The notes beneath the pieces were generated by a model. The model was given only the letters and a program-made list of their open reading frames with translations. It was not told the DNA's origin and searched no databases. From Halorussus amylolyticus (GTDB lineage Archaea; Halobacteriota; Halobacteria; Halobacteriales; Haladaptataceae), in the NCBI RefSeq assembly GCF_004143485.2, contig NZ_ML974137.1, positions 18,045-82,044 on the forward strand: a stretch of 64,000 nt of DNA, read 5' to 3'. Made by a program: the position numbers and the translations under genes. Shown here piece after piece: positions 1 through 64,000 of this stretch. The first letter of the stretch is position 1, and each line of letters starts with the position of its first letter.

Positions 1-104
1 GCGGGGCGGGCCCCCCCCCTTGTCGTGTTCTGCCGCCGGGGGGGTCGCGGGGGGGGGGGGGGGCCCCCCCGGGGGGCGGGCCCCCCCCCGCCACTGATTC
101 GACA
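1..104. other. extreme G/C homopolymer stretch at window edge
   Basis: Alternating runs of G and C, including about 15 consecutive G near 49-63 and C runs of 7-10, with almost no A or T. Nothing else in the 64 kb looks like this. It resembles a contig end or consensus error more than biology. No gene can be supported here. Confidence 0.7.
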
Positions 105-230
105 GTGCTGGCTGACTCGCCAGCTATCTGCTCGCAACCGCGAGAGGACAATATTCGTCCTCCGCGGTCACGCTCGGGCCGTCGGAGCGTGACCGCGCGA
201 AACGTCCGAGGAAAGTTGGTCCCGGATTCG

Positions 231-240
231 TATATAAATT
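231..240 (+). promoter_or_regulatory. TATA box of the flavin monooxygenase gene
   Basis: The stretch tatataaatt stands out from GC-rich surroundings and fits the haloarchaeal TATA consensus. Transcription should begin about 25 bp downstream, inside the hairpin at 243-284, giving a leader of about 75 nt before the start codon at 338. Confidence 0.55.
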
Positions 241-242
241 CT

Positions 243-284
243 CGGGACGACCTCGGACGGCGTCCGCCGTCCGAGGTCGTCCCG
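243..284. repeat. perfect 20+2+20 palindrome in the 5' leader
   Basis: Arm cgggacgacctcggacggcg, a two-base loop (tc), then its exact reverse complement. It sits between the TATA box and the start codon of the monooxygenase, overlapping the expected transcription start, so it could act as an operator or a leader hairpin. The arms do not match any other palindrome in the window. Confidence 0.85.
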
Positions 285-337
285 GGTTCTCGCCGCTATC
301 CCCCGTCTTTTGGCCGCAGACTTCCACCTCCAAAACG

Positions 338-1699
338 ATGACCGGAGAGCGGATGCACCTGAATCTGTTTACGATGAACGCTGTCGAGCACGTCACGACC
401 GGCGACTGGCAGACGCCGGGCGACCAGTCCCACCGCTACACCGACATGGAGTACTGGCTCGACGTGGCCCGGACCGCCGAGCGCGGCGGCTTCGACGCGG
501 TGTTCTTTGCGGACGTGCGCGGCGTCTACGACGTGTACGGCGGGAGTCGTGAGACCGCCATCGAGAAGGCGGTCCAGACGCCCGCGAACGACCCGCAGGC
601 ACTCGTCCCCGCGATGGCCGCCGTCACCGACCACCTCGGATTCGCGGTCACGCGCTCGACCACCTACGTCCACCCCTACCAGCTCGCGCGCGAACTCTCG
701 ACGCTCGACCACATCACCGACGGCCGCGTGGCGTTCAACATAGTCACCTCCTACCTCGAAAGCGCGGCCCGGAACCTCGGCCTCGACGAGCGCATGGACC
801 ACGACGAGCGTTACGACCGCGCCGACGAATTCATGGACGTGTCGTATCGGCTCTGGGAGGAGAGTTGGGACGGCGACTCCGTGATTCGCGACAAAGAACG
901 CGGCGTCTACACCGACCCCGAGAAGGTCCGGGGCGTCGATTTCGAGGGCGAATATTTCACGGTGCCCGACCCCCACAGTTGCGAGCCGTCACCGCAGCGA
1001 ACGCCGGTGCTGTATCAGGCGGGGTCGTCGGACCGCGGCCGAGATTTTGCGGCCGACAACGCCGAAGCGGTGTTCGTGAGCCAGCCGACCGAGGAGGGCG
1101 TCCGGAGCTACGTCGAGGACCTGCGCGAGCGCGCCGCCTCGAAAGGCAGAGACCCCGACGACCTCAAATTCTTCCCCGGCGTGGTCCCCATCGTGGGCGA
1201 GACCGAGGAAATCGCTCAGCAGAAGTACGAGACCTACGCTGAGAACGTCGATTACGAGGCGACGCTGGCACTACTTGCCGGTTTCACTGACATCGACTTC
1301 TCCGAACTCGACCCCGACCAAAAGGTCGAACACATCGAGACCGAGGCGATTCAGGGCGTCATCAACGCCTTCACCAAGAACGACCCCGACCGCGACTGGA
1401 CCGTGGGCGAGGTCGCGGAGTTCGCGGGCTTGGGGTCCACGTCGCCAATCGTGGTCGGCGACCCCGAGCAGGTCGCCGACGAACTCCAGTACTGGTTCGA
1501 GGACGTGGGCGTAGACGGCTTCAACGTCAAGGAGGCGGTCCGGCCCGGCACCCTCCGGGACTTCGTGGACATGGTGGTGCCGGTCCTGCGCGAGCGCGGG
1601 CTTGTGCGCGAGGAGTACGAGGGTGAGACGTTGCGCGAGAATCTGTTCGAGGAGGAAGGACGGACGCGGCTTGCGGAGGACCACCCGGCGCGGCAGTGA
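338..1699 (+). CDS. LLM-class flavin-dependent monooxygenase (NtaA/SnaA/DszA-type)
   Basis: A 453-aa protein of the luciferase-like monooxygenase fold, nitrilotriacetate/DszA branch, which uses FMNH2 supplied by a separate reductase to oxygenate small organic substrates. Seen here: the N-terminal strand MHLNLFTMN, the barrel segment GFDAVFFAD near residues 51-59, and the family signature NIVTSYLESAARN around 134-146. The length matches the family. ATG at 338 is used; a second ATG at 353 is possible. It is a single gene with its own TATA box and long hairpin leader. The substrate cannot be inferred, because no reductase or desulfurization genes adjoin it. Confidence 0.88.
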   Translation: MTGERMHLNLFTMNAVEHVTTGDWQTPGDQSHRYTDMEYWLDVARTAERGGFDAVFFADVRGVYDVYGGSRETAIEKAVQTPANDPQALVPAMAAVTDHLGFAVTRSTTYVHPYQLARELSTLDHITDGRVAFNIVTSYLESAARNLGLDERMDHDERYDRADEFMDVSYRLWEESWDGDSVIRDKERGVYTDPEKVRGVDFEGEYFTVPDPHSCEPSPQRTPVLYQAGSSDRGRDFAADNAEAVFVSQPTEEGVRSYVEDLRERAASKGRDPDDLKFFPGVVPIVGETEEIAQQKYETYAENVDYEATLALLAGFTDIDFSELDPDQKVEHIETEAIQGVINAFTKNDPDRDWTVGEVAEFAGLGSTSPIVVGDPEQVADELQYWFEDVGVDGFNVKEAVRPGTLRDFVDMVVPVLRERGLVREEYEGETLRENLFEEEGRTRLAEDHPARQ

Positions 1700-1886
1700 A
1701 ATTGGGGGAGTAACCGTCTGCGGTGCGGGTCATAGGCACCGTGTTGCTCGCAGTTCGGTGCTGTTTGGCGGTCGCCGTATTGATGCGGTTTGTTCGAACT
1801 CTCACCGCAAGCCCGCCTGAATATCTGCTTTCACAGCCTGTTCAGATACAGGGGAGCGCCCCATTCGCCCAAATCCGGGCGGGACT

Positions 1887-1987
1887 GAAAGGGGCCGCAG
1901 TCTCGGCGAAGACGGACGACGTAAGCACCGCAGGACGGAGTCCGAGGAGCGCAGCGAGTCCATCGAGCCGAGACGGCGGGGGCTTTC
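1887..1987 (-). repeat. GAAAG-CCCCC element, copy D (divergent interior)
   Basis: Shares the conserved ends of the dispersed element: gggactgaaaggggccgc on the left and ggcgggggctttcgaa on the right. The interior is unrelated in sequence to copies A-C but still folds, with gtctcggc pairing to gccgagac. It lies between the convergent 3' ends of the monooxygenase and YccF genes, and this otherwise gene-free 350-bp stretch holds nothing else I can identify. Confidence 0.6.
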
Positions 1988-2051
1988 GAACTGGTCTCGC
2001 TGACAGTTCCGGCAGTTGCGCTCTCATCCGGAACTCCCGGTTTTCACCCCT

Positions 2052-2438
2052 TCAGTACCGATACAACGACACCACGAACGGAAGCTGATTGTACATCCAG
2101 ATGGCGAGAGGCAGACCCACCACGGTCAGCGAAATCGCGTACGCGATTCCCGTCCAGACGCCGCTGGCCCACCACCCGACGAGGACGAAATAAATGCCTC
2201 TGACGACCAGACTCGGCTGGTCGTGCCTTCCGGACTCGGTGACGAGCGTCCCGGTTCGGTTCTTCAGACTCAGCACCTTCGGCACCGCGTTTATCATTTT
2301 GATACCGACCGGCAGGCCGATGATGGTGACGTTGAGGAACCACGCGACCGAGAGCCAGATTCCCGTGGCCCACCACCCGACGACGAGGAACCAGAGGGCA
2401 CGAACCGCGAGCGAGTGCTGTCCGTTTGGGTTCGACAT
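2052..2438 (-). CDS. YccF domain (DUF307) inner-membrane protein
   Basis: A 128-aa membrane protein made of two copies of the YccF motif: each has a hydrophobic helix around VGWWA(T/S)G followed by (T/I)(I/V)(I/V)GLP. YccF proteins are small multi-pass membrane proteins of unknown biochemical role, found across bacteria and haloarchaea. The ATG at 2438 (MSNPNGQHS) is chosen because the 21 residues upstream in frame are basic and unlike the family. It is convergent with the monooxygenase gene, with repeat copy D between them, and divergent from surE. Confidence 0.85.
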   Translation of the reverse strand: MSNPNGQHSLAVRALWFLVVGWWATGIWLSVAWFLNVTIIGLPVGIKMINAVPKVLSLKNRTGTLVTESGRHDQPSLVVRGIYFVLVGWWASGVWTGIAYAISLTVVGLPLAIWMYNQLPFVVSLYRY

Positions 2439-2551
2439 TGGACGTGAGGGTTCGCGCTTCGAGGAATAAGCTTTCCGGGAGCGAATCGGTTCGTCTCGCA
2501 TTCGACCCGTTGCGGTAGTGTTTTTGTTCGGCCACCCACAGTTGAGGCCAC

Positions 2552-3325
2552 ATGACCGACTCGCTCGAAATCCTGCTCACCAACGACGACGGGATAGACA
2601 GTCCCGGCATCCGGGCGCTCTACGACGAACTCGCGACGGTCGGCAACGTCACGACCGTCGCGCCCGCCGACGACCAGAGCGCGGTCGGTCGGGCGATGTC
2701 CTACGAGGTCGAGGTCGAGGACCACGAACTCGGCCACGCGGTCCACGGCACGCCCTCCGACTGCATCGTGGCCGGACTCGCCGAAATCGGGCCGTACCCC
2801 GACGTGGTCGTGTCGGGGTGCAACGAGGGCGCGAATCTGGGCGCGCACATCCTCGGCCGGTCGGGCACTGTGAGCGCCGCTGTCGAGGCCGCGTTCTTCG
2901 GCGTTCCGGCCATCGCGGCGTCGCTCCACATCCCCCAAGACGAGTGGCCGCGCGAGACGACAGTCGAGGAGTACGCCGAAGTCGCCGAGTCGGTCCGGTA
3001 TCTGGTCGAGCAGGCTCCCGACGCGGGCGTGTTCGAACACGCCGAGTACCTCAACGTCAACGCGCCGCTCCCCGAGGACGGCCGCGCGCCGATGGAAGTC
3101 ACTCGACCGTCGCACGTCTACGACATGGAGGCCACGCGTGACGACGACGGCGTGGTCTCGCTCCACGACAACACGTGGACCCAGATGGAGTCCGACGCCC
3201 TGCCCGACCCCGAGGGGACCGACCGACGCGCGGTGTACGAGGGGAGAATCAGCGTCTCGCCGCTGACCGCGCCCCACACTACCGAGCATCACGACGCGCT
3301 CGACGACCTCGCCGAGCGGTACTGA
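2552..3325 (+). CDS. surE: 5'/3'-nucleotidase SurE
   Basis: A 257-aa SurE-family metal-dependent phosphatase that dephosphorylates nucleoside monophosphates, linked to survival and stress in bacteria and widespread in archaea. The N-terminal LLTNDDGIDSPG gives the metal-binding Asp12-Asp13 pair. Ser43 in the DDQSAVGRAMS loop and Asn91 in SGCNEGANLG are the other expected metal/active-site residues. Length is typical. It begins about 30 bp after a modest A/T stretch and is transcribed alone. Confidence 0.95.
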   Translation: MTDSLEILLTNDDGIDSPGIRALYDELATVGNVTTVAPADDQSAVGRAMSYEVEVEDHELGHAVHGTPSDCIVAGLAEIGPYPDVVVSGCNEGANLGAHILGRSGTVSAAVEAAFFGVPAIAASLHIPQDEWPRETTVEEYAEVAESVRYLVEQAPDAGVFEHAEYLNVNAPLPEDGRAPMEVTRPSHVYDMEATRDDDGVVSLHDNTWTQMESDALPDPEGTDRRAVYEGRISVSPLTAPHTTEHHDALDDLAERY

Positions 3326-3447
3326 CGCGCCGAAACGGTCAGTCAGGAATGCGTCGCGAGTCGATTTTCGAGACCGTCGCTCTCGGGTGAGTTTTCGAAA
3401 AATTCCGCAGTAGTAGTGCTGTCGTCGTGAGACGACTGCTCGTTAAC

Positions 3448-3642
3448 TTAGACGCGCTCGACGTTGGTCGCGCGCGGGCCCTTGGGGGCCTGTTCGATGT
3501 CGAATTCGATTTCCGTTCCCTCTTCGAGGTCGGGGCCGCCAACGTCCTCCATGTGGAAGAATACGTCGTCGTCCGCGTCGTCCGTCGAGATGAAACCGTA
3601 GCCGCCAGTGTCGTTGAAGAAATCAACGTTGCCTTTCGCCAT
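3448..3642 (-). CDS. cspA: cold-shock domain protein
   Basis: A 64-aa single cold-shock domain (OB fold) that binds single-stranded RNA/DNA. It has the RNP-1-like segment GYGFISTDD and RNP-2-like VFFHMEDV, with the classic opening MAKGNVDFFND. It is strongly acidic, as expected for a haloarchaeal Csp. Monocistronic, with its 3' end facing surE. Confidence 0.96.
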   Translation of the reverse strand: MAKGNVDFFNDTGGYGFISTDDADDDVFFHMEDVGGPDLEEGTEIEFDIEQAPKGPRATNVERV

Positions 3643-3728
3643 TACGATTCAACGTAGTCACCCTCGACGCATAACGCTTCCGAGGGTCGCGGTATCACGG
3701 TGCCCGCGTCGGCGTGCCACGCCGACGC

Positions 3729-4799
3729 TCACCTCGACTGACCGCGCTCGGGCGCGACGACTTCGACTGACGAGAACTCGAACCGAGCGCCGCCCGCCTC
3801 GCTCTCGGTCACGGTGCAGTCCCAGTCGTAGGTCTCGGCGAGTCGCGCGACGAACGTGAGTCCGAGTCCGATGCCGCCCGCGTCGGTGGTGTACCCCGCG
3901 TCGAACACGGTCTCGCGCGCTTCGACCGGGATTCCGGAGCCGTCGTCCTCGACGTAGAATCCGGTTGGACCCCCCGAGTCGTCGAGGTCGCCGACGCGAA
4001 TCGTGACTTCGGGGTCGCCGTGTTCCACTGAGTTTTTGAACAGATTTTCGAGCAGGTGGCGGAGGTGGACCGGGTCGGCCCGAATCACTCGGTCGGTCTC
4101 GATGTCGAGGGTCGCGGTCTCCAGTTTCAAATCCGCCCACGCTTCGGTCGCCACTTCGCGGAGCGCGACCGACTCCCACTCGACCTGCGCCTCGGACTTG
4201 CGCGCCGTGACGAGCAGAATCTCTATCATCTCCTCGATTCGGTCGAGAGCGCCCTCGACTTCGTCGGCCGCGGTTTCGTCGCCGTCGGCCGCCGATTGGA
4301 GGTAGATTTGGGCGATGCTCAACGGATTTCGAAGCTCGTGGGCGAGCATGCTCGCGAAGCTTTCGAGGCGTTCGTTCTGCTCGGCCAACTGTCGCTCGTG
4401 TCGCTCGGCCTCGTAGGCCCGCGTCATGGCGCGCGCTTCGTTCACGCCGATTCCGAGACCGCCCGCGGCACCGAGCGCGGAGCCGAACGACGCGGTCCAC
4501 GACAGTTGGTTCACCTCGACTCCGGGGTTGAGTACGAGCAGACCCACGACGCCGAGTAGCAGTCCGAGACCGCCGAAACACCACCGCGCGACCCGCGGGT
4601 ACGTCTCCGCGTCGAGGTCGGTTCCGGGGAGCCAGCGCCCGGTATAGAGTATCACGCCGCCGGGAACGGCGATGAGAACGAAATCTATCGCCGTCCCGCC
4701 GAGTATCTCGCCTGCCGCCACGTCGATTCCCGCTAACGCGACGGCGAGTGCGATGTAAGACCCTCCGAGGGCGGCGATGACGCGCGGCCAGCGAACCAT
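3729..4799 (-). CDS. membrane-bound sensor histidine kinase
   Basis: A 356-aa two-component kinase. The N-terminal ~120 residues form several membrane helices with no recognisable ligand domain, followed by a short coiled coil, an H-box (MLAHELRNPLS), an N-box (HLLENLFKNSVEHGD) and a G1 box (VEDDGSGIP). No response regulator adjoins it, so the partner is unknown. The ATG at 4799 is chosen over a TTG at 4826 because a TATA-like aattata lies about 27 bp upstream of it, which fits a leaderless transcript. Its upstream region ends in the palindrome at 4837-4878. Confidence 0.9.
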   Translation of the reverse strand: MVRWPRVIAALGGSYIALAVALAGIDVAAGEILGGTAIDFVLIAVPGGVILYTGRWLPGTDLDAETYPRVARWCFGGLGLLLGVVGLLVLNPGVEVNQLSWTASFGSALGAAGGLGIGVNEARAMTRAYEAERHERQLAEQNERLESFASMLAHELRNPLSIAQIYLQSAADGDETAADEVEGALDRIEEMIEILLVTARKSEAQVEWESVALREVATEAWADLKLETATLDIETDRVIRADPVHLRHLLENLFKNSVEHGDPEVTIRVGDLDDSGGPTGFYVEDDGSGIPVEARETVFDAGYTTDAGGIGLGLTFVARLAETYDWDCTVTESEAGGARFEFSSVEVVAPERGQSR

Positions 4800-4836
4800 T
4801 ACTCCACCTAGACCGTCGGGAGCCAATTATACGATT

Positions 4837-4878
4837 CGGATTCGGGGGCCGCTCGCACGCGAGCGGCCCCCGAATCCG
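4837..4878. repeat. perfect 20+2+20 palindrome between fumC end and kinase start
   Basis: Arm cggattcgggggccgctcgc, loop ac, then the exact reverse complement. Same geometry as the palindrome at 243-284 but a different sequence. Its place just after the fumC stop codon fits a terminator-like hairpin, although no U-run follows. Confidence 0.85.
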
Positions 4879-4927
4879 CCGACTCGACAGGATTCGGTTC
4901 GCGCGACTCGACGACCGTCGGGTCGCG

Positions 4928-6337
4928 CTACTCGTCGCGTCCGAGAATCCCGCGGTGAGTCATCGCCTCGGGGTCGATGATTTCGTCGGCTTCCTCCTCG
5001 CTGAGGTAGCCCTTCTCGACGACGACTTCGCGGACGGTCTTGCCCTCCGCGAGCGCGGCTTTCGCGGCCTTGCTCGCCTTGTCGTAGCCGATGTGGGGGT
5101 TGAGCGCGGTGGCGAGCGCCATGCTCTGTTCGACCTGCGCCTCGCAGTGCTCTTCGTTGGCCTCCAGTTTCCGGACGAACTTCTCGGCGAACACCTCCGC
5201 GGAGTTAGCGAGGAGTTCGGCCGATTCGAGGAAGTTGTGGGCCAACACGGGCTTGTAGAGGTTGAGGTCGATTTGGCCCTCGGCGGCACCGGCGCTCACG
5301 GCGGCGTCGTTGCCGACCACCTGTTTGTGGACCTGATTGACCGCTTCGGCCACCACGGGGTTGATTTTGCCGGGCATGATGGAGCTACCGGGCTGATTCT
5401 CGGGCTGTTCGAGTTCGCCGAGACCGTTCCGCGGGCCGGACGCCAGCAAGCGGAGGTCGTTCGCGATTTTGTTGAGCGACCCCGCGATGGTCCGGAGCGC
5501 GCCGTGGGCCTCGCTCATCGCGTCGTGGGCGGCCTGCGCTTCGAAGTGATTGTCGGCCTCGCGGAACGAGACGCCGGTCTCCTCGGAGATGTACTCGGCC
5601 GCTTTCTCGGGGAACTCGGAGTGGGTGTTCAGCCCCGTGCCGACCGCGGTACCGCCGAGCGCGAGTTCCGAGAGGTGGTCGCGGGCGTAGTCCACGCGGG
5701 CGAGACCCTTCTCGACCTGCGTGCGATAGCCGCCGAACTCCTGACCGAGTCGGACCGGCGTGGCGTCCTGGAGGTGGGTCCGGCCGGTCTTGACCACGCC
5801 GTCGAACTCCTCTTCTTTGGCTTCGAGCGCCTCTCGGAGCGTGTCGAGCGCGGGCAGGAGGTCCTTCTCGACGGCTTCGAGGCTCGCGACGTGCATCGCG
5901 GTCGGAATCACGTCGTTCGAGGACTGGCCGAAGTTGACGTGGTCGTTGGGGTGAATCTCGCGCGTGCCGAGGTCGCCGCCGTAGATTTCTGTCGCGCGGT
6001 TGGCGATGACCTCGTTGGCGTTCATGTTCGAGGACGTGCCCGACCCGGTCTGGAACACGTCCACCGGGAACTGGTCGTCGTGGTCGCCCGCGATGACCTC
6101 GTCGGCGGCCGCCACGATGGCGTCGGCCTTGTCGTCGGGGACGAGTCCGAGGTCGCGGTTAGCCTGCGCGGCGGCCTTCTTGACCACGCCGAGCGCGCGG
6201 ACGAACCGGCGGCCGAACGTGATTCCCGAGATGGGGAAGTTTTCGAGCGCGCGCTGGGTCTGTGCGCCCCAGTAAGCGTCCGCGGGTACTCGCATCTCGC
6301 CGAGGCTGTCCTCCTCGATTCGGTAGTCGTCGCTCAT
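4928..6337 (-). CDS. fumC: class II fumarate hydratase
   Basis: A 469-aa fumarase of the fumarase/aspartase superfamily, catalysing reversible hydration of fumarate to L-malate in the TCA cycle. It carries the superfamily signature GSSIMPGKINPV about two-thirds along, the N-terminal GEMRVPADAYWGAQTQRA, and the GSGTSSNMNANEV segment. Start at 6337 (MSDDYRIEED) is preferred; the in-frame extension to 6376 adds an atypical 13 residues. It is transcribed alone, divergent from the ABC importer operon. Confidence 0.97.
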   Translation of the reverse strand: MSDDYRIEEDSLGEMRVPADAYWGAQTQRALENFPISGITFGRRFVRALGVVKKAAAQANRDLGLVPDDKADAIVAAADEVIAGDHDDQFPVDVFQTGSGTSSNMNANEVIANRATEIYGGDLGTREIHPNDHVNFGQSSNDVIPTAMHVASLEAVEKDLLPALDTLREALEAKEEEFDGVVKTGRTHLQDATPVRLGQEFGGYRTQVEKGLARVDYARDHLSELALGGTAVGTGLNTHSEFPEKAAEYISEETGVSFREADNHFEAQAAHDAMSEAHGALRTIAGSLNKIANDLRLLASGPRNGLGELEQPENQPGSSIMPGKINPVVAEAVNQVHKQVVGNDAAVSAGAAEGQIDLNLYKPVLAHNFLESAELLANSAEVFAEKFVRKLEANEEHCEAQVEQSMALATALNPHIGYDKASKAAKAALAEGKTVREVVVEKGYLSEEEADEIIDPEAMTHRGILGRDE

Positions 6338-6458
6338 ATCCGAGGGGTCTGCGGCCACGGATAAAATCATTCTCACTCGGGCGCGCGCGTCGGCCCCGAT
6401 TTTATCCTAGAAAAACATTAAGTACCGCGTCGTTGGGTGTACGGTGGGGGAAATACAA

Positions 6459-7745
6459 ATGGTGTTTGGGGAAACATCGGGCGGCATCGACAGACGAACG
6501 TATCTCAAACTCGCGGCGCTCCTGGGTGGCGCAGGCTCGGTCACGAACGCCGCCGCGCAGGACGGTCAGGAGTGGTCCAACACGCTGGAGGTGATGCACG
6601 GGTGGACCGGCGGCGACGGCGCGGAGGCCATCGACGCGCTGGCCGAGGCGTTCGGGAGCGAGTATCCCGACATGGAGGCCAACTTCCGGCCCATCGGCGG
6701 GGCCGGAAACGTGAACTTGGACCAGGCGGTCGCACAGCGACTCAGGGCAGGCGAACCGCCGAGCGCGTTCGCCGGGTGGCCGGGCAACAATCTGGTGCAG
6801 TACGAGGGCGTCCTCGGCGACATCGAAGCCGACGTGTGGGACGAGGCGGGCCTGAAGGAGGCCCACACCGAGGAGGCCGTCGAGGCGTGTCGATTTCAGG
6901 ACGGCTTCTCGGCGGTGCCAATCGGGTCGCACCGCATGAACGACCTGTTCTACAACGTCGAGGTGGTCGAGCAGGCGGGCGTTGACCCCGAGGGTATCGA
7001 CAGTTTCGACGCGTGGGTCGAGGCGCTCGACGCGGTGGCGTCGGAGACCGACGCGGTGCCGTACGCGAATTCGCTGGAGCCGTGGGTCGTCCTCCAGTTC
7101 TGGGCCGTCATCATGCAGGGCACACAGGGCTACGACGCCTACATGAACTTCATTGAGGGCGAGGGCGACGAGGAGGCGGTGCGGGCGTCGTTCGAGAACG
7201 CTCAAACCGTCCTCTCGGAGTACCTGAACGAGGACGCCCCGGAGATAGACTTCACCGAGGCGAATCAGGCCATCATGGCGGGCGACGCCGCGTTCATCCA
7301 CCAGGGGAACTGGGTCGCGGGCGCGTACGTGAACGAGGGACTCGAATTCGGCACCGACTGGGGCCGCATCCAGTTCCCCGGCACCGAGAACATGTACGGG
7401 CTTCACATCGACTCGTTCATCTATCCGGGCGGCGACCTCGACAATCCGAGTCCCGAGGAGGCGAAGGCGTTCCTCCGGTTCGCCGGGTCCGAGACCGCCC
7501 ACGTCGCGTTCAATCAGTACAAGGGGTCGATTCCGACCCGGGAGGTGCCGACCGACGAGTTCAGTCCGTACCTGACCGAGACAATCGAGGACTTCGCGGC
7601 GGCCGAACAGCGGCCGCCGACGATTGCCCACGGTCTCGCGGTGACACAGGACGTGCAATCCGACCTCGAAGACGCGCTCTCGGACAACTTCCTCGACCCG
7701 TACAACGTGGACGCAGTCACGAGCCGATTCATGGAAATCGTGTAG
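6459..7745 (+). CDS. ABC transporter substrate-binding protein (sugar type)
   Basis: A periplasmic-type solute-binding protein of the family 1 (maltose/glycerol-3-phosphate) class, about 428 aa, and the first gene of a four-gene importer operon. A twin-arginine signal (IDRRTYLKLAALLGG) ends near an AAAQD cleavage region. No lipobox cysteine is present, unlike most haloarchaeal binding proteins. The mature part holds sugar-binding motifs such as FWAVIMQGTQGYDAY and FIHQGNWVAGAY. ATG at 6459 is preferred, with a purine-rich ggtggggg upstream; a GTG at 6444 is possible. The substrate is probably a carbohydrate or polyol. Confidence 0.88.
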   Translation: MVFGETSGGIDRRTYLKLAALLGGAGSVTNAAAQDGQEWSNTLEVMHGWTGGDGAEAIDALAEAFGSEYPDMEANFRPIGGAGNVNLDQAVAQRLRAGEPPSAFAGWPGNNLVQYEGVLGDIEADVWDEAGLKEAHTEEAVEACRFQDGFSAVPIGSHRMNDLFYNVEVVEQAGVDPEGIDSFDAWVEALDAVASETDAVPYANSLEPWVVLQFWAVIMQGTQGYDAYMNFIEGEGDEEAVRASFENAQTVLSEYLNEDAPEIDFTEANQAIMAGDAAFIHQGNWVAGAYVNEGLEFGTDWGRIQFPGTENMYGLHIDSFIYPGGDLDNPSPEEAKAFLRFAGSETAHVAFNQYKGSIPTREVPTDEFSPYLTETIEDFAAAEQRPPTIAHGLAVTQDVQSDLEDALSDNFLDPYNVDAVTSRFMEIV

Positions 7746-7760
7746 CACTCGCGAACAGGG

Positions 7761-8843
7761 ATGAGGGACGAACTACGCGCGGTCGTCGAGAGGTGGCGCG
7801 ACCGGGGGACCGAGACCGGCGGGGACGGCGCGGCCGACGGAGACGGCGCGACCAAGACCGACGGCGGTACCGAGACCGGCGGGGACACCGCGACCGACGG
7901 CGGTACCGAGACCGGCGGGGACACCGCCACCACCGGAGAGTTCCGGAGCGAGCGGTCGAGAATCCGCCGGATTCTCGACCGCGACATCGTCCAGTCCGCG
8001 CCGTTCTGGCTCCCGCCGTTCCTGTTGATGGGGTTTTTCGTCTACGCCGCCATCGGGTGGAACTTCGCCATCTCGCTCACCGACTACGCGGGGTTCGGGA
8101 GCATCGACTACTCCGAACTCGGCTTCGAGAACTACCGGGCGATGCTCAGCGACCCCGCGATGTGGGAGGCGACTCGAAACACCTTCGCGCTGTTGGTCGG
8201 ATTCACGCTGGTGTGTCTGGTGGTCGGTCTCGTCCTCGCCATCCTGCTCGACCGCGAGGTCCGGTTCGGCCGGACGTTCCGGACCATCTACCTCCTGCCG
8301 ATGAGCCTGTCGTTCATCGTGACCGCGCAGTTCTGGATGTGGATGTACAACTTCAACTTCGGCATCGTGAACCAGACGCTCGGCGCGTTCGGTCTCGGGC
8401 CGTACAGTTGGCTCGGGAATCCGCAGTTGGTGTTGGGGTCGGTGATTTTCGCGCTCGTCTGGCAGTTCAGCGGCTACACGATGGTGGTGTATCTCGCGGC
8501 GCTCCGCGCGATACCGAACGACCAGTACGAGGCCGCGAAGGTGGACGGCGCGAGCACGCTCCGGATGTACCGGCGGGTCATCGTACCCCAACTCAAGCCG
8601 GCGATGGTGAGCGCGTCGGTCGTCCTGGTGTTGTTCGCGCTCAAGGCGTTCGACTTCCTGTACGCCATCTGGGGGTATCGCCCGCGGCGGGGCGCGGACA
8701 TCCTCGCCACGAAGATGATTCGCGAGGCGTTCAACAAGCAGGAGTGGGCGTACGCGTCGTCCATCGCCATCCTGCTGTTCGCGCTCTCGCTCGCGGTCAT
8801 CGCGCCGTATCTCTACCAACAGCACAGGCAGGGGAATCTGTGA
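7761..8843 (+). CDS. ABC transporter permease (MalF/UgpA-like)
   Basis: A 360-aa inner-membrane permease of the MalFG family with six predicted helices and the cytoplasmic EAA loop (YEAAKVDGASTLRMYRRV). Before the first helix lies an unusual ~65-residue hydrophilic tail rich in Thr, Gly and Asp, built from a 36-bp tandem DNA repeat at 7860-7931. A 31-bp palindrome at 7952-7982 encodes SRIRRILDR next to it. The tail is not part of the family fold. It follows the binding protein by 15 bp and abuts the second permease. Confidence 0.9.
   Translation: MRDELRAVVERWRDRGTETGGDGAADGDGATKTDGGTETGGDTATDGGTETGGDTATTGEFRSERSRIRRILDRDIVQSAPFWLPPFLLMGFFVYAAIGWNFAISLTDYAGFGSIDYSELGFENYRAMLSDPAMWEATRNTFALLVGFTLVCLVVGLVLAILLDREVRFGRTFRTIYLLPMSLSFIVTAQFWMWMYNFNFGIVNQTLGAFGLGPYSWLGNPQLVLGSVIFALVWQFSGYTMVVYLAALRAIPNDQYEAAKVDGASTLRMYRRVIVPQLKPAMVSASVVLVLFALKAFDFLYAIWGYRPRRGADILATKMIREAFNKQEWAYASSIAILLFALSLAVIAPYLYQQHRQGNL
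7860..7931 (+). repeat. 36-bp tandem repeat inside the permease N-terminus
   Basis: Two near-identical 36-bp units (gacggcggtaccgagaccgg plus 16 more bases) encode a repeated DGGTETGGDTAT peptide. A third, degenerate copy of the core lies near 7803. The unit is a multiple of three, so copy-number changes would keep the frame. Confidence 0.85.
7952..7982. repeat. 15+1+15 palindrome inside permease CDS
   Basis: Arm gcggtcgagaatccg, single-base loop, exact reverse complement. It lies in the junction between the repetitive tail and the first membrane helix of the MalF-like permease and is read as SRIRRILDR. Confidence 0.85.
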
Positions 8844-8844
8844 C

Positions 8845-9804
8845 ATGAGCCGAGAAACCGCCACGTCAGACAGTGTAGCCGACCGCGAGACGGCTTCGGA
8901 CGACCGTTCTGACGGCCGAATCGACCGCCGGACGCTCGCGAGCGTCCGGCGGGTCGGCCTGTACGCCGCCCTGCTCGGTCTGGTCGCGTTCTACCTCGTC
9001 CCGGTCGAGACGGGGCTGGTGACCTCGTTCAAGACGAGCGAAGCCGTCCGAACCACGCTCCCGTTCCTGCCGCCGGGGCCGGGCGGTGCGACCATCGAGA
9101 AGTGGCAGTTCGCGTTCGGCGCGCTCTCGAACGGGATGGTGAACAGCATGCTGTTCACCGTCCCCTCGACGCTTCTGTGCGCCATCCTCGGGAGCATGGC
9201 GGCCTACGGCCTGACGCTGGTAGACTGGCGCGGACAGGTCGCGGTCCTCGCGCTGTTCATCGCGGGCATCTTCATCCCGTATCAGGCGGTCATCATCCCG
9301 CTGACGGAGTTCTGGTCGGTGTGGGTCGAGTTGGACGAACGATTGGCGTTCCTGTGGGCGCTCCCCCTGCTCGAAGAGCATCACGCGACCATCCTCGAAC
9401 TCATCGTGACACACACCGCCTACGGGATTCCCATCTGCACGATTCTGTTCCGGGCGCAGTACCAGACGATGTCGTGGGAGATGATAGAGGCGGCGCGACT
9501 CGACGGCGCGTCGCTCTGGCGCGTCTATCGGCGTATCGTCCTGCCGCTGTCGGTGCCGATGTTCGCTGTCGTCTTTATCTTCCAGTTCACGCAGGTGTGG
9601 AACGAGTTCCTGTTCTCGCTCACCATCATCCGGAGCGTCAGCGACCCCGCCGCGTCGGTCACGCTGATACTCTCGGGACTCGGCGAGGCACTCGAAGGCG
9701 TGGACTTCCCGCTCCGGATGGCCGGGGCCTTCGTCTCGGCGCTTCCGACCCTCATCGTCTACGTCCTGTTCTCCGACCAGTTCGCGGAAGGGGTGCGAGT
9801 GTAA
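8845..9804 (+). CDS. ABC transporter permease (MalG/UgpE-like)
   Basis: A 319-aa partner permease with six helices and an EAA loop (MIEAARLDGASLWRVYRRI). Its ATG lies one base after the stop of the upstream permease, so the two are translationally coupled. The hydrophilic N-terminal tail contains a 28-bp perfect palindrome at 8925-8952 read as DRRTLASVRR. It completes the membrane channel of the importer together with the MalF-like subunit. Confidence 0.92.
   Translation: MSRETATSDSVADRETASDDRSDGRIDRRTLASVRRVGLYAALLGLVAFYLVPVETGLVTSFKTSEAVRTTLPFLPPGPGGATIEKWQFAFGALSNGMVNSMLFTVPSTLLCAILGSMAAYGLTLVDWRGQVAVLALFIAGIFIPYQAVIIPLTEFWSVWVELDERLAFLWALPLLEEHHATILELIVTHTAYGIPICTILFRAQYQTMSWEMIEAARLDGASLWRVYRRIVLPLSVPMFAVVFIFQFTQVWNEFLFSLTIIRSVSDPAASVTLILSGLGEALEGVDFPLRMAGAFVSALPTLIVYVLFSDQFAEGVRV
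8925..8952. repeat. 28-bp perfect palindrome inside permease CDS
   Basis: Arm ccgccggacgctcg followed directly by its reverse complement with no loop. It sits in the N-terminal tail of the MalG-like permease, in a similar position to the palindrome in the neighbouring permease gene but with a different sequence. Confidence 0.85.
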
Positions 9805-9836
9805 CCGCGCGCCCCACACAATCACCGATTTCAGCC

Positions 9837-11009
9837 ATGGCAAAAACCGAACTCGACCACGTGACGAAGCGATACACCGAACGAGACGGCAGCGAAATCG
9901 TGGCGGTGGACGACGTGTCGCTGACCATCGAGGACGGCGAGTTCCTCGTCCTCGTCGGTCCCTCGGGGTGCGGAAAGTCCACCACCCTGCGGATGGTGGC
10001 GGGCCTCGAAACCGTGACCGACGGCGAAATCCGACTCGACGGACGGGTCATCAACGACCTCCCGGCCAGAGACCGCGAGATAGCGATGGTGTTCCAGTCG
10101 TACGCGCTCTACCCCCACATGACCGTCCGGGAGAACATGGCGTTCGGACTGGAGGAGGCGACCGACCTCTCGGACGCCGAAATCGCCGACCGCGTCGAGG
10201 GGACCGCGGAGATGATGGACATCGACCGCCTGCTGGACCGGACGCCGAGCGACCTCTCGGGCGGCCAGCAACAGCGGGTCGCGCTCGGGCGCGCCATCGT
10301 GCGCGACCCGGCGGTGTTCCTGCTCGACGAACCCCTCTCGAACCTCGACGCCAAACTCCGGGGCCAGATGCGGACCGAACTCCAGCGACTCCAGGCCGAC
10401 CTCGGCACCACGACCATCTACGTGACCCACGACCAGACCGAGGCGATGACGATGGGCGACCGCATCGCCATCCTCGACGACGGCCGGCTCCAGCAGGTCG
10501 GCACGCCCCTCGAATGCTACCACGAACCCGCGAACCTGTTCGTCGCGGGGTTCGTCGGCGAACCCCCGATGAACTTCTTCGAGGTGGACCTCGAAAACGG
10601 AACCCTCGTCGGCCAGCAGTTCGAGTACCCGCTCTCCGAGCGGACGCTCGCCGACGTGCGCGACCACGACCGACTCGTTCTCGGGGTCCGCCCGGAGGCC
10701 GTCGAACTGGTCGCCGACGCCGAGACGCCCCGCGATTTCCGCGCGACCGTGGACGTGGTCGAACCGATGGGAAACGAGAACACGGTGTACCTCGCGTTCG
10801 ACGCGGGCGACGTGTCCGAGACCGCCGGCGCGTCCGCCGACGCCGAGACGTTCGTCGTCACGGTGTCGGGCATGCGCCGGGTTGAGGCCGGACAGCAGGT
10901 GGTCGTCCGCATCCCCGAGGACGCGATTCACCTGTTCGACCGCGAGACGGGCGAGGCGTTGCACAACCGCGAACTGGAGACCGCCGAGGCCGCGCCGCCG
11001 AACTTCTGA
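9837..11009 (+). CDS. ABC transporter ATP-binding protein (MalK/UgpC-type)
   Basis: A 390-aa ATPase energising the importer. Walker A is GPSGCGKSTT, the Q-loop region VFQSYALYPHM, the ABC signature LSGGQQQR, Walker B VFLLDEPLSNLDA and the switch His in THDQTEAMT. The C-terminal ~150 residues form the OB-fold (TOBE) regulatory domain typical of MalK/UgpC. ATG at 9837 follows the permease stop by 32 bp; the much longer open frame upstream is only an overlap with the permease gene. Confidence 0.95.
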   Translation: MAKTELDHVTKRYTERDGSEIVAVDDVSLTIEDGEFLVLVGPSGCGKSTTLRMVAGLETVTDGEIRLDGRVINDLPARDREIAMVFQSYALYPHMTVRENMAFGLEEATDLSDAEIADRVEGTAEMMDIDRLLDRTPSDLSGGQQQRVALGRAIVRDPAVFLLDEPLSNLDAKLRGQMRTELQRLQADLGTTTIYVTHDQTEAMTMGDRIAILDDGRLQQVGTPLECYHEPANLFVAGFVGEPPMNFFEVDLENGTLVGQQFEYPLSERTLADVRDHDRLVLGVRPEAVELVADAETPRDFRATVDVVEPMGNENTVYLAFDAGDVSETAGASADAETFVVTVSGMRRVEAGQQVVVRIPEDAIHLFDRETGEALHNRELETAEAAPPNF

Positions 11010-11074
11010 CCGGGGCGATTCGGTCTCGACCGGTCGAGAGAATCGAGGACGTGACGGTCCGCGACAGAGACAAA

Positions 11075-12067
11075 TTAGCTCCCCGGGAAGCGGCCGAGAC
11101 CCCCGATCTGCGCGAGCAAAGGTGCCGAGAGAGCGATTGCCGCCAGAAGGAACGCCACAGTCGTCCGGCGCAGTCGACTGTCGTACGCGTTCAGGCCGTC
11201 GGGGTCAGCGACGAGCAGTGGTATCACGTGCGCTAGTAGCCTCACCGGAGTCCTGACGGTCGGTTGGTCGGAGTCCCGGGGCAGTTGCCGGAGTTGCCGG
11301 GCCGACCAGACGCTGTACCCGGACAGCGAGACTGCGATACCGACCCACGAAACTGCGAGCGCGGCGACACCAATCGCCAGACTCGCCCCGGGTACCAGCA
11401 TCACATAAATCATGAATCCGGTCAGCGACAGAAAGAGGAAGCCGACCGAGGCCGCAAAGAGTGCTCCGAACGCCTCTCCGAGCGTTTCGGGGCTCAAAAA
11501 CATGTCGGAACTGACGTGAACCGCTTCGGACTCCGTCTCCTCATCGGCGGCGGAACGGTCCCCCGACTGCTCTTGATAATCTTGGGTCTTGTGCGGAGGC
11601 GAGTGAGAGCGGTCGGAACGGTCGCGGTGCGTCCGTTGAAAATACCATCTCAAGACGATTGCCAGGAGCGCGCTTCCCACCACCATGATTGCTCCAACAC
11701 GGAGGCCGAGAGCGGGGTCTGGAGCTGGCTGATTGTTCCCTCCGATGATGATGACCACGACCCCGCCGACTTTGATTCCCGTTCCGAACACGCCGAGACG
11801 GAAGCTAATCCCCGTCCGGTTCAGGATTTCGTGATACGAAACGTCTGCCCCGGAATTCTCGGCAGTCTCGGCGGCGTTCATGCACAGCAACCACGGGAGG
11901 AACAGGAAGGCACCGACGCCGCCGAGCAAGCCAGCAATCGCGCCGTAGAGAGGACTTTCGAGCACTCCGACACCGGCCGCAGTCAGTAGGGTACCGAAGA
12001 GTACGCCATAGACAGCGCCGTACGACCAGAGATATAACACGTTGTCCTCCGTTTTAGTGGTGGACAC
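11075..12067 (-). CDS. multi-pass membrane protein of unknown function
   Basis: A 330-aa protein with about eight hydrophobic helices split into two halves by a hydrophilic Ser/Asp/Glu-rich stretch (roughly residues 145-190). I do not recognise a domain; the arrangement recalls Yip1-type membrane proteins but no motif proves it. Base composition is slightly more AT-rich than the neighbours. It is convergent with the ABC operon and has an A/T-rich promoter region upstream (near 12075-12130). Confidence 0.7.
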   Translation of the reverse strand: MSTTKTEDNVLYLWSYGAVYGVLFGTLLTAAGVGVLESPLYGAIAGLLGGVGAFLFLPWLLCMNAAETAENSGADVSYHEILNRTGISFRLGVFGTGIKVGGVVVIIIGGNNQPAPDPALGLRVGAIMVVGSALLAIVLRWYFQRTHRDRSDRSHSPPHKTQDYQEQSGDRSAADEETESEAVHVSSDMFLSPETLGEAFGALFAASVGFLFLSLTGFMIYVMLVPGASLAIGVAALAVSWVGIAVSLSGYSVWSARQLRQLPRDSDQPTVRTPVRLLAHVIPLLVADPDGLNAYDSRLRRTTVAFLLAAIALSAPLLAQIGGLGRFPGS

Positions 12068-12171
12068 GGAAGATAGTTAATAAATACTGATACGAATGTG
12101 TTTCGAATATCTGGCTCGCTTCTCAAATCGTATTAACTAAACAGTGCCGACGAGAACGTCGTCTCATCCCC

Positions 12172-12384
12172 ATGTCACAAGGTCTCTCGCAGTGGTTCGA
12201 CTCGATGCCCTTCGCACAGCAAATTATCGTCCTCGCGCTCGTCTTGGACCCCCTCGGATTCGGCGCGGGCTACCTCCTCGCGCCCTCGCTCGGCGTCGAA
12301 CCGCTGATGGGCGGGGTGTACGGTCTCGTCGCGGCCAGCATGCCGCTGTCGCTCCACGTCATGCGAGAAGCGTCGGACGAGTAG
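12172..12384 (+). CDS. small two-helix membrane protein
   Basis: A 70-aa haloarchaeal hypothetical with two hydrophobic segments (IIVLALVLDPLGFGAGYLLA and a second near residues 45-62) and a short charged tail. An A/T-rich promoter-like stretch (attaactaaac, 12131-12141) precedes it by about 30 bp. Function unknown. It is convergent with the BolA gene, and its stop codon is part of a palindromic repeat. Confidence 0.7.
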   Translation: MSQGLSQWFDSMPFAQQIIVLALVLDPLGFGAGYLLAPSLGVEPLMGGVYGLVAASMPLSLHVMREASDE

Positions 12385-12421
12385 CGGGCTACTTCTCCGA
12401 TTCGGAAAGTAGCGGGCTACT
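12380..12421. terminator. paired palindromes over two convergent stop codons
   Basis: The 14-mer agtagcgggctact occurs twice (12380-12393 and 12408-12421), is itself palindromic, and each copy contains the stop codon of one of the two converging genes. The whole stretch is close to one large inverted repeat, fitting a bidirectional terminator. Confidence 0.6.
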
Positions 12422-12671
12422 CCTCAGCTTCGGCGTACTCCTCGGGCGTGTAGGTCGTGAGTTCGAGCGCGTGGATATCGGTCGTCATGTGGTCGCCGAG
12501 CGCGTCGTACACCAGCTGATGCTGCTGGACGAGTCGTTCGCCCTCGAACGCGGGTGAGACGACGGTCGCCGCGAGGTGGTCCTCGTCGTGCGTTCCGCGC
12601 GGGTGGGTGACGGTCGCCTTGGCGTCTTCGAGGTTCTCCTCGATGAGTCGCTTCACGTCGTCGGGGTTCAT
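12417..12671 (-). CDS. bolA: BolA family protein
   Basis: An 84-aa BolA/IbaG-type protein, a family that partners with monothiol glutaredoxins in iron-sulfur handling. It shows the family pattern: an N-terminal helix (VKRLIEENLEDAKATV), the H-D-E-D-H-L turn, and a C-terminal helix-strand with LVQQHQLVYDALGD and DIHALELTTYTPEEY. ATG at 12671 gives the family length; upstream in-frame sequence runs into the repeat element at 12840-13008. Confidence 0.9.
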   Translation of the reverse strand: MNPDDVKRLIEENLEDAKATVTHPRGTHDEDHLAATVVSPAFEGERLVQQHQLVYDALGDHMTTDIHALELTTYTPEEYAEAEE

Positions 12672-12839
12672 GAGTCGGCGTAGGCGCGGCCGGGCAAAAG
12701 GCGTGTGGGTCTGAGACTGAGAGGTGAATACGCTTCGTACCGAGAGGAATTGCGGTCTCATGGGCATCGGGATAGGTGGCGTCTCGCTGTTCGAACACTT
12801 GCTTCTGCGCTTTACGCCGAACGTCGCCGTCGTGTTGTA

Positions 12840-13008
12840 GAAAGCCCCCACCCGGTCGCTCTGTGTCGAAGACAGCAACAGCATGAACACCTCGAAAGCC
12901 CCCGCCCGGTCGCGGTCGCTCAGCGACATATCTCGGCCTCTCCGCACTGCCCGGCCGAGATAGGGGTCGCTGAGACGACCACGTAAACGCGACCGGGCGG
13001 CCCCTTTC
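12840..13008 (+). repeat. GAAAG-CCCCC element, copy A with truncated tandem fragment
   Basis: The full copy is 12894-13008 and a second left end (gaaagcccccacccggtcgc) lies at 12840-12859. The full copy folds as an outer stem cgcccggtcgcg/cgcgaccgggcg, a middle stem around gctcagcgac/gtcgctgagac, a conserved internal loop (acatat versus atagggg) and an apical stem ctcggcc/ggccgag. It lies in the 468-bp gap between bolA and the phosphatase gene, whose only other content is the direct repeats at 13024-13087. Confidence 0.8.
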
Positions 13009-13023
13009 ATTCCCACCCGTTGC

Positions 13024-13087
13024 CTGTGTCACCGGCCGTTTTCGGTGGTCTGTGTCACCGGCCGTTTCCCGGCGGATTGTGTCACCG
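13024..13087 (+). repeat. three direct repeats at 26-27 bp spacing
   Basis: ctgtgtcaccggccgttt occurs at 13024 and 13050, and a shorter tgtgtcaccg at 13078. The period is 26-27 bp. They lie upstream of bolA on its own strand and just beyond the phosphatase stop codon. No function is evident. Confidence 0.7.
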
Positions 13088-13139
13088 AGCGCCCGAACCT
13101 CGCCAGTAGGTCGCCGAAATCGCGGACGTTTCGCGGTCG

Positions 13140-14756
13140 CTACTCCAGATACCCCAAATCCGAGAGGCGCTCGGCCACGTCTTCGTCCTCGGTCGATTCC
13201 TGCGTCGCGGGGTCGTACTCGGGGTACGACCGGGGTTCGGGCGCGTCCACCCCGGAGAGCGCGTCGCCGTCCATCAGGTCGGCGGGCGCCAGGCCGAGGG
13301 TCGCGAGCACCGTCGGGGCCACGTCGAACAGGTGCGCGCCGGTGAGGTCGGCGTCCGAATCGACGGCGTCTCCGGCGAGCGCGACCACGCCCTCGGGCTT
13401 GTGGTTCCACGGTTCGGGGTCGCCGAACTCCTCGCCGACGAGCGCCGACAGCGAGTGCTGGAAGTCGGTCGGCACCGCGAGGAGGTCCACCGCCTCGTCG
13501 GCGTAGGGACCGTAGATGTACTCCTCGCGCGCGACGACCTCCTCGAAGACGGGCGTGCCCTCGGGCGTGGTGGCGTTCGACAGCAGAGATATTATCTCGT
13601 CGCGCACGCGCTCGTACTCGCCCGCGGGCACGACGCCGTCGGGGTCTCGGCCCTCGAGGTTGAGTCTGACGCCCAGTTCGGACGGCGACCGGAGGTAGGC
13701 ACGCGACGCCCTGAAATCCACCGCGTCGCTCGCGGCGAACACCGCGCCGACCGGGACGTGCCTGCCGACGAACTCCGCGAGACCGAGGCGTTCGAGGACC
13801 GCCTTGCCGCGCTGGTACGTGATGCCGACGCTCGCGGCGGTCGCGGCGAGTCGTTCGAGGAGCGGGCGTCCGGAGTCGCCGTCGTCGTCACCCCCGCGCT
13901 CGCCCTCGGTGAGTTGTTCGTCCTTGATTTTGAACCACGAGGGGACGCCCTGCCCGCCGGTCGTGGTCTCGACCACGCCCGCCTCGCGGAGGAACTGATT
14001 CACTCGGAACTCGTGGCCCTCGTACTCGCCCATGCCGTGGTCGCTCGCGACGACGACAGTGTCCGGGTCGCACTCCGCGAGAATCTCGCCCACCTGCTCG
14101 TCCACCTCGCGGTAGATGGCCCGGACCTTCTCGTGGTCGCCGGGGTAGTCGTGAAACACGGCGTCGGTCTTCTGGAACTGGACGAAGCCGAACTCGGGGT
14201 CGAAGCGGTCGGCGAGATACCGGAACGCCCCGCCGCGCATCCGAGCGAGTTCGAGGTAGTCCTCGAATCGGTCGTCGCCCGCGCGCTCGTCGGTCTCGCG
14301 CCGGGCGTACACCCGGTAGTCGCCCAGTTCCTCGCGCACGTCGTCGAGGATTCCCTCGGGGTGACACCGCGGGTCTTCGGAGGCCAAGTACCCCGGCACG
14401 ACAGCGCCGTCGATTTCGGGCGGCGGACTCGTGACCGGCGCGTTCACGACCACGCTCGTCAGGCCCGCGTCGTCGGCGTACTCCCAGAGGGTGCGCTCGC
14501 GCACGTCGGTCGCGTTCACGATGTCCCAGTCGTAGCCGTCGAATCGCAGGAAGTCGAAGACGCCGTGTTTGCCGGGGTTCGCGCCGGTGTAGAGCGAGGG
14601 CCACGCACTCGCGGTCCACGGCGGGATTTGGGATTCGAGTTCCCCCGTCGCCCCGTCCTCGAACACCGATTCGAGGTGCGGCAGGTCGCCGTCCTCGAAC
14701 AGGGGTCGGAGTACCGGGAAACACGCGGCGTCGAGTCCGACCAAGAGGGTCTGCAT
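13140..14756 (-). CDS. alkaline phosphatase superfamily protein (type I phosphodiesterase/NPP-like)
   Basis: A 538-aa member of the nucleotide pyrophosphatase/phosphodiesterase branch of the alkaline phosphatase fold. It opens with LLVGLDAACFPVLRPL (metal Asp), carries PPWTASAWPSLYTGANPGKHG with the candidate nucleophile Thr/Ser, and has the metal-binding VVASDHGMGEY motif mid-protein. No signal peptide is visible, so it should act in the cytoplasm. Haloarchaea often carry these near cell-surface or glycan genes, but no such genes adjoin here. Substrate unknown. Confidence 0.88.
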   Translation of the reverse strand: MQTLLVGLDAACFPVLRPLFEDGDLPHLESVFEDGATGELESQIPPWTASAWPSLYTGANPGKHGVFDFLRFDGYDWDIVNATDVRERTLWEYADDAGLTSVVVNAPVTSPPPEIDGAVVPGYLASEDPRCHPEGILDDVREELGDYRVYARRETDERAGDDRFEDYLELARMRGGAFRYLADRFDPEFGFVQFQKTDAVFHDYPGDHEKVRAIYREVDEQVGEILAECDPDTVVVASDHGMGEYEGHEFRVNQFLREAGVVETTTGGQGVPSWFKIKDEQLTEGERGGDDDGDSGRPLLERLAATAASVGITYQRGKAVLERLGLAEFVGRHVPVGAVFAASDAVDFRASRAYLRSPSELGVRLNLEGRDPDGVVPAGEYERVRDEIISLLSNATTPEGTPVFEEVVAREEYIYGPYADEAVDLLAVPTDFQHSLSALVGEEFGDPEPWNHKPEGVVALAGDAVDSDADLTGAHLFDVAPTVLATLGLAPADLMDGDALSGVDAPEPRSYPEYDPATQESTEDEDVAERLSDLGYLE

Positions 14757-14835
14757 ACGTCGAACGACCGGAGGCGGCGGCTTAAAACTGCTTTTCCCGT
14801 CTCGCGAGCGCGAATCGATGGCGTCGTCTCGGTAC

Positions 14836-14868
14836 CGTCTCGGCGGCGCTCGGAGCGCCGCCGAGACG
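14836..14868. repeat. 16+1+16 palindrome in a divergent intergenic region
   Basis: Arm cgtctcggcggcgctc, one-base loop, exact reverse complement. It lies between the phosphatase gene and the divergent gene at 14904, so a terminator role is unlikely and a shared operator is possible. Confidence 0.85.
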
Positions 14869-14903
14869 AACGATTTACCCGGCGGTCGGGCGTACTCCCG
14901 GCC

Positions 14904-15224
14904 ATGCCCCGACCAAAATCGGATTTCGAACAGCTGTACCCCTGCGACTTCTACGAACCCGACGAACTCCTCGAATCCGACCAGATGTACACGGTCTACG
15001 AAATCGCCCGACTCCTGCAGGGCGTCGAGACCGACGCCGAGTTGGACGCCGAAACCGAGGACATCCTGCTCGACTGGGCCATCCCGTGGGTGGTGTTCAA
15101 CGCCGACGACCTCGCTATCGCCGAACCCGAGACCGACGACGAACCGGGCTACTACGGCCTGAAGCCCGACGACGAAGCTGACGACGGCGGAGACGCCGCC
15201 AGCGACGAAGCCGACCCCGAATGA
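14904..15224 (+). CDS. conserved haloarchaeal protein (possibly DUF5827)
   Basis: A 106-aa acidic protein without membrane segments, opening MPRPKSDFEQLYPCDFYEP and ending in an Asp/Glu-rich tail. It resembles a conserved haloarchaeal family that I believe is listed as DUF5827, but I cannot confirm the number here. It overlaps the next gene by 4 bp (ATGA), which points to joint translation with the P-loop protein downstream. Confidence 0.8.
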   Translation: MPRPKSDFEQLYPCDFYEPDELLESDQMYTVYEIARLLQGVETDAELDAETEDILLDWAIPWVVFNADDLAIAEPETDDEPGYYGLKPDDEADDGGDAASDEADPE

Positions 15225-16027
15225 CTCGGCTCCTCGTCGTCGGTGCCGACCGGGTGGACGCCGGAAAGACGACGTTCTCGACCGGACTCGTCGCCCGGCT
15301 CGACGGCGTGGGGTTCAAACCACGCGCTGGCAACGACTTCTGGTTCGACCACGACGACTACCGCCGCGCAATCGGCGACGGGCGACTCTACGGGAAAGAC
15401 GCCGCGCGACTCGCCGCGGCGAGTCGCGCCGACGTCGCGCCCGAGGACGTGAATCCGATTCACCGCCTCTGGCGACCCTCGCCCGGCCCGGACACCGGTC
15501 TCGTCGGACGCACACACCGGGAGTTCGTCCTCGACCGCGTGGCCGACTCGTTCGTAGTGAACGCCCGGGCAGACGTGCCGGACTCCGCGCGAGAGGCGCT
15601 CGCGCTCGCCGACGCCGAGCGCGTCGAGACGGTCGCGGAACTCGACGCCGCCACGGAGCGCCACCACCTCCCGGCACTCCGACGGTTCGCCGACCGAATC
15701 CACGAGACCGAACTCGCAGTCGTGGAGTCGTACGGCGACGTGGCGCTCCCGATTCGCGGTCTCGAATTCGACGCGGTCGCGGTGGTCGAACCCGGCCGGA
15801 TGCGAGCCTACGACGGCGACCGCTTCCTGAAGGCGTGCGACGTCGCGGGCGGAACGCCCCGCGACGGCGCGCTGGAGGTCCACGTACCCGACGTGACCGA
15901 CCTCGCGGAATCACGGGCGTCGGTCTCGCTCGCCGCGCTCGCCTCCGGCGAGCGCGGCGACCCCGAAGCGGTCGCGCAGGCGTACGAGGATGCGTACGAC
16001 GAACTGCTCGCGGTCGCCGAGGACTGA
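15221..16027 (+). CDS. P-loop ATPase, dethiobiotin-synthetase-like fold
   Basis: A 268-aa protein starting directly with a nucleotide-binding loop (VVGADRVDAGKTTFS), as in the BioD/CobB type of SIMIBI P-loop NTPases. The rest lacks BioD substrate motifs I would recognise, and no biotin genes are nearby. It is coupled by ATGA to the 106-aa gene upstream. It could be a kinase, ligase or maturation factor; only the nucleotide-binding fold is supported. Confidence 0.8.
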   Translation: MTRLLVVGADRVDAGKTTFSTGLVARLDGVGFKPRAGNDFWFDHDDYRRAIGDGRLYGKDAARLAAASRADVAPEDVNPIHRLWRPSPGPDTGLVGRTHREFVLDRVADSFVVNARADVPDSAREALALADAERVETVAELDAATERHHLPALRRFADRIHETELAVVESYGDVALPIRGLEFDAVAVVEPGRMRAYDGDRFLKACDVAGGTPRDGALEVHVPDVTDLAESRASVSLAALASGERGDPEAVAQAYEDAYDELLAVAED

Positions 16028-16048
16028 ACCCTACCCCCGACCGGAGAC

Positions 16049-16498
16049 TCAGAAGCCGATGTGGGACGTCGAACTCGGCCCGTCGTCGTCGCCGCTCCCG
16101 TCGCCGTCACCGTCCCCGATACCGCCGTCGTGGAGGAATGTATAGGCGTCGTCAGTGAGGTAGACGTTGCCGAGTTCGACCGCGAGTTCGACCGAGACGA
16201 GCGTGGTGTCGGCGGCCTCGCCGTTGTCGCAGTAGCCCGAGCAGGCGTCGAACATCGACCCGTGTTTCGGGCAGATGATTCCGCCGTCGCGCATCGCCGC
16301 GCCGAACCCGCGGTCGAGTCGCTGGGCTTCGTGGGTACAGCGGTTCACCCACGCCTCTACTTCGTCGCTGTCGCCGCCATCGTCGCACGGAACGACGATT
16401 ATTTCGTCGGGTTCGCCGTACTCGTCGCGGACCGTGAACAGCCGCGACCCCTCCTCGCGGACGGTCTCGACGGTCGTGAGATGCGTTCGGTCTGACAC
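16049..16498 (-). CDS. Rieske [2Fe-2S] domain protein
   Basis: A 149-aa Rieske-type ferredoxin-like protein. Cluster ligands are Cys54 and His56 (CTHEAQRLD) and Cys76 and His79 (CPKHGSMFD), with the usual spacing. There is no signal or membrane anchor, so it is probably a soluble electron carrier or a dioxygenase-type ferredoxin. The C-terminal tail is a low-complexity GDGDGDGS run. It is convergent with the P-loop ATPase gene. Confidence 0.93.
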   Translation of the reverse strand: MSDRTHLTTVETVREEGSRLFTVRDEYGEPDEIIVVPCDDGGDSDEVEAWVNRCTHEAQRLDRGFGAAMRDGGIICPKHGSMFDACSGYCDNGEAADTTLVSVELAVELGNVYLTDDAYTFLHDGGIGDGDGDGSGDDDGPSSTSHIGF

Positions 16499-16563
16499 GC
16501 CTGCATCCGGGTTCGCCGAAACAGTGAATCTTTCGACGTTATGGTCGTGAGCTACGACGACGC

Positions 16564-17142
16564 TTACCCCAGTCGAGCGGCGCGTCCGGCGATTTCGATG
16601 TCGTGGTACGGATTCGTCTCGACGCTCGGGCCGTGGCCGGTGTGCATCGTCGAGAGGCTTTCGTCCACCGTCTCGCGGACGCGGTCGATGCTCTCGACCA
16701 GTTTCGACCGGTCGCCCTCTTCGAGGTCGGTCCTGCCGAAGCCCCCGTTCTGGAAAACCAAGTCGCCCGCGAACAGCACGCTCGCGCCCGACGAGTAGAA
16801 GCAGAGGTGGTCGTTCTTGTGGCCCGGCGTGTGGAGCGCGGTGTAGGCGTCATCGCCGATTCGAACGGTCTCCCCGTCGGCGATGGCGTTGTCCACGCCC
16901 GGTTGGTCGGGGTCGAACCCCCACGCCTCGACCCCGAACGCGTCTTTGACGGCGGCGAGATTCCCGACGTGGTCGGGGTGGGTGTGGGTCAGAACCACGG
17001 CGTCGAGGTCAGCGTCCTGCTCGCGGACTCGCTCGACTACGTCGAAATTCGACCCGGTATCGACCAGCACGGTTCGGTCGCCCGCCACGAGAAAGGCGTT
17101 GCTCGTAAACGCCTGCACGCCGCGCGCGAGGTTGCGTATCAT
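16564..17142 (-). CDS. metallo-beta-lactamase fold hydrolase
   Basis: A 192-aa MBL-fold enzyme with the metal motif THTHPDH (His53, His55, Asp57, His58) and later metal ligands in LHTPGHKND and MHTGHGPS. It is of glyoxalase II size and type, but the substrate is open. ATG at 17142; no partner gene is close. It is divergent from thyX. Confidence 0.93.
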   Translation of the reverse strand: MIRNLARGVQAFTSNAFLVAGDRTVLVDTGSNFDVVERVREQDADLDAVVLTHTHPDHVGNLAAVKDAFGVEAWGFDPDQPGVDNAIADGETVRIGDDAYTALHTPGHKNDHLCFYSSGASVLFAGDLVFQNGGFGRTDLEEGDRSKLVESIDRVRETVDESLSTMHTGHGPSVETNPYHDIEIAGRAARLG

Positions 17143-17283
17143 GGTCGCCGGTACGGGTGGGGATGGTTTGGGTGTGTCGCTGACGACTGCGAGATTTTTT
17201 CTGAGTCAGAAGGCGTGTAAAGGAGTCTCACCGCAAATACCAAGACGGCGCTTTCGGAATACCACGACAACCGAGGCGTCCCT

Positions 17284-18027
17284 ATGGAAGTCAAACTGCT
17301 GAAAGCGACCGAAGACCCCGAGGAGGTCATCTGCACCGGCGCGCGAAACGACTACATGAGCGACTTCGTCGGCGACCAGTCGTTCGAGGAAATCATGGAA
17401 TCGGTCGAGGGCGACGACATCGAGGAGAAGAAGGCCACGCTCATCGGTCACCTCCTGAGCCACGGCCACTTCGGACCGTTCGAGCACCCGAAAGCCGTGT
17501 TTGCGGTCAAGGGAATTAGTCGCTCCTGCATGGCCCAAATCACTCGACATCGGCACGTCAGTTTCGACGTGCAGAGTATGCGCTACGTCTCGTTCGACGA
17601 CATCGACCCGGACGAGGTTGGCGATGGCGAGATGATTGTGATGCCGCCGTCGATAAACGACCCCGACTGGATTGGCCGAAACCAGAAAGGCGGTGCAGTC
17701 GACGAGGAAACCGTCGAAAAACGCCGAGAAGTGTTCAAAGATTCCGTCACCGAATCTGTCGAATCGTATCAGGAACTCCTCGACCTCGGAGTTCCACCAG
17801 AGGACGCCCGGTTCGTCCTCCCTATCGGGACGAAAGTCAACATGGTAATGTCGATGAATCCGCGAATGCTAATGCATATCGCGGACATGCGCGCGGCGGC
17901 CGACGCCCAGTGGGAGATTCGAGAGATGACCGAAACCGTACTCGACTTCGCCGAGGAATGGTGCCCCCTGACGTTCAAATATTATAACGAAAATATGAGA
18001 AACCGGAAGAACCGACTGGCTCCGTAA
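17284..18027 (+). CDS. thyX: FAD-dependent thymidylate synthase ThyX
   Basis: A 247-aa flavin-dependent thymidylate synthase that methylates dUMP to dTMP using methylene-tetrahydrofolate and FAD. The ThyX signature is present as RHRHVSFDVQSMRY (residues 88-101). Length and the C-terminal FAD/dUMP segments (MNPRMLMHIADMR) are typical. Haloarchaea use ThyX widely instead of ThyA. Its own promoter region is the short A/T-richer stretch before 17284. Confidence 0.96.
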   Translation: MEVKLLKATEDPEEVICTGARNDYMSDFVGDQSFEEIMESVEGDDIEEKKATLIGHLLSHGHFGPFEHPKAVFAVKGISRSCMAQITRHRHVSFDVQSMRYVSFDDIDPDEVGDGEMIVMPPSINDPDWIGRNQKGGAVDEETVEKRREVFKDSVTESVESYQELLDLGVPPEDARFVLPIGTKVNMVMSMNPRMLMHIADMRAAADAQWEIREMTETVLDFAEEWCPLTFKYYNENMRNRKNRLAP

Positions 18028-18048
18028 GCCAGCCGATTTCCGGAACTC

Positions 18049-19077
18049 ATGGACGACGAAACAGAGAGAGAACTCGAACGAAGACGAAAGCGGGCATTCG
18101 GTCAGAATTTCGCAGACCAACTGCTCAGCGAAGCGGAGCGCGACTTACTCCAACGAGCGTTTCCGAGGAACGATACGGCGGAGAACGCGCTGTTCGCGGC
18201 TCGGAACGACCTCGACGCCCACCGTGAGCGCCTCACAATCCACTCGGAGTGGGAGCCAGACGCACCGTCGGACGATACGGTGATTCGGCGATACCTGAGT
18301 TTCGACCGTTTTCGGTCGCTCCTCGAAGAGTCGGGACTGTGGTTTTCCCGAATCGACGGTTTCTCCGACCGGTTCGAAGCGACACTCCCGAAGCCGAATG
18401 CGACTTTACGCGATGCGGTGAAACGCTGGTCCGCACGCGATTTCACGGAAACCGACCACAACGAGCGGATGCGGAACCGGCGAGACGACAAGACCTACAT
18501 CAACTGCTGGCGTCTCGGTAAAGACGAATCCGCAGTCTTCTGGAACGCCTACGTCGGCGACGAGTACGGACTCGCCGTTGAGACGACAGTCGGCGATTTC
18601 CGCGCAGCTATCGAAATGGACGTTTCCGACGGGTACGTGGATCTCTATCGGGACTACGTCCGGTCGGAAGGCTCTGAACGGGTCGAACGACAGGAACAGC
18701 TCTACGACGAACTTTCGAAGCTTCAGATGGGTGCCGTGGAGTACACCGATTACGACGAGGCTGCGATACCGGGAAGTATGTTCTCGTATTCGCGCTACTT
18801 CCACAAGCGAAACGCATTCGAAGACGAGGCCGAATTTCGAGCCGTGTTCGAAGACGATACCGCGCTGACGCCCGAACACGACGGACACGATTCGGTACAA
18901 CTGCACGGGCTGCTCACCGGAACAGAGATGCACGTTGGGGAACCGGGACAGTACGTTTCGGTCGATGCAGATCGACTTGTGAATCAGATAATCCTCGCAC
19001 CGGGGAGTCCCGAGTCATTTCGGAAGATTGGTCGAACTACTCTTCAAAGAACATGGAGTAGACGCGCAAGTCTGTAG
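18049..19077 (+). CDS. DUF2971-like protein of unknown function
   Basis: A 342-aa soluble protein resembling the DUF2971 pattern: an opening YLSFDRFRSLLEESGLWFSR with a following phenylalanine-rich turn (SDRFEA), then INCWRLGKDESAVFWNAYV and GLAVETTV, which match the W-S-Y / G-hydrophobic-cycle layout of that family. The family is patchily distributed and often on mobile DNA. Base composition is clearly less GC-biased than the neighbours, suggesting recent acquisition. It follows thyX by 21 bp. Confidence 0.65.
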   Translation: MDDETERELERRRKRAFGQNFADQLLSEAERDLLQRAFPRNDTAENALFAARNDLDAHRERLTIHSEWEPDAPSDDTVIRRYLSFDRFRSLLEESGLWFSRIDGFSDRFEATLPKPNATLRDAVKRWSARDFTETDHNERMRNRRDDKTYINCWRLGKDESAVFWNAYVGDEYGLAVETTVGDFRAAIEMDVSDGYVDLYRDYVRSEGSERVERQEQLYDELSKLQMGAVEYTDYDEAAIPGSMFSYSRYFHKRNAFEDEAEFRAVFEDDTALTPEHDGHDSVQLHGLLTGTEMHVGEPGQYVSVDADRLVNQIILAPGSPESFRKIGRTTLQRTWSRRASL

Positions 19078-19109
19078 ATCCCGCTTAGACGATGAGCCGA
19101 ATTAGTCAG

Positions 19110-19595
19110 TTACTCCTCCGCCAACGCCTCCACGAGCGTCTCTAAACTGTAACTCCGGAGCGGGCGCTCGTCGTCCCGAAGCGCCGAGATGACGAACGTC
19201 GAGTTGGTTCGCTCGACGCCGTCGATGGCCTCGAACTCGCTGATGAGGCGCTCGACCGCGTCGCTGTTCGGCAGACGAGCGATGACGATGAAGTCGGTCT
19301 CGCCCATCGTGAAGTACGCTTGCGTGACGCCTTCGATAGCGAGGAGTCTGTCGCCGAACTCCTCGTACGGGCCTTCGTAGTCGGCCAGCACCTCCACGAG
19401 GACGGTGACGCCGAGACCCGCCTTTTCGAGGTCCACGTCGTAGAGGTCGTTCTCGATGACGCCCTCCTCGCGGAGATTGTTGAGGCGGTAGTGAATCGTC
19501 GAGACCGGGATGTCGGTCTCCTCGCTGAGTTTCTCGGGGCTTCCGGTGCCGAGGTCGGCGATGGCCTTCAGGATGGTGACGTCGCGTTCGTCCAT
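19110..19595 (-). CDS. Lrp/AsnC family transcriptional regulator
   Basis: A 161-aa feast/famine regulator: an N-terminal winged helix-turn-helix (DERDVTILKAIADLG ... STIHYRLNNLREEGVI) and a C-terminal RAM domain (VTQAYFTMGETDFIVIAR) that binds small ligands such as amino acids and sets the oligomer. It is divergent from the EamA exporter gene across a 224-bp region holding a palindrome and inverted repeats, so that transporter is its most likely target. Confidence 0.93.
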   Translation of the reverse strand: MDERDVTILKAIADLGTGSPEKLSEETDIPVSTIHYRLNNLREEGVIENDLYDVDLEKAGLGVTVLVEVLADYEGPYEEFGDRLLAIEGVTQAYFTMGETDFIVIARLPNSDAVERLISEFEAIDGVERTNSTFVISALRDDERPLRSYSLETLVEALAEE

Positions 19596-19661
19596 TTTCG
19601 TGACTATTGGAGTTTGTGGCTAATTAATTACCGGCGTTCGAACTCGATTCGACCCGGTCGT

Positions 19662-19701
19662 GCGCTCGGGGCGGCCGCGAAGCCGCGGCCGCCCCGAGCG
19701 C
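19662..19701. repeat. 18+4+18 palindrome between Lrp and EamA genes
   Basis: Arm gcgctcggggcggccgcg, loop aagc, exact reverse complement. It is in the divergent intergenic region, nearer the regulator. No arm similarity to other palindromes in the window. Confidence 0.85.
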
Positions 19702-19752
19702 GGTCGTGACAACGGAGGTAATCAAAAACTGCCGCTAATTCGGGATAGAAAT

Positions 19753-19813
19753 ACAACCGAAAACGGATTCGTTGTAGAAAGATTTAACACGGTTTCAGCA
19801 CTTCAGTTGAAAC
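19753..19813 (+). promoter_or_regulatory. inverted repeats and TATA-like box before the EamA gene
   Basis: Two small dyads flank a TATA-like gatttaac (about 19781-19788): tacaac ... gttgta (19753-19776) and gtttca ... tgaaac (19792-19813), the latter ending 6 bp before the ATG. Their placement fits operator sites for the divergent Lrp-type regulator, which is inference. Confidence 0.35.
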
Positions 19814-19819
19814 AGAACC

Positions 19820-20821
19820 ATGATTTCGCCAGAAACCCGGAGTTATCTCTCAGGAACTCCGGTATTATTCGTACTCGTTGCAACGCTCTGGGGCGGGTCG
19901 TTCCCCGCAATCGAGGTCGGTCTCCACTACTTCCCGCCGTTGCTGTTCGCGGGGATGCGCTACACGGCGGCCGGTGCGATTATCCTCGGCTACGCGGTCC
20001 TCGCGGGCCACCGCTGGCGGCCCGCGGGTCGCGACGAGTGGCTCGCCATCGGCGTGGTCGGCGCGTTCCTCATCGCGGGCCACCACGCGTTCGTCTACCT
20101 CGGCGAGCAGTACGTCTCGGGCGCGATTGCGTCCATCATCATCAGCCTCTCGCCGGTCATGACCGCGGCGTTCGCCGCGGTCGTCCTCGACGAGCGACTC
20201 ACCCCCGTCAAGGTCGCCGGATTCGCGCTCGGTCTCGTCGGCGTGGTCGTCGTCGCCGACATCGACCCGGCGAACGCGCTCTCGGCCAGCGCCGTCGGCG
20301 TCGGCCTCGTCCTTCTCGCGACGGCCTGCTTCGCGCTCGGGTCGGTCCTCGTCCGACCACTCCGGACGGACCTCCCCGTGACCGCGCTCCAGGGATGGGC
20401 GATGGTCGGCGGGTCGGGCGCGCTGTGGGCGGTCGGCGCGCTCCGCGGGGAGACGGTCGCCGCGGTGAACTGGACCCCGACCGCGGTCGCCACGCTCACC
20501 TACCTCACGCTCTTCTCGGGCGTGGTCGCGTTCCTCGTCTACTTCGCGCTCCTCGACCGCGTGGGTCCGACGCAGTTGAACCTCGTGGGCTACCTCGAAC
20601 CCGTAGTGGCAACCCTCGTCGCGTGGGCGCTCCTCGGCGAGCTAATCGACTCGACGACCGCGCTCGGGTTCGTCGTCATCTTCGTGGGCTTCGCGCTCGT
20701 CAAGCGCCGCGCAGTCGGCGAACTCCTCGCAGGCGTCCTGCCGTCTTCGGAGTCCGATGTCGACCGGGACGCCGACGAATCGACCGCGTGGTCGAGCGAC
20801 GCCGGACCCGCCGACGACTGA
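19820..20821 (+). CDS. EamA/DMT-superfamily transporter
   Basis: A 333-aa drug/metabolite transporter with ten hydrophobic helices in two EamA repeats. Typical signatures are LWGGSFPAIEVG near the start and LTPVKVAGFALGLVGVVVV at the end of the first repeat. Members export amino acids or other metabolites across the cytoplasmic membrane. The C-terminal tail is acidic. The divergent Lrp-type regulator suggests amino-acid export. Confidence 0.93.
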   Translation: MISPETRSYLSGTPVLFVLVATLWGGSFPAIEVGLHYFPPLLFAGMRYTAAGAIILGYAVLAGHRWRPAGRDEWLAIGVVGAFLIAGHHAFVYLGEQYVSGAIASIIISLSPVMTAAFAAVVLDERLTPVKVAGFALGLVGVVVVADIDPANALSASAVGVGLVLLATACFALGSVLVRPLRTDLPVTALQGWAMVGGSGALWAVGALRGETVAAVNWTPTAVATLTYLTLFSGVVAFLVYFALLDRVGPTQLNLVGYLEPVVATLVAWALLGELIDSTTALGFVVIFVGFALVKRRAVGELLAGVLPSSESDVDRDADESTAWSSDAGPADD

Positions 20822-20889
20822 TTCGAGGGACGACGGATTCGGTCACGGTAGCCGCTGACTTTTTACGGCTGAGGCGACTTCCAATCCCT

Positions 20890-20994
20890 ATGCATCTCTC
20901 GAAGGAGGAACGCGAGCGCATCGCGCGGTTCGTGGACACGCCCCGCTACGAGCGCACGCCCGACCAACTCCGTCCCGAAGAAGACGAGGAGTAG
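20890..20994 (+). CDS. 34-aa charged small protein
   Basis: A short acidic/basic peptide (MHLSKEERERIARFVDTPRY...) predicted to be one helix followed by an acidic tail. A TATA-like ttttta stretch precedes the ATG by about 25 bp, consistent with a leaderless gene. Its stop codon meets the stop codon of the convergent HTH gene within a 14-bp palindrome. Function unknown; similar small charged proteins exist in haloarchaea. Confidence 0.6.
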   Translation: MHLSKEERERIARFVDTPRYERTPDQLRPEEDEE

Positions 20995-21002
20995 CTACTC
21001 CG
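20989..21002. terminator. 14-bp palindrome joining two convergent stop codons
   Basis: ggagtagctactcc is self-complementary and contains the TAG codons of both flanking genes back to back (20992-20994 and 20995-20997). A compact bidirectional terminator is possible. Confidence 0.45.
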
Positions 21003-21219
21003 CGACCGCGAACTCGCCGTCCCGCTTTTCGACTAACTCCCGCTCGCGGAGCGTCCGCAGAATGCTGTACAGCGCGATTTTTTGGAGGCCGAGGTCGGCC
21101 TGCAGGTCGTCTATCGATGCCGCGGCGGTCTGGAGCGAGAGGTACACCAGTTTCGCGCGCGGGGATTCGAGCTCGCTCGGCAACGGTCGATGTCGTGTCG
21201 TCGGTCGTTGAACGCTCAT
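20995..21219 (-). CDS. small winged helix-turn-helix protein
   Basis: A 74-aa single DNA-binding domain: a basic N-terminus, then SPRAKLVYLSLQTAAASIDDLQ, recognition-type helix LGLQKIALYSILRTLRERE and a short wing. It resembles MarR/TrmB-type haloarchaeal mini-regulators. No ligand domain. Target unknown; the nearest divergent gene is the SDR at 21333. Confidence 0.8.
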   Translation of the reverse strand: MSVQRPTTRHRPLPSELESPRAKLVYLSLQTAAASIDDLQADLGLQKIALYSILRTLRERELVEKRDGEFAVAE

Positions 21220-21332
21220 CTGGATATTCGAACCCAGAACTTCGACAATAATAAACTCTGTCTACAACGATTGTCGAAATTCTTCGGTCGGCTCACGGTA
21301 ACACCCAACTCGGTCGGCCTCGAAGGGAGACT

Positions 21333-22073
21333 ATGGCAGACGACCCACTCGGCGGACAGGCGGCGCTTGTGACGGGCGCGAGTTCGGGCATCGGCGAGGC
21401 GACCGCACACGCGCTGGCGCGCGACGGTGCGCGGGTCGCCCTCGCGGCCCGCCGCGAGAAGGCGCTGAACGACGTGGCGAAGAAAATCGAGAGCGAATGG
21501 GGCGCCGAGACGCTGGTCGTGCCGACCAACGTCCGAGACGAGGACTCAGTGACCGAGATGGTCGAGACGACCGTCTCGGAGTTCGGCGGTCTCGACTGTC
21601 TGGTCAACAACGCGGGACTCGCTCGGGGCGAGTCGGTCGAGAAGATGGGGACCGGTCAGTATCGGACGATGATGGAGACCAACGTTGACGGCGTGTTCTT
21701 CGCCACCAGAGAAGCGATTCCGCACCTCCGCGAGAGCGAGGGGCATCTGATTTTCGTCGGAAGCTTCGCGGGGCAGTACCCCCGGCCATTCAACCCCATT
21801 TACGCCGCGTCGAAGTGGTGGGTTCGTGGGTTCGCCCACAGCGTCGAGGGTAACGTCGGCCCGGACGGCGTGGCGGTCACGGTCGTGAACCCCTCCGAAG
21901 TCCGAACCGAGTTCGGGTCGGCCTACGGCGAGTCGTTCCACGAGCGCTTCGAGGAAGGTGAAGTCACCGAACCCGAGGAGGTCGCCGACGCCATCGCGTT
22001 CGCCGCGACTCGGGATGGCTCGACCGTGAGCGAACTCGACATCTACCGTCGGGACAAGTTCGGCGGATTCTGA
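21333..22073 (+). CDS. short-chain dehydrogenase/reductase
   Basis: A 246-aa classical SDR. Cofactor motif TGASSGIGEA near residue 16, NNAG at the end of strand four, and the catalytic Tyr-x-x-x-Lys in YAASKWW preceded by the catalytic Ser in FVGSFAG. Arginines after the second strand (AARREK) favour NADP(H). Substrate unknown. Confidence 0.93.
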   Translation: MADDPLGGQAALVTGASSGIGEATAHALARDGARVALAARREKALNDVAKKIESEWGAETLVVPTNVRDEDSVTEMVETTVSEFGGLDCLVNNAGLARGESVEKMGTGQYRTMMETNVDGVFFATREAIPHLRESEGHLIFVGSFAGQYPRPFNPIYAASKWWVRGFAHSVEGNVGPDGVAVTVVNPSEVRTEFGSAYGESFHERFEEGEVTEPEEVADAIAFAATRDGSTVSELDIYRRDKFGGF

Positions 22074-22094
22074 ATCGCACCGAGGCGAACTCCT

Positions 22095-22850
22095 TTACAC
22101 CGAGACGAACTCCTCGCCCGAGAGCGACTCCGGTACGTCGAGTCGGTAGGTCGTCGTCGCGCCCGCCGCGGTCGTAATTACGAGTTCGACGTCCGACCCC
22201 GGTTCGAGGGGTTGGGCGTCGGGCGGCGCAGTGCCGCCGTCGCTCCCGCTCTCGATTTGGCTCGCGTTCAGGTAGATTCGGACTCGCTGAGACCGGTCGT
22301 TCAAAACGGCGTGGTCGTCGCCGTTGATGTCGTACGTGTTGAACGTTCGGTGCGAATCGTCACCGTCGTCGTCGCTCGGTTCGGGTTCGAGACCGGACAC
22401 CGAGAACGCGCCCGAGTCGGTCCCCCCGGCGGTCGGGACGTGGTCGTCGGTCGAACCGTGGACGAGCGTGGTGGCTCGGTTCGGACCGCGCCACTCGACC
22501 GTCGCCCGCGAGAGGTTCACGGATTCTGCCCCCGGCGCGAGCATCACCGTCACCGCAATCTCGTCAACCGTCTCGTTTTCCACCAAGTCGCCGCCGCGCT
22601 TCGTCCGAGCGTCGTTCTTCTCGGGCGTGACGCGACCGAGCGCGCTCGCGACGACGACCCTGTCGGTCACCTGCTGACTGCTCTCGTAGCCCACCTGTTC
22701 GGCGGTCGAACTCAGCTCTCCGGCCGTGTTCAAGAGGACCCCCGCTCCAATCGCGGCGACCAGTACCATCGCGATGAACACGATGAGCGTGCCGATGCCG
22801 ACTTGCCCGCGTTCGAACTGTGACCGTTCACGTGTCCCCGATTCCCACAT
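22095..22850 (-). CDS. archaellin (archaeal flagellin) family protein
   Basis: A 251-aa filament protein with a class III (prepilin-type) signal: a charged leader ending ERGQ, then the conserved hydrophobic helix VGIGTLIVFIAMVLVAAIGA and VLLNTAGELSS. The C-terminal beta-rich domain is acidic, with likely surface N-glycosylation sites. It is solitary: no arl/fla assembly genes or second archaellin adjoin it, so it may be an accessory or alternative archaellin. Several A/T-rich boxes (22866-22905) precede it on its own strand. Confidence 0.9.
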   Translation of the reverse strand: MWESGTRERSQFERGQVGIGTLIVFIAMVLVAAIGAGVLLNTAGELSSTAEQVGYESSQQVTDRVVVASALGRVTPEKNDARTKRGGDLVENETVDEIAVTVMLAPGAESVNLSRATVEWRGPNRATTLVHGSTDDHVPTAGGTDSGAFSVSGLEPEPSDDDGDDSHRTFNTYDINGDDHAVLNDRSQRVRIYLNASQIESGSDGGTAPPDAQPLEPGSDVELVITTAAGATTTYRLDVPESLSGEEFVSV

Positions 22851-22907
22851 ACGACTACTCTCGATGTGGATATATCGGATATAAGATACTTAAATGTTTT
22901 TGTACCG

Positions 22908-25900
22908 TCAGTATCGTATCGCTTCAGAAACCTTCTCGATGGGGTGGGGCGGCTCGTCCGCGCTCGCCTCCGAATCTCCGAGCTGAGTTCGACAAGACGC
23001 GCCGGGCGCGACCACGGTGTCGCCGTCGCTGTCCGCGACCTGCTCGAACAGAATCTCACCGATAGCCCGACTCATCGAGTAGTGTTCGGCCTCGTAGCCG
23101 AAGCTTCCGGCCATGCCACAACACCCCGAGTCGAGCGCGTTCACCTCGTAGCCCACCTCCCGGAGGACCGCGGCGGCGTGGTGGTCCTTCTTGGTCGCCT
23201 TCTGGTGGCAGTGGCCGTGGTAGGTCAGCGTCTCCTCGGGCGCGTCGAATTCGACGTCGAACTCGAAGGTGTCGAGGTACTCCAGCGCACCGTAGGTGTT
23301 CGCCGCCACGCGCTCGGCGCTCCGGTGGTGGTCGGTCTTGGAATCGCTCGCCCCCAACAGGTCGAGGTAGTCCGACTGGACCATCACGGCGTCGGAGGGT
23401 TCGACCACCACGACGTCCCACCCGTCCCGAACTCGGGGGTCGAGCGCCGCGACGTTCGACGCGGCGCGCGAACGCGCCGCGTCGAGAAAGCCCTTCGAGA
23501 ACGCGGGCCGTCCCGAATCGGTCACATCCTCGGGGATGCGGACGTGGACGCCCGCGGCTTCGAGGACTCTGACCGCGGCTTTTCCGGCTTGTGGGTGATT
23601 GTAGTTCGTGTAGGTGTCCGGAAAGAGCAGGACCTTTCGAGTCGCGTCGGACTCGGTCACTCGGGGGCCACCCCGGTCCTCGAACCAAGCGGTCAGGCTC
23701 TCGCGGTGGAAGGTGGGAAGGCTTCGCTCGCTGGCGATGCCGACCGTCTTCTCCATCACGAATCGCGCGCCCGGCACCTTGCTCGCCCAGTTGGAGACGG
23801 GCGCGAGTTTGCTCCCCATCTTCGAGAGCGTCTCGACGTTGGCGAACGCGCGCTCCCGAAAGCTCGCGCCGTGTTGCTGGTGGTGTTCGTGTTCGATTTC
23901 GGCCTTGAGCTTGGCCATATCGACCTCCGAGGGGCAGTCGCGGGCACATCCCTTACAGCCGATGCAGAGGTCCATCACCTCGGCCATGAACTCGGTGTCG
24001 AACTGCTCGCCCGTCTCCGCGGGCTTCGCCCGCTCCGAGGAGGCGGCGTGCGCCGCCTCCCACTCCCCCGACATGGCCTGCCGAAGCAGATTCGCCCGGC
24101 CTCTGGTCGCGGTGCTCTCCTCGTCGGCCGCCCGGTAGGTCGGACACATCACGCCGCCCGTGGTGTCTTGCTGGCCGCGACACCCGCCACAGCCGTGACA
24201 GAGTTCGACCATTCCCTGAAAGCCGTTCTCGTTGTCCCAGTTCAGCGCCGGGTCGAATTCCGCCGAGAACTCGTAGTCCGGGTCGAATCGCAGATTCTCG
24301 GTCATATCCACGTCGCCACAGACTTGCCCGGGGTTCAGGAGCCAGTCGGGGTCGAACGCGGTCTTGAGGTCGCGGAAGACGCCCCAGACGTGGTCGCCGT
24401 ACAGTTTGCGATTCCACTGGGTCCGGGCGCGGCCGTCGCCGTGTTCGCCCGACACCGACCCGCCGTACTCGACCACCAAATCGGTCACGGCGTCCGCGAT
24501 GGCCTCCATCTGGTTCACGCCCGCCGGACTCTTGGTGTCCACGAGCGGCCGAACGTGGAGACACCCCGGTCCGGCGTGGGCGTAAAAGCTGGCGTAGGTG
24601 TCGTTTTCCTCCAGTACCGCCCGAAAGTCCGCGACGTACTCCGCGAGGTTCTCGGGCGGAACCGCGGCGTCCTCGATAAAGGAGATGTGCTTGGCGTCGG
24701 AGGTACGCGAGAGCAGAATGGGAAGCCCGGACTTCCGGAGCTTCCAGAACCGGGCGCGCTCGTCGTCGTCGTGGGCCTCCATCGCGGCGAACGCGCGGTC
24801 GCCTTCTCGGTCCGCGAGAAGGTCAGAGACCTTCTCGCGGCCCTCCTCGTCGCTATCGGCGTAGAACTCCACGAGCAGGACCGAGTCGGTCCCGTCCGGA
24901 AGCATCCCGACCACGTCGGCGAACTCTTCGGTGTCGCGCGCCAACTCCACCAGCACGTCGTCGAGCACCTCGACCGCGGCGGGGTCGTGGTCGAGAATCG
25001 GGGCCACGTCGTCCATCGCGTCGAGCAGGTCGCCGTAGGCCAGCAGCGCCATCGACTTGGTCTCGGGAATCGGTTCCAGACCGACCTCCGCCTCGGTCAC
25101 GATTGCGAGGGTGCCCTCGCTCCCCGCGAGCAGGCGCGCGAGGTTGACGGTACCCGATTCGGCTTCGGTGACGAGCCTATCGAGATTGTAGCCCGAGACG
25201 TTCCGCTTGAGTTGGGGGTACGCCTCGTCGATTGCCCCGCGCTCGTCGTCGAGAATTCGGACGACCTCGGCGTAAATACGGGCTTCGAGACCGCCCTCGG
25301 AGTCGGCCTCCTCGCGAAGTTCCTCGATTTCCATCTCGCCGAAGGTGGTCACGGTGCCGTCCGCGAGGACGACCTCACACTCCTCGACGTAGGCGTCGGT
25401 CTTGCCGTACTTCAGCGAGTGTGCGCCCGTCGAATTGTTGCCGATTGCGCCGCCGAGCGCGCTCCGGTCGCCCGCCGCCGGGTCGGGCGCGAATTTGAGA
25501 CCGTGGGGTTCGAGTTCGGCGTTGAGTTCCGCGAGGACCGCCCCGGACTGCGCTCGCGCGCGAGCGCAGTCCGGGTCGATGCTGACGATGTTGCCCATGT
25601 GAGCCGTGAAATCGAGGACGACGGCTTCGTTGACGGCTTGGCCCGCGAGACTCGTGCCGCCGCCCCGGGGAAGCACCGAAATCTCGCGGTCGGCGCAGTA
25701 CGCCATCACCGCCGACACGTCCTCGGTCGAGGCTGGAAGCACGACGCCGATAGGGGTCACCTCGTAGGCGCTGGCGTCGGTCGCGTAGAGTTCTCGGGAG
25801 TAGCTGTCGAACCGAACCTCGCCGTCCACGAGACGCTGGAGGTCGGAGACGAGTCCCGGTCGCGGCGTCTCGTCGGACTGATAGTCGTAATCGGCGCGCG

Positions 25901-25937
25901 CGTCCTGCTCGGGGTCGCCCGCGTCACGGGTAGCCAT
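22908..25937 (-). CDS. FAD-binding and [4Fe-4S] oxidoreductase (D-lactate dehydrogenase/GlcDF-like fusion)
   Basis: A 1009-aa fusion. Residues about 1-550 form a PCMH-type FAD_binding_4 plus FAD-oxidase_C module (LPRGGGTSLAGQAVNEAVVLD, GAIGNNSTGAHSLKYG). Residues about 560-700 hold ferredoxin-type cysteine clusters (CIGCKGCARDCP). The C-terminus has two CCG-type heterodisulfide-reductase-like motifs (CCGMAGSFG). This layout is that of respiratory D-2-hydroxyacid (D-lactate/glycolate) dehydrogenases feeding electrons to quinones at the membrane. A 34-bp palindrome at 25542-25575 alters the CARARAQSG segment. Confidence 0.93.
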   Translation of the reverse strand: MATRDAGDPEQDARADYDYQSDETPRPGLVSDLQRLVDGEVRFDSYSRELYATDASAYEVTPIGVVLPASTEDVSAVMAYCADREISVLPRGGGTSLAGQAVNEAVVLDFTAHMGNIVSIDPDCARARAQSGAVLAELNAELEPHGLKFAPDPAAGDRSALGGAIGNNSTGAHSLKYGKTDAYVEECEVVLADGTVTTFGEMEIEELREEADSEGGLEARIYAEVVRILDDERGAIDEAYPQLKRNVSGYNLDRLVTEAESGTVNLARLLAGSEGTLAIVTEAEVGLEPIPETKSMALLAYGDLLDAMDDVAPILDHDPAAVEVLDDVLVELARDTEEFADVVGMLPDGTDSVLLVEFYADSDEEGREKVSDLLADREGDRAFAAMEAHDDDERARFWKLRKSGLPILLSRTSDAKHISFIEDAAVPPENLAEYVADFRAVLEENDTYASFYAHAGPGCLHVRPLVDTKSPAGVNQMEAIADAVTDLVVEYGGSVSGEHGDGRARTQWNRKLYGDHVWGVFRDLKTAFDPDWLLNPGQVCGDVDMTENLRFDPDYEFSAEFDPALNWDNENGFQGMVELCHGCGGCRGQQDTTGGVMCPTYRAADEESTATRGRANLLRQAMSGEWEAAHAASSERAKPAETGEQFDTEFMAEVMDLCIGCKGCARDCPSEVDMAKLKAEIEHEHHQQHGASFRERAFANVETLSKMGSKLAPVSNWASKVPGARFVMEKTVGIASERSLPTFHRESLTAWFEDRGGPRVTESDATRKVLLFPDTYTNYNHPQAGKAAVRVLEAAGVHVRIPEDVTDSGRPAFSKGFLDAARSRAASNVAALDPRVRDGWDVVVVEPSDAVMVQSDYLDLLGASDSKTDHHRSAERVAANTYGALEYLDTFEFDVEFDAPEETLTYHGHCHQKATKKDHHAAAVLREVGYEVNALDSGCCGMAGSFGYEAEHYSMSRAIGEILFEQVADSDGDTVVAPGASCRTQLGDSEASADEPPHPIEKVSEAIRY
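25542..25575. repeat. 34-bp perfect palindrome inside the FAD oxidoreductase CDS
   Basis: Arm cccggactgcgctcgcg followed with no loop by its reverse complement. It encodes DCARARAQSG in the FAD domain, where homologues as I remember them usually read like D-E-R-T-A-R-V-Q-P-G, so the palindrome replaces residues without changing length. Confidence 0.85.
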
Positions 25938-26130
25938 ACCGCGGGATAGGGACGGGAGGCCGAAAAGGAGTCGGTTCGGGGAAATTTCGGGACGGCGGTC
26001 GCGACGGGCGGGCGAACGCCGAGTATCCGAACGGGCGCCTCCGACTCACGCCTCCGGAGCGCGAGGGGGCACCTCGGTCGGGGTCGAGTGAACCGGAATC
26101 GAGAAGTCGCCGCGCTCCGAGTCGGAGCCT

Positions 26131-26559
26131 ATGAACGTCGAACTCTGGGGTCACGCGGTCGGAATCGACGAGTCGCGAATCGACGCGCCCGAAGCCGAAA
26201 TCCGCGAGCAGGTTGCGGCCTACGTCGCGGGCGAGCGACGAACGTTCGACCTTCCGGTCGCGGTCCCCGACGACTTCGGGGGGAGCGTGATGGACGCGAT
26301 GGCGTCGATACCGTACGGCGAGACTCGGACCTACGGAGACCTCGCCGACGAACTCGACACCGCGGCGGTCGCGGTCGGGCAGGCCTGCGGCGCGAACCCG
26401 GTTCCGATAGTCGTGCCGTGCCACCGGGTGGTCGGTGCCGACTCGCTCGGCGGCTACTCGGCGTCGGGCGGTCTCGAACTCAAAGAGCGACTGCTCGCGC
26501 TCGAAGGGAGCGTCGAACGGGACGCTACTCTGGAACGATTCGTTCGACCCACCCGGTGA
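26131..26559 (+). CDS. ogt: methylated-DNA-protein cysteine methyltransferase
   Basis: A 142-aa O6-alkylguanine-DNA alkyltransferase that repairs O6-methylguanine by suicidal transfer to Cys97 in the PCHRV motif. The upstream helix-turn-helix (YGETRTYGDLADEL) and the VGQACGANPVPI segment are canonical. Its last 35 bp overlap, tail to tail, the end of the YwbE-like gene on the other strand. Confidence 0.95.
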   Translation: MNVELWGHAVGIDESRIDAPEAEIREQVAAYVAGERRTFDLPVAVPDDFGGSVMDAMASIPYGETRTYGDLADELDTAAVAVGQACGANPVPIVVPCHRVVGADSLGGYSASGGLELKERLLALEGSVERDATLERFVRPTR

Positions 26560-26719
26560 CGCCCGATTCGAGTTTCACCTTGGCTCCCTTCGGACTCTCG
26601 TCTTCGAAGACGGTCCGAATCTCGCCGCGAATCGGAGCGTCGTTGTCAGCGTTCGACTGCTCGATTTCGACGGTCATCCCTCGCCGAAGGCTCTCGCGGT
26701 CCGGGCGCTCTCCCGACAT
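26525..26719 (-). CDS. YwbE-like (DUF2196) protein
   Basis: A 64-aa beta-rich protein matching the YwbE pattern: RRGMTVEIEQ, a variable loop, RGEIRTVF and KGAKVKLESGVTGWVERI. The family is of unknown function and widespread. ATG at 26719 gives the family length; an open frame continues upstream but has no coding character. It lies downstream of the paa genes on the same strand, 284 bp beyond the zinc-ribbon gene, and overlaps ogt by 35 bp at the 3' end. Confidence 0.8.
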   Translation of the reverse strand: MSGERPDRESLRRGMTVEIEQSNADNDAPIRGEIRTVFEDESPKGAKVKLESGVTGWVERIVPE

Positions 26720-27003
26720 ACTCGGTCCTGCGACGGATTCGGCCAAGAACGTGTCGGCCCGGGTGGTCGGGCGACTCGTCAGCGAACGGCCACAAAAGCT
26801 ATGCAGATACTGCCGAATGGCCGAAACGCGGTTCCACCGCGAGACTGGTCCGAGTCGTCGCCGTTCCGAATCGCGCCGCCTGCGGTCCCCCCACTCGAAC
26901 GCGCCCGCCACCGGGGCGCACGCGGTGTCATCGAGTTTCCATTCCTCCACTTCGTTCCGGCTCGCTGACGGCTTCGGTCCTCCCGAGTCCTCGCTGGGAC
27001 CGG

Positions 27004-27171
27004 TCACTCGAACTTCTCGAACGGCTGTTCACAGTCGTTGCAGTAGTGCATCGACCGGCAGAGCGACGGTCCCTTCGGGTGTTCGCGCTCGGTGTCGGTG
27101 GATTCGCAGTACGGGCACTCCACGCCACTGTCCTCGCCGGTCGTGTCCACGCTGGGGTCGAGTCGTCTCAT
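27004..27171 (-). CDS. PaaD-type zinc-ribbon small protein
   Basis: A 55-aa ORF read directly from the sequence. It has two CxxC pairs (CPYCESTDT and CNDCEQPF) with the intervening EHPKGPSLCRSMHYC, which is the cysteine-rich C-terminal domain that bacterial PaaD carries fused to its DUF59 domain. Here it is a separate gene, 2 bp after the paaD stop codon. It most likely acts with PaaD in maturing or assembling the phenylacetyl-CoA epoxidase. Confidence 0.88.
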   Translation of the reverse strand: MRRLDPSVDTTGEDSGVECPYCESTDTEREHPKGPSLCRSMHYCNDCEQPFEKFE

Positions 27172-27173
27172 GA

Positions 27174-27749
27174 TTACACGCTCAGTCCGAACTCACGGAG
27201 GTCGTCCTTTCCGGTCTCGGTGACCATCTCGATGGACCACTCAGGGGTCCAGACGAGTCGGAGATTCGCCGATTCGACGCCTTCGACGCCCGCAACCGCG
27301 GCCTCGATTTCGTCGGTCAGCATATCGCGCGCCGGGCAGCCGGTGTACGTCAGGGTCATCTCCACGTCGGCGCGGCCGTCTGAGTCCACTTCGGCACCGT
27401 AAATCAGTCCGAGGTCCACGACCGAGACCGGCATCTCGGGGTCCTCCACGTCGTAGAGGGCGTCCCAGATTCGGGCCTCAACGCCTTCCGCGCCCTCGCC
27501 GGTCGCGGGTAGGTCGTCCGGATTCTTCCCGCCCGGCGAGTAGTCGGTGTACGCGCAGGCCGACGCTGACGCGGCGAAGTCGTCGGACTTCGCCGCGTCA
27601 CCCTCGCACGACTCCGGATTCTCGGGGTCGAAGTCCGGGTCGTACTCGGTCGCGTCGAATCCCGACGCCGCGGCGTCGGGATTCGACGGGTCGCTGTCGG
27701 CGGGGTCGCCGTTCTCGGCGTCCCCGCCGACGGGAACGTCGCTACTCAT
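27174..27749 (-). CDS. paaD: phenylacetate-CoA epoxidase assembly subunit PaaD (DUF59/MIP18 domain)
   Basis: A 191-aa protein whose C-terminal ~105 residues are the DUF59 domain (EDPEMPVSVVDLGLIYGAEV, LTYTGCPARDMLTDEI), as in PaaD/PaaJ and Fe-S assembly factors. It lacks the zinc-ribbon tail of bacterial PaaD, which is the next gene. The N-terminal ~85 residues are low-complexity and acidic and contain two long palindromes (27567-27600, 27653-27688), so this tail is probably a recent addition. It overlaps paaC by 8 bp. Confidence 0.92.
   Translation of the reverse strand: MSSDVPVGGDAENGDPADSDPSNPDAAASGFDATEYDPDFDPENPESCEGDAAKSDDFAASASACAYTDYSPGGKNPDDLPATGEGAEGVEARIWDALYDVEDPEMPVSVVDLGLIYGAEVDSDGRADVEMTLTYTGCPARDMLTDEIEAAVAGVEGVESANLRLVWTPEWSIEMVTETGKDDLREFGLSV
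27567..27600. repeat. 15+4+15 palindrome inside paaD
   Basis: Arm tgacgcggcgaagtc, loop gtcg, exact reverse complement. It encodes GDAAKSDDFAAS in the disordered N-terminal extension of PaaD. Confidence 0.85.
27653..27688. repeat. 36-bp perfect palindrome inside paaD
   Basis: Arm cgtcgaatcccgacgccg followed with no loop by its reverse complement. It encodes NPDAAASGFDA in the same N-terminal extension, about 50 bp from the other paaD palindrome, yet unrelated in sequence to it. Confidence 0.85.
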
Positions 27750-28599
27750 CGGTCTCGTCCGGGTCGGGCATTATCTTGTGGGCTTCGGTCCGGCCGAGTT
27801 CGCGGTAGGTGTGGGTCATCTCGTCGTGAAGGTCGCGCCAGTCGTCGGTGTGGTCGCCGTCCCTGCCGACCTGCTCGGGCAGGAACGATTTGGGGTCCTC
27901 GCGGATTCCCTCGGGCGTGTCGAGGCCGAGCGACCGGCAGAACGGAAGCGCGATGTCGAACCACTGCTCGCGCATCGAATCGAGCGACTCGGTTCGAATT
28001 CCGAGGTCGTCGATGCGAGCGTCGATTTCGTCGCCCTCGAACAGCGTCAGCGCGTACGGAAGGAGGCGGTCGATGGCCTCTTGCAGTCGGGCGCGGCCCT
28101 CCTCGTCGTCGGCCAGTCGTTCCAGCCAGTTCTGGGCGTGTTCTTGGTGGTACTCCTCCTCGCTCCGGACCTTCCCCACGCGGTCGGCGATTCGGGGGTA
28201 CGACGTTCCGGCGAGCGCCTCCAGTCGGACGTCCTCGGCCACGTCGTAAAGGTACGACCGGACGATGGCGTCGGCCCAGTCGCCTTCCTCGAACGGGAGT
28301 TCCACCAGCGTCGAGTGGCGGAAGTCGGCGGGGTCGCGCTCGTAGATGAGGTCGGCTTCGTCCGCACCGAAGTCCTGCAGGAGGTCGTACCAGAGCCGAG
28401 CGTGGCCGAACTCGTCCTGGGCGATGTTCGCCAGCGCGAGGTCGGATTCGAGGGTGGGCGCGCGGACCTGCCACTCGGTGTATCGCTCGCCGAGCACGAG
28501 TTCGTCGTCGGCGAGTCGGTAGAGCAGGGTCTCGACCGCTTCGCGCTCCTCGTCGCTCAGGTCGTCGGGCGTACCGAGTCCGGCCTGTTCGACCGCCAT
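27742..28599 (-). CDS. paaC: phenylacetyl-CoA epoxidase subunit PaaC
   Basis: A 285-aa ferritin-like structural subunit of the PaaABC(E) multicomponent oxygenase that converts phenylacetyl-CoA to its 1,2-epoxide. Recognisable segments are ALANIAQDEFGHARLWYD and EEYHQEHAQNWLERL. In the family PaaC pairs with catalytic PaaA and stabilises it. Its start overlaps the end of paaB by one base, and its end overlaps paaD by 8 bp, as in a tight operon. Confidence 0.95.
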   Translation of the reverse strand: MAVEQAGLGTPDDLSDEEREAVETLLYRLADDELVLGERYTEWQVRAPTLESDLALANIAQDEFGHARLWYDLLQDFGADEADLIYERDPADFRHSTLVELPFEEGDWADAIVRSYLYDVAEDVRLEALAGTSYPRIADRVGKVRSEEEYHQEHAQNWLERLADDEEGRARLQEAIDRLLPYALTLFEGDEIDARIDDLGIRTESLDSMREQWFDIALPFCRSLGLDTPEGIREDPKSFLPEQVGRDGDHTDDWRDLHDEMTHTYRELGRTEAHKIMPDPDETDE

Positions 28600-28931
28600 C
28601 AGTCGTCACCTCGCTGGGCCTGCTTCTGTCGGTCGGCCGCCTCCTGCTCGCTCTCGGAGTCGGCGATTTCCTGAGCGAACGCGGCGTCCAAGTCCTTGTA
28701 CCCCATCACCCACCGGTAGGACTTGTCGGTGGTGCCGCCGAACGCGGCGTCGTCGGTGTCCACCTCGCCGATTTCCTCTTTCGGGACGACCCAGAGGCTG
28801 TTGGTCGGCTTCCGGCGACCGTGCTGAATCTGGGCGAACAGTTTCGCCATCTCTCGGTCAGGCGCGTGGACGTTCCCGCAGTGGGTGTGATACTTGCCGG
28901 CTTCCTCCTGTCTGAACACTTCCCAAATCAT
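28599..28931 (-). CDS. paaB: phenylacetyl-CoA epoxidase subunit PaaB
   Basis: A 110-aa subunit with the PaaB pattern (WEVFRQEEAGKYHTHCGNVHAPD, ALLNARD-like segment replaced by EMAKLFAQIQHGRR, and SLWVVP). It bridges PaaAC dimers in the oxygenase. ATG at 28931 lies 2 bp after the paaA stop. The longer in-frame extension upstream overlaps paaA and is not used. Confidence 0.93.
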   Translation of the reverse strand: MIWEVFRQEEAGKYHTHCGNVHAPDREMAKLFAQIQHGRRKPTNSLWVVPKEEIGEVDTDDAAFGGTTDKSYRWVMGYKDLDAAFAQEIADSESEQEAADRQKQAQRGDD

Positions 28932-28933
28932 GG

Positions 28934-29902
28934 TTAGTCTGCCGCCTGCGGGGTCGTCGCCCCGCCCTTGCTCTCCCAGTCGTCCAAACTGTTCCGGACC
29001 CACTCGACCGCGTCTTGGGCCGCCGCGCGGGTGTTAATCTGACCCTTTCCGGGCTCGTACTCGTTCTTCGCGACGGTGAAGAACTCGTCCCAGTCGAGGT
29101 CTTCCTCGACGACCTCGTAGGTGCCGTCGTCGTTGTCCCGAATCCGCGGCGTGTCGGGGAGTTCGAGACCGTACTTCCGGGCCTTCGGGATGTAGGCGTT
29201 GAGGAAGGCGTTGCGGAGTTCGTCGTTCGTCATCGTCTTCAGCCCCACGTCCGCCGAGAAGTCGTGGTGGGTGGACTTCTCGTTAGTCGGCCCGAAGAAC
29301 TGGATGATGCGGGGCCACCACGTCTCGAAGGCGTCCTGCAGCATCTCCTGTTCTTTCTTCGACCCGGTCGCCAGTTCGCGCATGATGTCCTCGCCGTGTT
29401 TGACGTGGAACCCCTCCTCGAAGCACACCTTGTCCATCGCGTGGGCGTAGGGTTCCCAGCTCGTGCGCTTCAACGTCGCTTGGCGGCGCATCGCCGCGCC
29501 GTCCACGAAGAACGCAATCATCGGCACCTCGGCCCAGTTCTCCATCGGGTAGTGGAAGCAGTTGAGGAACTTCCCCTCGCCCGCCGCGAGTTCGTCGAGC
29601 ATCTGGTCGCGAGATTTGACGCCGAGTGATTCCGCAGCGCGATACAGCAGTTGGCCGTGGCCGATTTCGTCTTGGACCTTCGCCGAGAACGCCAGCTTTC
29701 GGTCGAGGCTCGGAGCCTGCCGGATGAACGGCTTTTCGAGGTACGCCCCCATTATCTCGCTGTTCGCGTGGAACTGAATCATCCGCGTGGCGGCCTTCCG
29801 GTAGTCCTCCGGAAGGTCGTCCTTCGGACTAAATTCGCGCGGTCCGGCGCGCTCTTTGACCTGCTCGATATCCATGCGAGAATCTTCGCGCTCGCCCGAC
29901 AT
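28934..29902 (-). CDS. paaA: phenylacetyl-CoA epoxidase catalytic subunit PaaA
   Basis: The 322-aa di-iron catalytic subunit. Iron-ligand motifs EIGH (in KVQDEIGHGQLLYRAAE) and EEGFHVKHGED are present, with the substrate-pocket segment NCFHYPMENWAEVPM. First gene of paaABCD. No paaE reductase, paaK ligase or ring-opening paaZ gene lies in the window, so electrons and downstream steps must be supplied from elsewhere or by neighbours at 31.8-36.7 kb. A TATA box lies about 30 bp upstream. Confidence 0.96.
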   Translation of the reverse strand: MSGEREDSRMDIEQVKERAGPREFSPKDDLPEDYRKAATRMIQFHANSEIMGAYLEKPFIRQAPSLDRKLAFSAKVQDEIGHGQLLYRAAESLGVKSRDQMLDELAAGEGKFLNCFHYPMENWAEVPMIAFFVDGAAMRRQATLKRTSWEPYAHAMDKVCFEEGFHVKHGEDIMRELATGSKKEQEMLQDAFETWWPRIIQFFGPTNEKSTHHDFSADVGLKTMTNDELRNAFLNAYIPKARKYGLELPDTPRIRDNDDGTYEVVEEDLDWDEFFTVAKNEYEPGKGQINTRAAAQDAVEWVRNSLDDWESKGGATTPQAAD

Positions 29903-29929
29903 ACCGATTCACCCGCCCATAGACTGCTT

Positions 29930-29938
29930 TTAAATACT
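29930..29938 (-). promoter_or_regulatory. TATA box of the paa operon
   Basis: On the minus strand tatttaaaa stands about 30 bp before the paaA ATG at 29902, implying a nearly leaderless mRNA. Confidence 0.6.
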
Positions 29939-30026
29939 TCCCGCGCGAACGACCGTTATGAATTCGAAGCGGAACTCCACCTCGAACCTCCTGCGCTCGG
30001 TTCGACAGACGCCGGGGGGTGGGAAT

Positions 30027-30150
30027 GAAAGGGGCCGCCCGGTCGCGGGCCGCAGGCCCATGGTCGTCTCAGCGACCCCTATCGCCGCGCGGGCCGTGCG
30101 GAGAGCGCGGCGATATGTCGGTGAGCGACCGCGACCGGGCGGGGGCTTTC
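30027..30150 (-). repeat. GAAAG-CCCCC element, copy B
   Basis: A 124-bp copy between the divergent paaA and HTH_10 genes. Read on the minus strand it has the same outer stem cgcccggtcgcg/cgcgaccgggcg as copies A and C, the same internal loop (acatat/atagggg) and an apical stem with different paired bases (atcgccgcg/cgcggcgat). A small extra hairpin (gggccgcaggccc) is inserted on one side. Short ORFs beginning MKGAARSR or MSVSDRDRAGAF arise from it and should not be annotated as proteins. Confidence 0.8.
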
Positions 30151-30220
30151 GAGGTCTTCTCATTCGCGTACCCACTGCCGAAGCCTCTAGCGAAAACACC
30201 CCCAGTGATATCCCGAATCC

Positions 30221-30862
30221 ATGATAGACGAGTGTCTCGTCGTGGAGTTCAGCGTCACGGGCGACGACTGCCCGCTCGCCGAAGCCACCCGCGAAACGAA
30301 AACCACTATCGACGCCCGGCCCCCGCAACTCCGGCGCGACGATTACGCACTTCTCCGATTTAGCGCGGGTGAGCGAGCCACTGGTCTCGCCGAAGCGCTC
30401 GACAGCGACGACCGGATTCGGTATCTCCACGTCTCGACCACCGACAGCAGGACGAATTTCCGATGCCTATCCAAGCACCCCTGCGTCGTCCACGCGTTGA
30501 CCGACGAGGGATTCATGGCCGAGAGTCTGCAGTATCGGGAGGGCGTCGAGCGATACACCGGTGCGGTCGTCGGTCACGACGTGCTACAGGGCGTCCTCGA
30601 AGCCGCGGCCGAGACCGTGGGCGTCTCGCTGGAGCGCGTCTCACCGCTTCGGGGCGAGGACGACGAGGCGGTCGCTCAGCGATGGGACCTCACGCCCGCA
30701 CAGGAGGCGGCCCTGCGAACCGCGCTCGGGAGGGGCTACTTTTCGGTGCCGCGCGGAGCGACCGCGAGCGAGGTCGCTGCGGAGTTGGATATCAGCAAAT
30801 CGGCGTTTCTGGAGCGTCTGCGGCGTGGGCAAGCCGCGCTGTTCGGGCAGGTGTTCGGGTGA
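30221..30862 (+). CDS. HTH_10 (bacterio-opsin activator-type) transcriptional regulator
   Basis: A 213-aa regulator with an N-terminal sensor-like domain (related in layout to the Bat-associated domain of haloarchaeal regulators) and a C-terminal HTH_10 domain: LTPAQEAALRTALGRGYFSVPRGATASEVAAELDI split by a turn, then KSAFLERLRRGQAALF. It is divergent from paaA, so control of phenylacetate degradation is the natural guess. No kinase or PAS motif is evident; the N-terminal Cys and His residues might sense a ligand. Confidence 0.88.
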   Translation: MIDECLVVEFSVTGDDCPLAEATRETKTTIDARPPQLRRDDYALLRFSAGERATGLAEALDSDDRIRYLHVSTTDSRTNFRCLSKHPCVVHALTDEGFMAESLQYREGVERYTGAVVGHDVLQGVLEAAAETVGVSLERVSPLRGEDDEAVAQRWDLTPAQEAALRTALGRGYFSVPRGATASEVAAELDISKSAFLERLRRGQAALFGQVFG

Positions 30863-30870
30863 GCGGGTCG

Positions 30871-31098
30871 CTACGACGTATCGCGTTCCGGGCCGACATC
30901 GCAGTCCGTCCCGACATCCAGGCCTTGGAGGTCCGGAAACGCCACCCGCGCCAAGATGCCGACGACCGCGCCGACGAACACGAGCAGCGCGAGGAAGTCG
31001 CCGCCACCGACGGCAACGACCACTCCTGCGAGCAGAAAGGCGACGACCGCGAGCAGTGCAATTATCGCGTCGAGTCGCTTTCGGAGAGCTTCGTTCAT
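30871..31098 (-). CDS. small two-helix membrane protein
   Basis: A 75-aa hypothetical with two adjacent hydrophobic helices (IIALLAVVAFLLAGVVVAVG and FLALLVFVGAVVGILARVAF) and an acidic C-terminus. ATG at 31098 is chosen since the upstream extension is not membrane-like. It resembles the 65-aa protein encoded on the opposite strand just upstream, with which it shares a divergent promoter region of about 100 bp. Confidence 0.7.
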   Translation of the reverse strand: MNEALRKRLDAIIALLAVVAFLLAGVVVAVGGGDFLALLVFVGAVVGILARVAFPDLQGLDVGTDCDVGPERDTS

Positions 31099-31200
31099 AC
31101 GTGACCCGAGAGAAGCAACGGGAAAGTAGATTGTGGCCGCCTCTCGATTTCTCGCCGCCGAACCGCATTGAATTTGTAGCTCGGCCGAAACGAACACCGC

Positions 31201-31398
31201 ATGGCCGACCCCGAAATCGCTCGCAGACTCCGATACATCCATCAGACGCTCGAACTAATCGCGCTCCTGCTCGCGGTACTCCTCGTCCAGCAGGGCGGAA
31301 TCGGCGTCATCGTCGGCGTCGGTGCGGCGGTCGTGCTGGTGGTGAACGCCGTCTCGCGGTTGCTCGGGTGGACCGGCGGGAAATCGACCGTCGAGTGA
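31201..31398 (+). CDS. small two-helix membrane protein
   Basis: A 65-aa hypothetical: a short amphipathic start (EIARRLRYIHQTLELI), then two closely spaced hydrophobic segments around a GGIGVIVGVG turn. Function unknown. Divergent from the 75-aa membrane protein. Confidence 0.7.
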   Translation: MADPEIARRLRYIHQTLELIALLLAVLLVQQGGIGVIVGVGAAVVLVVNAVSRLLGWTGGKSTVE

Positions 31399-31477
31399 GC
31401 CGCAGACGCAGCTGACGGTCAGAGACGCATCTCGCGGGCCGCGGCACTTACTGACGTCGAGCGCGTACGATTCGAGC

Positions 31478-31732
31478 ATGCAGAAGACCGAACTCGTCTA
31501 CCTCCACTCGCTGTTTCGACTTTTGAAACGGCACCTCGAACGCGAGGGAGCCATCGACGGCGCGTTCGAGGAGTACGAATCGCTCGGCGTCCGACCGGCC
31601 CACGCCCACAAACCGAAAGCCCGCCACAGAGAGGCGGTGCTCCTGCTCGCGTCGGGCATCGCGGATGAACTCGCCGTGAACTCGGAATACGCCGATGACG
31701 GCCAGTTGGACGCCGTTCCCGCGAACGGATAG
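31478..31732 (+). CDS. UPF0058 family protein
   Basis: An 84-aa haloarchaeal UPF0058 protein: MQKTELVYLHSLFRLLKRHLE, then a His-rich loop (RPAHAHKPKARHREAVLLL) that may bind metal, and an acidic tail. The family is conserved in euryarchaea; its function is unknown. Its 3' end faces the PaaI-type thioesterase gene across a palindrome. Confidence 0.9.
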   Translation: MQKTELVYLHSLFRLLKRHLEREGAIDGAFEEYESLGVRPAHAHKPKARHREAVLLLASGIADELAVNSEYADDGQLDAVPANG

Positions 31733-31747
31733 CGTCGTCACGACCGA

Positions 31748-31783
31748 GCGGCCTCGTCGCCGCGTTCGCGGCGACGAGGCCGC
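31748..31783. terminator. 17+2+17 palindrome between convergent genes
   Basis: Arm gcggcctcgtcgccgcg, loop tt, exact reverse complement. It lies 15 bp after one stop codon and 18 bp before the convergent one, so a bidirectional terminator role is plausible. Confidence 0.75.
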
Positions 31784-31800
31784 CCCGTTCGGTGCTGAGG

Positions 31801-32184
31801 CTATCCCGTTTTGTACACTCCGCGCGCGTCCGCGACCGTCGTGCCGTCCTCCGAAACGACCTCGACATCCACGACGCCCACGTCGCTTCCGCATCGCACT
31901 ACCTCGGCCTCCGCCCGCAGGTCGCCGGTCCCGGCTTCGAGGTAGTCGATTCGCATGTCGATGGTGGGCACCGGCTGGTCCACTACCGAGACGAGCGCCG
32001 CGCCGCCCACCGTGTCGGCGAGGGTGAATGTGACCCCGCCGTGGGCCATCATCCGGTCGGCGTTCCACGAGAGTTCCTCGCGCATCTCGACCCGGCCCTC
32101 GGCGTGGCCGTCGTCGGCCTCGGTCACCTCGACGCCGAGCAGGTCGGCGAACGGCATCTCCTCGAAGAAGCGTTCGATGTCCAT
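31801..32184 (-). CDS. PaaI family hotdog-fold thioesterase
   Basis: A 127-aa hotdog thioesterase with the PaaI signature: NADRMMAHGGVTFTLADTVGG, where the HGG turn and Asp are catalytic. In bacteria PaaI hydrolyses ring-hydroxylated or stalled phenylacetyl-CoA intermediates, freeing CoA. ATG at 32184 is supported by a TATA-like ttttatt about 27 bp upstream. It probably serves the paa operon 2 kb away, though it is a separate transcript. Confidence 0.9.
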   Translation of the reverse strand: MDIERFFEEMPFADLLGVEVTEADDGHAEGRVEMREELSWNADRMMAHGGVTFTLADTVGGAALVSVVDQPVPTIDMRIDYLEAGTGDLRAEAEVVRCGSDVGVVDVEVVSEDGTTVADARGVYKTG

Positions 32185-32340
32185 ACGGGCGATTTGGCCG
32201 ACCGGGCAATAAAAAGACACGTCTTCGGTTTCGCCCGTTCAGGGTCCGTGCGACACGACTCCGTCGACAGCGGGAGTCGGAGACGGGCGAACCGACAGTG
32301 TCGGCCATTCGACGCGCGATAGTCACTCGATTCGCGACGG

Positions 32341-32646
32341 TCACTCGACGCTGAAGTTGACGCGGGCGCGACCGCCGAGTATCTCCTCGACGACCGCTCG
32401 CTCGCCGTCGATGGTCACGAAGTCACCGGGGTCCGGAGAGTCCGCGTCGATGTCCGCGACCGAGCAGGTGTCCACGTCGGCGTCGTCGCCGCCGACCACT
32501 CCGAAGTTGACGCGGGCACGGCCGCCGAGTATCTCCTCGATTATCGCCGTCTTGCCGTCGATTTCGACGTAGTCGCCTCGGTCGGGGTCGTCTCGTTTGA
32601 AGCGCGTGACCGAGTAGGTCTCGGTCGCGTCTGGCTTTCGAGTCAT
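32341..32646 (-). CDS. small protein with an internally duplicated module
   Basis: A 101-aa hypothetical made of two near-identical modules: GDYVEIDGKTAIIEEILGG followed by RARVNFGV, and GDFVTIDGERAVVEEILGG followed by RARVNFSV. The duplication is clear at DNA level too (repeated cgccgagtatctcctcga on the plus strand). Each module looks like a small beta-barrel (KOW/SH3-like) unit. Function unknown; it is divergent from the enoyl-CoA hydratase gene. Confidence 0.8.
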   Translation of the reverse strand: MTRKPDATETYSVTRFKRDDPDRGDYVEIDGKTAIIEEILGGRARVNFGVVGGDDADVDTCSVADIDADSPDPGDFVTIDGERAVVEEILGGRARVNFSVE

Positions 32647-32756
32647 CTCGTCTGGCGCGTCTGCGTCCGGACACTTAATTTCACCCGACGCGTCTCGACG
32701 CCGGTCGGTCGCGGACAGTGGGTATCCTTATCCCGGTCGCCCGAAACCATCCATCC

Positions 32757-33521
32757 ATGAACGTCACCGACGACGACGGGATTCGAACCGTCACCTTCGA
32801 CCGCCCCGAGGTCATGAACGCCTTCACCACCGACACGGCCGAGGAACTCGCCGAGGTACTCGCCGACGCGGACCCCGCGGAACTCGACGCTATCGTCCTC
32901 ACGGGCGAGGGCGAGGCGTTCAGCGCGGGCGGCGACGTTCAGTCGATGGCCGCGCGCGAGGAGACGCCCGAGGAAGCCTACGAACGCATCGGCGAGACGT
33001 TCGGGCGCGTGGTCGAGGAAGCCCTCTCGGCACGGGTCCCAATCGTCGCGAAGGTGAACGGCGACGCCGTGGGCGCGGGTCTCGCCATCGCGGCCGTTTC
33101 GGACTTCGCCTACGCCGTCGAGTCCGCGACGTTCAGTTGCGCGTTCGTCCGCGTGGGGCTGATCCCCGACACGGGCGGGACCTTCCTCCTGCCGCGACTT
33201 GTCGGGCTTCGAACCGCGAAGCGACTCGCCTTTACCGGGGAGTTCTTCTCGGCCGGTGAGGCGGCCGAGCTGGGACTCATCAACGAGGCTGTGCCCGACG
33301 ACGAACTCGACTCTGCGGTCGCGGACCTGCTCGATACGCTTCGAAAGCGCCCGACGAAGACCATCGGATTGGCGAAGCGCGCCATCCACGAGAATCTGGG
33401 TAACGGGTGGCAAGAAGCGATGGACTACGAGAATCTGACTCAGTCGCTGGCGTACGCCACGCCCGAACACGAAGAGGGCGTGGCGGCGTTTCTGGAGGGG
33501 CGGGACCCCGAGTTCGAGTGA
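32757..33521 (+). CDS. enoyl-CoA hydratase/isomerase family protein
   Basis: A 254-aa crotonase-fold enzyme: VTFDRPEVMNAFTTDTAEEL near the start, the oxyanion-hole segment FSAGGDVQSMAAREE, and the second loop ARVPIVAKVNGDAVGAG. One usual catalytic Glu is conserved in the VGLIPDTGG region as Asp/Gly, more like PaaG-type isomerases, so isomerase activity (ring opening of the epoxide to the oxepin form) is possible. The context supports phenylacetate catabolism. ATG at 32757 is preferred over the upstream in-frame start. Confidence 0.9.
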   Translation: MNVTDDDGIRTVTFDRPEVMNAFTTDTAEELAEVLADADPAELDAIVLTGEGEAFSAGGDVQSMAAREETPEEAYERIGETFGRVVEEALSARVPIVAKVNGDAVGAGLAIAAVSDFAYAVESATFSCAFVRVGLIPDTGGTFLLPRLVGLRTAKRLAFTGEFFSAGEAAELGLINEAVPDDELDSAVADLLDTLRKRPTKTIGLAKRAIHENLGNGWQEAMDYENLTQSLAYATPEHEEGVAAFLEGRDPEFE

Positions 33522-33557
33522 GTAGTCGGGACTCCGAATTCGAGTGACTACCGACAG

Positions 33558-34292
33558 TTACGAGAACATCCTGCGAAACGCCGCGTCGGGAAGCGCCTTT
33601 AGCACCCACGCCGCGAGTCGCCACCGCCGCGGGACGTAGGCCCGGCGCGCCTCGCGCTCGATTGCCCGCCGAATGGCTCGGGCCGCCGTCTTGGCCGAGA
33701 CCTCCCAGAACCGACTCCCGCCGGTCGCCATCTCGGTATCGACGTAGCCCGGTCGAACGTCGGTCACGGCGATGTCGGCGTCTCGGCTCCCGGCGCGGTA
33801 CCGGAGGCCGTCGAGATAGTTCGAGACCCACGCCTTCGACGCGCTGTACCCCGGCACCGCGGCGTTGCCGAACAGCCCCGCCACCGAGGAAATCCCGACG
33901 AGGTGCCCCCCGTCGCGGGCCTCGAAGTGGTCGAGCGCGACGTTTGCCGCCGCGGCGAACCCCCGGACGTTCACGTCGATGGTTCGGCGTTCGACCTCCC
34001 AGTCGAGGTCCCAGTTCGTCTCGCCGACGCCCGCGGCGAGGACGACGAGTTCGACTTCGCCCATCGCACCGAAGAGCCTCCGGAGCCGACCCATCGCTTC
34101 GTCGGGTTCCGACACGTCGATTCTGGCGACGTAGGCCTTCGTGGGAAGGGCTTCGCCGAGCGATTCGAGACGGTCGAGTCGCCGGGCCGCGAGTCCGACC
34201 TCGTACCCATCGGCGGCGAGTTCGCGGGCGAGTGCCGCGCCGATGCCAGACGATGCGCCCACGATTACCGCGCGCTTTGCGTTCGCTGGCAT
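33558..34292 (-). CDS. short-chain dehydrogenase/reductase
   Basis: A 244-aa SDR with cofactor motif VGASSGIGAALA, an AAGVG motif in place of NNAG, catalytic Ser in GISSVAG and YSASKAWVSNY. AARRLDR after strand two suggests NADP(H). It lies 6 bp downstream of the amidohydrolase gene on the same strand, so both are probably co-transcribed. Substrate unknown. Confidence 0.92.
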   Translation of the reverse strand: MPANAKRAVIVGASSGIGAALARELAADGYEVGLAARRLDRLESLGEALPTKAYVARIDVSEPDEAMGRLRRLFGAMGEVELVVLAAGVGETNWDLDWEVERRTIDVNVRGFAAAANVALDHFEARDGGHLVGISSVAGLFGNAAVPGYSASKAWVSNYLDGLRYRAGSRDADIAVTDVRPGYVDTEMATGGSRFWEVSAKTAARAIRRAIEREARRAYVPRRWRLAAWVLKALPDAAFRRMFS

Positions 34293-34298
34293 GGCCGA

Positions 34299-35177
34299 TT
34301 AGAGACTGAGGAACTCCTCGGCGTTCTCCCACAGAATCTTGCGCTGGACTTCCTCGGAGAAGTCGAGTTCGGCGAACTGGTCGAGCCACTCGCCCGGCGA
34401 AATCATCGGGTAGTCGGTGCCGAACATCACCTTGTCCTTGAGAAGGGTCTTCGCGTAATGAAGCACCTGCTCGTCGATGTACCGCGGGAGCCACCCCGAG
34501 AGGTCCATGTAGACGTTGCCCTTCTGCTGGCAGATGGCCAACTGCTCGCGCTCCCACGGGAACGCAGGATGGGCGATGAGAATCTGGAGGTCGGGATGCT
34601 CGGCCGCCACGTCGTCAATCAGCATCGGATTTCCGTGCTTGATTTTGAGGCCTCGCCCGCCGGGTGCGCCCGCACCGAGCGTGGAGTTGCCGCCGTGGAA
34701 CACGACCGGGACGCCCAACTCCTCGATAGTCGCCCAGAGGTCGTCGTGTTCGGGGTCGCTCGGGTCGAAGCCCTGCGCGATTTGCTGGAATTTGAACCCC
34801 GAGAGGTCGAGGTCCCTGACGGCGCGCTCGGCCTCCTGTACGCAGTCGTCTTTCAGCGGGTCCACGCTCGCGAATCCGACGAAGAAGTCGTCGTACTCGT
34901 CGCGAATCTCGGCCACGTAGTCGTTCGGAACCGGAGGGTTGCCGGTGTTGGTCTCGGCGTCCCACCCGAGCAGGACCGCCCGCCCGATTCCGGCCTCGTG
35001 GTACTCCTCGATGAGGTTCTCGTAGGTGTCGGTCTCCATCTCCGCGCCGAACTTCTTGGCGGCGTCTTCCATCATCTGTCCACCCGCGGTGTGGAGGAAC
35101 TCCTCGGTGGGTTGGTGGCAGTGGGTGTCGATGATGGGGTGGGCCTCGTCGTGGTCGGTTACTACGTCGAGTGTCAT
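34299..35177 (-). CDS. amidohydrolase family (ACMSD-type) metal hydrolase
   Basis: A 292-aa TIM-barrel amidohydrolase 2 member. Metal motif IIDTHCH at the N-terminus, conserved VVFHGGNST and LIAHPAFPW mid-protein, and MFGTDYPMISPGEW near the end, as in amidohydrolase-2 decarboxylases and lactonases. ATG at 35177 (MTLDVVTD) fits; the longer in-frame start adds an unlikely tail. In an aromatic-degradation neighbourhood it could decarboxylate or hydrolyse a ring-cleavage product, but this is not proven. Confidence 0.9.
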   Translation of the reverse strand: MTLDVVTDHDEAHPIIDTHCHQPTEEFLHTAGGQMMEDAAKKFGAEMETDTYENLIEEYHEAGIGRAVLLGWDAETNTGNPPVPNDYVAEIRDEYDDFFVGFASVDPLKDDCVQEAERAVRDLDLSGFKFQQIAQGFDPSDPEHDDLWATIEELGVPVVFHGGNSTLGAGAPGGRGLKIKHGNPMLIDDVAAEHPDLQILIAHPAFPWEREQLAICQQKGNVYMDLSGWLPRYIDEQVLHYAKTLLKDKVMFGTDYPMISPGEWLDQFAELDFSEEVQRKILWENAEEFLSL

Positions 35178-35248
35178 AGGTGAAACTATGCCCCCGAGCA
35201 TCAAAAACGTTCGAATCATTCGTTCTCGACGGCGACCGCCCGAATCGG

Positions 35249-36118
35249 TCAGAACAGCGCGAGCATCTCGGGAATCAGGTCCTGAACCAAATTTTTCATC
35301 AGAACGGCGAGAAAGAGCGTGATGAGCCCAAAGAGCAGTGAGTAGCCGAGGTGTCCGAAGACGGCCCCGTTCCGCTTCTCGGTCAGGATTCGAAAGAGGA
35401 GTCCGCCGTTCGTCACGCGTCGTTCACCCGACTCGTCCGTCTCCAGTTGCCCGATTACGTACACCTCGTCGCCGGGCGAAACGTGGCGCTCCTCGAATCG
35501 CTGGGCCACGTCGCTGGTCACCGTTCCACCGTCGCTTTCGACGTTTCCGGTACTCGCGGGTGCGCCGACCGCCGCGGCGTTCTGCTCGCGGTCGTCACCG
35601 TCGAACCCGTCGAGTTCGTTTACGACTCGCGCGACCGCCTGCTCTTCGCTCGCGGGGGAAAACACGTTCTCGATTCGATTGGGAACGACCTCTCCGGCGT
35701 CGAATTCGGTCGACGTGCTTCGGTGGACCTCCTCCAGTGCTTCCTCTTCGAGTTCGTCGGTCGGGTCGACGAGTACCGTTCCCGTCTCGTCTTCGACGCG
35801 AAAGGGTACCATCCGGTCGATTCGGTACGTTTCATCCCAACTGCCGAGCGCTCCGGTGACTCCCTCCTTGACCGAGCGCGTGACGGAGGATACCACGGTC
35901 GACTCGTCGGTGACGGCCGGGTCGATAGTCGCGTCGGCTTCGGTGACTGTCCCACGAATCTTCGTAAGGCCGCCATCGGCCGTCTCGATTTCCGTGACCG
36001 ACTTGAGGGCAGCGCGAACCTCATTTCCGTAGAAGATGGCGCTGGTCAGCGTCAGCATTCCGATGTAGGCGACGACGAGTCCGAGACCGATACCGAGAAC
36101 GACTGTTACAAGTCCCAT
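35249..36118 (-). CDS. membrane protein with GIDE-like domain
   Basis: A 289-aa protein with an N-terminal helix (TVVLGIGLGLVVAYIGMLTL), a large soluble domain, and a C-terminal hydrophobic pair. The middle has the order RGTVTEAD ... VVSSVTRSV ... VPFRVEDETGTVLVDP ... GDEVYVIGQLE, which resembles the GIDE domain of MULAN-type proteins, without any RING finger. ATG at 36118 is favoured by A/T-rich sequence (36137-36165) upstream. Function unknown. Confidence 0.75.
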   Translation of the reverse strand: MGLVTVVLGIGLGLVVAYIGMLTLTSAIFYGNEVRAALKSVTEIETADGGLTKIRGTVTEADATIDPAVTDESTVVSSVTRSVKEGVTGALGSWDETYRIDRMVPFRVEDETGTVLVDPTDELEEEALEEVHRSTSTEFDAGEVVPNRIENVFSPASEEQAVARVVNELDGFDGDDREQNAAAVGAPASTGNVESDGGTVTSDVAQRFEERHVSPGDEVYVIGQLETDESGERRVTNGGLLFRILTEKRNGAVFGHLGYSLLFGLITLFLAVLMKNLVQDLIPEMLALF

Positions 36119-36203
36119 AGCCGAGACCTCTCTCCCCGGATATATTTGTATTATTACCAATATCAAAAATGATAACGAAATCGGCGGAGAGGGATTCGTT
36201 GTC

Positions 36204-36665
36204 TCAGTCCTCCTTCTTAATCAGGAACTTCATGTCGCCTTCAAAAACGACCGTGTCCTCCTGGTTCGTCATCGTGGTGTCGATAACCACGAGTCCGGCG
36301 TCGTCCCGACTGCTGAGTTCTTTCGTCTCGACGACCTCCATGTCGAGCGAAATCGTGTCGTCCATGTAGACGGGGTTCGGGATGTCCATGTAGTTCATCC
36401 CGAGGAACGCGAGGACGGTGCGCTCGAGGAAACCACACCGGTAGACGAACCCGGTGGCGAGAGTGAACGTCATCGGGCCGTGGGCGACGCGCTCGCCGAA
36501 GTATTCCTCCTCGGCGTACTCCTTGTTGGTGTGGAGTTCGGTCCAGTCGCCCGCGAACGCGGAGTGCTGGACGAAGTCGTACTCGGTCACGGTGCGGCCG
36601 ACGCTCTCGAACGTCTGGCCTTCCTCGAAATCTTCGAAGTGGTGGGGGGTGTAGCTGTACGGCAT
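36204..36665 (-). CDS. MaoC-like dehydratase (hotdog fold)
   Basis: A 153-aa MaoC/R-specific enoyl-CoA hydratase-like protein: FEEGQTFESVGRTVTEYDFV, the hydratase motif with Asp and His in WTELHTNKEYAEE and RVAHGPMTFTLATGF. In phenylacetate degradation the MaoC domain of PaaZ hydrolyses the oxepin-CoA ring; here only the hotdog domain is seen as a separate protein. ATG at 36665 is chosen. Monocistronic. Confidence 0.9.
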   Translation of the reverse strand: MPYSYTPHHFEDFEEGQTFESVGRTVTEYDFVQHSAFAGDWTELHTNKEYAEEEYFGERVAHGPMTFTLATGFVYRCGFLERTVLAFLGMNYMDIPNPVYMDDTISLDMEVVETKELSSRDDAGLVVIDTTMTNQEDTVVFEGDMKFLIKKED

Positions 36666-36794
36666 GTCTCTCCGTTCCACCAGGCGGAATAAAATTCTAT
36701 GGTCTCGGTCGCGGACGCGACCCCCGACGCCGTTCGTGGCTCTTCCTACTCAATGAGCAATACTTAGGGGCGTGGCGAGTGTTGATTCGGACGC

Positions 36795-37190
36795 ATGTCG
36801 AAGAACGTCATCACCATCTCAGAGGAGGGGTACTCGGCGACGAACGAGATTCGGGACTTCGAGGTAGACATCGACGCGACCGGCGAGGAAGCGCCCGATA
36901 CGCTCGAAAGTCTGCTCGCGGCGTACGGGTCGTGCTACGTCCCCGCGCTCCGCGTCGGCGGCGAGCAGCGCGACGTGGGCGACCTCGGCCGCATCGAAAT
37001 CGACGTGGAGGGAGACCTCAACGACGACGACAAACTCGATGCGGTCTCCTTTACGGTCAAAACCGAGGCCGAGATGGACGACGAACAGGCCGAGAAGGTC
37101 GTCGAGCGCGCCGACCAACTCTGTAAGGTTCACGACGCGCTGAAGGACTCGCTCAAGGCCGACGTGAAAGTCGAGAGCGGCGCGTTCTGA
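36795..37190 (+). CDS. OsmC family protein
   Basis: A 131-aa OsmC/Ohr-type peroxiredoxin-like protein. Two conserved cysteines: one in AAYGSCYVPALR (peroxidatic) and one in ADQLCKVHDAL (resolving). Such proteins reduce organic hydroperoxides. ATG at 36795; an A/T-rich box (atacttagg) lies 25-30 bp upstream. Confidence 0.93.
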   Translation: MSKNVITISEEGYSATNEIRDFEVDIDATGEEAPDTLESLLAAYGSCYVPALRVGGEQRDVGDLGRIEIDVEGDLNDDDKLDAVSFTVKTEAEMDDEQAEKVVERADQLCKVHDALKDSLKADVKVESGAF

Positions 37191-37365
37191 ACCGGCGCCG
37201 TCCGTCGGTTTTTGGGAAATAGTGTCGAACAGCGACGCGATTCGCATCGGACGGACGACCCCGATAATATCTTCCTTCTAACAATTAAGCGTTCGGGTCG
37301 TTCTCAGCTACTGTATATGTAATCCCAAATATACAAAATCTCTAACTGAATTGGTAGCCACCTCC

Positions 37366-38217
37366 ATGGACGAAGACAAGTATCCATCCGAGAGCGGGCG
37401 GCGTCGATTCGTGAAGGGAGTCGTCGGAAGCGCGACGCTCACCGGTGCCGGTACCGCTGCTACGGCCGCCTTGAATACGGCCACCTACGAAGTCGGTGGC
37501 ACTGGCGGGCTGACCGACTACGTCGGCATCGAGAACACTGCTGGTCCCGCTCCGCGAGGGATGCCCATCGTGCCGCTCACTGTCGACGACGAGGGGTATC
37601 TGAAAGGCATCTGGCCCGAGACGAAGGAAGAAGTGCGCGAAGACGGCAGTACGATTGTCGTGACCGAACAACAGATGGGCGAAGTGACCTACACCGGCCG
37701 GTGGTTCCAGTACTGCGGCGCACAGACGGCACAGGGTCTCCGACCGGAAGCGGACCAGGACAACTTCCTGCGGTCCAGCCCCGGCATGTACGACTGGCAG
37801 GACGAACTCGACCCGGGAGAGAAGCTCCACGTAGACGACTTTTCGGACTACGAGACGTGGACCAACGACATCGGGTCTCGCGGCGCTGGTAAGCCCGCAC
37901 AGACGACGTGGCGCTCGCAGTCGGACGGCGACGAGGACGTCCAAGAGCTCCCGGTACAGGTACTCCGGTCGCCGAAGGTGTCGAACCTCCCCGAAGCGAG
38001 TACCACCCCCGCCTTCCTCCGGGAAGCGACCGAGTCGGACTTCGTCGCTTGGCTCGACAAATGTACGCACTTTTGCTGTACGCCCGGGTTCAATTCGTCT
38101 CGGGACGCCTCGAAGTTCGGCGCCGAAGACGCAGTGTACTGTCAGTGCCACCAGTCGGTGTACGACGTGTTTTCGCCGGTGGAGCTGTCGTTCCCCGCCT
38201 TCCCGCGCTCTGAGTAG
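37366..38217 (+). CDS. Tat-exported Rieske [2Fe-2S] protein
   Basis: A 283-aa Rieske protein of cytochrome bc/b6f type. A twin-arginine motif (SGRRRFVKGVVG) begins a signal/anchor helix. Cluster ligands lie in CTHFCCTPGF and CQCHQSVYD near the C-terminus, with a possible disulfide from the extra cysteines. No cytochrome b gene adjoins it, so it may be a stray paralogue. ATG at 37366 is used; a TATA-like aaatataca lies about 35 bp upstream. Confidence 0.93.
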   Translation: MDEDKYPSESGRRRFVKGVVGSATLTGAGTAATAALNTATYEVGGTGGLTDYVGIENTAGPAPRGMPIVPLTVDDEGYLKGIWPETKEEVREDGSTIVVTEQQMGEVTYTGRWFQYCGAQTAQGLRPEADQDNFLRSSPGMYDWQDELDPGEKLHVDDFSDYETWTNDIGSRGAGKPAQTTWRSQSDGDEDVQELPVQVLRSPKVSNLPEASTTPAFLREATESDFVAWLDKCTHFCCTPGFNSSRDASKFGAEDAVYCQCHQSVYDVFSPVELSFPAFPRSE

Positions 38218-38298
38218 TCCGGACCGAGGACACGACCGCCCGGCGTCTCGCATCTCGCAGGAAAACCCTCATGCACCCCCGAATCCAAGAGTCCGGAC

Positions 38299-38754
38299 AT
38301 GTCCAACAGAGGCTGGCAGGACGTAATCGTGGGCGACCGGATGACGGTAGACCAGCAGTTCGCCCAGCGGGTCTCCGACTCGGAGTTCTCCCGGCAGGAG
38401 TGGGGTCTCATCATGACCGCGGTCGAGTTCGAAATCGAGAACCCCGACGACGAGGAGCGCGCGCGAATCGTCGCGGAGACCTCGAAAATCGAGCAGGTGA
38501 TGCCCGAACTCGACAACATCCGGGACCAGATGGGCGCGATAGGCGCGGGCGGCGGAGGTGGCCCGTCGAAGGGGGGCGGCGGCATCTTCGACTCCGTCAA
38601 GGACGCGCTCGGACTCGGCGGCGGCGCGGGCGGCGCGGACGACGAGCGCCTCCGGGCGGCCGAGCGACTCACACAGGAGTACGCCGACGAACTCCAACAG
38701 CACCTCGAATCGAGCGGCAAGTGGGAGCAGGTCCGCCGGACGGCCAGCGAGTAA
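38299..38754 (+). CDS. conserved haloarchaeal protein (possibly DUF5799)
   Basis: A 151-aa soluble protein: helical N-terminal part (FSRQEWGLIMTAVEFEIENP), a Gly-rich hinge near residues 83-113, and a helical C-terminus. I believe it belongs to a haloarchaeal family listed as DUF5799, unconfirmed. Its stop codon overlaps the start of the decarboxylase gene by one base, implying translational coupling. Confidence 0.82.
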   Translation: MSNRGWQDVIVGDRMTVDQQFAQRVSDSEFSRQEWGLIMTAVEFEIENPDDEERARIVAETSKIEQVMPELDNIRDQMGAIGAGGGGGPSKGGGGIFDSVKDALGLGGGAGGADDERLRAAERLTQEYADELQQHLESSGKWEQVRRTASE

Positions 38755-39359
38755 TGGGTCGGTTTGCCCCCGGCGCGTGGCGGTACGCCGCCCTCGCGCT
38801 CGCGCTCGCAGTTGCGTCGGCAGTCTCCTCACGGATTCGAAACGCCGTCGCGCTCGCGTTCGTCGCGCTCGCGGGCGGTGCGCTCCACTTCCACCGCGAC
38901 CCCGACCGCACACCGCCCGAATCCGGCGTCGTCGCGCCCGCCGACGGCCGCGTGTCGGTCGTCCGCGAGGAGGGCGACCGCGTCCGAGTCGGCGTGTTCA
39001 TGAACGTGACCGACGTGCACGTCAATCGCGCACCCCTCGGGGGTCGCGTCGAGGCGGTCGAACACGAACCCGGAAAGCACCGCCCGGCGTTCTCGAAGGA
39101 GTCGGACAACAACGAGAAGGTCCACGTCCGATTCGCGGACCACGAGGTGACGCTCATCGCGGGCGCGTTCGCCCGGCGCATCCACCCCTACGTCGAACCG
39201 GGCGACGAACTCGAACGCGGCGACCGACTCGGCCACATCTCGTTCGGGAGCCGGGCGGACGTTCTCCTACCCGAATCTATCGAGATGGACGACGTGGCGG
39301 TCGAGCGCGGCCAGACCGTCCGAGCGGGCGAGACGGTCGTCGCGCGCGCAGAAACTTAA
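38754..39359 (+). CDS. asd: archaetidylserine decarboxylase proenzyme (PSD family)
   Basis: A 201-aa archaeal PSD-family enzyme that makes archaetidylethanolamine from archaetidylserine in membrane lipid synthesis. Two N-terminal membrane helices, the segment FMNVTDVHVNRAP, FSKESDNNEKV, and the self-cleavage site in GHISFGSRADVLLP, where the Ser after Gly becomes the pyruvoyl group. Short length is normal for the archaeal type. It overlaps the gene before it, and its TAA overlaps the convergent gene's TAA. Confidence 0.93.
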   Translation: MGRFAPGAWRYAALALALAVASAVSSRIRNAVALAFVALAGGALHFHRDPDRTPPESGVVAPADGRVSVVREEGDRVRVGVFMNVTDVHVNRAPLGGRVEAVEHEPGKHRPAFSKESDNNEKVHVRFADHEVTLIAGAFARRIHPYVEPGDELERGDRLGHISFGSRADVLLPESIEMDDVAVERGQTVRAGETVVARAET

Positions 39360-39505
39360 ATCTCGTCGCCGCCGTGGAACAGTGTGAGTTCCTCGGCTTC
39401 GTAGATGCTGATGAGTTCGTTGATGAGTTCGTCGTACGTCTCGTCCTCGGTCTGGAGGCTGTCGAGTCGCTCGACTGTTCGTTCATCGACTTCGATTTTG
39501 GGCAT
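39356..39505 (-). CDS. 49-aa antitoxin-like small protein
   Basis: A short acidic protein, MPKIEVDERTVERLDSLQ and a helical ELINELISIYEAEE, resembling VapB-type/DUF7557 haloarchaeal small proteins. No toxin gene (PIN domain) adjoins it, so the antitoxin label is only by resemblance. Its stop codon TAA shares the bases ttaa (39356-39359) with the stop of the convergent decarboxylase gene. Confidence 0.75.
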   Translation of the reverse strand: MPKIEVDERTVERLDSLQTEDETYDELINELISIYEAEELTLFHGGDEI

Positions 39506-39658
39506 AGAACCGGAGTACTTCGTCTGAGTCCTTAAGCGCGTGGGGTGGTGGGAGAATAAATGGTCCGCGAGAAACTCTACGATAGTGGAGACGTTCGAAG
39601 CAGAACGTCTCGTCCAGTCGCTACGAACCGCAGTGGACGACAAAGCTAACAACAATCC

Positions 39659-39779
39659 GAAAGCCCCCGCCCGGTCGCGGTCGTCTGACCGACATATCCG
39701 AGGCTCTCAGCACCGCCCGCCGCGGATAGGGGTCGGTCAGACGACCTCACCCTTCGGGCGCGACCGGGCGGCCCCTTTC
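39659..39779 (+). repeat. GAAAG-CCCCC element, copy C (best-paired copy)
   Basis: A 121-bp copy. The middle stem ggtcgtctgaccgac pairs perfectly with gtcggtcagacgacc, where copy A has different but still pairing bases. Outer stem cgcccggtcgcg/cgcgaccgggcg and internal loop acatat/atagggg are as in copies A and B; the apical stem is atccg/cggat. It fills the 345-bp gap between the small 49-aa gene and the aminotransferase; I see no gene there. Confidence 0.85.
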
Positions 39780-39850
39780 AGTCCCACCACCCACTTGGGT
39801 CGCCGAGCGAAGCCTTTCAAAACACGACCGTTACGAGAGGCCGCGGGAGG

Positions 39851-40939
39851 TCAGTTCAACACGGATTCGAGCGCGTCCATCGTGCGCTCGACGCGCTCGA
39901 CTTGCGCGCCGTAGCCCATGTGCCCGACTCTGAGGAGGTCGTCCTCGAAGTCGCCGAGACTGGTGGCGACGACGACGCCGTGGTCGGCTTCGAGTCGGTC
40001 GCGAATCTCGGTCGCGCTCCCCTCGATTTCGAAGGCAGTCACGGTCGGCGACCGGAGGCCTTCGGGCGCGAACGGTTCGAGTCCGAGGTCGCGGCCGCGC
40101 TCGCGACACCGCTCGGCCGCGGCCTCGTGGCGGTCGTGGACCGATTCGAGGCCCTCGTCGAGGAGGCGGTCGAGCGAGGCTTCGAGCGCGTAGAGGTTCG
40201 ACACGGCGTGGGTGTAGGGTAGGAACGCCGGGCCGTCGCCCGACAAATCGGGGTCGCGCCACGGTTCGAGGCTCGTGTAGAACGAGTCCTGTTCGGTCGC
40301 CTCGACCTTCTCCCACGCCCGGTCGCTGACCGAGAGCGTGGTGAGACCGGGCGGCGAACTGAAGCACTTCTGGGACGCCCCGAGGCACACGTCGATGTGT
40401 TCGACCGGAACCGCGGTTCCGCCGAGCGACGAGACCGCGTCCACGACGGTCAGTACGCCCGCGTCCTGCAGAATCTGTAGAACCTCCTCGAAGTCGTTGA
40501 GCACGCCGGTCGGCGTCTCGCAGTGGACCAGCGTGGCGGCCGCGAAGTCGCCATCCTCGACTGCGGCTTTGACCGCTTCAGGGTCGAATCCGGCGTCGAA
40601 ATCGGTGGCGTGAATCGTGGGGTCCCCGCCGTGCATTTCCACGAAGTCGGCGAACCCCTCGCCGTAGATGCCGTTCGCGAGACACAGCACGTCGTCGCCG
40701 TCTTCGACCAGCGACGCGGCGCTGGCTTCGAGACCGAGGATGCCCTCGCCCGCGAGAATCACCGTCTCGTCGTCGGTGTCGTAGACGGTCGCGAGCTTGT
40801 CGAGGAGCGACCGGTAGTAGTCTGCGAACTCCGCTTCCACGTCGGGGTTCACGAGCGGGCGACCCATCGCCTCGCGCACGTCTGGCAGGAGTTCGGTCGG
40901 GCCGGGCGTCATCAGGAGTTCGTCGCGTTCTTCGACCAT
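39851..40939 (-). CDS. class V PLP-dependent aminotransferase
   Basis: A 362-aa aminotransferase of the alanine-glyoxylate/serine-pyruvate class. N-terminal MTPGPTELLPDVREAM, the cofactor Asp in VVDAVSSLGG, and the PLP lysine in GASQKCFSSPPG. Exact amino donor is not evident; serine, alanine or phosphonate substrates are all seen in this class. Monocistronic, with the repeat copy C beyond its 3' end. Confidence 0.92.
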   Translation of the reverse strand: MVEERDELLMTPGPTELLPDVREAMGRPLVNPDVEAEFADYYRSLLDKLATVYDTDDETVILAGEGILGLEASAASLVEDGDDVLCLANGIYGEGFADFVEMHGGDPTIHATDFDAGFDPEAVKAAVEDGDFAAATLVHCETPTGVLNDFEEVLQILQDAGVLTVVDAVSSLGGTAVPVEHIDVCLGASQKCFSSPPGLTTLSVSDRAWEKVEATEQDSFYTSLEPWRDPDLSGDGPAFLPYTHAVSNLYALEASLDRLLDEGLESVHDRHEAAAERCRERGRDLGLEPFAPEGLRSPTVTAFEIEGSATEIRDRLEADHGVVVATSLGDFEDDLLRVGHMGYGAQVERVERTMDALESVLN

Positions 40940-41116
40940 GCGAGTGCTTGCACCCTCGGCGTCCTAAAGATGGCCGAAACGGAAATCCGGACCTCGGGCG
41001 GACGACCCGAATCTCCACGAATAGTTCCACCGTTCCGAGAGACTGATTTCTGGCACCTGTCTGCGAAACGCAACATAATAAAATTAATGCCTCAGCGGTC
41101 GCTACCGCTACGAAAG

Positions 41117-41914
41117 ATGAAACGCCGAACGTTCTTGGCGACCGGTGTGGCGTCCCTTTCGATGACCGCTGGCTGTCTCGGCGGCGTAGGCGGCGGGAAC
41201 GGCGGCAGCGGAGATGGCGACGGGAGCGACCTCCCGACCCCCTCGGACGAGAACACCGACGGCTACCCGCCGGAGTTCGACGACGTCCCCGAGGAGCGCG
41301 ACATCGACACCTCGTCGTTCGGCACCTCCGAACACGACGGCGTGGACGTGCCGTTAGCCCCGGTGGACGTCACCCACTACTGGTACAAGCGCGGCGAAGC
41401 CAGATTCGCCGACGCGCGCGGCGCGAAGCAGTACGAGGAGTCTCGCGTGTACGGCGCGGTCCTGAGTCCGTCGAGCGGCCGGGACGACGACCCCGTCGCG
41501 GACTGGCCGAAAGACGAGCGCATCGTCTGTTACTGTGGCTGTCCCCACCACCTGTCGGGAATTCGGGCGGCCGACCTCATCCAGAACGGCTACGAGGAGG
41601 TGTACGTCATCGACGAGGGCTTCTGGGAGTGGTTCGATTTGGGCTACCCGGTTCGGGGCAGCGACACGGAGGACCAGCCCGAAAACTGGGTCATCCGGGG
41701 CGAGACCGAACCCGCACACGCCACCGACGACGCGTGGGCGTTCCACGACCCGACCGACCAGACCGAGGCGACACGCATCGGCGACGACGGAAGCTACGAA
41801 CTCCACCTCAAATTCCACGATGTCGGTCCCGACTCCACGATTCAGGTCGAGACGCCCGCGTACACGGTCGAAGGGAAACTCTCGGACCTGTCGGTCGGAA
41901 CGGTACAGGGGTAG
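41117..41914 (+). CDS. rhodanese-like lipoprotein
   Basis: A 265-aa secreted protein. Tat-type start MKRRTFLATGVASLSMTAGC with a lipobox cysteine at residue 20, then a Gly/Asp linker, a rhodanese-like domain whose candidate catalytic cysteines lie in RIVCYCGCPHHLSGIRA, and a small beta-rich C-terminal part. A sulfur-transfer or redox role on the outer face of the membrane is possible. A TATA-like ataataaaatt (41072-41082) precedes it by about 35 bp. Confidence 0.85.
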   Translation: MKRRTFLATGVASLSMTAGCLGGVGGGNGGSGDGDGSDLPTPSDENTDGYPPEFDDVPEERDIDTSSFGTSEHDGVDVPLAPVDVTHYWYKRGEARFADARGAKQYEESRVYGAVLSPSSGRDDDPVADWPKDERIVCYCGCPHHLSGIRAADLIQNGYEEVYVIDEGFWEWFDLGYPVRGSDTEDQPENWVIRGETEPAHATDDAWAFHDPTDQTEATRIGDDGSYELHLKFHDVGPDSTIQVETPAYTVEGKLSDLSVGTVQG

Positions 41915-41946
41915 GCGTCGGCGCGGTCGCCGACCGCGCCGACGCC
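41914..41946. terminator. 16+1+16 palindrome at the end of the lipoprotein gene
   Basis: Arm ggcgtcggcgcggtcg, one-base loop, exact reverse complement. It starts on the last base of the stop codon, as a terminator hairpin would, although no T-run follows. Confidence 0.7.
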
Positions 41947-42077
41947 GCCGAGTCGATTGGTGAGTGACATGAGACTCCGGTGGGGATTGGTTTGCGGGTA
42001 GAAACTGTCCGCAGTCGGATTGGTTCGCGGTCGGGGTCTGCCAAAAGTTAAGACCCGTCCACACAATCGGTCCCTAC

Positions 42078-42371
42078 ATGGACGGAACTCCGCAGGAGAT
42101 AACCACGCTAGTCGGCCGGGAGGTGTACTCCAACAACGGCGTCTTCGTCGGCGAAGTCGAGGACGTCCGCTTGAACGTCAGCGGGTGCGTCGTCTCCGGT
42201 CTCGCACTCGGCGAACTCAACCACGAACTGTTCTCGAACGTCATCGCCGGAGAGAACGGCGTTATCATCCCGTATCGGTGGGTGCGCGCGGTCGGCGACG
42301 TCGTGCTCATCAACGACATCATCGAGCGACTCCGCCAGCCCGAACCCGAAGAAGAGGAGGCGGCCGTCTGA
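42078..42371 (+). CDS. PRC-barrel domain protein
   Basis: A 97-aa single PRC-barrel: EITTLVGREVYSNNGVFVGEV, SGLALGELN and VIIPYRWVRAVGDVVLI. In archaea stand-alone PRC-barrels are linked to division and RNA-metabolism complexes (CdpB-type in haloarchaea). This one could be of that kind, but the family is broad. It is convergent with the DHH-TrkA gene. Confidence 0.92.
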   Translation: MDGTPQEITTLVGREVYSNNGVFVGEVEDVRLNVSGCVVSGLALGELNHELFSNVIAGENGVIIPYRWVRAVGDVVLINDIIERLRQPEPEEEEAAV

Positions 42372-42390
42372 CGGTTCGGACCGAGATTTT

Positions 42391-43839
42391 CTAACTCCCG
42401 TTGCTCCCCTCGCCGTCCACGCCCATCGCGTCGAACAGCTTCCGCTTGACGGCTTCTTCGGTCAGCGACAGTAAGGTGTCGCGGTTGTCGTCGGTCGTCT
42501 CGATGCCGGTGAAGATGCCGAGCGGAATCTCGACGCTGGCCTGCGTGGAGTGGCCCGCGGCCTCGCCGATTTCGCTGAACGCGTCCTGGAGGACCTTGCC
42601 GATGTTCATCCGGATGTCCTTCGAGCGCGCCGCGAGGTAGATGGTGTCGTCGGCGATGCCGAAGACGGCGGTGGTGGTGATGCCCTCCAGATTCAGCAGG
42701 TGGGAGGCCGCCTGCGTGAGCGCGTCCCTGTCGCGGATGAACCCCGCGTTGCTCACGAGGTGGCTCCCCTGTACCTCGCGGTTCGTGATGGCCTCCGCGA
42801 GCACGTCGAGCGTCTCGGGCGACATCGACGGCGACTCGACCTGTTCGAGGGTGTCGTGGTTGGCGAAGGGGTAGAGAAACGCCGCCGCGGTCAGGTCGGC
42901 GGGGGTAGTGTCGCGTTTGAAGTCGAGGGTCTCCGCGCGGATACCGTACAGCAGCGCGGTCGCGACCTCTTCGGAGACGTTGAGGTCGAACTCTTGGATG
43001 TACTTCGTCAGAATCGTCGAGGTCGAACTCACGCTCGGGCGGATGTCCACGAACTCGGCCTCGTACTCCTCGTCGGGTTCGAAGTGGTCGATGAGGATGT
43101 CTACCGGCCGCCCGAACTTCGCCTCGGTCGCCTTCGCGTGGTCCACCAGCGCGATGGTCTCGTAGTCGCCGATGTCCACGTCGTCGTACGAGTGGAGTTC
43201 GATGCCGAGCAGATTCACGAACGCGCGGTTCTCCTGATGGCCGATGTCGCCGATGTAGAGGATGTCGGCCTCGACGCCGAGCGTGTCGGCGATGGCTTGG
43301 AGCGCGACTGCGCTCGCGATGGAATCGGGGTCGGGGTTGTCGTGGGTGACGATAGCGAGTCGGCCGTCGTTGTCCTCGATGACCTCCGAGAGCTGTTGGG
43401 CCTTGTACTCCAGTTCCCCGGTTTCGAGCGCGCGCAGGGCCGAATCCGAGATGACCGTCGAGGGGTTGATGACCACGTCCGCGCCGAGTTCGGTAAGTTC
43501 GTCCTCCGAGACGGGGTCGCTCGCGCGCACCACGATGAATTGGTCGCCGTCGTTCTCGCGGATGTTCTCGACCGCCTTCTTGTTGGCCTCCACGTCAGAC
43601 GAGAGGATGAGGACGACTTCGTTGTCCGCGATGGACTCGTAGATGTCCTCCTCGCGGATGTCGGCGGTGCGAGCGTTCAGGTCTTGGTCGCGCAGGGCCT
43701 CGACGCGGTCCTCGTCGCGGTCGATGATGAGTACGTCCTTCCCCTGTTCGACGAGCTCCTCGGCGACCGCGTGCCCGACCGACCCACAGCCCAAGATGGC
43801 GTAGTCGGACATCGAGGAGATGGTAATCCCGGCGCTCAT
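42391..43839 (-). CDS. TrkA-N / DHH-DHHA1 phosphoesterase fusion
   Basis: A 482-aa fusion. Residues about 10-140 form a TrkA-N Rossmann (RCK) domain (AILGCGSVGHAVAEEL). The rest is a DHH domain (THDNPDPDSIASA, LVDHAKATEAKF) with DHHA1 at the C-terminus. Related proteins cleave short oligonucleotides or cyclic dinucleotides, and the RCK part suggests nucleotide-ligand control. ATG at 43839 is chosen with a TATA-like gttaagt about 28 bp upstream; an internal ATG at 43812 is possible. Confidence 0.93.
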   Translation of the reverse strand: MSAGITISSMSDYAILGCGSVGHAVAEELVEQGKDVLIIDRDEDRVEALRDQDLNARTADIREEDIYESIADNEVVLILSSDVEANKKAVENIRENDGDQFIVVRASDPVSEDELTELGADVVINPSTVISDSALRALETGELEYKAQQLSEVIEDNDGRLAIVTHDNPDPDSIASAVALQAIADTLGVEADILYIGDIGHQENRAFVNLLGIELHSYDDVDIGDYETIALVDHAKATEAKFGRPVDILIDHFEPDEEYEAEFVDIRPSVSSTSTILTKYIQEFDLNVSEEVATALLYGIRAETLDFKRDTTPADLTAAAFLYPFANHDTLEQVESPSMSPETLDVLAEAITNREVQGSHLVSNAGFIRDRDALTQAASHLLNLEGITTTAVFGIADDTIYLAARSKDIRMNIGKVLQDAFSEIGEAAGHSTQASVEIPLGIFTGIETTDDNRDTLLSLTEEAVKRKLFDAMGVDGEGSNGS

Positions 43840-44070
43840 GATACTGTGGCGTTCCTTCGGACCACACTTAACAGTCCCGAACCGAGCGCCTGAGCCACCG
43901 CAACGCTGGTCTCGTGCGATTATTTCCACTCCGATTTCGCTCGCCGGAATCGAATCGGGACCCGCGCGGGTCCGCGTTTCCTCGCGGGGTTCGGTTCGAA
44001 ATCGAAACGGGTAACAGTCCGAGAAAACGGAAACGTATTTACGTCCCACCGGGCAAATTCAGGATGCGTT

Positions 44071-44144
44071 GGGCCGGTAGCTCAGTTAGGCAGAGCGTCT
44101 GACTCTTAATCAGACGGTCGCGTGTTCAAATCGCGCCCGGCCCG
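44071..44144 (+). tRNA. tRNA-Lys (CUU)
   Basis: Cloverleaf by eye: acceptor gggccgg/ccggccc, D arm gctc/gagc, anticodon stem tctga/tcaga around loop ctcttaa (anticodon CTT), T arm gcgtg/cgcgc with ttcaaat. The 3' CCA is not encoded. No intron. Confidence 0.97.
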
Positions 44145-44147
44145 TCA

Positions 44148-44370
44148 ACCTTTTGCTGCACTCACGAACCACGAGCCTTCGGCTCGCGGTCGTTCGCTGG
44201 CAAAAGGTTGATCAAAAACACGGCGTCACCCCCTCCTTCGGAGATGTGGCGGCAGAGCCGCCACATCTCCTCAGTTGAGGGTTCCTTGGTCCGCTCGCTC
44301 CCTGCGGTCGCTCCCGGTGAATCGCTTCGCTTCGGGTTCTTCGAACCGCTCGCTTGCGAATGCTATCCAG
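44148..44370 (+). repeat. bipartite repeat after tRNA-Lys, copy 1
   Basis: Begins with the inverted pair accttttgctg ... gctggcaaaaggt and gatcaaa, holds a 13+3+13 hairpin at 44241-44269 (arm gagatgtggcggc), and ends with gggttccttggtccgctcgctc. The same two modules recur at 53057-53190. No gene is seen in this 283-bp gap before the kinase gene. Confidence 0.6.
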
Positions 44371-44427
44371 AAGAAAAGTCGGGCTGGCGCGAACGCGATG
44401 GATTGGAAAGTGGTCGAGTTACGCCAC

Positions 44428-44880
44428 TCAGTTATCGTCCAGCCACGTCTCGACGTATCGCTCCAGCGCGTCGGTCGCTTCCGTGGCCGACAGTCGCTCG
44501 GTGTCGAGCGTCAGGTCGGGATTTCGGGGCACGTCGAAGTTCGCGTGCATGGCGTGGACGCCGCGCTGTTCGATGGGATTCTCGCGCTCGCGGTTTCGCT
44601 TGAGACACGTCTCCAGACTCGCCGCGACCGAGACGAGGTGCGCGTCCGGAAGCGACCGAAATCGCTCTTGGGTGGCCCGCTCGAAGAACGTCCCGTCGAG
44701 AATCCAGTCGGCCTCGGGGTCGTCACGCACGCGCTCGAACAGCTGTCCGTAGGTGTTGCTCGAAAAGTCGTCGGAGTGAAGAATTTCGAAGTCGCGGCCC
44801 GCCGCGCGCAGGCGGTCGTGCAAGCGATTGGCGATGGTGGTCTTGCCGACGCCGGGCGGTCCGCAGACGACGAGTATCAC
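44428..44880 (-). CDS. P-loop nucleotide/tRNA kinase-like protein
   Basis: A 150-aa AAA_33-type kinase: Walker A CGPPGVGKTTIANRL at the very start, a Walker B-like WILDGTFFERATQE and a lid-like KRNRERENPIEQ. It resembles adenylylsulfate kinase and L-seryl-tRNA(Sec) kinase folds; the substrate is unknown. It lies 6 bp after guaB and is likely co-transcribed with it. Confidence 0.88.
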   Translation of the reverse strand: MILVVCGPPGVGKTTIANRLHDRLRAAGRDFEILHSDDFSSNTYGQLFERVRDDPEADWILDGTFFERATQERFRSLPDAHLVSVAASLETCLKRNRERENPIEQRGVHAMHANFDVPRNPDLTLDTERLSATEATDALERYVETWLDDN

Positions 44881-44886
44881 GTCCGC

Positions 44887-46380
44887 TTATTCACCGGGGC
44901 TGTAGTTGGGCGCTTCGTCGGTAATCATCACGTCGTGGGGGTGGCTCTCCTGCTGGCCCGCCGAGGAGACCCGGACGAACTCGCTTCGCTCCTTGAACTC
45001 CGGAATCGTCGAACCGCCGACGTACCCCATTCCCGACTGCATCCCGCCGACGAGCTGGTGGAGTTCGCTTTCGAGACTCCCCTTGTAGGGCTTGGCGGCC
45101 TCGACGCCCTCCGGGACGTACTCCTCGTCGTCGTCGGGTTCGTCCTTGAGATAGCGGTCGCCGTCGCCCGACGCCATCGCGCCGACCGACCCCATGCCGC
45201 GGTACTGCTTGTACTTCTTGCCGTCGATGGTGATGATTCGACCCGGAGCCTCGTCCGTACCCGCGAAGTACGAACCGAGCATTACGGCGTCCGCGCCCGC
45301 CGCGATGGCCTTGATGGCGTCACCCGAGTATCGAATTCCGCCGTCGGCGATGACGGGCACGTCGTGGTCTGCGGCCACATCCGCGACCTCCGCGACCGCG
45401 GTAATCTGGGGCATCCCCGAACCGGAGACGACCCGGGTGGTGCAGATGGACCCCGGGCCGATGCCGACCTTCAGGCCGTCGGCGAAGTCCACGATGTCCT
45501 CGGCGGCCTCGCGCGTGCCGACGTTGCCGACTACCACGTCGGCCTCGACGGCCTCTTTGATTTCGCGCGCACCGTCGATGACGTTGAGGTTGTGCGCGTG
45601 CGCACAGTCGATAAATAGAACGTCCGCATCGGCCTCGTCCACCGCGACCGCGCGGTCGGTCTCGAAGGGACCGACCGCGACGCCGCATCGGAGGCGTCCC
45701 GTCTCGTCGCGGGCCGCGTTGCCGTACTCGCGGCGCTGGAGGATGCCCTGCATCGTGACGAGTCCGAGGAGGCGACTGTCGTCGTCCACGACCGGGACGC
45801 GCTCGATTTTGTGCTCGTACATGAGTTCAAGCGCCTCGCGCGCGGTCACGTCCTGCCCGGTAGTGATGACTTCGTCGGTCATCGCCTCCCGCACTTCGTC
45901 GGACTCGCCGACTTCGAGGTAGGGTCGGATGTCGGTGCCCGAGATGATGCCGAGAACTTTGTCGTCGTCGCTCACGACGGGCGCGCCCGAGACGCCCTCG
46001 CGCTCCATCATCTCGTCCACTTCGCGGACGGTCTGGTCGGGGTTCGCGGTCACCACGTCGCGGATGATGAGTTCGTCGGCGCGCTTGACGCGCTCGACTT
46101 CCGCGACCACTTCGTCTACGTCCATGTTCCGGTGGAGGACGCCGAGACCGCCGTGTCGAGCCATCGCGATTGCGAGTTCGCTTCGGGTCACGGTGTCCAT
46201 CGCGGCCGAGAGGACCGGGACGTTGAGTTCGACGTTGGTCGAGACGCGGGTGCTCACGTCGGCCTCGTCGGGTTCGACGCGGCTCTCTTTGGGTCGCAGG
46301 AGCACGTCGTCGAACGTCAGCGCCTCAGGAACTCGGAGTTTCTCCGTGTACTGACCGCCGGGGGTAGAATCTCTCGCCAT
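44887..46380 (-). CDS. guaB: IMP dehydrogenase
   Basis: A 497-aa IMPDH converting IMP to XMP with NAD+, the committed step to GMP. TIM-barrel start [13 protein letters not shown], two CBS domains at about residues 95-220, the catalytic loop [13 protein letters not shown] with the active Cys, and [10 protein letters not shown] of the flap. ATG at 46380 starts at the family position. First gene of a short operon with the small kinase. Confidence 0.97.
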
Positions 46381-46654
46381 ATAAGCCGAACAGCCCCGCC
46401 GCTCAAAAGTGTTGCGAGATACTGCCGGTTCGTCGGTCTCTGGCAGTGTCGTTGTGCATATGCGTGCATTTCACAGTGTGCCGTCCCTCTCTTCTCATCG
46501 TCTGCGCAGGAATACTCGTCAGACTCGAAACCGTGAAAATGAACTATCCGAAACGAACGAATTTCTATTTTCGAGCGCCGTAATCTACGATTCTAAACCG
46601 ATTGGGGTTGTCTCTCACGCAACGTTTATGCTGGAAACGCGTTTGATTACGGGT

Positions 46655-46861
46655 ATGGACTCTACCAGTCCCATCGCATCGCGTATCGCCGGTCGAACGA
46701 GCCTCGACTCCGGCACCTTCTTTAAACCGACATTCGCGATGGCGTTTTTCACACTGGTAGAGAACACGTTCGTGGGACGGCGGCCCGACGCCGAGGGCGG
46801 CCACCGGAGATACCGCGACCGTTACCACCGCTCGGCCGATGGTCACGGCCATCCCAGTTAG
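46655..46861 (+). CDS. hypothetical 68-aa basic protein
   Basis: Short ORF with strong G/C at third codon positions and a TATA-like gtttatg about 27 bp upstream of the ATG, as in leaderless haloarchaeal genes. It has a hydrophobic middle (FAMAFFTLVENTFV) and a basic, His/Arg-rich tail. Its stop codon is 6 bp before the next gene, which fits an operon. No family recognised; the upstream 270 bp hold no gene. Confidence 0.5.
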   Translation: MDSTSPIASRIAGRTSLDSGTFFKPTFAMAFFTLVENTFVGRRPDAEGGHRRYRDRYHRSADGHGHPS

Positions 46862-46867
46862 TGGGTC

Positions 46868-47839
46868 ATGAGTAGTTCACAACACCCAGTCGCCCTTCGC
46901 TTGGAGCGGCAGGTCGGTGGCGCGACGAAGCTTCTCGCCACCGTGATGGCGCTCCCGCTGGTAGACGGCATCTTCCCCGCGCTCGTCCTCGCGGGCGCGC
47001 TCGACACTCCCCTGGAGATTCTCCAAGTCGGTCTGCTCGTCTTCGGCGGGAGCGCCACCGTCGCGGTCATCCTCGCCGAGATGGACGGCACGCCCCGCGA
47101 ACAGGCCAGCATCGTGTTGGCGGTCGGCGTCGGAATCATCGCGCTCGCGGCGGTCGAAGCCGCGTTCGCGCCGACCATCGAGAGCATGCTCGACACCGAG
47201 ACGTTCAAGCGATTCGCCGCTGTCGTCATGCTCGCGGTCGCCGCCAAAACCGCGAGTTCGCGCATCGGCGAGTACCTCCCGCGTCCGGCGGTCATCGTTG
47301 GTCTGGGGATGGTTGCCAGCTTCCAACCCGGCGGCTTCGAGTTAGCGATTGTCCCCGACTACGACCTCGTCCTGCGGGCGGTGGCGGCCGCCGGGACGGG
47401 CGTCGGCTTCGCGCTCGCAGTCGCACTGACCGCGCCGTGGCTTCGGGGCGTCGTGGACATCGACCGCTTCCGGTTCGGGAGTGCGGTCGCACTCGGCGTG
47501 CTCCCGCTCAGCATCCTCGAACTCGCGCCGGGTCGCGCCCCGCTCGCGGTTCTCGCGGTCACCAGCCTGCTGGCGTTCGACCCCGGCTCGGACCAGGACG
47601 CGGCCGATATCGAGGAGTCGGACGACGAAACGCCCGGCGACGAGACTCCCGACGACGGAATGCCCGGCGACGAGACGCCCGAAGTCGTCTCGGATGCACC
47701 GAGCGCTGACGGACCGGCCGCGAGAGTCCGGTCGTTCGTCACCGACGGGTCGGGCGACGAGGACACCGACGACTCCGAGACGGACGGTACGACCTACGGC
47801 TATCCCGGCGAGGACGACGCGCGCGAACCGTGGCTGTGA
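46868..47839 (+). CDS. conserved haloarchaeal membrane protein (possibly DUF5794)
   Basis: A 323-aa protein with about seven hydrophobic helices (residues 20-235) and an acidic, low-complexity C-terminal tail with DETPGDE-type repeats. I believe it matches a haloarchaeal family listed as DUF5794, unconfirmed. Function unknown. It ends at a strong hairpin with a T-run. Confidence 0.82.
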   Translation: MSSSQHPVALRLERQVGGATKLLATVMALPLVDGIFPALVLAGALDTPLEILQVGLLVFGGSATVAVILAEMDGTPREQASIVLAVGVGIIALAAVEAAFAPTIESMLDTETFKRFAAVVMLAVAAKTASSRIGEYLPRPAVIVGLGMVASFQPGGFELAIVPDYDLVLRAVAAAGTGVGFALAVALTAPWLRGVVDIDRFRFGSAVALGVLPLSILELAPGRAPLAVLAVTSLLAFDPGSDQDAADIEESDDETPGDETPDDGMPGDETPEVVSDAPSADGPAARVRSFVTDGSGDEDTDDSETDGTTYGYPGEDDAREPWL

Positions 47840-47872
47840 CGGCTGGGTAGTCGAAACGGTCGAGAACTCCGC

Positions 47873-47916
47873 CCGGCCGCGGTCGCTCTGCGACCGCGGC
47901 CGGACGTGGTTTTTTT
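47873..47916 (+). terminator. 14+3+14 hairpin with T7 run
   Basis: Arm ccggccgcggtcgc, loop tct, exact reverse complement, then seven T at 47910-47916. It follows the membrane-protein gene by 33 bp and is the clearest intrinsic-type terminator in the window. Confidence 0.75.
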
Positions 47917-48008
47917 CACAGTCGTGGTGCATCTCGATTCGCAGCGAGCGACCCACCCGAACGTCGCGGACGGGAAGGCTTACCCGCTCGGAACGAGTGC
48001 GTTCGACC

Positions 48009-48236
48009 ATGCCTGACAACCGCGTCGTACAGGGTCGGATGGTGACGCCGAAGGCGCTCGCCGAGATGATAGAGGACGAGCGCGTGATGGACGCCGAATC
48101 CATCACGGAAGTAGACCGCGAGTGCCCCGAGTGCGGCGGCGACGTGCTCGAAGTGGGGTACATGCCGAGCGTGACAGAGTTCGTCACCGGCTCGAAGTGC
48201 CAGGACTGCGACTGGGCCGACACCGACCGCGAGTGA
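48009..48236 (+). CDS. zinc-ribbon protein, conserved in haloarchaea (possibly DUF5795)
   Basis: A 75-aa protein: an N-terminal part VVQGRMVTPKALAEMIEDER and a C-terminal zinc ribbon with CPECGGD and CQDCDWADT. I believe it matches a family listed as DUF5795, unconfirmed. Such short zinc ribbons are common as RNA- or protein-binding factors. It sits 46 bp before tRNA-Trp. Confidence 0.88.
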   Translation: MPDNRVVQGRMVTPKALAEMIEDERVMDAESITEVDRECPECGGDVLEVGYMPSVTEFVTGSKCQDCDWADTDRE

Positions 48237-48282
48237 AAAGAATCGAAACCCCTTTAGGGCGACTGGACCAACGAATCCCTGC

Positions 48283-48463
48283 GGGGTCGTGGCCAAGCCA
48301 GGGATGGCGACTGACTCCAGAGGCCACGCGCCCGGGACGAGACTCCAGCTGATATACCGAGCGGCCGACTGATCATCGGTTCGCTGTGACGACCCTCTGG
48401 AGTTCCGAGGCGCACGAGACCGGAGATATCAGTCGATCGGGGGTTCAAATCCCTCCGACCCCA
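48283..48463 (+). tRNA. tRNA-Trp (CCA) with intron
   Basis: Acceptor ggggtcg/cgacccc, D arm with ccaagcc, anticodon stem actga/tcagt around loop ct-CCA-ga, T loop ttcaaat. The exon 1/exon 2 boundary appears to be near 48320/48428, so an intron of about 107 nt interrupts the anticodon loop, as known for haloarchaeal tRNA-Trp, whose intron carries a C/D-box guide RNA. Box-like ctga and gtgacga sequences are visible in the intron. The tRNA 3' end borders the mobile element. Confidence 0.95.
48321..48427 (+). ncRNA. tRNA-Trp intron, likely C/D-box guide RNA
   Basis: Intron of tRNA-Trp. In related haloarchaea the excised intron guides 2'-O-methylation of tRNA-Trp itself. Here agctgatat and gactgatc are candidate D boxes and ctgtgacgac a candidate C' box. 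Exact boundaries are from the bulge-helix-bulge pattern by eye. Confidence 0.6.
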
Positions 48464-48553
48464 TTCTGCAAAAAAGTGTTGCGGAAGCTATTGCCTCTAC
48501 TTACCAGAGGTTAGCGTTCGTTCACACACCCGCCAGTCGGGGGTGACCGTCTG

Positions 48554-48826
48554 ATGGCGGTCCAACTCCCGGACGCCATCGGCGAACCCGACGAGTCGCG
48601 GTGTCTGTTCTGCGAGAATCCGGTTCCGAAGGACTTCAGACGCGTCTTCGGCGACGACGAGAACCACGCACACCGTTGCCGTTCCTGCGACACCTTCACG
48701 AGAATCAAGAAGGGAACTGCTGCGGGCCGCGAGGTCGCCAACACCGACCCGGTCGAGGACCCACAGAAACAGCATCACGTCTCCACGGACGCTGTTCTCG
48801 CCTCTGACGGGGGTGACCGGCAGTGA
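48554..48826 (+). CDS. zinc-finger small protein (DUF7563-like)
   Basis: A 90-aa protein with one zinc finger formed by CLFCENPV and HRCRSCDT. Small proteins of this kind recur in haloarchaeal virus and plasmid early operons. First gene of the seven-gene rightward operon; its stop codon overlaps the next start (GTGA). Confidence 0.75.
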   Translation: MAVQLPDAIGEPDESRCLFCENPVPKDFRRVFGDDENHAHRCRSCDTFTRIKKGTAAGREVANTDPVEDPQKQHHVSTDAVLASDGGDRQ

Positions 48827-49200
48827 CGCCCCCGCTCATTGACCATCGCGGGTTCGTCCTCGGCAGGGTCAACGTCATCGACGGCCTCGCCGTTCAATTC
48901 ACCGCAGCCATCGCCGTGGTTGGCGTCGCGTTCGTTGCTCCCGATTTCGCGAACCACTGGGTGACGCTCATCCTCACGGCCGACCTGATTGCGCTGTGGG
49001 GCCTCTCACGCGCTCCGGAGCCGACCGCCGCGAATGACCCCGAGGGAACTTCGAACCGCGATGGCGAGCCGACTGGCGCCGCTGGTGCGACTGAGACAGA
49101 TGACTCGGAACCGACGGTCATCCTCGAAGTTCCGAGCGATGTGAACGTCCGCGTTCGGAACTCCGAACGCGCTGATACGGGTCGGGAGGTCGAGCGATAG
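48823..49200 (+). CDS. two-helix membrane protein of the element
   Basis: A 125-aa protein from a GTG start coupled to the gene before it. Two hydrophobic segments (FTAAIAVVGVAFVAPDFA, VTLILTADLIALWGL) are followed by a hydrophilic tail ending in a VILEVPSDVNVRVR beta segment. Family not recognised. Its stop codon is directly followed by the ATG of the 37-aa ORF. Confidence 0.7.
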   Translation: MTPPLIDHRGFVLGRVNVIDGLAVQFTAAIAVVGVAFVAPDFANHWVTLILTADLIALWGLSRAPEPTAANDPEGTSNRDGEPTGAAGATETDDSEPTVILEVPSDVNVRVRNSERADTGREVER

Positions 49201-49314
49201 ATGACGGGGACCGACCCCGCCGTTCGGTTCGTGACCGGCCGCGAACTCGCCGCGGTCGAAGCCGACGACGTTCTTCAGCCCGCCGATTTCTGGCTCGGAG
49301 GTGGTTCGGCGTGA
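49201..49314 (+). CDS. 37-aa ORF coupled to both neighbours
   Basis: Starts with ATG immediately after the upstream stop and ends in a TGA overlapping the next gene's GTG (gtga, 49311-49314). Translation gives MTGTDPAVRFVTGRELAAVE and a short acidic/hydrophobic rest ending GGGSA. Codon usage matches the operon. Too short for family assignment, but the exact coupling on both sides makes it likely real. Confidence 0.65.
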   Translation: MTGTDPAVRFVTGRELAAVEADDVLQPADFWLGGGSA

Positions 49315-50054
49315 CATCGTGTGACGCCTCGTACCGCATCGGCCATCTATTCGCGGACTACGGCGTCGAGAGTGAGGTGCTCGCGACCTTTGGCTCGGTC
49401 GTTCGGGTGACCATCGAACCGCGCGAGAATCCGTACGTCGACCAGACGTTCCAGATGGACCTTATGGCGGAGACGCCGGACCTCAAACTTGATCTGGCGC
49501 TTCTCCATCCGAAGTGCACGGATAAAAGCCAGATGACGAGCATCTCGGGCGATCCCGACGACCACGAGAATCAGATTGGCCGTGCCCGCGAGATTGCTCA
49601 AGAGATTGCAACCGATTACGTTCTCGAGAACAAGCCTCGCGATGATCTGCGAAATCCGACGGTACTCAACGGCAAGATGTTCGGCCTGCCGATTCACTAC
49701 GAGCGGGCGTTCGAGACCTCGTTCCGTGTCGAAACACCACCACGCGAGCGGACTCTCGGCGAAAAGACCGTCTCGCCGTACTTTTTCAGCGACCGCACAC
49801 ACGACTGGTGGCAAGCCACCAAAGGCTACCGTCACCACTGGCCGAAAGAACACCTCGCGAAAAACGCACTTCCTGCGGTCTACGTCCAGCATCTGGTGCG
49901 TTCATGGCTCGAAACGACGACGGATCACGACGGCGAGACGATTCCCGACAACAACGGGCCGCCGCCTCGGAAAGTCTCCGGCGAACAAGCTACACTCACT
50001 GACGATGGCCCGTTGGGCACGAAATCTGACGGCGACAGAGGTGAGTCGGCGTGA
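49311..50054 (+). CDS. phage-type C5-cytosine methyltransferase homologue with degenerate motifs
   Basis: A 247-aa protein whose order of segments matches phage DNA cytosine methylases: LDLALLHPKCT (motif IV, candidate Cys69), a DHENQIGRAREIAQEI helix, DYVLENKP (motif VI), NPTVLNGKMFGLPIHYERAFETSF (split motif VIII-like region). But motif I (LFADYGVES instead of the Gly-rich SAM loop), PPC (here PKC) and ENV (here ENK) are all altered. It may be inactive as a methylase, or act on another substrate. GTG start overlaps the 37-aa ORF. Confidence 0.65.
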   Translation: MTSCDASYRIGHLFADYGVESEVLATFGSVVRVTIEPRENPYVDQTFQMDLMAETPDLKLDLALLHPKCTDKSQMTSISGDPDDHENQIGRAREIAQEIATDYVLENKPRDDLRNPTVLNGKMFGLPIHYERAFETSFRVETPPRERTLGEKTVSPYFFSDRTHDWWQATKGYRHHWPKEHLAKNALPAVYVQHLVRSWLETTTDHDGETIPDNNGPPPRKVSGEQATLTDDGPLGTKSDGDRGESA

Positions 50055-50542
50055 GCGACACCGCCAGCACGCCGAGTTCGAAACGCTCGGGCGAGTTGGT
50101 CGAAGCCGAGGTTGTAGAGCTGGTTCCCGAGCTGACGTACGTCAGCGACCGCGAGGCAGAGTGGCACGACGCTCGCGTTACCGCGCTTCTCGAACCATCC
50201 GAGGACATCACCTTCTGTTCGATAAATCTGCTCGCCACGGGTGTCCCGGTCGAAATCAAGGCCGCCCAGTTCCGGTTAGCAAGCGGGCGGTCCGGACGAT
50301 TCTTCATCCGCCAGCGCCAGCACCAGCGCCTTCTCAACGCAAACGGTGCGTACCTGCTCGCCGTCTACGACCCGCGAGGCCACCACGTCCTCGCAATGGC
50401 GGTCATCCCAGCGTCGATTCTCGACGAAGTGCTTCCGGACGGATGGACCGAAGTCCACGGTGACCGCGCCGAAAGGGGCTACCGTCAGCTCGCGTGGTCG
50501 CGGGTACTCGATTCCGAGACCGTCGATGGAGGGTCGCGATGA
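50051..50542 (+). CDS. PD-(D/E)XK-nuclease-like protein
   Basis: A 163-aa protein from a GTG start coupled to the previous gene. The pattern FCSINLLATGVPVEIKAAQ followed by GRFFIRQRQHQRLLNANGAY resembles the core of PD-(D/E)XK nucleases, with Glu-Ile-Lys as the E-x-K motif and the QRQH helix behind it. The upstream acidic residue (an Asp near residues 34-45) is less clear. A resolvase or restriction-type nuclease in the element is plausible; not proven. Confidence 0.55.
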   Translation: MSDTASTPSSKRSGELVEAEVVELVPELTYVSDREAEWHDARVTALLEPSEDITFCSINLLATGVPVEIKAAQFRLASGRSGRFFIRQRQHQRLLNANGAYLLAVYDPRGHHVLAMAVIPASILDEVLPDGWTEVHGDRAERGYRQLAWSRVLDSETVDGGSR

Positions 50543-51033
50543 ATCCCGACGGTGCGCTTCCTGACTGGCAGCGGCGGCTCAAAGATCGTCACGGCGAGAA
50601 TCCCGCGCGATTCCTTGACCACCGACTCGTCGAGTACGGCGCGGATCACACCGACCACACGCTGTCTCGGATGGTCAAAGACCGCGTTCGCGGTATCGAC
50701 CGCATTGAAATCGTCCGGGTGTGGAAGGCTGTCGAGCGCCGTCTCGACCGTGGGCCTCGAAAACCAATTCTCGACCTGTTGGACGAACGCGAAGCGTTCC
50801 TCGAAGAACACGGCGAGCGTCCCCCGGACCTCCGTACCGAGTGGCCCCACGAACTTCCGGAGCGGTATCAGCCGACTGAGCGGGAGGTCCCGCCGAAAGA
50901 GTGCTTCATCGTCAAAGCCAACGGTGAGCGGGTTCCGTACGACGAGCGCCCGACGAAAGCCACAGTCGGGAGGTCTTTCGACAAGGAACGCTCTTCCACC
51001 GAGGTCGCCGCCGACGGGGGTGACCGCCGGTGA
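50539..51033 (+). CDS. hypothetical protein of the element operon
   Basis: A 164-aa charged protein coupled by ATGA to the gene before it and by GTGA to the gene after. Helical, rich in Arg and Asp/Glu, with a compact N-terminal half (DWQRRLKDRHGENPARFLDHR). The pattern TLSRMVKDRVRGIDRIEIVR might be a small DNA-binding helix pair. No family recognised. Confidence 0.65.
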   Translation: MNPDGALPDWQRRLKDRHGENPARFLDHRLVEYGADHTDHTLSRMVKDRVRGIDRIEIVRVWKAVERRLDRGPRKPILDLLDEREAFLEEHGERPPDLRTEWPHELPERYQPTEREVPPKECFIVKANGERVPYDERPTKATVGRSFDKERSSTEVAADGGDRR

Positions 51034-52661
51034 GCCACGTTGCGACCGCGCCGCACGAACTCGAAGGCAACCTCATCTTCGTCGAAAACGGCCTCCGTCC
51101 GTACTGGACACTCTCGAAGCTCGTCGTGGACTACCTCGACGGCGGCGGTCAGTTCGAAGACGTCGAGCTCGCTGGCGAACGGTGGGACGTTTCGGTCGGC
51201 TACCAGAAGGGAGGCATCGCGCCTCGCGACGAAGACAGCGCCACCGAGCGACTGTACGAGTGGCGCGTTGCCGCATACGGTGACGGCCAGCGGAAGGCGA
51301 CGTACCTGATTCAACCTCGGTTCGTCGGAATGCAGCACCACGAGACCGGCGAACAAATCAGCAGTCCGTTTGACCATGTCGCTGCGGACGAAGGCGTGAA
51401 CGTCCGCCTCGAAGGAAGCAGCAATCTCGAACCCGACGAGTCCAAGCAGTTGCTCCCTCGGATTCTCCAAACCGTCGCCAGCGAGCACGGGCTTCGGTTT
51501 TCGCCGGAGTACTTCTCTGGGACGCCCCACGAGATGAGCAACATCACGAAGTACGAGCGATATCTCCGGGTCCGTCGCGAGATGGCCCGCAAAGTCGTCG
51601 CCAACGACGGGACGTTCATGCGATTGATGCATCTACTCGCGACCGAGGAAGGGATCGAAGCCGAGTACCGAATCGACAATCAGGAAATTCTCGGCTACAA
51701 CCACCGCGTTCGGCTCCCGAAATCCGCAACGAAGAAGCTCATTCCCGGCCATTCCTACGGGAAGCAGTTGAAACACTACCACCCGAAACACGTCCGGAAG
51801 AGCGACACCGAGGACCCGCTGTACCACCCGAAAATCGGCGCGCTGTTCACGCGGAAGTTGAACAGCGACAACAGCGTCCCGTGGAGCGAACGCCACGAAC
51901 TTACGAAGGAACTCGAAGAGACGCTAATCAACGTCCTGACGTGGGACTCCGTCCCGGTTCAGCCCGGCTCACCGACGTTCGTCAGCGACGACCACTTCCA
52001 CAATCGCGAGAGTGAGGTCACGATTGGTCGATACGACGACCCGACGCCACAGCTCGAGGCGAGTCAAGAGTCCGTCCTGGTCCGCACGATGACGAACCTC
52101 ACCGACGCGGACTTGGACATGCTGGACGTGCTCGCCACCGACGGCGGCCGAGAGAACCACGTCACCGAACTCCTCGGGGACACCGACATCGAGAGCATGA
52201 GCACGATTTATCGGTGTCTCGACCGGATGGACGGCCTTCTCGAAAACCAGAACGGCAACGTGCGCTGGATCAGTGAGAAGATCAAACAGGAGGTTCGGGA
52301 GATCATCGAAATCGCCAGCGAACACGTCGAAACGGCCGCGACCGCCGCGGCTCGCGTGTTGGATATGGACCCCGAGCAATTGAAGGAGCAGGGGTCGGCG
52401 TTCCAGAGCTGGCTCAACCGCTACGCGGTTGACCTCCTGGAGGAAGACGGCGATCTCACCCTCAAAATCCAGGCGACCCTCTCACGGTTCCGTAGCGGGA
52501 CAGACCCGTTCATTCCGAAAGTGCTCGAGTACGGTCAGATTGCCTGGCTTCAGTCCGGTCGTCGGAAGGGCCGCTTCGAGAACGCGACCGTGGAGTTCGC
52601 CGAGCCGCTGAACGGAAGTCGGTATTGGAAGGTAAAACGGGTGATGTCGGCGCTCGACTGA
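51030..52661 (+). CDS. large winged-helix protein (DUF7845-like), candidate replication or regulatory protein
   Basis: A 543-aa protein, last of the rightward operon, GTG start. The first ~350 residues are a beta-rich domain of unknown kind. The region about 365-430 reads as a winged helix (LTDADLDMLDVLATDGG, STIYRCLDRMDGLLENQNG). The C-terminal ~100 residues are helical. Proteins of this size and layout recur in haloarchaeal mobile elements (I recall the label DUF7845). A replication-initiator or operon-regulator role is only an inference. Confidence 0.65.
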   Translation: MSHVATAPHELEGNLIFVENGLRPYWTLSKLVVDYLDGGGQFEDVELAGERWDVSVGYQKGGIAPRDEDSATERLYEWRVAAYGDGQRKATYLIQPRFVGMQHHETGEQISSPFDHVAADEGVNVRLEGSSNLEPDESKQLLPRILQTVASEHGLRFSPEYFSGTPHEMSNITKYERYLRVRREMARKVVANDGTFMRLMHLLATEEGIEAEYRIDNQEILGYNHRVRLPKSATKKLIPGHSYGKQLKHYHPKHVRKSDTEDPLYHPKIGALFTRKLNSDNSVPWSERHELTKELEETLINVLTWDSVPVQPGSPTFVSDDHFHNRESEVTIGRYDDPTPQLEASQESVLVRTMTNLTDADLDMLDVLATDGGRENHVTELLGDTDIESMSTIYRCLDRMDGLLENQNGNVRWISEKIKQEVREIIEIASEHVETAATAAARVLDMDPEQLKEQGSAFQSWLNRYAVDLLEEDGDLTLKIQATLSRFRSGTDPFIPKVLEYGQIAWLQSGRRKGRFENATVEFAEPLNGSRYWKVKRVMSALD

Positions 52662-53056
52662 AGCCCGACTGATGAGTGGCAACACTATCGAACACCCCGA
52701 CTACAAGCAATCTTTTCCGCTTTTTGCCCTCAGATAGTGGCATCTATTTTGGGTTTTGGGGCGCTGTGAGAAGTTCGTCGAGTATCGAGGGGACGAACTC
52801 GACTAGACGATTCCCGCCGCACGGGAGTATCCCCTTAGGGAGTGTGGCTAAGGCCACATGCGAGAAAAAGTACCCCCTACCGCCGTCAGAACAGCGGAAA
52901 CAGCGGACAGGGCGGTGAAGTTCGGAGGTGGGTTTGTTGAGACCCACTACCGCGGACAGTACTAATGTGTGAGATACACAGGGTGTATACAGAAAGTCGT
53001 CACTGTTATTCTCATGCGAGCAGAGATGAAATCCTATTAGTTAGGGGTTTCCACAG
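52662..53056. other. intergenic region between the element's two modules
   Basis: Less GC-rich than the flanks. It contains small dyads (cactatc/gatagtg at about 52682 and 52734), clustered acagcgga repeats near 52892-52910, and one possible 35-aa ORF (52858-52965, MREKVPPTAVRTAE...). It could hold a replication origin or regulatory region next to the winged-helix gene, but nothing decisive is visible. Confidence 0.4.
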
Positions 53057-53190
53057 ACCTTTTGCTGAAATCGCTTGCTTGCTGGCAAAAGTCCGATCAA
53101 AGTCTGCGTAACTCCCTTAGGAGAGTTTCGCTCTCCCGTGCTCTCGCTCGCGATACCCGTGTAACTCCGGGGTTTCCTTGGCTTCCTCGC
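53057..53190 (+). repeat. bipartite repeat, copy 2
   Basis: Shares with 44148-44370 the first module (accttttgctg ... gctggcaaaag, then gatcaaa and gcgt-ac) and the second module (ggtttccttgg followed by cctcgctc). It lies at the 3' end of the convergent gene at 53191. Confidence 0.55.
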
Positions 53191-53601
53191 TCACTCGTCC
53201 CGGCGGTAATATGTGCTCTCCTCGCGATCGATGACCACCGATGGGTCAACGCCGGTTCCATCGACGGCGTCGACGAATTGCTTGGGGTAGATCCTCATTA
53301 CCTCTGCCGGATCCGCGCCAGCGTCTTCGAGCATCTCCAAGGCGGCTGCATTGTCTGTCACGGTTCGCTGCTCGCGCTCCAGCCTTTGTACGCCAGCCAC
53401 ACGGTCTCCGACGTCCATCTCGTCATCTAATGCAGGCTCAATCACCTGCTTACGCGCTTCTTCAGCCACGTTCTCCAGACGTTTGAGCGCATTCCGCATC
53501 TTGGCAAGCGCTCGGGTATTGCTCGTGTCAATACCGTAATCAGCCACAGCTTCGGCGTGGCGGGCCGCGTCTTGGAGCGTCCCAGGTTCAGGGAGTACCA
53601 T
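53191..53601 (-). CDS. hypothetical coiled-coil protein of the element
   Basis: A 136-aa protein dominated by helices (RALAKMRNALKRLENVAEEA, then VAGVQRLEREQRTVTDNAAALEMLE), ending DPSVVIDREESTYYRRDE. Such coiled-coil proteins occur in viral replication or packaging modules, but no family is recognised. Alone on the minus strand, with the bipartite repeat at its 3' end. Confidence 0.6.
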   Translation of the reverse strand: MVLPEPGTLQDAARHAEAVADYGIDTSNTRALAKMRNALKRLENVAEEARKQVIEPALDDEMDVGDRVAGVQRLEREQRTVTDNAAALEMLEDAGADPAEVMRIYPKQFVDAVDGTGVDPSVVIDREESTYYRRDE

Positions 53602-53802
53602 CGTATCTCGACTATTGGGGAAGATTCCGTGTATAGCTTTCTGTAATCTTGACCACTAAGTAGCCCGTCAACGAGGTGTCAGCTGAAGTTCTGATGACTA
53701 CGCGCTATGTATCTAGCAAACGCGTTGAGATCCATCACTGCCTAAGGATTTCAACAAGGCCACGGAGGTAGATTTTTTCCTCGCGTACCCGAGTTATCCG
53801 AT

Positions 53803-54114
53803 ATGGCGATCGTCAATTCACTCCCCGCCCGCCCGCTGCTCCGGTCCGAAGTTGATTCGCTCGGCGAACACGACCGCGTCCGCGGAATCTATCCGATCTA
53901 CGGCGAGCGTCCCGAACTTCGCGACGCTGCGATCGTCCTCGTCGTCGTGGTCGGCGGGGACGCGATCGGCCTCGGCTATCGGCCCGACGCCGAGACGTGG
54001 GAGCGCTTCGATACGCTCGACGTCGGCGACGACGGGACAAAAGGGATCCATTTCGACGACATGGATCGCGTGCAAGCGCTGCAAGACGAGATTATCGCCG
54101 AGATCGAATATTGA
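53803..54114 (+). CDS. hypothetical 103-aa acidic protein
   Basis: A soluble alpha/beta protein (RGIYPIYGERPELRDAAIVL, WERFDTLDVGDDGTKGIHFD) with no recognised family. A TATA-like ttttttcc stretch and a purine-rich region precede the ATG. Codon usage is GC-rich, unlike its AT-richer flanks. A possible 32-aa ORF follows at 54118-54216. Confidence 0.6.
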   Translation: MAIVNSLPARPLLRSEVDSLGEHDRVRGIYPIYGERPELRDAAIVLVVVVGGDAIGLGYRPDAETWERFDTLDVGDDGTKGIHFDDMDRVQALQDEIIAEIEY

Positions 54115-54246
54115 GGGATGCTCGAAATGCCCCTGGATGGGAAGGGAGAAAACGGCTGGCGGCAGAACGCTGCCATGCTTCGTGGTTGCCCGCATTGGCT
54201 GTTACTGAGTCACTGAATGTGTAGGGAGGTAGACGATGATCTTGTC

Positions 54247-54783
54247 TCAGGCCTCAGCCTCAGGCCACCTTACCGAGATCTTGAACTGGTCGATACCTTC
54301 AACTGCACCAGAATAGAGGAACCTCCGCAGGAGTCCTTTAGTAGCAAAGTCCACGAGATTTCTATCGGCCTCGACAACGATTTCCTGAACTTCGCTGAGG
54401 CGTTTGATTAACTCGTCATCATTGTCTGGGACGAATGCGTCCGGTTGTCGAGAAGCAATAGCTTCTCGTCGGAGATTTTCGAGTGAGGCCATAGCAGTAG
54501 GAAACTTATCTACTTCCTCTACAATCTGTGCATAGACTGTCGGGTTCCCGGCTTTAATCGCATCAATTGCATCGAGCCGAATCTCCCTCGTATACTGCTT
54601 TTGCCACCTCTCGTTCTCAACATCTCTGATTTCTCCTTCAATGCGGTGGTAGTTCTCCCTCAATTCGTGCTGGATTGCAGAAACTGCCTTTCGACGAGCA
54701 CTCACGATTTCAACGCCTCTAATGGCCACCGCCCCTAACAAAGCAGATAGCACAGGCGGAACGAAAACCGTCCAACTAACCAT
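54247..54783 (-). CDS. membrane-anchored coiled-coil protein
   Basis: A 178-aa protein: one N-terminal membrane helix (WTVFVPPVLSALLGAVAI), then long helices (AVSAIQHELRENYHRIEGEI, AMASLENLRREAIAS). ATG at 54783 is preferred; the extension to 54831 starts with TTG and lacks support. Codon use is AT-richer than the host genes, a sign of foreign origin. Function unknown; membrane exclusion or defence roles are common for such lone genes in switch regions. Confidence 0.65.
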   Translation of the reverse strand: MVSWTVFVPPVLSALLGAVAIRGVEIVSARRKAVSAIQHELRENYHRIEGEIRDVENERWQKQYTREIRLDAIDAIKAGNPTVYAQIVEEVDKFPTAMASLENLRREAIASRQPDAFVPDNDDELIKRLSEVQEIVVEADRNLVDFATKGLLRRFLYSGAVEGIDQFKISVRWPEAEA

Positions 54784-54888
54784 GCAGACATCGAAATTCA
54801 CTGGATACTCAAAGGTGACGATAAGACGCAATTTTGGATCAGAACAGAGTCGGGGGCTTCTCGGAAAAGCTGTCGTCAGAGGCGAGAC

Positions 54889-55230
54889 TTACGCGTCGTC
54901 TCGCAGCTCTACTTCTACCTGATCTTCCTCACTCAACTCACCCCAGTTTGCACCCGTGTCCCACGGATTCCAACCGTACAACTTAGTCACCTCGTCGATT
55001 CGCTCTTCCAGTTCTTTCAGATAGGATCGAGCCGTCCCGAGGTCGTGTCGATTTGGTGTCTCACCATTCTCCAGTGCTCGCGTGATCTTCGCAGTGCGGT
55101 CAACGAACTGGGCGATGTCGCTCTGTTGGGACTCCGCCGGTGGGCGTAGCCGGTCGGCGAGTCGATTGCGGGCCAACTGCTTCGCTATCACTGGATTGAT
55201 TTCACCGCCGTCCTTCTCGCTACTCGCCAT
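54889..55230 (-). CDS. hypothetical helical protein of the early operon
   Basis: A 113-aa acidic protein (INPVIAKQLARNRLADRL, then ATARSYLKELEERIDEV-like helices and a WNPWDTGANWGEL tail). ATG at 55230 lies inside the end of the gene before it (11-bp overlap), so both form an operon leading away from the switch palindrome. Family not recognised. Confidence 0.65.
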   Translation of the reverse strand: MASSEKDGGEINPVIAKQLARNRLADRLRPPAESQQSDIAQFVDRTAKITRALENGETPNRHDLGTARSYLKELEERIDEVTKLYGWNPWDTGANWGELSEEDQVEVELRDDA

Positions 55231-55621
55231 CGCCGACCTCCGTGGTCGCAAGTTCCTCGCGAGCGAGGTCGCACTTCCGAGTCCAGACGCTCGCCTCGGC
55301 GACGGAGATGCCGGGGACAAGCGTCCAGTCGATAGCCTCGGCCGCAGAGATGTGGTCCTTGAGGTCGAGGAGAGTACGCGTCTGCGGGTCGAGTTCGATG
55401 ATACTGTCGGGGTCTCGCAGAAGTCCTGAGGAGCCGCACTTTGCGGCCGTTGCCGGGGTGGTCGGCTTGTCGGAGGTCGTCACGCCTGACCACTCCTCTG
55501 GGAGTCTGCGGTTCTCGGGTCGATACTTTCTTGCGATTGGGTCTCGGTAGTTTCCATTGCTTCGTTCACCTCGGACGAAGCGCGGGCGGCGGTGCAACGC
55601 CGTCCGGTTTTGCTCCGGCAT
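55220..55621 (-). CDS. hypothetical protein, first gene after the switch region
   Basis: A 133-aa basic-to-acidic protein. The N-terminal ~45 residues are Arg-rich and may be a leader or an overlong start; a GTG at 55483 is an alternative giving 87 aa. The conserved-looking part is LLRDPDSIIELDPQTRTLLD and AEASVWTRKCDLAREEL. It is divergent from the repressor-like gene across the palindrome at 55665-55679. Confidence 0.55.
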   Translation of the reverse strand: MPEQNRTALHRRPRFVRGERSNGNYRDPIARKYRPENRRLPEEWSGVTTSDKPTTPATAAKCGSSGLLRDPDSIIELDPQTRTLLDLKDHISAAEAIDWTLVPGISVAEASVWTRKCDLAREELATTEVGDGE

Positions 55622-55664
55622 TCCGCGCTTCTCGCTCGATAGTACAGATAGACACCACTTATTC

Positions 55665-55679
55665 TTAACGGTACGTTAA
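55665..55679. promoter_or_regulatory. operator-like palindrome TTAACG-gta-CGTTAA
   Basis: A 6+3+6 perfect dyad, A/T-rich at its ends, midway between the divergent genes starting at 55621 and 55745. The leftward TATA-like ttaagaataag overlaps it. It fits a binding site for the winged-helix protein encoded next to it, as in lysogeny switches of haloarchaeal viruses such as phiH. Inference. Confidence 0.5.
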
Positions 55680-55744
55680 ACTAATCAGTACTACTATTCG
55701 TATTGGCGAGCGATAGTGGTTGTAACTAAGTGCATAGCGACAAA

Positions 55745-55975
55745 ATGAGTCATCAACAAATGCCGGTTAAGATCGACGACGTGATGGAGCGAATCCTCGA
55801 TATCTTTGAGGAAACGGATGGGTACGCAACGACCGGCTATTTGGTTGATGAAGCAGATTCAACTCGACCAACCGTGACGAAGCGACTTGACCGTCTCTAT
55901 GCGGCCGACTATATTGAATACGTTCACGAGCCGACGGCCTTCTGGCAACTGAAAAAAGACCCACGATCTCCCTAA
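55745..55975 (+). CDS. winged-helix repressor-like protein (phiH1-type)
   Basis: A 76-aa DNA-binding protein: VMERILDIFEETDGYATTGYL, recognition helix region STRPTVTKRLDRLYAADYI and a wing EYVHEPTAFWQL. It resembles the small phiH1-repressor-like winged helices of haloarchaeal mobile elements. ATG at 55745 is preferred (a GTG at 55730 is possible). It faces the early operon across the TTAACG palindrome, so it is a good candidate for the element's repressor. Confidence 0.8.
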   Translation: MSHQQMPVKIDDVMERILDIFEETDGYATTGYLVDEADSTRPTVTKRLDRLYAADYIEYVHEPTAFWQLKKDPRSP

Positions 55976-55981
55976 TTTTGC

Positions 55982-56713
55982 CTACTGCCCTACAAGAGAA
56001 TCGAAGAAATATGCGGGACCTGCAATTATAAGAGTAAATATCGAATGATAGATGGCAAGCCCGGCTAAGTAGCCAAGTTCCTTGCCGGGATTCTCAGGAA
56101 TCAGAAGATTACCAGTTGACCAAGTAACGGCCACTGTGACAAGAACAAAAAAGACCGAAACATAGGGGGCGGTTCGAACAATGGTTTGCAATCTTGAGTT
56201 TCCGTTGTACCCTGTCAGCCGATCTGATTCGAATAGGAATCCAATGTATGCTATTGCACCTAAGTGCATCGCAATGGGTTGAATAAGTTCTCCAGATTCT
56301 TTTGGATACTCTTCAGCCATTAATGAGAGGACTGTAAGTGAAATCCCGAAAAATCCCATAAAGAGGCCTAAATATCCTAATTTTCGGAAGAACGGAACTT
56401 CTTTTTTCGACCCCATAATTTGTAGAACTATTAGGGAAATTTTCTTCATAGCGATACTAATTGTAATTAGAAATAGGATTAGACTTCCTCCAACCCCGAT
56501 TTGACCGTTCGGAGTAGCGGGAAACTGAGATAAGTAGGTTGCGAGTGCACCAAAGACGCTGATTACAGTTAGAAGCCTGTAGTTTTCGGTGATGAAAAAT
56601 TCAATCGTAGGAGCCACATTAGAAGCTTTGTTCTTTTCCTCGTCCACAGGCCGAGATTTGGTTATCTTGTGCGAATTTTGGTTTGGTCGATTTCTATTCA
56701 GCCTTTTCGCCAT
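55982..56713 (-). CDS. AT-rich multi-pass membrane protein
   Basis: A 243-aa protein with a basic N-terminal tail and six hydrophobic helices. Its DNA is strikingly AT-rich, with many AAT, ATA and TTT codons, unlike everything else in the window, so it was probably acquired from a low-GC source. It ends 6 bp from the convergent repressor gene. Unknown function; a lysogenic-conversion or exclusion gene is a reasonable guess. Confidence 0.7.
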   Translation of the reverse strand: MAKRLNRNRPNQNSHKITKSRPVDEEKNKASNVAPTIEFFITENYRLLTVISVFGALATYLSQFPATPNGQIGVGGSLILFLITISIAMKKISLIVLQIMGSKKEVPFFRKLGYLGLFMGFFGISLTVLSLMAEEYPKESGELIQPIAMHLGAIAYIGFLFESDRLTGYNGNSRLQTIVRTAPYVSVFFVLVTVAVTWSTGNLLIPENPGKELGYLAGLAIYHSIFTLIIAGPAYFFDSLVGQ

Positions 56714-56795
56714 CTCTGATTTAGTGGTACTTATCCAAACAGATAACTATTCTGTATGGATTTTTTGGAGAAGAGAAATACGAAGTAGTACGTCG

Positions 56796-57104
56796 TTACC
56801 AAAGCACGGCTATTAATTCAGCTATCCATCTACTCCAGTCGATCTCCCCGACTCGCCGAACAAGTTCTTCGGTTCGCTGAATGTTCACGCCCTCGATGAC
56901 CCCAAGGACCAGAAGCGCGGCCAACACAAGTGCCACGATCTTCACGTCGTGCGTCACCGTCGAACCCACGTGAACCACTCGCTGGCCCGTGCTGGCCGCC
57001 TTGTGCGAGTACAGCGCCACCGCGAAGAGAAGCGCCAGCACTCCCGCGCTGACGCCTTGGAGGCCGAACATCTGGACCGCCTGACGCACTATCTCGGCGA
57101 GCAT
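56796..57104 (-). CDS. two-helix membrane protein of the structural operon
   Basis: A 102-aa protein with two long hydrophobic helices (AGVLALLFAVALYSH and VKIVALVLAALLVLGVIEG) and a C-terminal amphipathic stretch. It starts 3 bp after the stop of the giant surface protein, last of the leftward operon. Small two-helix membrane proteins next to spike genes are a hallmark of haloarchaeal pleomorphic viruses, but sequence similarity is not evident. Confidence 0.7.
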   Translation of the reverse strand: MLAEIVRQAVQMFGLQGVSAGVLALLFAVALYSHKAASTGQRVVHVGSTVTHDVKIVALVLAALLVLGVIEGVNIQRTEELVRRVGEIDWSRWIAELIAVLW

Positions 57105-57107
57105 AGG

Positions 57108-60100
57108 TCAGTCACTGCTCCCTCCGACCTCGAAGTCCACCTGCGTCTCTGGTGTACTGGCCTTCTCTTTCCGCGCTTGCCACCACGAGACTACCGTGTA
57201 CCCCACGATACCGATTCCGGCGAGTCCCGCCAGCGGGATTATCTCTTCGAGACCCGCACCTATCGCGTTCGAAACCACGCCCGGTCGAAGCACTTCGAGG
57301 CTGAACAGTCCCGTTGCGCCGCCTATCGAGGCGACGATAATCCACCGTCGCCGACCCGACAGCGCCGAGCGCCCTGTCGCGCCTATAAGCACGACTACGA
57401 GTGCCGCCCAGCCCGCGACGACACCGAACTCTTGGAGCGTCGTATCCGGACCACTCGTCTGCCAACTCCCGCCGCCTCCGTCGGCGGACGACCCGTCCCC
57501 GTCTCCGCCACCGGCATCCTCCCCGCCGGGCTTCTGAATCACGAGCGTCTCTTCGCTATCGTCGTCCACGAGCGCTACGTACGAGTCGCCGGTCTCCTGC
57601 TTGTCCACGTATCTCGTCCGCGAGAGACTGTACAGGCCGTAGGTCGTTCCGCCCGATGCCGAGTACCATCGATACGTCACGTCCGCCCCAACGTCGTCTC
57701 TACCGGGTCCGATTTCGAGCTCCGGGTCGTCGGGGTCCACGACGTGAATGCCCACATCGCCGCTATCGAGTCCGACTTCCATCGGGATTGTCGTCACGCG
57801 GGCGGTTCCGCCGGGAACGGCGTCGGGGAGGTAGATATCCTGCGAGCCGTCAGAATCGAGGACCGTTTCTTCGTCGGCGTCCCACGACTCGTCGTACGTG
57901 TAGTGAACGCGGTCGCCACGGTAGGTGTCACCGACTTCAAGGTGGAAGCCCTGTTCGATGTCGTCAACGCGGAATCCGGCGTCGAGCGTCGGGTCGCTTG
58001 GCTCCGTTGGGTCCGTAATCTCGATTTCGCCGTTCTTGACCTGTACTTTGTAGCCCGCCGTCCGGACTGCCAGTTCGTCGCCCGCCTCGAAGCCCGGATC
58101 ACCGTCGGTGTCCTCGGGATGAACGGTGAGAGTCGTGCCGTTCTCCAATTCGTAGTCGTCGCTTTCGAGTTCGGTCCACTCACCGCCGTTCACCGAGGTC
58201 TCGACGTGCCGGATGTCGTGGACGGTCCGCGAGAACGGAATCGTCACCGTCGCGTCCTCTCGGTCGCCCGCGAAGGTGTGGTTCACCTCGTAGGACTCTT
58301 CCCAGCCGTTCGCCACGTACTCCGTGGACTCTTGGACCTGTGCGGAGTGACTGTAGTCGAGATTCACCGCTGGCGTGGGTGCGTCGTCCGAAAGCGTTCC
58401 ATCGCCGACAGAGACGTTGATTCGATTCTCGCCGTCCTGAATCCAGCTCGTGTTGGTCTCCAGTTCGGCGGTCTCGCCTTCGGCGAGCGCGCCAGTGTGA
58501 TTCGTCCAGTGACCGTTTATCTCGATGGCGGGGTCACGGGTTTTGACGCGTTCTTGGAGTTGTATTTCAGCGTCCACCGTCGAACTGCCCGCGGTCGAGA
58601 CCGTCGCGGAATCGTCGTCAGTCGAGAGGCCCACCGGTTCGCTGACGGTCTCGCCGTCCTCTAAGATTCCGTTATGACTGACTTCGTCTGTGCCGTCGCC
58701 GTCGAGGTCAAGTGCTGGATTCTCGGACGCCGCGCGGTCTGTCCTCGAAATCTCATAATCGAACGACCCGCCCGACGCCGACCAATCGAGCGATTCGGTG
58801 TCTGTCGAGAGGTCGAGGTCTCTTGTCACCGTCTCGCCGTCGCCCGGACTCCCGAACGATGCTGAGTCGCCGTCGTCGATCTCGACCGACACATCCGAGG
58901 ACGTTCCATCTTCGAGCCAAATCGCCGGATAGCGCGAGGTATATTCATCCTCGTTTTTGGAATACGCCCACGCCTCCCCCGCGCCGTCTGTGGATTTGAG
59001 GACCGACCGTGCGAAACTCGACTGACTCGGGTCGATATGCACGACCTTGAACCCGAGGGTAACTTCGTCCGCGTCGCTCGACGGCGAATAGCTGTCGAGG
59101 TCTATCGTTTTGTTCCCTTGTCCCGAGTTGAACGTTGCATTGTCTGCGACTTTTTCGCCCTCGGCGATATCGCCATCCGGCGTTTCCTCGGCGATATAGA
59201 CATCAACACCCATCTCCCAGTTATTCGAATCAACGAGTTGGAACGTTGTGCCGGTGATTGTTTTGGGCGGGTCCTTAACCATAACCTCGCCGCCCTGCTT
59301 CGTGCTGGGTTTGTCAGTCCACAGCCAATCCTGAATACCTTCGTCGTTTGACTGATAAGGCGTATCGGCCTGTGACGTTCGTCCGGTCACCGAGATTTCC
59401 GGGTCGCCGTCGCCGTCCTGCCCGGCCGGGTCGAGATTACCCTCAACGTCTAACCCTGTCGAATCGCCATCGGTCGCCGAACCCTCCTCGGTTTTCGCGT
59501 TCTCGAAGCCGTCACCTGTCAGTATGATCTCAGGGTCACCGTCTGGTCCAGTCGGGTCGAGATTCCCGTCTGGGTGAACGTCCAACTCGTCGCCGTCGCC
59601 GAGACCTGCCCCGGTGACGTTATCCCATTCTTCAACCGTTTTGCCGGTCACGTCTATCTGATAATCGCTGACCTCACTCGGCGAGCCGACATCCGCCACG
59701 AAACTCGACCCGTCCTGCGCGGTCGCGTCTATCGACACCTCGCCCTCGAACGTCACCGAGTTCGCGCTGAACTTCGGAATCTCGAACACCAAGAGACCGT
59801 TGCGCGCGTCCACCTGCGAAGTCCACGTCTCACCGTCCTCGTGTACACCATGGACGACCTCCGGCGTGTGCCCGACCGCTTCGCGAACCGCGTCAGCCGG
59901 AACCGCGACCTCCCGGCCCTCGTGGTTCGTCTCGTCTTGGAACACGAGCGCCGTGTCCCCGCTAGATCCGACCCGCGAACCGTTCACGTACTCCTCGGCG
60001 CGCTCGGGCGTCGTCACGACTACCTGAAGTGAACTCGCGTGGTCGGACGCCATCACCGACCCTTCGAGGTCGTCCTCGGTCAGCGAGCGGTTCTCACCGA

Positions 60101-60257
60101 CTGGCAGGTCCTCGACGACGTTCGTGTCCGGTACGCCAACGAACCCATCCGGCGCGCTCTGAGCCGCGACGGTTCCGACCCCACCGACCATCGGCGACGC
60201 GACCAGTAGAAGAACGACGAAGATGGTCGCCGCGTTCGACGCGAGTGGACGATTCAC
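57108..60257 (-). CDS. giant secreted surface protein (spike- or adhesin-like)
   Basis: A 1049-aa protein: signal peptide at residues 1-33 (TIFVVLLLVASPMVGGVGTVAAQ shortened here by its start), about 870 residues of acidic beta-rich ectodomain with many N-x-S/T sites, an internally repeated GNLDP-x-G-x-DGDPEI motif near residues 230-290, a Gly/Ser/Asp linker near 905-925 and three C-terminal membrane helices, then a short cytoplasmic tail. GTG start with a strong Shine-Dalgarno (ggaggtgg) 4 nt upstream. Probable virion spike or cell-surface adhesin of the element. Confidence 0.75.
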   Translation of the reverse strand: MNRPLASNAATIFVVLLLVASPMVGGVGTVAAQSAPDGFVGVPDTNVVEDLPVGENRSLTEDDLEGSVMASDHASSLQVVVTTPERAEEYVNGSRVGSSGDTALVFQDETNHEGREVAVPADAVREAVGHTPEVVHGVHEDGETWTSQVDARNGLLVFEIPKFSANSVTFEGEVSIDATAQDGSSFVADVGSPSEVSDYQIDVTGKTVEEWDNVTGAGLGDGDELDVHPDGNLDPTGPDGDPEIILTGDGFENAKTEEGSATDGDSTGLDVEGNLDPAGQDGDGDPEISVTGRTSQADTPYQSNDEGIQDWLWTDKPSTKQGGEVMVKDPPKTITGTTFQLVDSNNWEMGVDVYIAEETPDGDIAEGEKVADNATFNSGQGNKTIDLDSYSPSSDADEVTLGFKVVHIDPSQSSFARSVLKSTDGAGEAWAYSKNEDEYTSRYPAIWLEDGTSSDVSVEIDDGDSASFGSPGDGETVTRDLDLSTDTESLDWSASGGSFDYEISRTDRAASENPALDLDGDGTDEVSHNGILEDGETVSEPVGLSTDDDSATVSTAGSSTVDAEIQLQERVKTRDPAIEINGHWTNHTGALAEGETAELETNTSWIQDGENRINVSVGDGTLSDDAPTPAVNLDYSHSAQVQESTEYVANGWEESYEVNHTFAGDREDATVTIPFSRTVHDIRHVETSVNGGEWTELESDDYELENGTTLTVHPEDTDGDPGFEAGDELAVRTAGYKVQVKNGEIEITDPTEPSDPTLDAGFRVDDIEQGFHLEVGDTYRGDRVHYTYDESWDADEETVLDSDGSQDIYLPDAVPGGTARVTTIPMEVGLDSGDVGIHVVDPDDPELEIGPGRDDVGADVTYRWYSASGGTTYGLYSLSRTRYVDKQETGDSYVALVDDDSEETLVIQKPGGEDAGGGDGDGSSADGGGGSWQTSGPDTTLQEFGVVAGWAALVVVLIGATGRSALSGRRRWIIVASIGGATGLFSLEVLRPGVVSNAIGAGLEEIIPLAGLAGIGIVGYTVVSWWQARKEKASTPETQVDFEVGGSSD

Positions 60258-60430
60258 GAAGCCACCTCCAGCGGATTTGAGGGGCGGGGGGTTGACTTTA
60301 GTTCCTTTACTACGCGCGCGCCTGTACTGCCAGTCCGCGTCGAGTTTTTCGATTCGCGCGAAATCGCCTCGAAAACCGTTTTCGAGGCCGTCTCGCCGCC
60401 GAATCCGTTAGCTTCCACGGTTCGAATCAT
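60254..60430 (-). CDS. 58-aa ORF between ATPase and surface-protein genes
   Basis: Read from the sequence: starts with an ATG overlapping the ATPase stop (atga, 60427-60430) and ends in a TGA overlapping the GTG of the surface-protein gene (gtga, 60254-60257). Basic, Ser/Thr-rich (TASKTVFEAISRESKNSTRT and a short tail ending EVAS). A 23-bp palindrome (60366-60388) lies inside it. Exact coupling on both sides argues for translation; its own role may be to re-initiate ribosomes on the next gene. Confidence 0.65.
   Translation of the reverse strand: MIRTVEANGFGGETASKTVFEAISRESKNSTRTGSTGARVVKELKSTPRPSNPLEVAS
60262..60269 (-). promoter_or_regulatory. strong Shine-Dalgarno of the surface-protein gene
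   Basis: ggaggtgg on the minus strand, 4 nt before the GTG at 60257. Strong SD sites are rare in this window, and this one lies inside the 58-aa ORF, so it supports internal re-initiation. Confidence 0.7.
60366..60388. repeat. 11+1+11 palindrome inside the 58-aa ORF
   Basis: Arm gcctcgaaaac, one-base loop, exact reverse complement; read as TASKTVFEA. It could also form an mRNA hairpin upstream of the surface-protein start. Confidence 0.75.
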
Positions 60431-61803
60431 CGAAGCACCTCCTGAACCTCCGGAAACCGGATATGGAGCTGACCGGGGACTTTGAACTCGCTCGGCACGT
60501 CAGCCCAGCTGAACTCCGCGAAGCTCTGACTGTTCCACGACAGGGCCTGACCCAACTGCATCGACTGAGTGTAGTTGCGGTTCATCGGGGCTTCGCCCAT
60601 CCCGACCGTCTTGCCAGTCGGATTGTCGATTCCGGCGAGTGTGATTCGCCATCGCTTCTTCTTCCGCATCAGGTTGTGGAGGTCGTCGAGGTCGTGGCCG
60701 ACGCCGAACTGGCTGAACTTGTTGCGCCGGGCGTCGACGTACTTGTCGCGATAGGCTGAAATGCGGTCGTGAAGCCGGTGGTAGTCGTTGCTGGCGTGTT
60801 CGGGCATCAGATTCCCGATTTCGTCGCACAGCCACGACACCCAGATGGGCGGTCCGTGGTCTATCTTGTCGATACCCCACGCGAACCACCACATCTCGCT
60901 CGGGGTCACGTCCTCCGGGCCAAGTTCTTCGTCTGCAGCCGCGTGCCACGCCGAGACGTGGCCGACCTCCTGAATCTCGTCGGCCTCTCGGTACGCCGCG
61001 GTCGCGCCCCGGAACTTCGGGTCCGGATAGACGACGTGGAGCATGCCCTCCTTGAGAACCTCGTGGTTCAACTGACGAATGCTGTCGTACCGGACGACTT
61101 CGTACACCGCCTCTTCGAGGTCGATTGGAATCGGCTCCATCTCATCGCTCGGCGGGTCCAGCACTGCCTCGACGTCGAGACCCGACGGAAGGCAGAGCCG
61201 CGTCCACGCTCGGAGTGGGAGCCACTCTGCTCGCGACGGCGACCCGCGCCAGACCACCGCATCCGGGTTGATTTCGAGGTTCCGAATCACCGGGAGAGCA
61301 GTCGCCATCGTGGACTTTCCCGACCCCTTCGGGCCGTAGGCCAGCCAGTCTGTTCCGCCGATTCGGAGGTCCTTCACTAGGTCGGGACGCTCGGCGAGCC
61401 ACTGGAAAAGCGCCCGTCGCTCCCGCGATAGCCCGGCGAACTCGCCGTGTTCGAGCCGGAGTTTGTCCATGTCGTCCAGATGAACGAGGTGATCGAGGAA
61501 CGCCCGTGGGTGTTCGAGTATCGGGTGTGACCCCTCTTCCATCGCGGGATGGTCGGCCCGTTCAAGGCGCTCCATTACGTCGCTCCACCGGCTGAAGCCG
61601 AAGGCGTGCCGTAGATTCTCGCCGACCGTGTGGCGGTCCCCTTCGCCCGTCACCTCCCGCGTCTTGTCGAGATTTGGCGCGGTCATGCCTTCCAGCCGCG
61701 CTTTCAGGAGGTCGCGGTCCTGCACCACCTCCAGTAGGTCGTAGTCCTGTTCGTCGGTCTCTGCGACCGCTCCGGGTCGCATCTTTTGGTCTGTCTTGCT
61801 CAT
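60427..61803 (-). CDS. P-loop ATPase of the element
   Basis: A 458-aa NTPase with Walker A GPKGSGKST (residues 157-165) and a Walker B-like hydrophobic strand ending in Asp-Glu (IWVSWLCDEIGNL). The layout (N-terminal helical region, single ATPase core, C-terminal arginine-rich stretch RNKFSQFGVGHDLDDLHN) recalls HerA/FtsK-like genome-packaging or conjugation ATPases, though family membership is not certain. ATG at 61803 overlaps the upstream stop (ATGA). It precedes the 58-aa ORF and the surface protein. Confidence 0.8.
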   Translation of the reverse strand: MSKTDQKMRPGAVAETDEQDYDLLEVVQDRDLLKARLEGMTAPNLDKTREVTGEGDRHTVGENLRHAFGFSRWSDVMERLERADHPAMEEGSHPILEHPRAFLDHLVHLDDMDKLRLEHGEFAGLSRERRALFQWLAERPDLVKDLRIGGTDWLAYGPKGSGKSTMATALPVIRNLEINPDAVVWRGSPSRAEWLPLRAWTRLCLPSGLDVEAVLDPPSDEMEPIPIDLEEAVYEVVRYDSIRQLNHEVLKEGMLHVVYPDPKFRGATAAYREADEIQEVGHVSAWHAAADEELGPEDVTPSEMWWFAWGIDKIDHGPPIWVSWLCDEIGNLMPEHASNDYHRLHDRISAYRDKYVDARRNKFSQFGVGHDLDDLHNLMRKKKRWRITLAGIDNPTGKTVGMGEAPMNRNYTQSMQLGQALSWNSQSFAEFSWADVPSEFKVPGQLHIRFPEVQEVLR

Positions 61804-62777
61804 GAGATAGATCCGCCTCCGGTCTCGCCGCGATACGTCTCGCCCGCCGTGACCTCCGTCGCTCGGTGGCCGAGCGCGTCGGCCGCCCGGTTGAACGCCG
61901 GGAGCAGGAACTCCGCCGCCCAACTCTCCCGAACGAATCGGTCTTTGTCGCCCACTTTGCCGCCGACGAGGTGCTGTCGAAGCGGTTTCTCGAAGTATGG
62001 CCGCGTCACTGTCTCGCGCTCGATTTGTGCGTAACTCGCCGAGACGACCTGAAGCGACCACGCCAGCAACGCCTCGGCGTTTTCGAATCCTTCGAGGAGT
62101 TGCTCCAGCGCCGCCGCCTGCTGGCCCGCGACCTCGCCGAACGCAGGTCGCATCAGCGGGTACTGCTGGGCTTGTGGGTCGATTGGCTCGATGTCGTCGC
62201 CCTCGGCGTTGTCGTCGAGGTGATCGACGCGCTCGACGGCCGCCCAGCGCGCCACCTCGTGACCTGCGTGGAACGCCGGGAGCAGGTCCTTCGCCACGAT
62301 ACCGCGCCGGATTTCGACCGCTAACTCCGGCGGCATCCTCTTGCACGGCCCCCACGGCTCTCCGAGGAGCGCCGCGACGGTCGGGGCGTCGGCCGCGGTT
62401 CTCGTGTACCACGAGTCTTCGAGCTGGCCGACTGTTTGAATCACCAGCTCCTGTTCCCATTCCAGAATCTCCCGTCTCGACGAAAATCCGGCGAGTAGAT
62501 CCACGAGCAGGTCGGCCTGGTCGTGGGTGAGCTTCGCGGTCGCTGGACGCGTCGGCGCGTCCACGCCCGCCTTCTCCAGCGCGGCGTGAATCCGATCTCG
62601 GAGGTCCTCAGCCATGTCCTCCGGGTCAGGTGCGACCGAACGCGCGCCACTGGTCGCGCTCTCTGCCTCCTCCAGCACCGTCTGAAGGCCACCGACGATG
62701 TCGGCACCGTCGATGCGTTCGGCCACGCTTTCGTCGGGATACGCACCCTCTTCGAGCGGGTCTTGGGCTTCAGTCAT
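61800..62777 (-). CDS. hypothetical helical protein of the structural operon
   Basis: A 325-aa acidic, mainly helical, soluble protein. Two internal segments look alike (LLPAFHAGHEVARWAAVE and LLPAFNRAADALGHRATE), suggesting a duplicated half. No family recognised. Its ATG overlaps the membrane-protein gene before it by 8 bp, and its stop overlaps the ATPase start. Likely part of one complex with the neighbours. Confidence 0.75.
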   Translation of the reverse strand: MTEAQDPLEEGAYPDESVAERIDGADIVGGLQTVLEEAESATSGARSVAPDPEDMAEDLRDRIHAALEKAGVDAPTRPATAKLTHDQADLLVDLLAGFSSRREILEWEQELVIQTVGQLEDSWYTRTAADAPTVAALLGEPWGPCKRMPPELAVEIRRGIVAKDLLPAFHAGHEVARWAAVERVDHLDDNAEGDDIEPIDPQAQQYPLMRPAFGEVAGQQAAALEQLLEGFENAEALLAWSLQVVSASYAQIERETVTRPYFEKPLRQHLVGGKVGDKDRFVRESWAAEFLLPAFNRAADALGHRATEVTAGETYRGETGGGSIS

Positions 62778-63999
62778 CGGCTGACGCCTCCTGACTGTTG
62801 TCTCGAACCGGCCCGTCCTCCGCGCCGTCTTTCGCCACGTATCGCTTGTACAGTTGGTCGAGCTGACTCTCGCTACGGTCGTCCATCAGTTCCTTCCGGT
62901 CGGCGTGGGTTTCGGCCTCGCTCTCGGCGTAGTTGCGGAACCAGTCGTCCCACGATTTCGCGTCGGCGAGTCCGCGGGCGTGGGTCAGCATCGACCCGAC
63001 CGCGTGGTGGTAGTGAATCGGCGCAAGGTTCGCGTAGAGTCGTCCGTCGCGAGGCTTCGCCACCTTGACCGCGAAGATACCGAGGCCGCCGAGGAACACG
63101 CCCAGAAGGCCCGAACCTGCCGCCAACTGTCCCGCCATCCACGACATTCCCAGCGCCGAGAAACCGGCGACGTACGGTACCGGGTGAATCTGGCGGTTCC
63201 CCTCGTCGTCGTACGTCACGAGGTCCGGAAACTCCAAGACGTGATGCTCGGGCGTGTACTCCAGCGGGTCGTCGTCCTCCGGGTCAAGGAGATACAGCTC
63301 CTCGATGGGACCGTCAACCTCGATTTTCGTCTGCATGTTGCCGTTCACTTCGAGGTCGGCGGTCGCGTCCCGAGCCCGCGCCCAGAACTTCCGGATGCCC
63401 TTCCGAATCGCACTTCGCTCGCCGGTATCTCCCCGAGCGAACTTCGTCACCGTGAACGACGCCTTCAGCACGCCCGGCGCGTCGGTCGGTTCGTCCGGAT
63501 CGGTGTCGGCCGCGGCGTCTGTCTCGGCGTTCGCCACCGCATCCTCCACGGCTTCCGGGTCGGTCGGGTCGAATCCGTCGTCGAGGTGGAACTGGAGGAA
63601 CCCCGCACCGTAGGTGCGGCGTCCGAACCACTCCACCGCGATAACGCCGAGCAGAACGCCGCCCGCCGCAGATACGAGGTACGGCGCGCGAATCAGCGTC
63701 GCGCTCAGCCAGTCCCACGCCATAACGACGAACATGATGCCGCCGATGGCGACCAGAATCCACCACAGCGCCGAAATCTGCGGCCCGGCTTTTGCCTTCT
63801 CGACCGCCTTCCGGCCACCGTAGAGGGTCACGACCGTACTCCCGAAAAACGGCAAGAGGAGCGAAAGGATACCCCACGCGAGTCGCGCTCCAGCGCTGTT
63901 CGTCTCGATTGGAAGCGTCGCTTTCGAACTCTGGTGGTAGAACGTCCAGCGCGTGTCGCCGGGATTCTCCAGACAGCTCTCGCCGTCCGGTTCTCGAAC
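62770..63999 (-). CDS. multi-pass membrane protein, partial (5' end beyond window)
   Basis: The open frame runs without a stop to the window edge, so the true start is outside; the TTG at 63855 is not the start. Visible 409 residues: an exposed part (GESCLENPGDTRWTFYHQSS), a helix (LAWGILSLLLPFFGSTVV), two more helices near WWILVAIGGIMFVVMAWDW and LVSAAGGVLLGVIAVEW, a soluble domain, a further hydrophobic pair and an acidic tail. First visible gene of the leftward operon; family unknown. Confidence 0.75.
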   Translation of the reverse strand, partial: VREPDGESCLENPGDTRWTFYHQSSKATLPIETNSAGARLAWGILSLLLPFFGSTVVTLYGGRKAVEKAKAGPQISALWWILVAIGGIMFVVMAWDWLSATLIRAPYLVSAAGGVLLGVIAVEWFGRRTYGAGFLQFHLDDGFDPTDPEAVEDAVANAETDAAADTDPDEPTDAPGVLKASFTVTKFARGDTGERSAIRKGIRKFWARARDATADLEVNGNMQTKIEVDGPIEELYLLDPEDDDPLEYTPEHHVLEFPDLVTYDDEGNRQIHPVPYVAGFSALGMSWMAGQLAAGSGLLGVFLGGLGIFAVKVAKPRDGRLYANLAPIHYHHAVGSMLTHARGLADAKSWDDWFRNYAESEAETHADRKELMDDRSESQLDQLYKRYVAKDGAEDGPVRDNSQEASADD

Positions 64000-64000
64000 G

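Follow-up and report, generated by a model that had tools for sequence, protein, structure and literature searches.

The window, that is, the whole stretch of 64,000 nucleotides analysed here, carries four short elements in the spaces between genes, at 1887-1987, 12894, 30027 and 39659, where the sequence-only reading had placed four copies of a single dispersed element. All four are present at these coordinates, and their placement varies as had been described, with 39659 lying between convergent genes, 12894 in tandem and 30027 between divergent genes by our own gene calls. The copies at 12894, 30027 and 39659 are indeed one element type, which we name A, whereas 1887-1987 has only the ends in common with them and differs in its core (GACGACGTAAGCACCGCAG...GAGCGCAGCGAG), and is here assigned to a second type, B. 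A supposed fragment at 12840-12859 does hold 5'-end sequence, not as a stray piece but as the opening of a tandem 5' unit 54 nt long. Each of the four listed elements was itself part of the covariance model (R1 for A, R2 for B) that gives its bit score in the following list:

1877..1995, + strand: type B element, written GGGACTGAAAGGGG to GGGGCTTTC (C10:19921-20039; alignment A4); at 123.5 bits the top own-genome match of R2
12840..12893, + strand: 54-nt tandem 5' unit preceding the 12894 element
12894..13009, + strand: type A element (C10:30930-31062; R1, 151.6 bits)
13024..13092, + strand: 3' array of ~27-nt repeats (TGTGTCACCGGCCGTTTCCCGGTGGTT), terminating in GTGTCACCGAGCG / GTCACCGAGCG
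30026..30150, - strand: type A element between divergently transcribed PaaA/PaaC-like and HTH_10/BAT genes by Pfam (C10:48061-48202; R1, 123.0 bits)
39659..39780, + strand: type A element between convergent genes (C10:57695-57833; R1, 134.9 bits)

The 3' motif GCGGCCCCTTTCANTCCC occurs four times, against a chance expectation of 0.24, and GAAAGCCCCCGCCC with at most one mismatch occurs 101 times in the genome, against three occurrences of the reversed control. As a DNA hairpin, the 39659 element folds with a z of -7.5. Arrays of the ~27-nt repeat (TGTGTCACCGGCCGTTTCCCGGTGGTT) lie 3' of many A copies in the genus and represent a second repeat family tied to A. Elsewhere in the window, an Rfam tRNA match of 181 nt at 48283-48463 (+), for which ARAGORN at default settings gave no report, suggests an intron-bearing tRNA gene.

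Anatomy of the elements

Plain A copies measure 108-130 nt and leave no space for a gene. The 5' portion starts with AACASCYM (frequent, not universal), then GAAAGCCCC(C), the outer arm and GGTCG; the middle comprises a middle arm of 9 bp, then AUAU, then either an apical stem that carries loop CUCUCCGCACCGCCCG or a simple hairpin, and finally AUAGNGG; the return side runs through the middle arm, a bulged A, CGACY, a linker (sometimes with a small hairpin) and the outer arm to the 3' end, GGCCCCTTTCA(G/T)TCCCACCC. The ends GAAAGCCCC and GAAAGGGG form an imperfect inverted repeat, with GAAAG/CTTTC and long arms as its inverted parts. These ends, like the AUAU and AUAG positions, hardly vary, and the mismatched core loop and a C-rich mismatch near the ends are conserved across many genera, while the arms look genus-specific (GCCCGGTCGC, GCTCGCTCGC, ACGCCGCTGGC); the last of these is found in Haloarcula-type genomes, with the same covarying pattern.

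Variation on this plan is modular. Some A copies hold additional GC-rich hairpins within the linker, within the apical loop or between the arms, and hairpin modules of the GAGCGAAGCGAAC and CCGGAAGACG types were seen in the apical loop or linker at loci L006, L013, L032, L058 and L255. Upstream, one to three more copies of a 51-57-nt unit sometimes precede the element, and such tandem units, with periods of 51-57, recur at many loci of the host genome. A CRISPR-like array was considered for the 54-nt units and rejected: the "spacers" of several arrays are near copies of one another, so that the units look like tandem duplicates.

The two types also occur together. In several genomes (Halopiger-type, G077; G195; g5; and others) an inverted B lies 22-500 nt beyond A, and the resulting composites, which contain additional stems inside, can reach about 750 nt. 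The host genome has one, at C3:156305-156746, whose middle domain (CCTCCCCAACC...CATCCCTCGCGCG) recurs in other genera. A middle domain written CCTCCCCAGCC...CATCCCTCGCGCG, with further hairpins, was also observed downstream of A at L261, L263, L265, L267, L220 and L229, and is common to distant haloarchaeal genera. The conserved A and B ends could pair as a four-way junction, which we offer only as a possibility because the end segments vary too little to test it. By extension, A and B might be halves of one ancient haloarchaeal structured unit (A-M-B, ~300-750 nt) whose four ends form such a junction, and which would work as a large folded molecule, either RNA or single-stranded DNA, with a haloarchaeal protein dedicated to recognising it; we regard this as improbable, but if true, the unit would represent a new class of mobile elements guided by structure.

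Copy number and distribution

In the host genome (G000; 3.78 Mb, 20 contigs, 99.9% complete) R1 identifies about 84 A loci that score at least 55 bits, a few of them on duplicated contigs, and R2 identifies about six B loci that score above the A cross-match level. Equal-scoring element loci stand at matching positions on C7/C16 and on C5/C10, which points to duplicated contigs or long assembly repeats.

Searching the Halobacteria with covariance models, as had been suggested for this family, recovered homologous copies in many haloarchaeal genera. R1 gave a match at E 0.01 in 160 of 242 genomes of the class. We counted only strong A matches because many weak ones coincide with B loci on the opposite strand, and for this reason discarded as too high a figure of 57 of 74 genera for A; with a best match of E < 1e-12, A is present in about 18 genera from five families. 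The corresponding search with R2 found B in 124 of 145 genomes, several with at least 25 matches, and, at a best match of E < 1e-12, in about 38 of 58 genera. In a phylum-wide sample, all of the matches listed fell within the window's own order, with none outside the haloarchaea.

Plasmid occurrences were found in Haloarcula, Halorussus and Haladaptatus, and among 19 plasmid records no annotated feature lay beneath a match. On Haloarcula plasmids one A copy sits in a conserved noncoding block, usually once per replicon (L214 6001-7765; L215; L124; L187; L096), some 490 nt upstream of a gene that on pNG500 carries the annotation SOSS complex subunit B, and of the like gene on other replicons; an autonomous element that includes this gene was rejected, as no opposite end was found beyond it. 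A virus-borne element was likewise rejected, since phage records gave no match and IMG/VR only four matching contigs for the two patterns searched. Rfam 15 returned no family match above the gathering score, and we found no description of the family in the open-access literature, though an earlier one may exist elsewhere. This large family of hairpin-forming, intergenic elements of ~120 bases is apparently undescribed.

Presence, absence and exchange at orthologous sites

The place of the 30027 element, between the PaaA/PaaC-like and HTH_10/BAT genes (site 1), was compared across 18 genomes of the genus. Most of them have A oriented alike, with arms and inserts that differ greatly. B stands in place of A in L281, the core is inverted in L287, the ends are converted in L283, the element has decayed in L280, L290 and L292, and the site is empty in L286 (122 nt) and L289 (76 nt). 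Site 2 (C2:362.6 kb in the host genome) holds A in the host and G175, and in six genomes is empty, with just 50-103 nt separating the aligned gene ends; a third site is filled in the same two genomes and empty in G024 and G161. The empty sites that the sequence-only reading had proposed to seek among relatives thus exist at all three places. This lineage-specific presence and absence, seen at few loci and between species whose ~80% identity cannot place exact ends, supports putative mobility, and absence at a site could be loss instead of no insertion. That most of the genus has kept site 1 suggests that the element does more than spread itself.

Host copies mostly lose their similarity to one another 0-9 nt to the left of GAAAG, while those with a tandem unit in common lose it about 55 nt to the left, and the best copy pairs are mostly 76-93% identical. 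As for target duplication, flank repeats of at least 3 nt were no more frequent than in shuffled pairings at five of the six offsets, and the remaining offset gave p 0.04, uncorrected for multiple tests. The transposase domain Y1_Tnp (PF01797; IS200/REP-type) is absent from the host genome, though it was detected in 5 of the 14 genomes used as controls; its absence speaks against movement of the REP/RAYT or IS605 type in this host. No transposase or recombinase is linked to the element ends, Y1_Tnp being the transposase family searched. The strict label of MITE, one of two offered before, therefore does not hold, as neither target-site duplication nor, in the Y1_Tnp search, a partner transposase was found.

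Compensatory change and the level of pairing

Changes on both sides of the stems had been said to preserve pairing, and the wider alignment agrees: across 49 own-genome A copies, 97.2% of cells are paired, and 18 pairs show double changes, in 202 cells. Shuffling gave 71 ± 8 such cells, with 0 of 500 shuffles reaching 202, and sliding the partners gave at most 23, a control over which the A structure has an advantage in having been derived from the tested alignment itself. Given these double changes and the nearly invariant AUAU/AUAG and ends, the arms covary around specific mismatched loops that are retained. When repeats are dispersed, even strong covariation does not have to reflect an RNA gene, and wobble-pair asymmetry together with the comparison of empty sites provides a direct test of that reading.

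RNA helices tolerate G-U pairs but not A-C pairs. For A, the host copies contain 13 G-U and 16 A-C and the wider set 78 and 37, raw totals of 91 versus 53; one helix-end column supplies 47 of the G-U (6 in the host, 41 in the wider set), and subtracting it leaves 44 versus 51, a contrast that is suggestive, not decisive, in that the column was dropped after the counts had been seen. The tRNAs of the host genome give 45 G-U versus 0 A-C, a control that may be flattered by ARAGORN omitting mismatched pairs, and B gives 14 versus 3, mostly from three columns. The wobble counts are thus suggestive of pairing at the DNA level for A alone.

A structured RNA family, whether a small RNA or one portion of a larger A-M-B RNA, multiplied across the genome and selected for its fold and AUAU/AUAGNGG loop, would account for the strong covariation with fixed loops, for a stable RNA fold (z -7.3), for the further stems of the long composites and for the G-U excess of B. 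We nevertheless consider it unlikely, if the foremost of the alternatives. A shows no G-U excess outside a single helix-end column, its core can be inverted and A and B exchanged inside the same fixed ends, and Rfam has no match, for which reasons an RNA gene is unsupported. AT-rich promoter-like boxes, moreover, often separate the element from the start codon, placing many copies upstream of promoter-like sequences and not in transcripts; a riboswitch or leader RNA was rejected on the same observation. The earlier proposal of a new noncoding RNA or MITE family consequently stands as far as a dispersed, structure-conserving and clade-wide family is concerned, with mobility backed by lineage-specific presence and absence, and its RNA part is weakened for A, with B retaining its G-U excess.

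Gene context

None of the 66 host copies analysed overlaps a called gene. By our codon-score gene calls, the 5' end of the element points towards a gene start in 49 of 61 cases (p 2e-6), and the 3' side in 28 of 60, showing no bias. Such an orientation, with site 1 filled in most of the 18 genomes, would be expected of a promoter-side regulatory or insulating DNA element, whose hairpin and 5' tandem units would influence the neighbouring gene in cis, for instance by forming a barrier or by binding a protein. The orientation bias is, however, not clear in other genera, the sites vary between species while the genes stay, and the neighbouring genes tested have unrelated functions, which makes a cis-acting role of this kind a rather doubtful account of the family.

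A proposed palindromic DNA repeat family

We propose, with a probability of roughly 0.55, that the elements belong to a family of small palindromic DNA repeats, specific to haloarchaea, that spreads and recombines as DNA; they are most simply read as mobile hairpin-based DNA elements and not as a proven RNA gene. Against this proposal, the raw A count and the B count may leave room for selection on RNA. The hairpin, when extruded or single-stranded, would be recognised at its ends and mismatched core by a host or mobile-element protein, and copies would thereby be moved or converted. Recombination through shared ends and arms could then swap cores, invert them and capture extra hairpins, and recombination between copies may homogenise the elements within a genus. 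Selection-free covariation, with hairpin-templated correction perfecting imperfect palindromes into inert remnants, would fit the near-perfect arms and the lack of G-U preference in A, as template-switch correction of DNA palindromes could alone yield double changes, but is very improbable given that it would erase the mismatched core loop and C-rich mismatch that many genera conserve.

Relationship to known repeat systems

The palindromic DNA repeats proposed here resemble several known systems. Like MITEs, they are short, noncoding and dispersed with terminal inverted sequence, but their inverted ends are imperfect, target duplication is lacking and no partner transposon was identified. They have in common with REP/BIME sequences and their RAYT (Y1) partners the intergenic hairpins with mismatches, conserved feet and inverted pairs, and differ in that the host has no Y1_Tnp gene, the hairpins are far longer and the A and B cores differ. 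Palindrome-associated transposable elements (PATEs) are also haloarchaeal, palindromic and transposase-free; they have, however, near-terminal palindromes related to IS605 elements, whereas here the whole unit is palindromic and Y1_Tnp is absent.

The closest likeness is to the small mobile repeats of Haloquadratum walsbyi (SMR-A/B) and its "SwitchRepeats", ~80-110 bp sequences with prominent inverted repeats and many copies, of which the SMRs lack target duplication and an internal transposase and move in an unexplained manner, and the SwitchRepeats place two different repeats, or one repeat in either orientation, at one position (PMC3119063). The A/B family matches the SMRs in size class, terminal inverted repeats, absence of a transposase gene and of target duplication, and exchange of repeats at one position. 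SMR copies are commonly >95% identical, and SMR-A inserts into IS605-type elements and PATEs (PMC3119063), whereas A and B copies have diverged yet remain paired and occupy intergenic sites in a genome without Y1_Tnp; compared by description, the family is therefore close to the SMRs yet not a member. Its compensatory evolution is very clear, its copies number up to about 84 in a genome, and it is apparently shared by many haloarchaeal genera. The movement of transposase-free small repeats in archaea, a question on which the family has a bearing, was called "enigmatic" in the 2011 Haloquadratum study.
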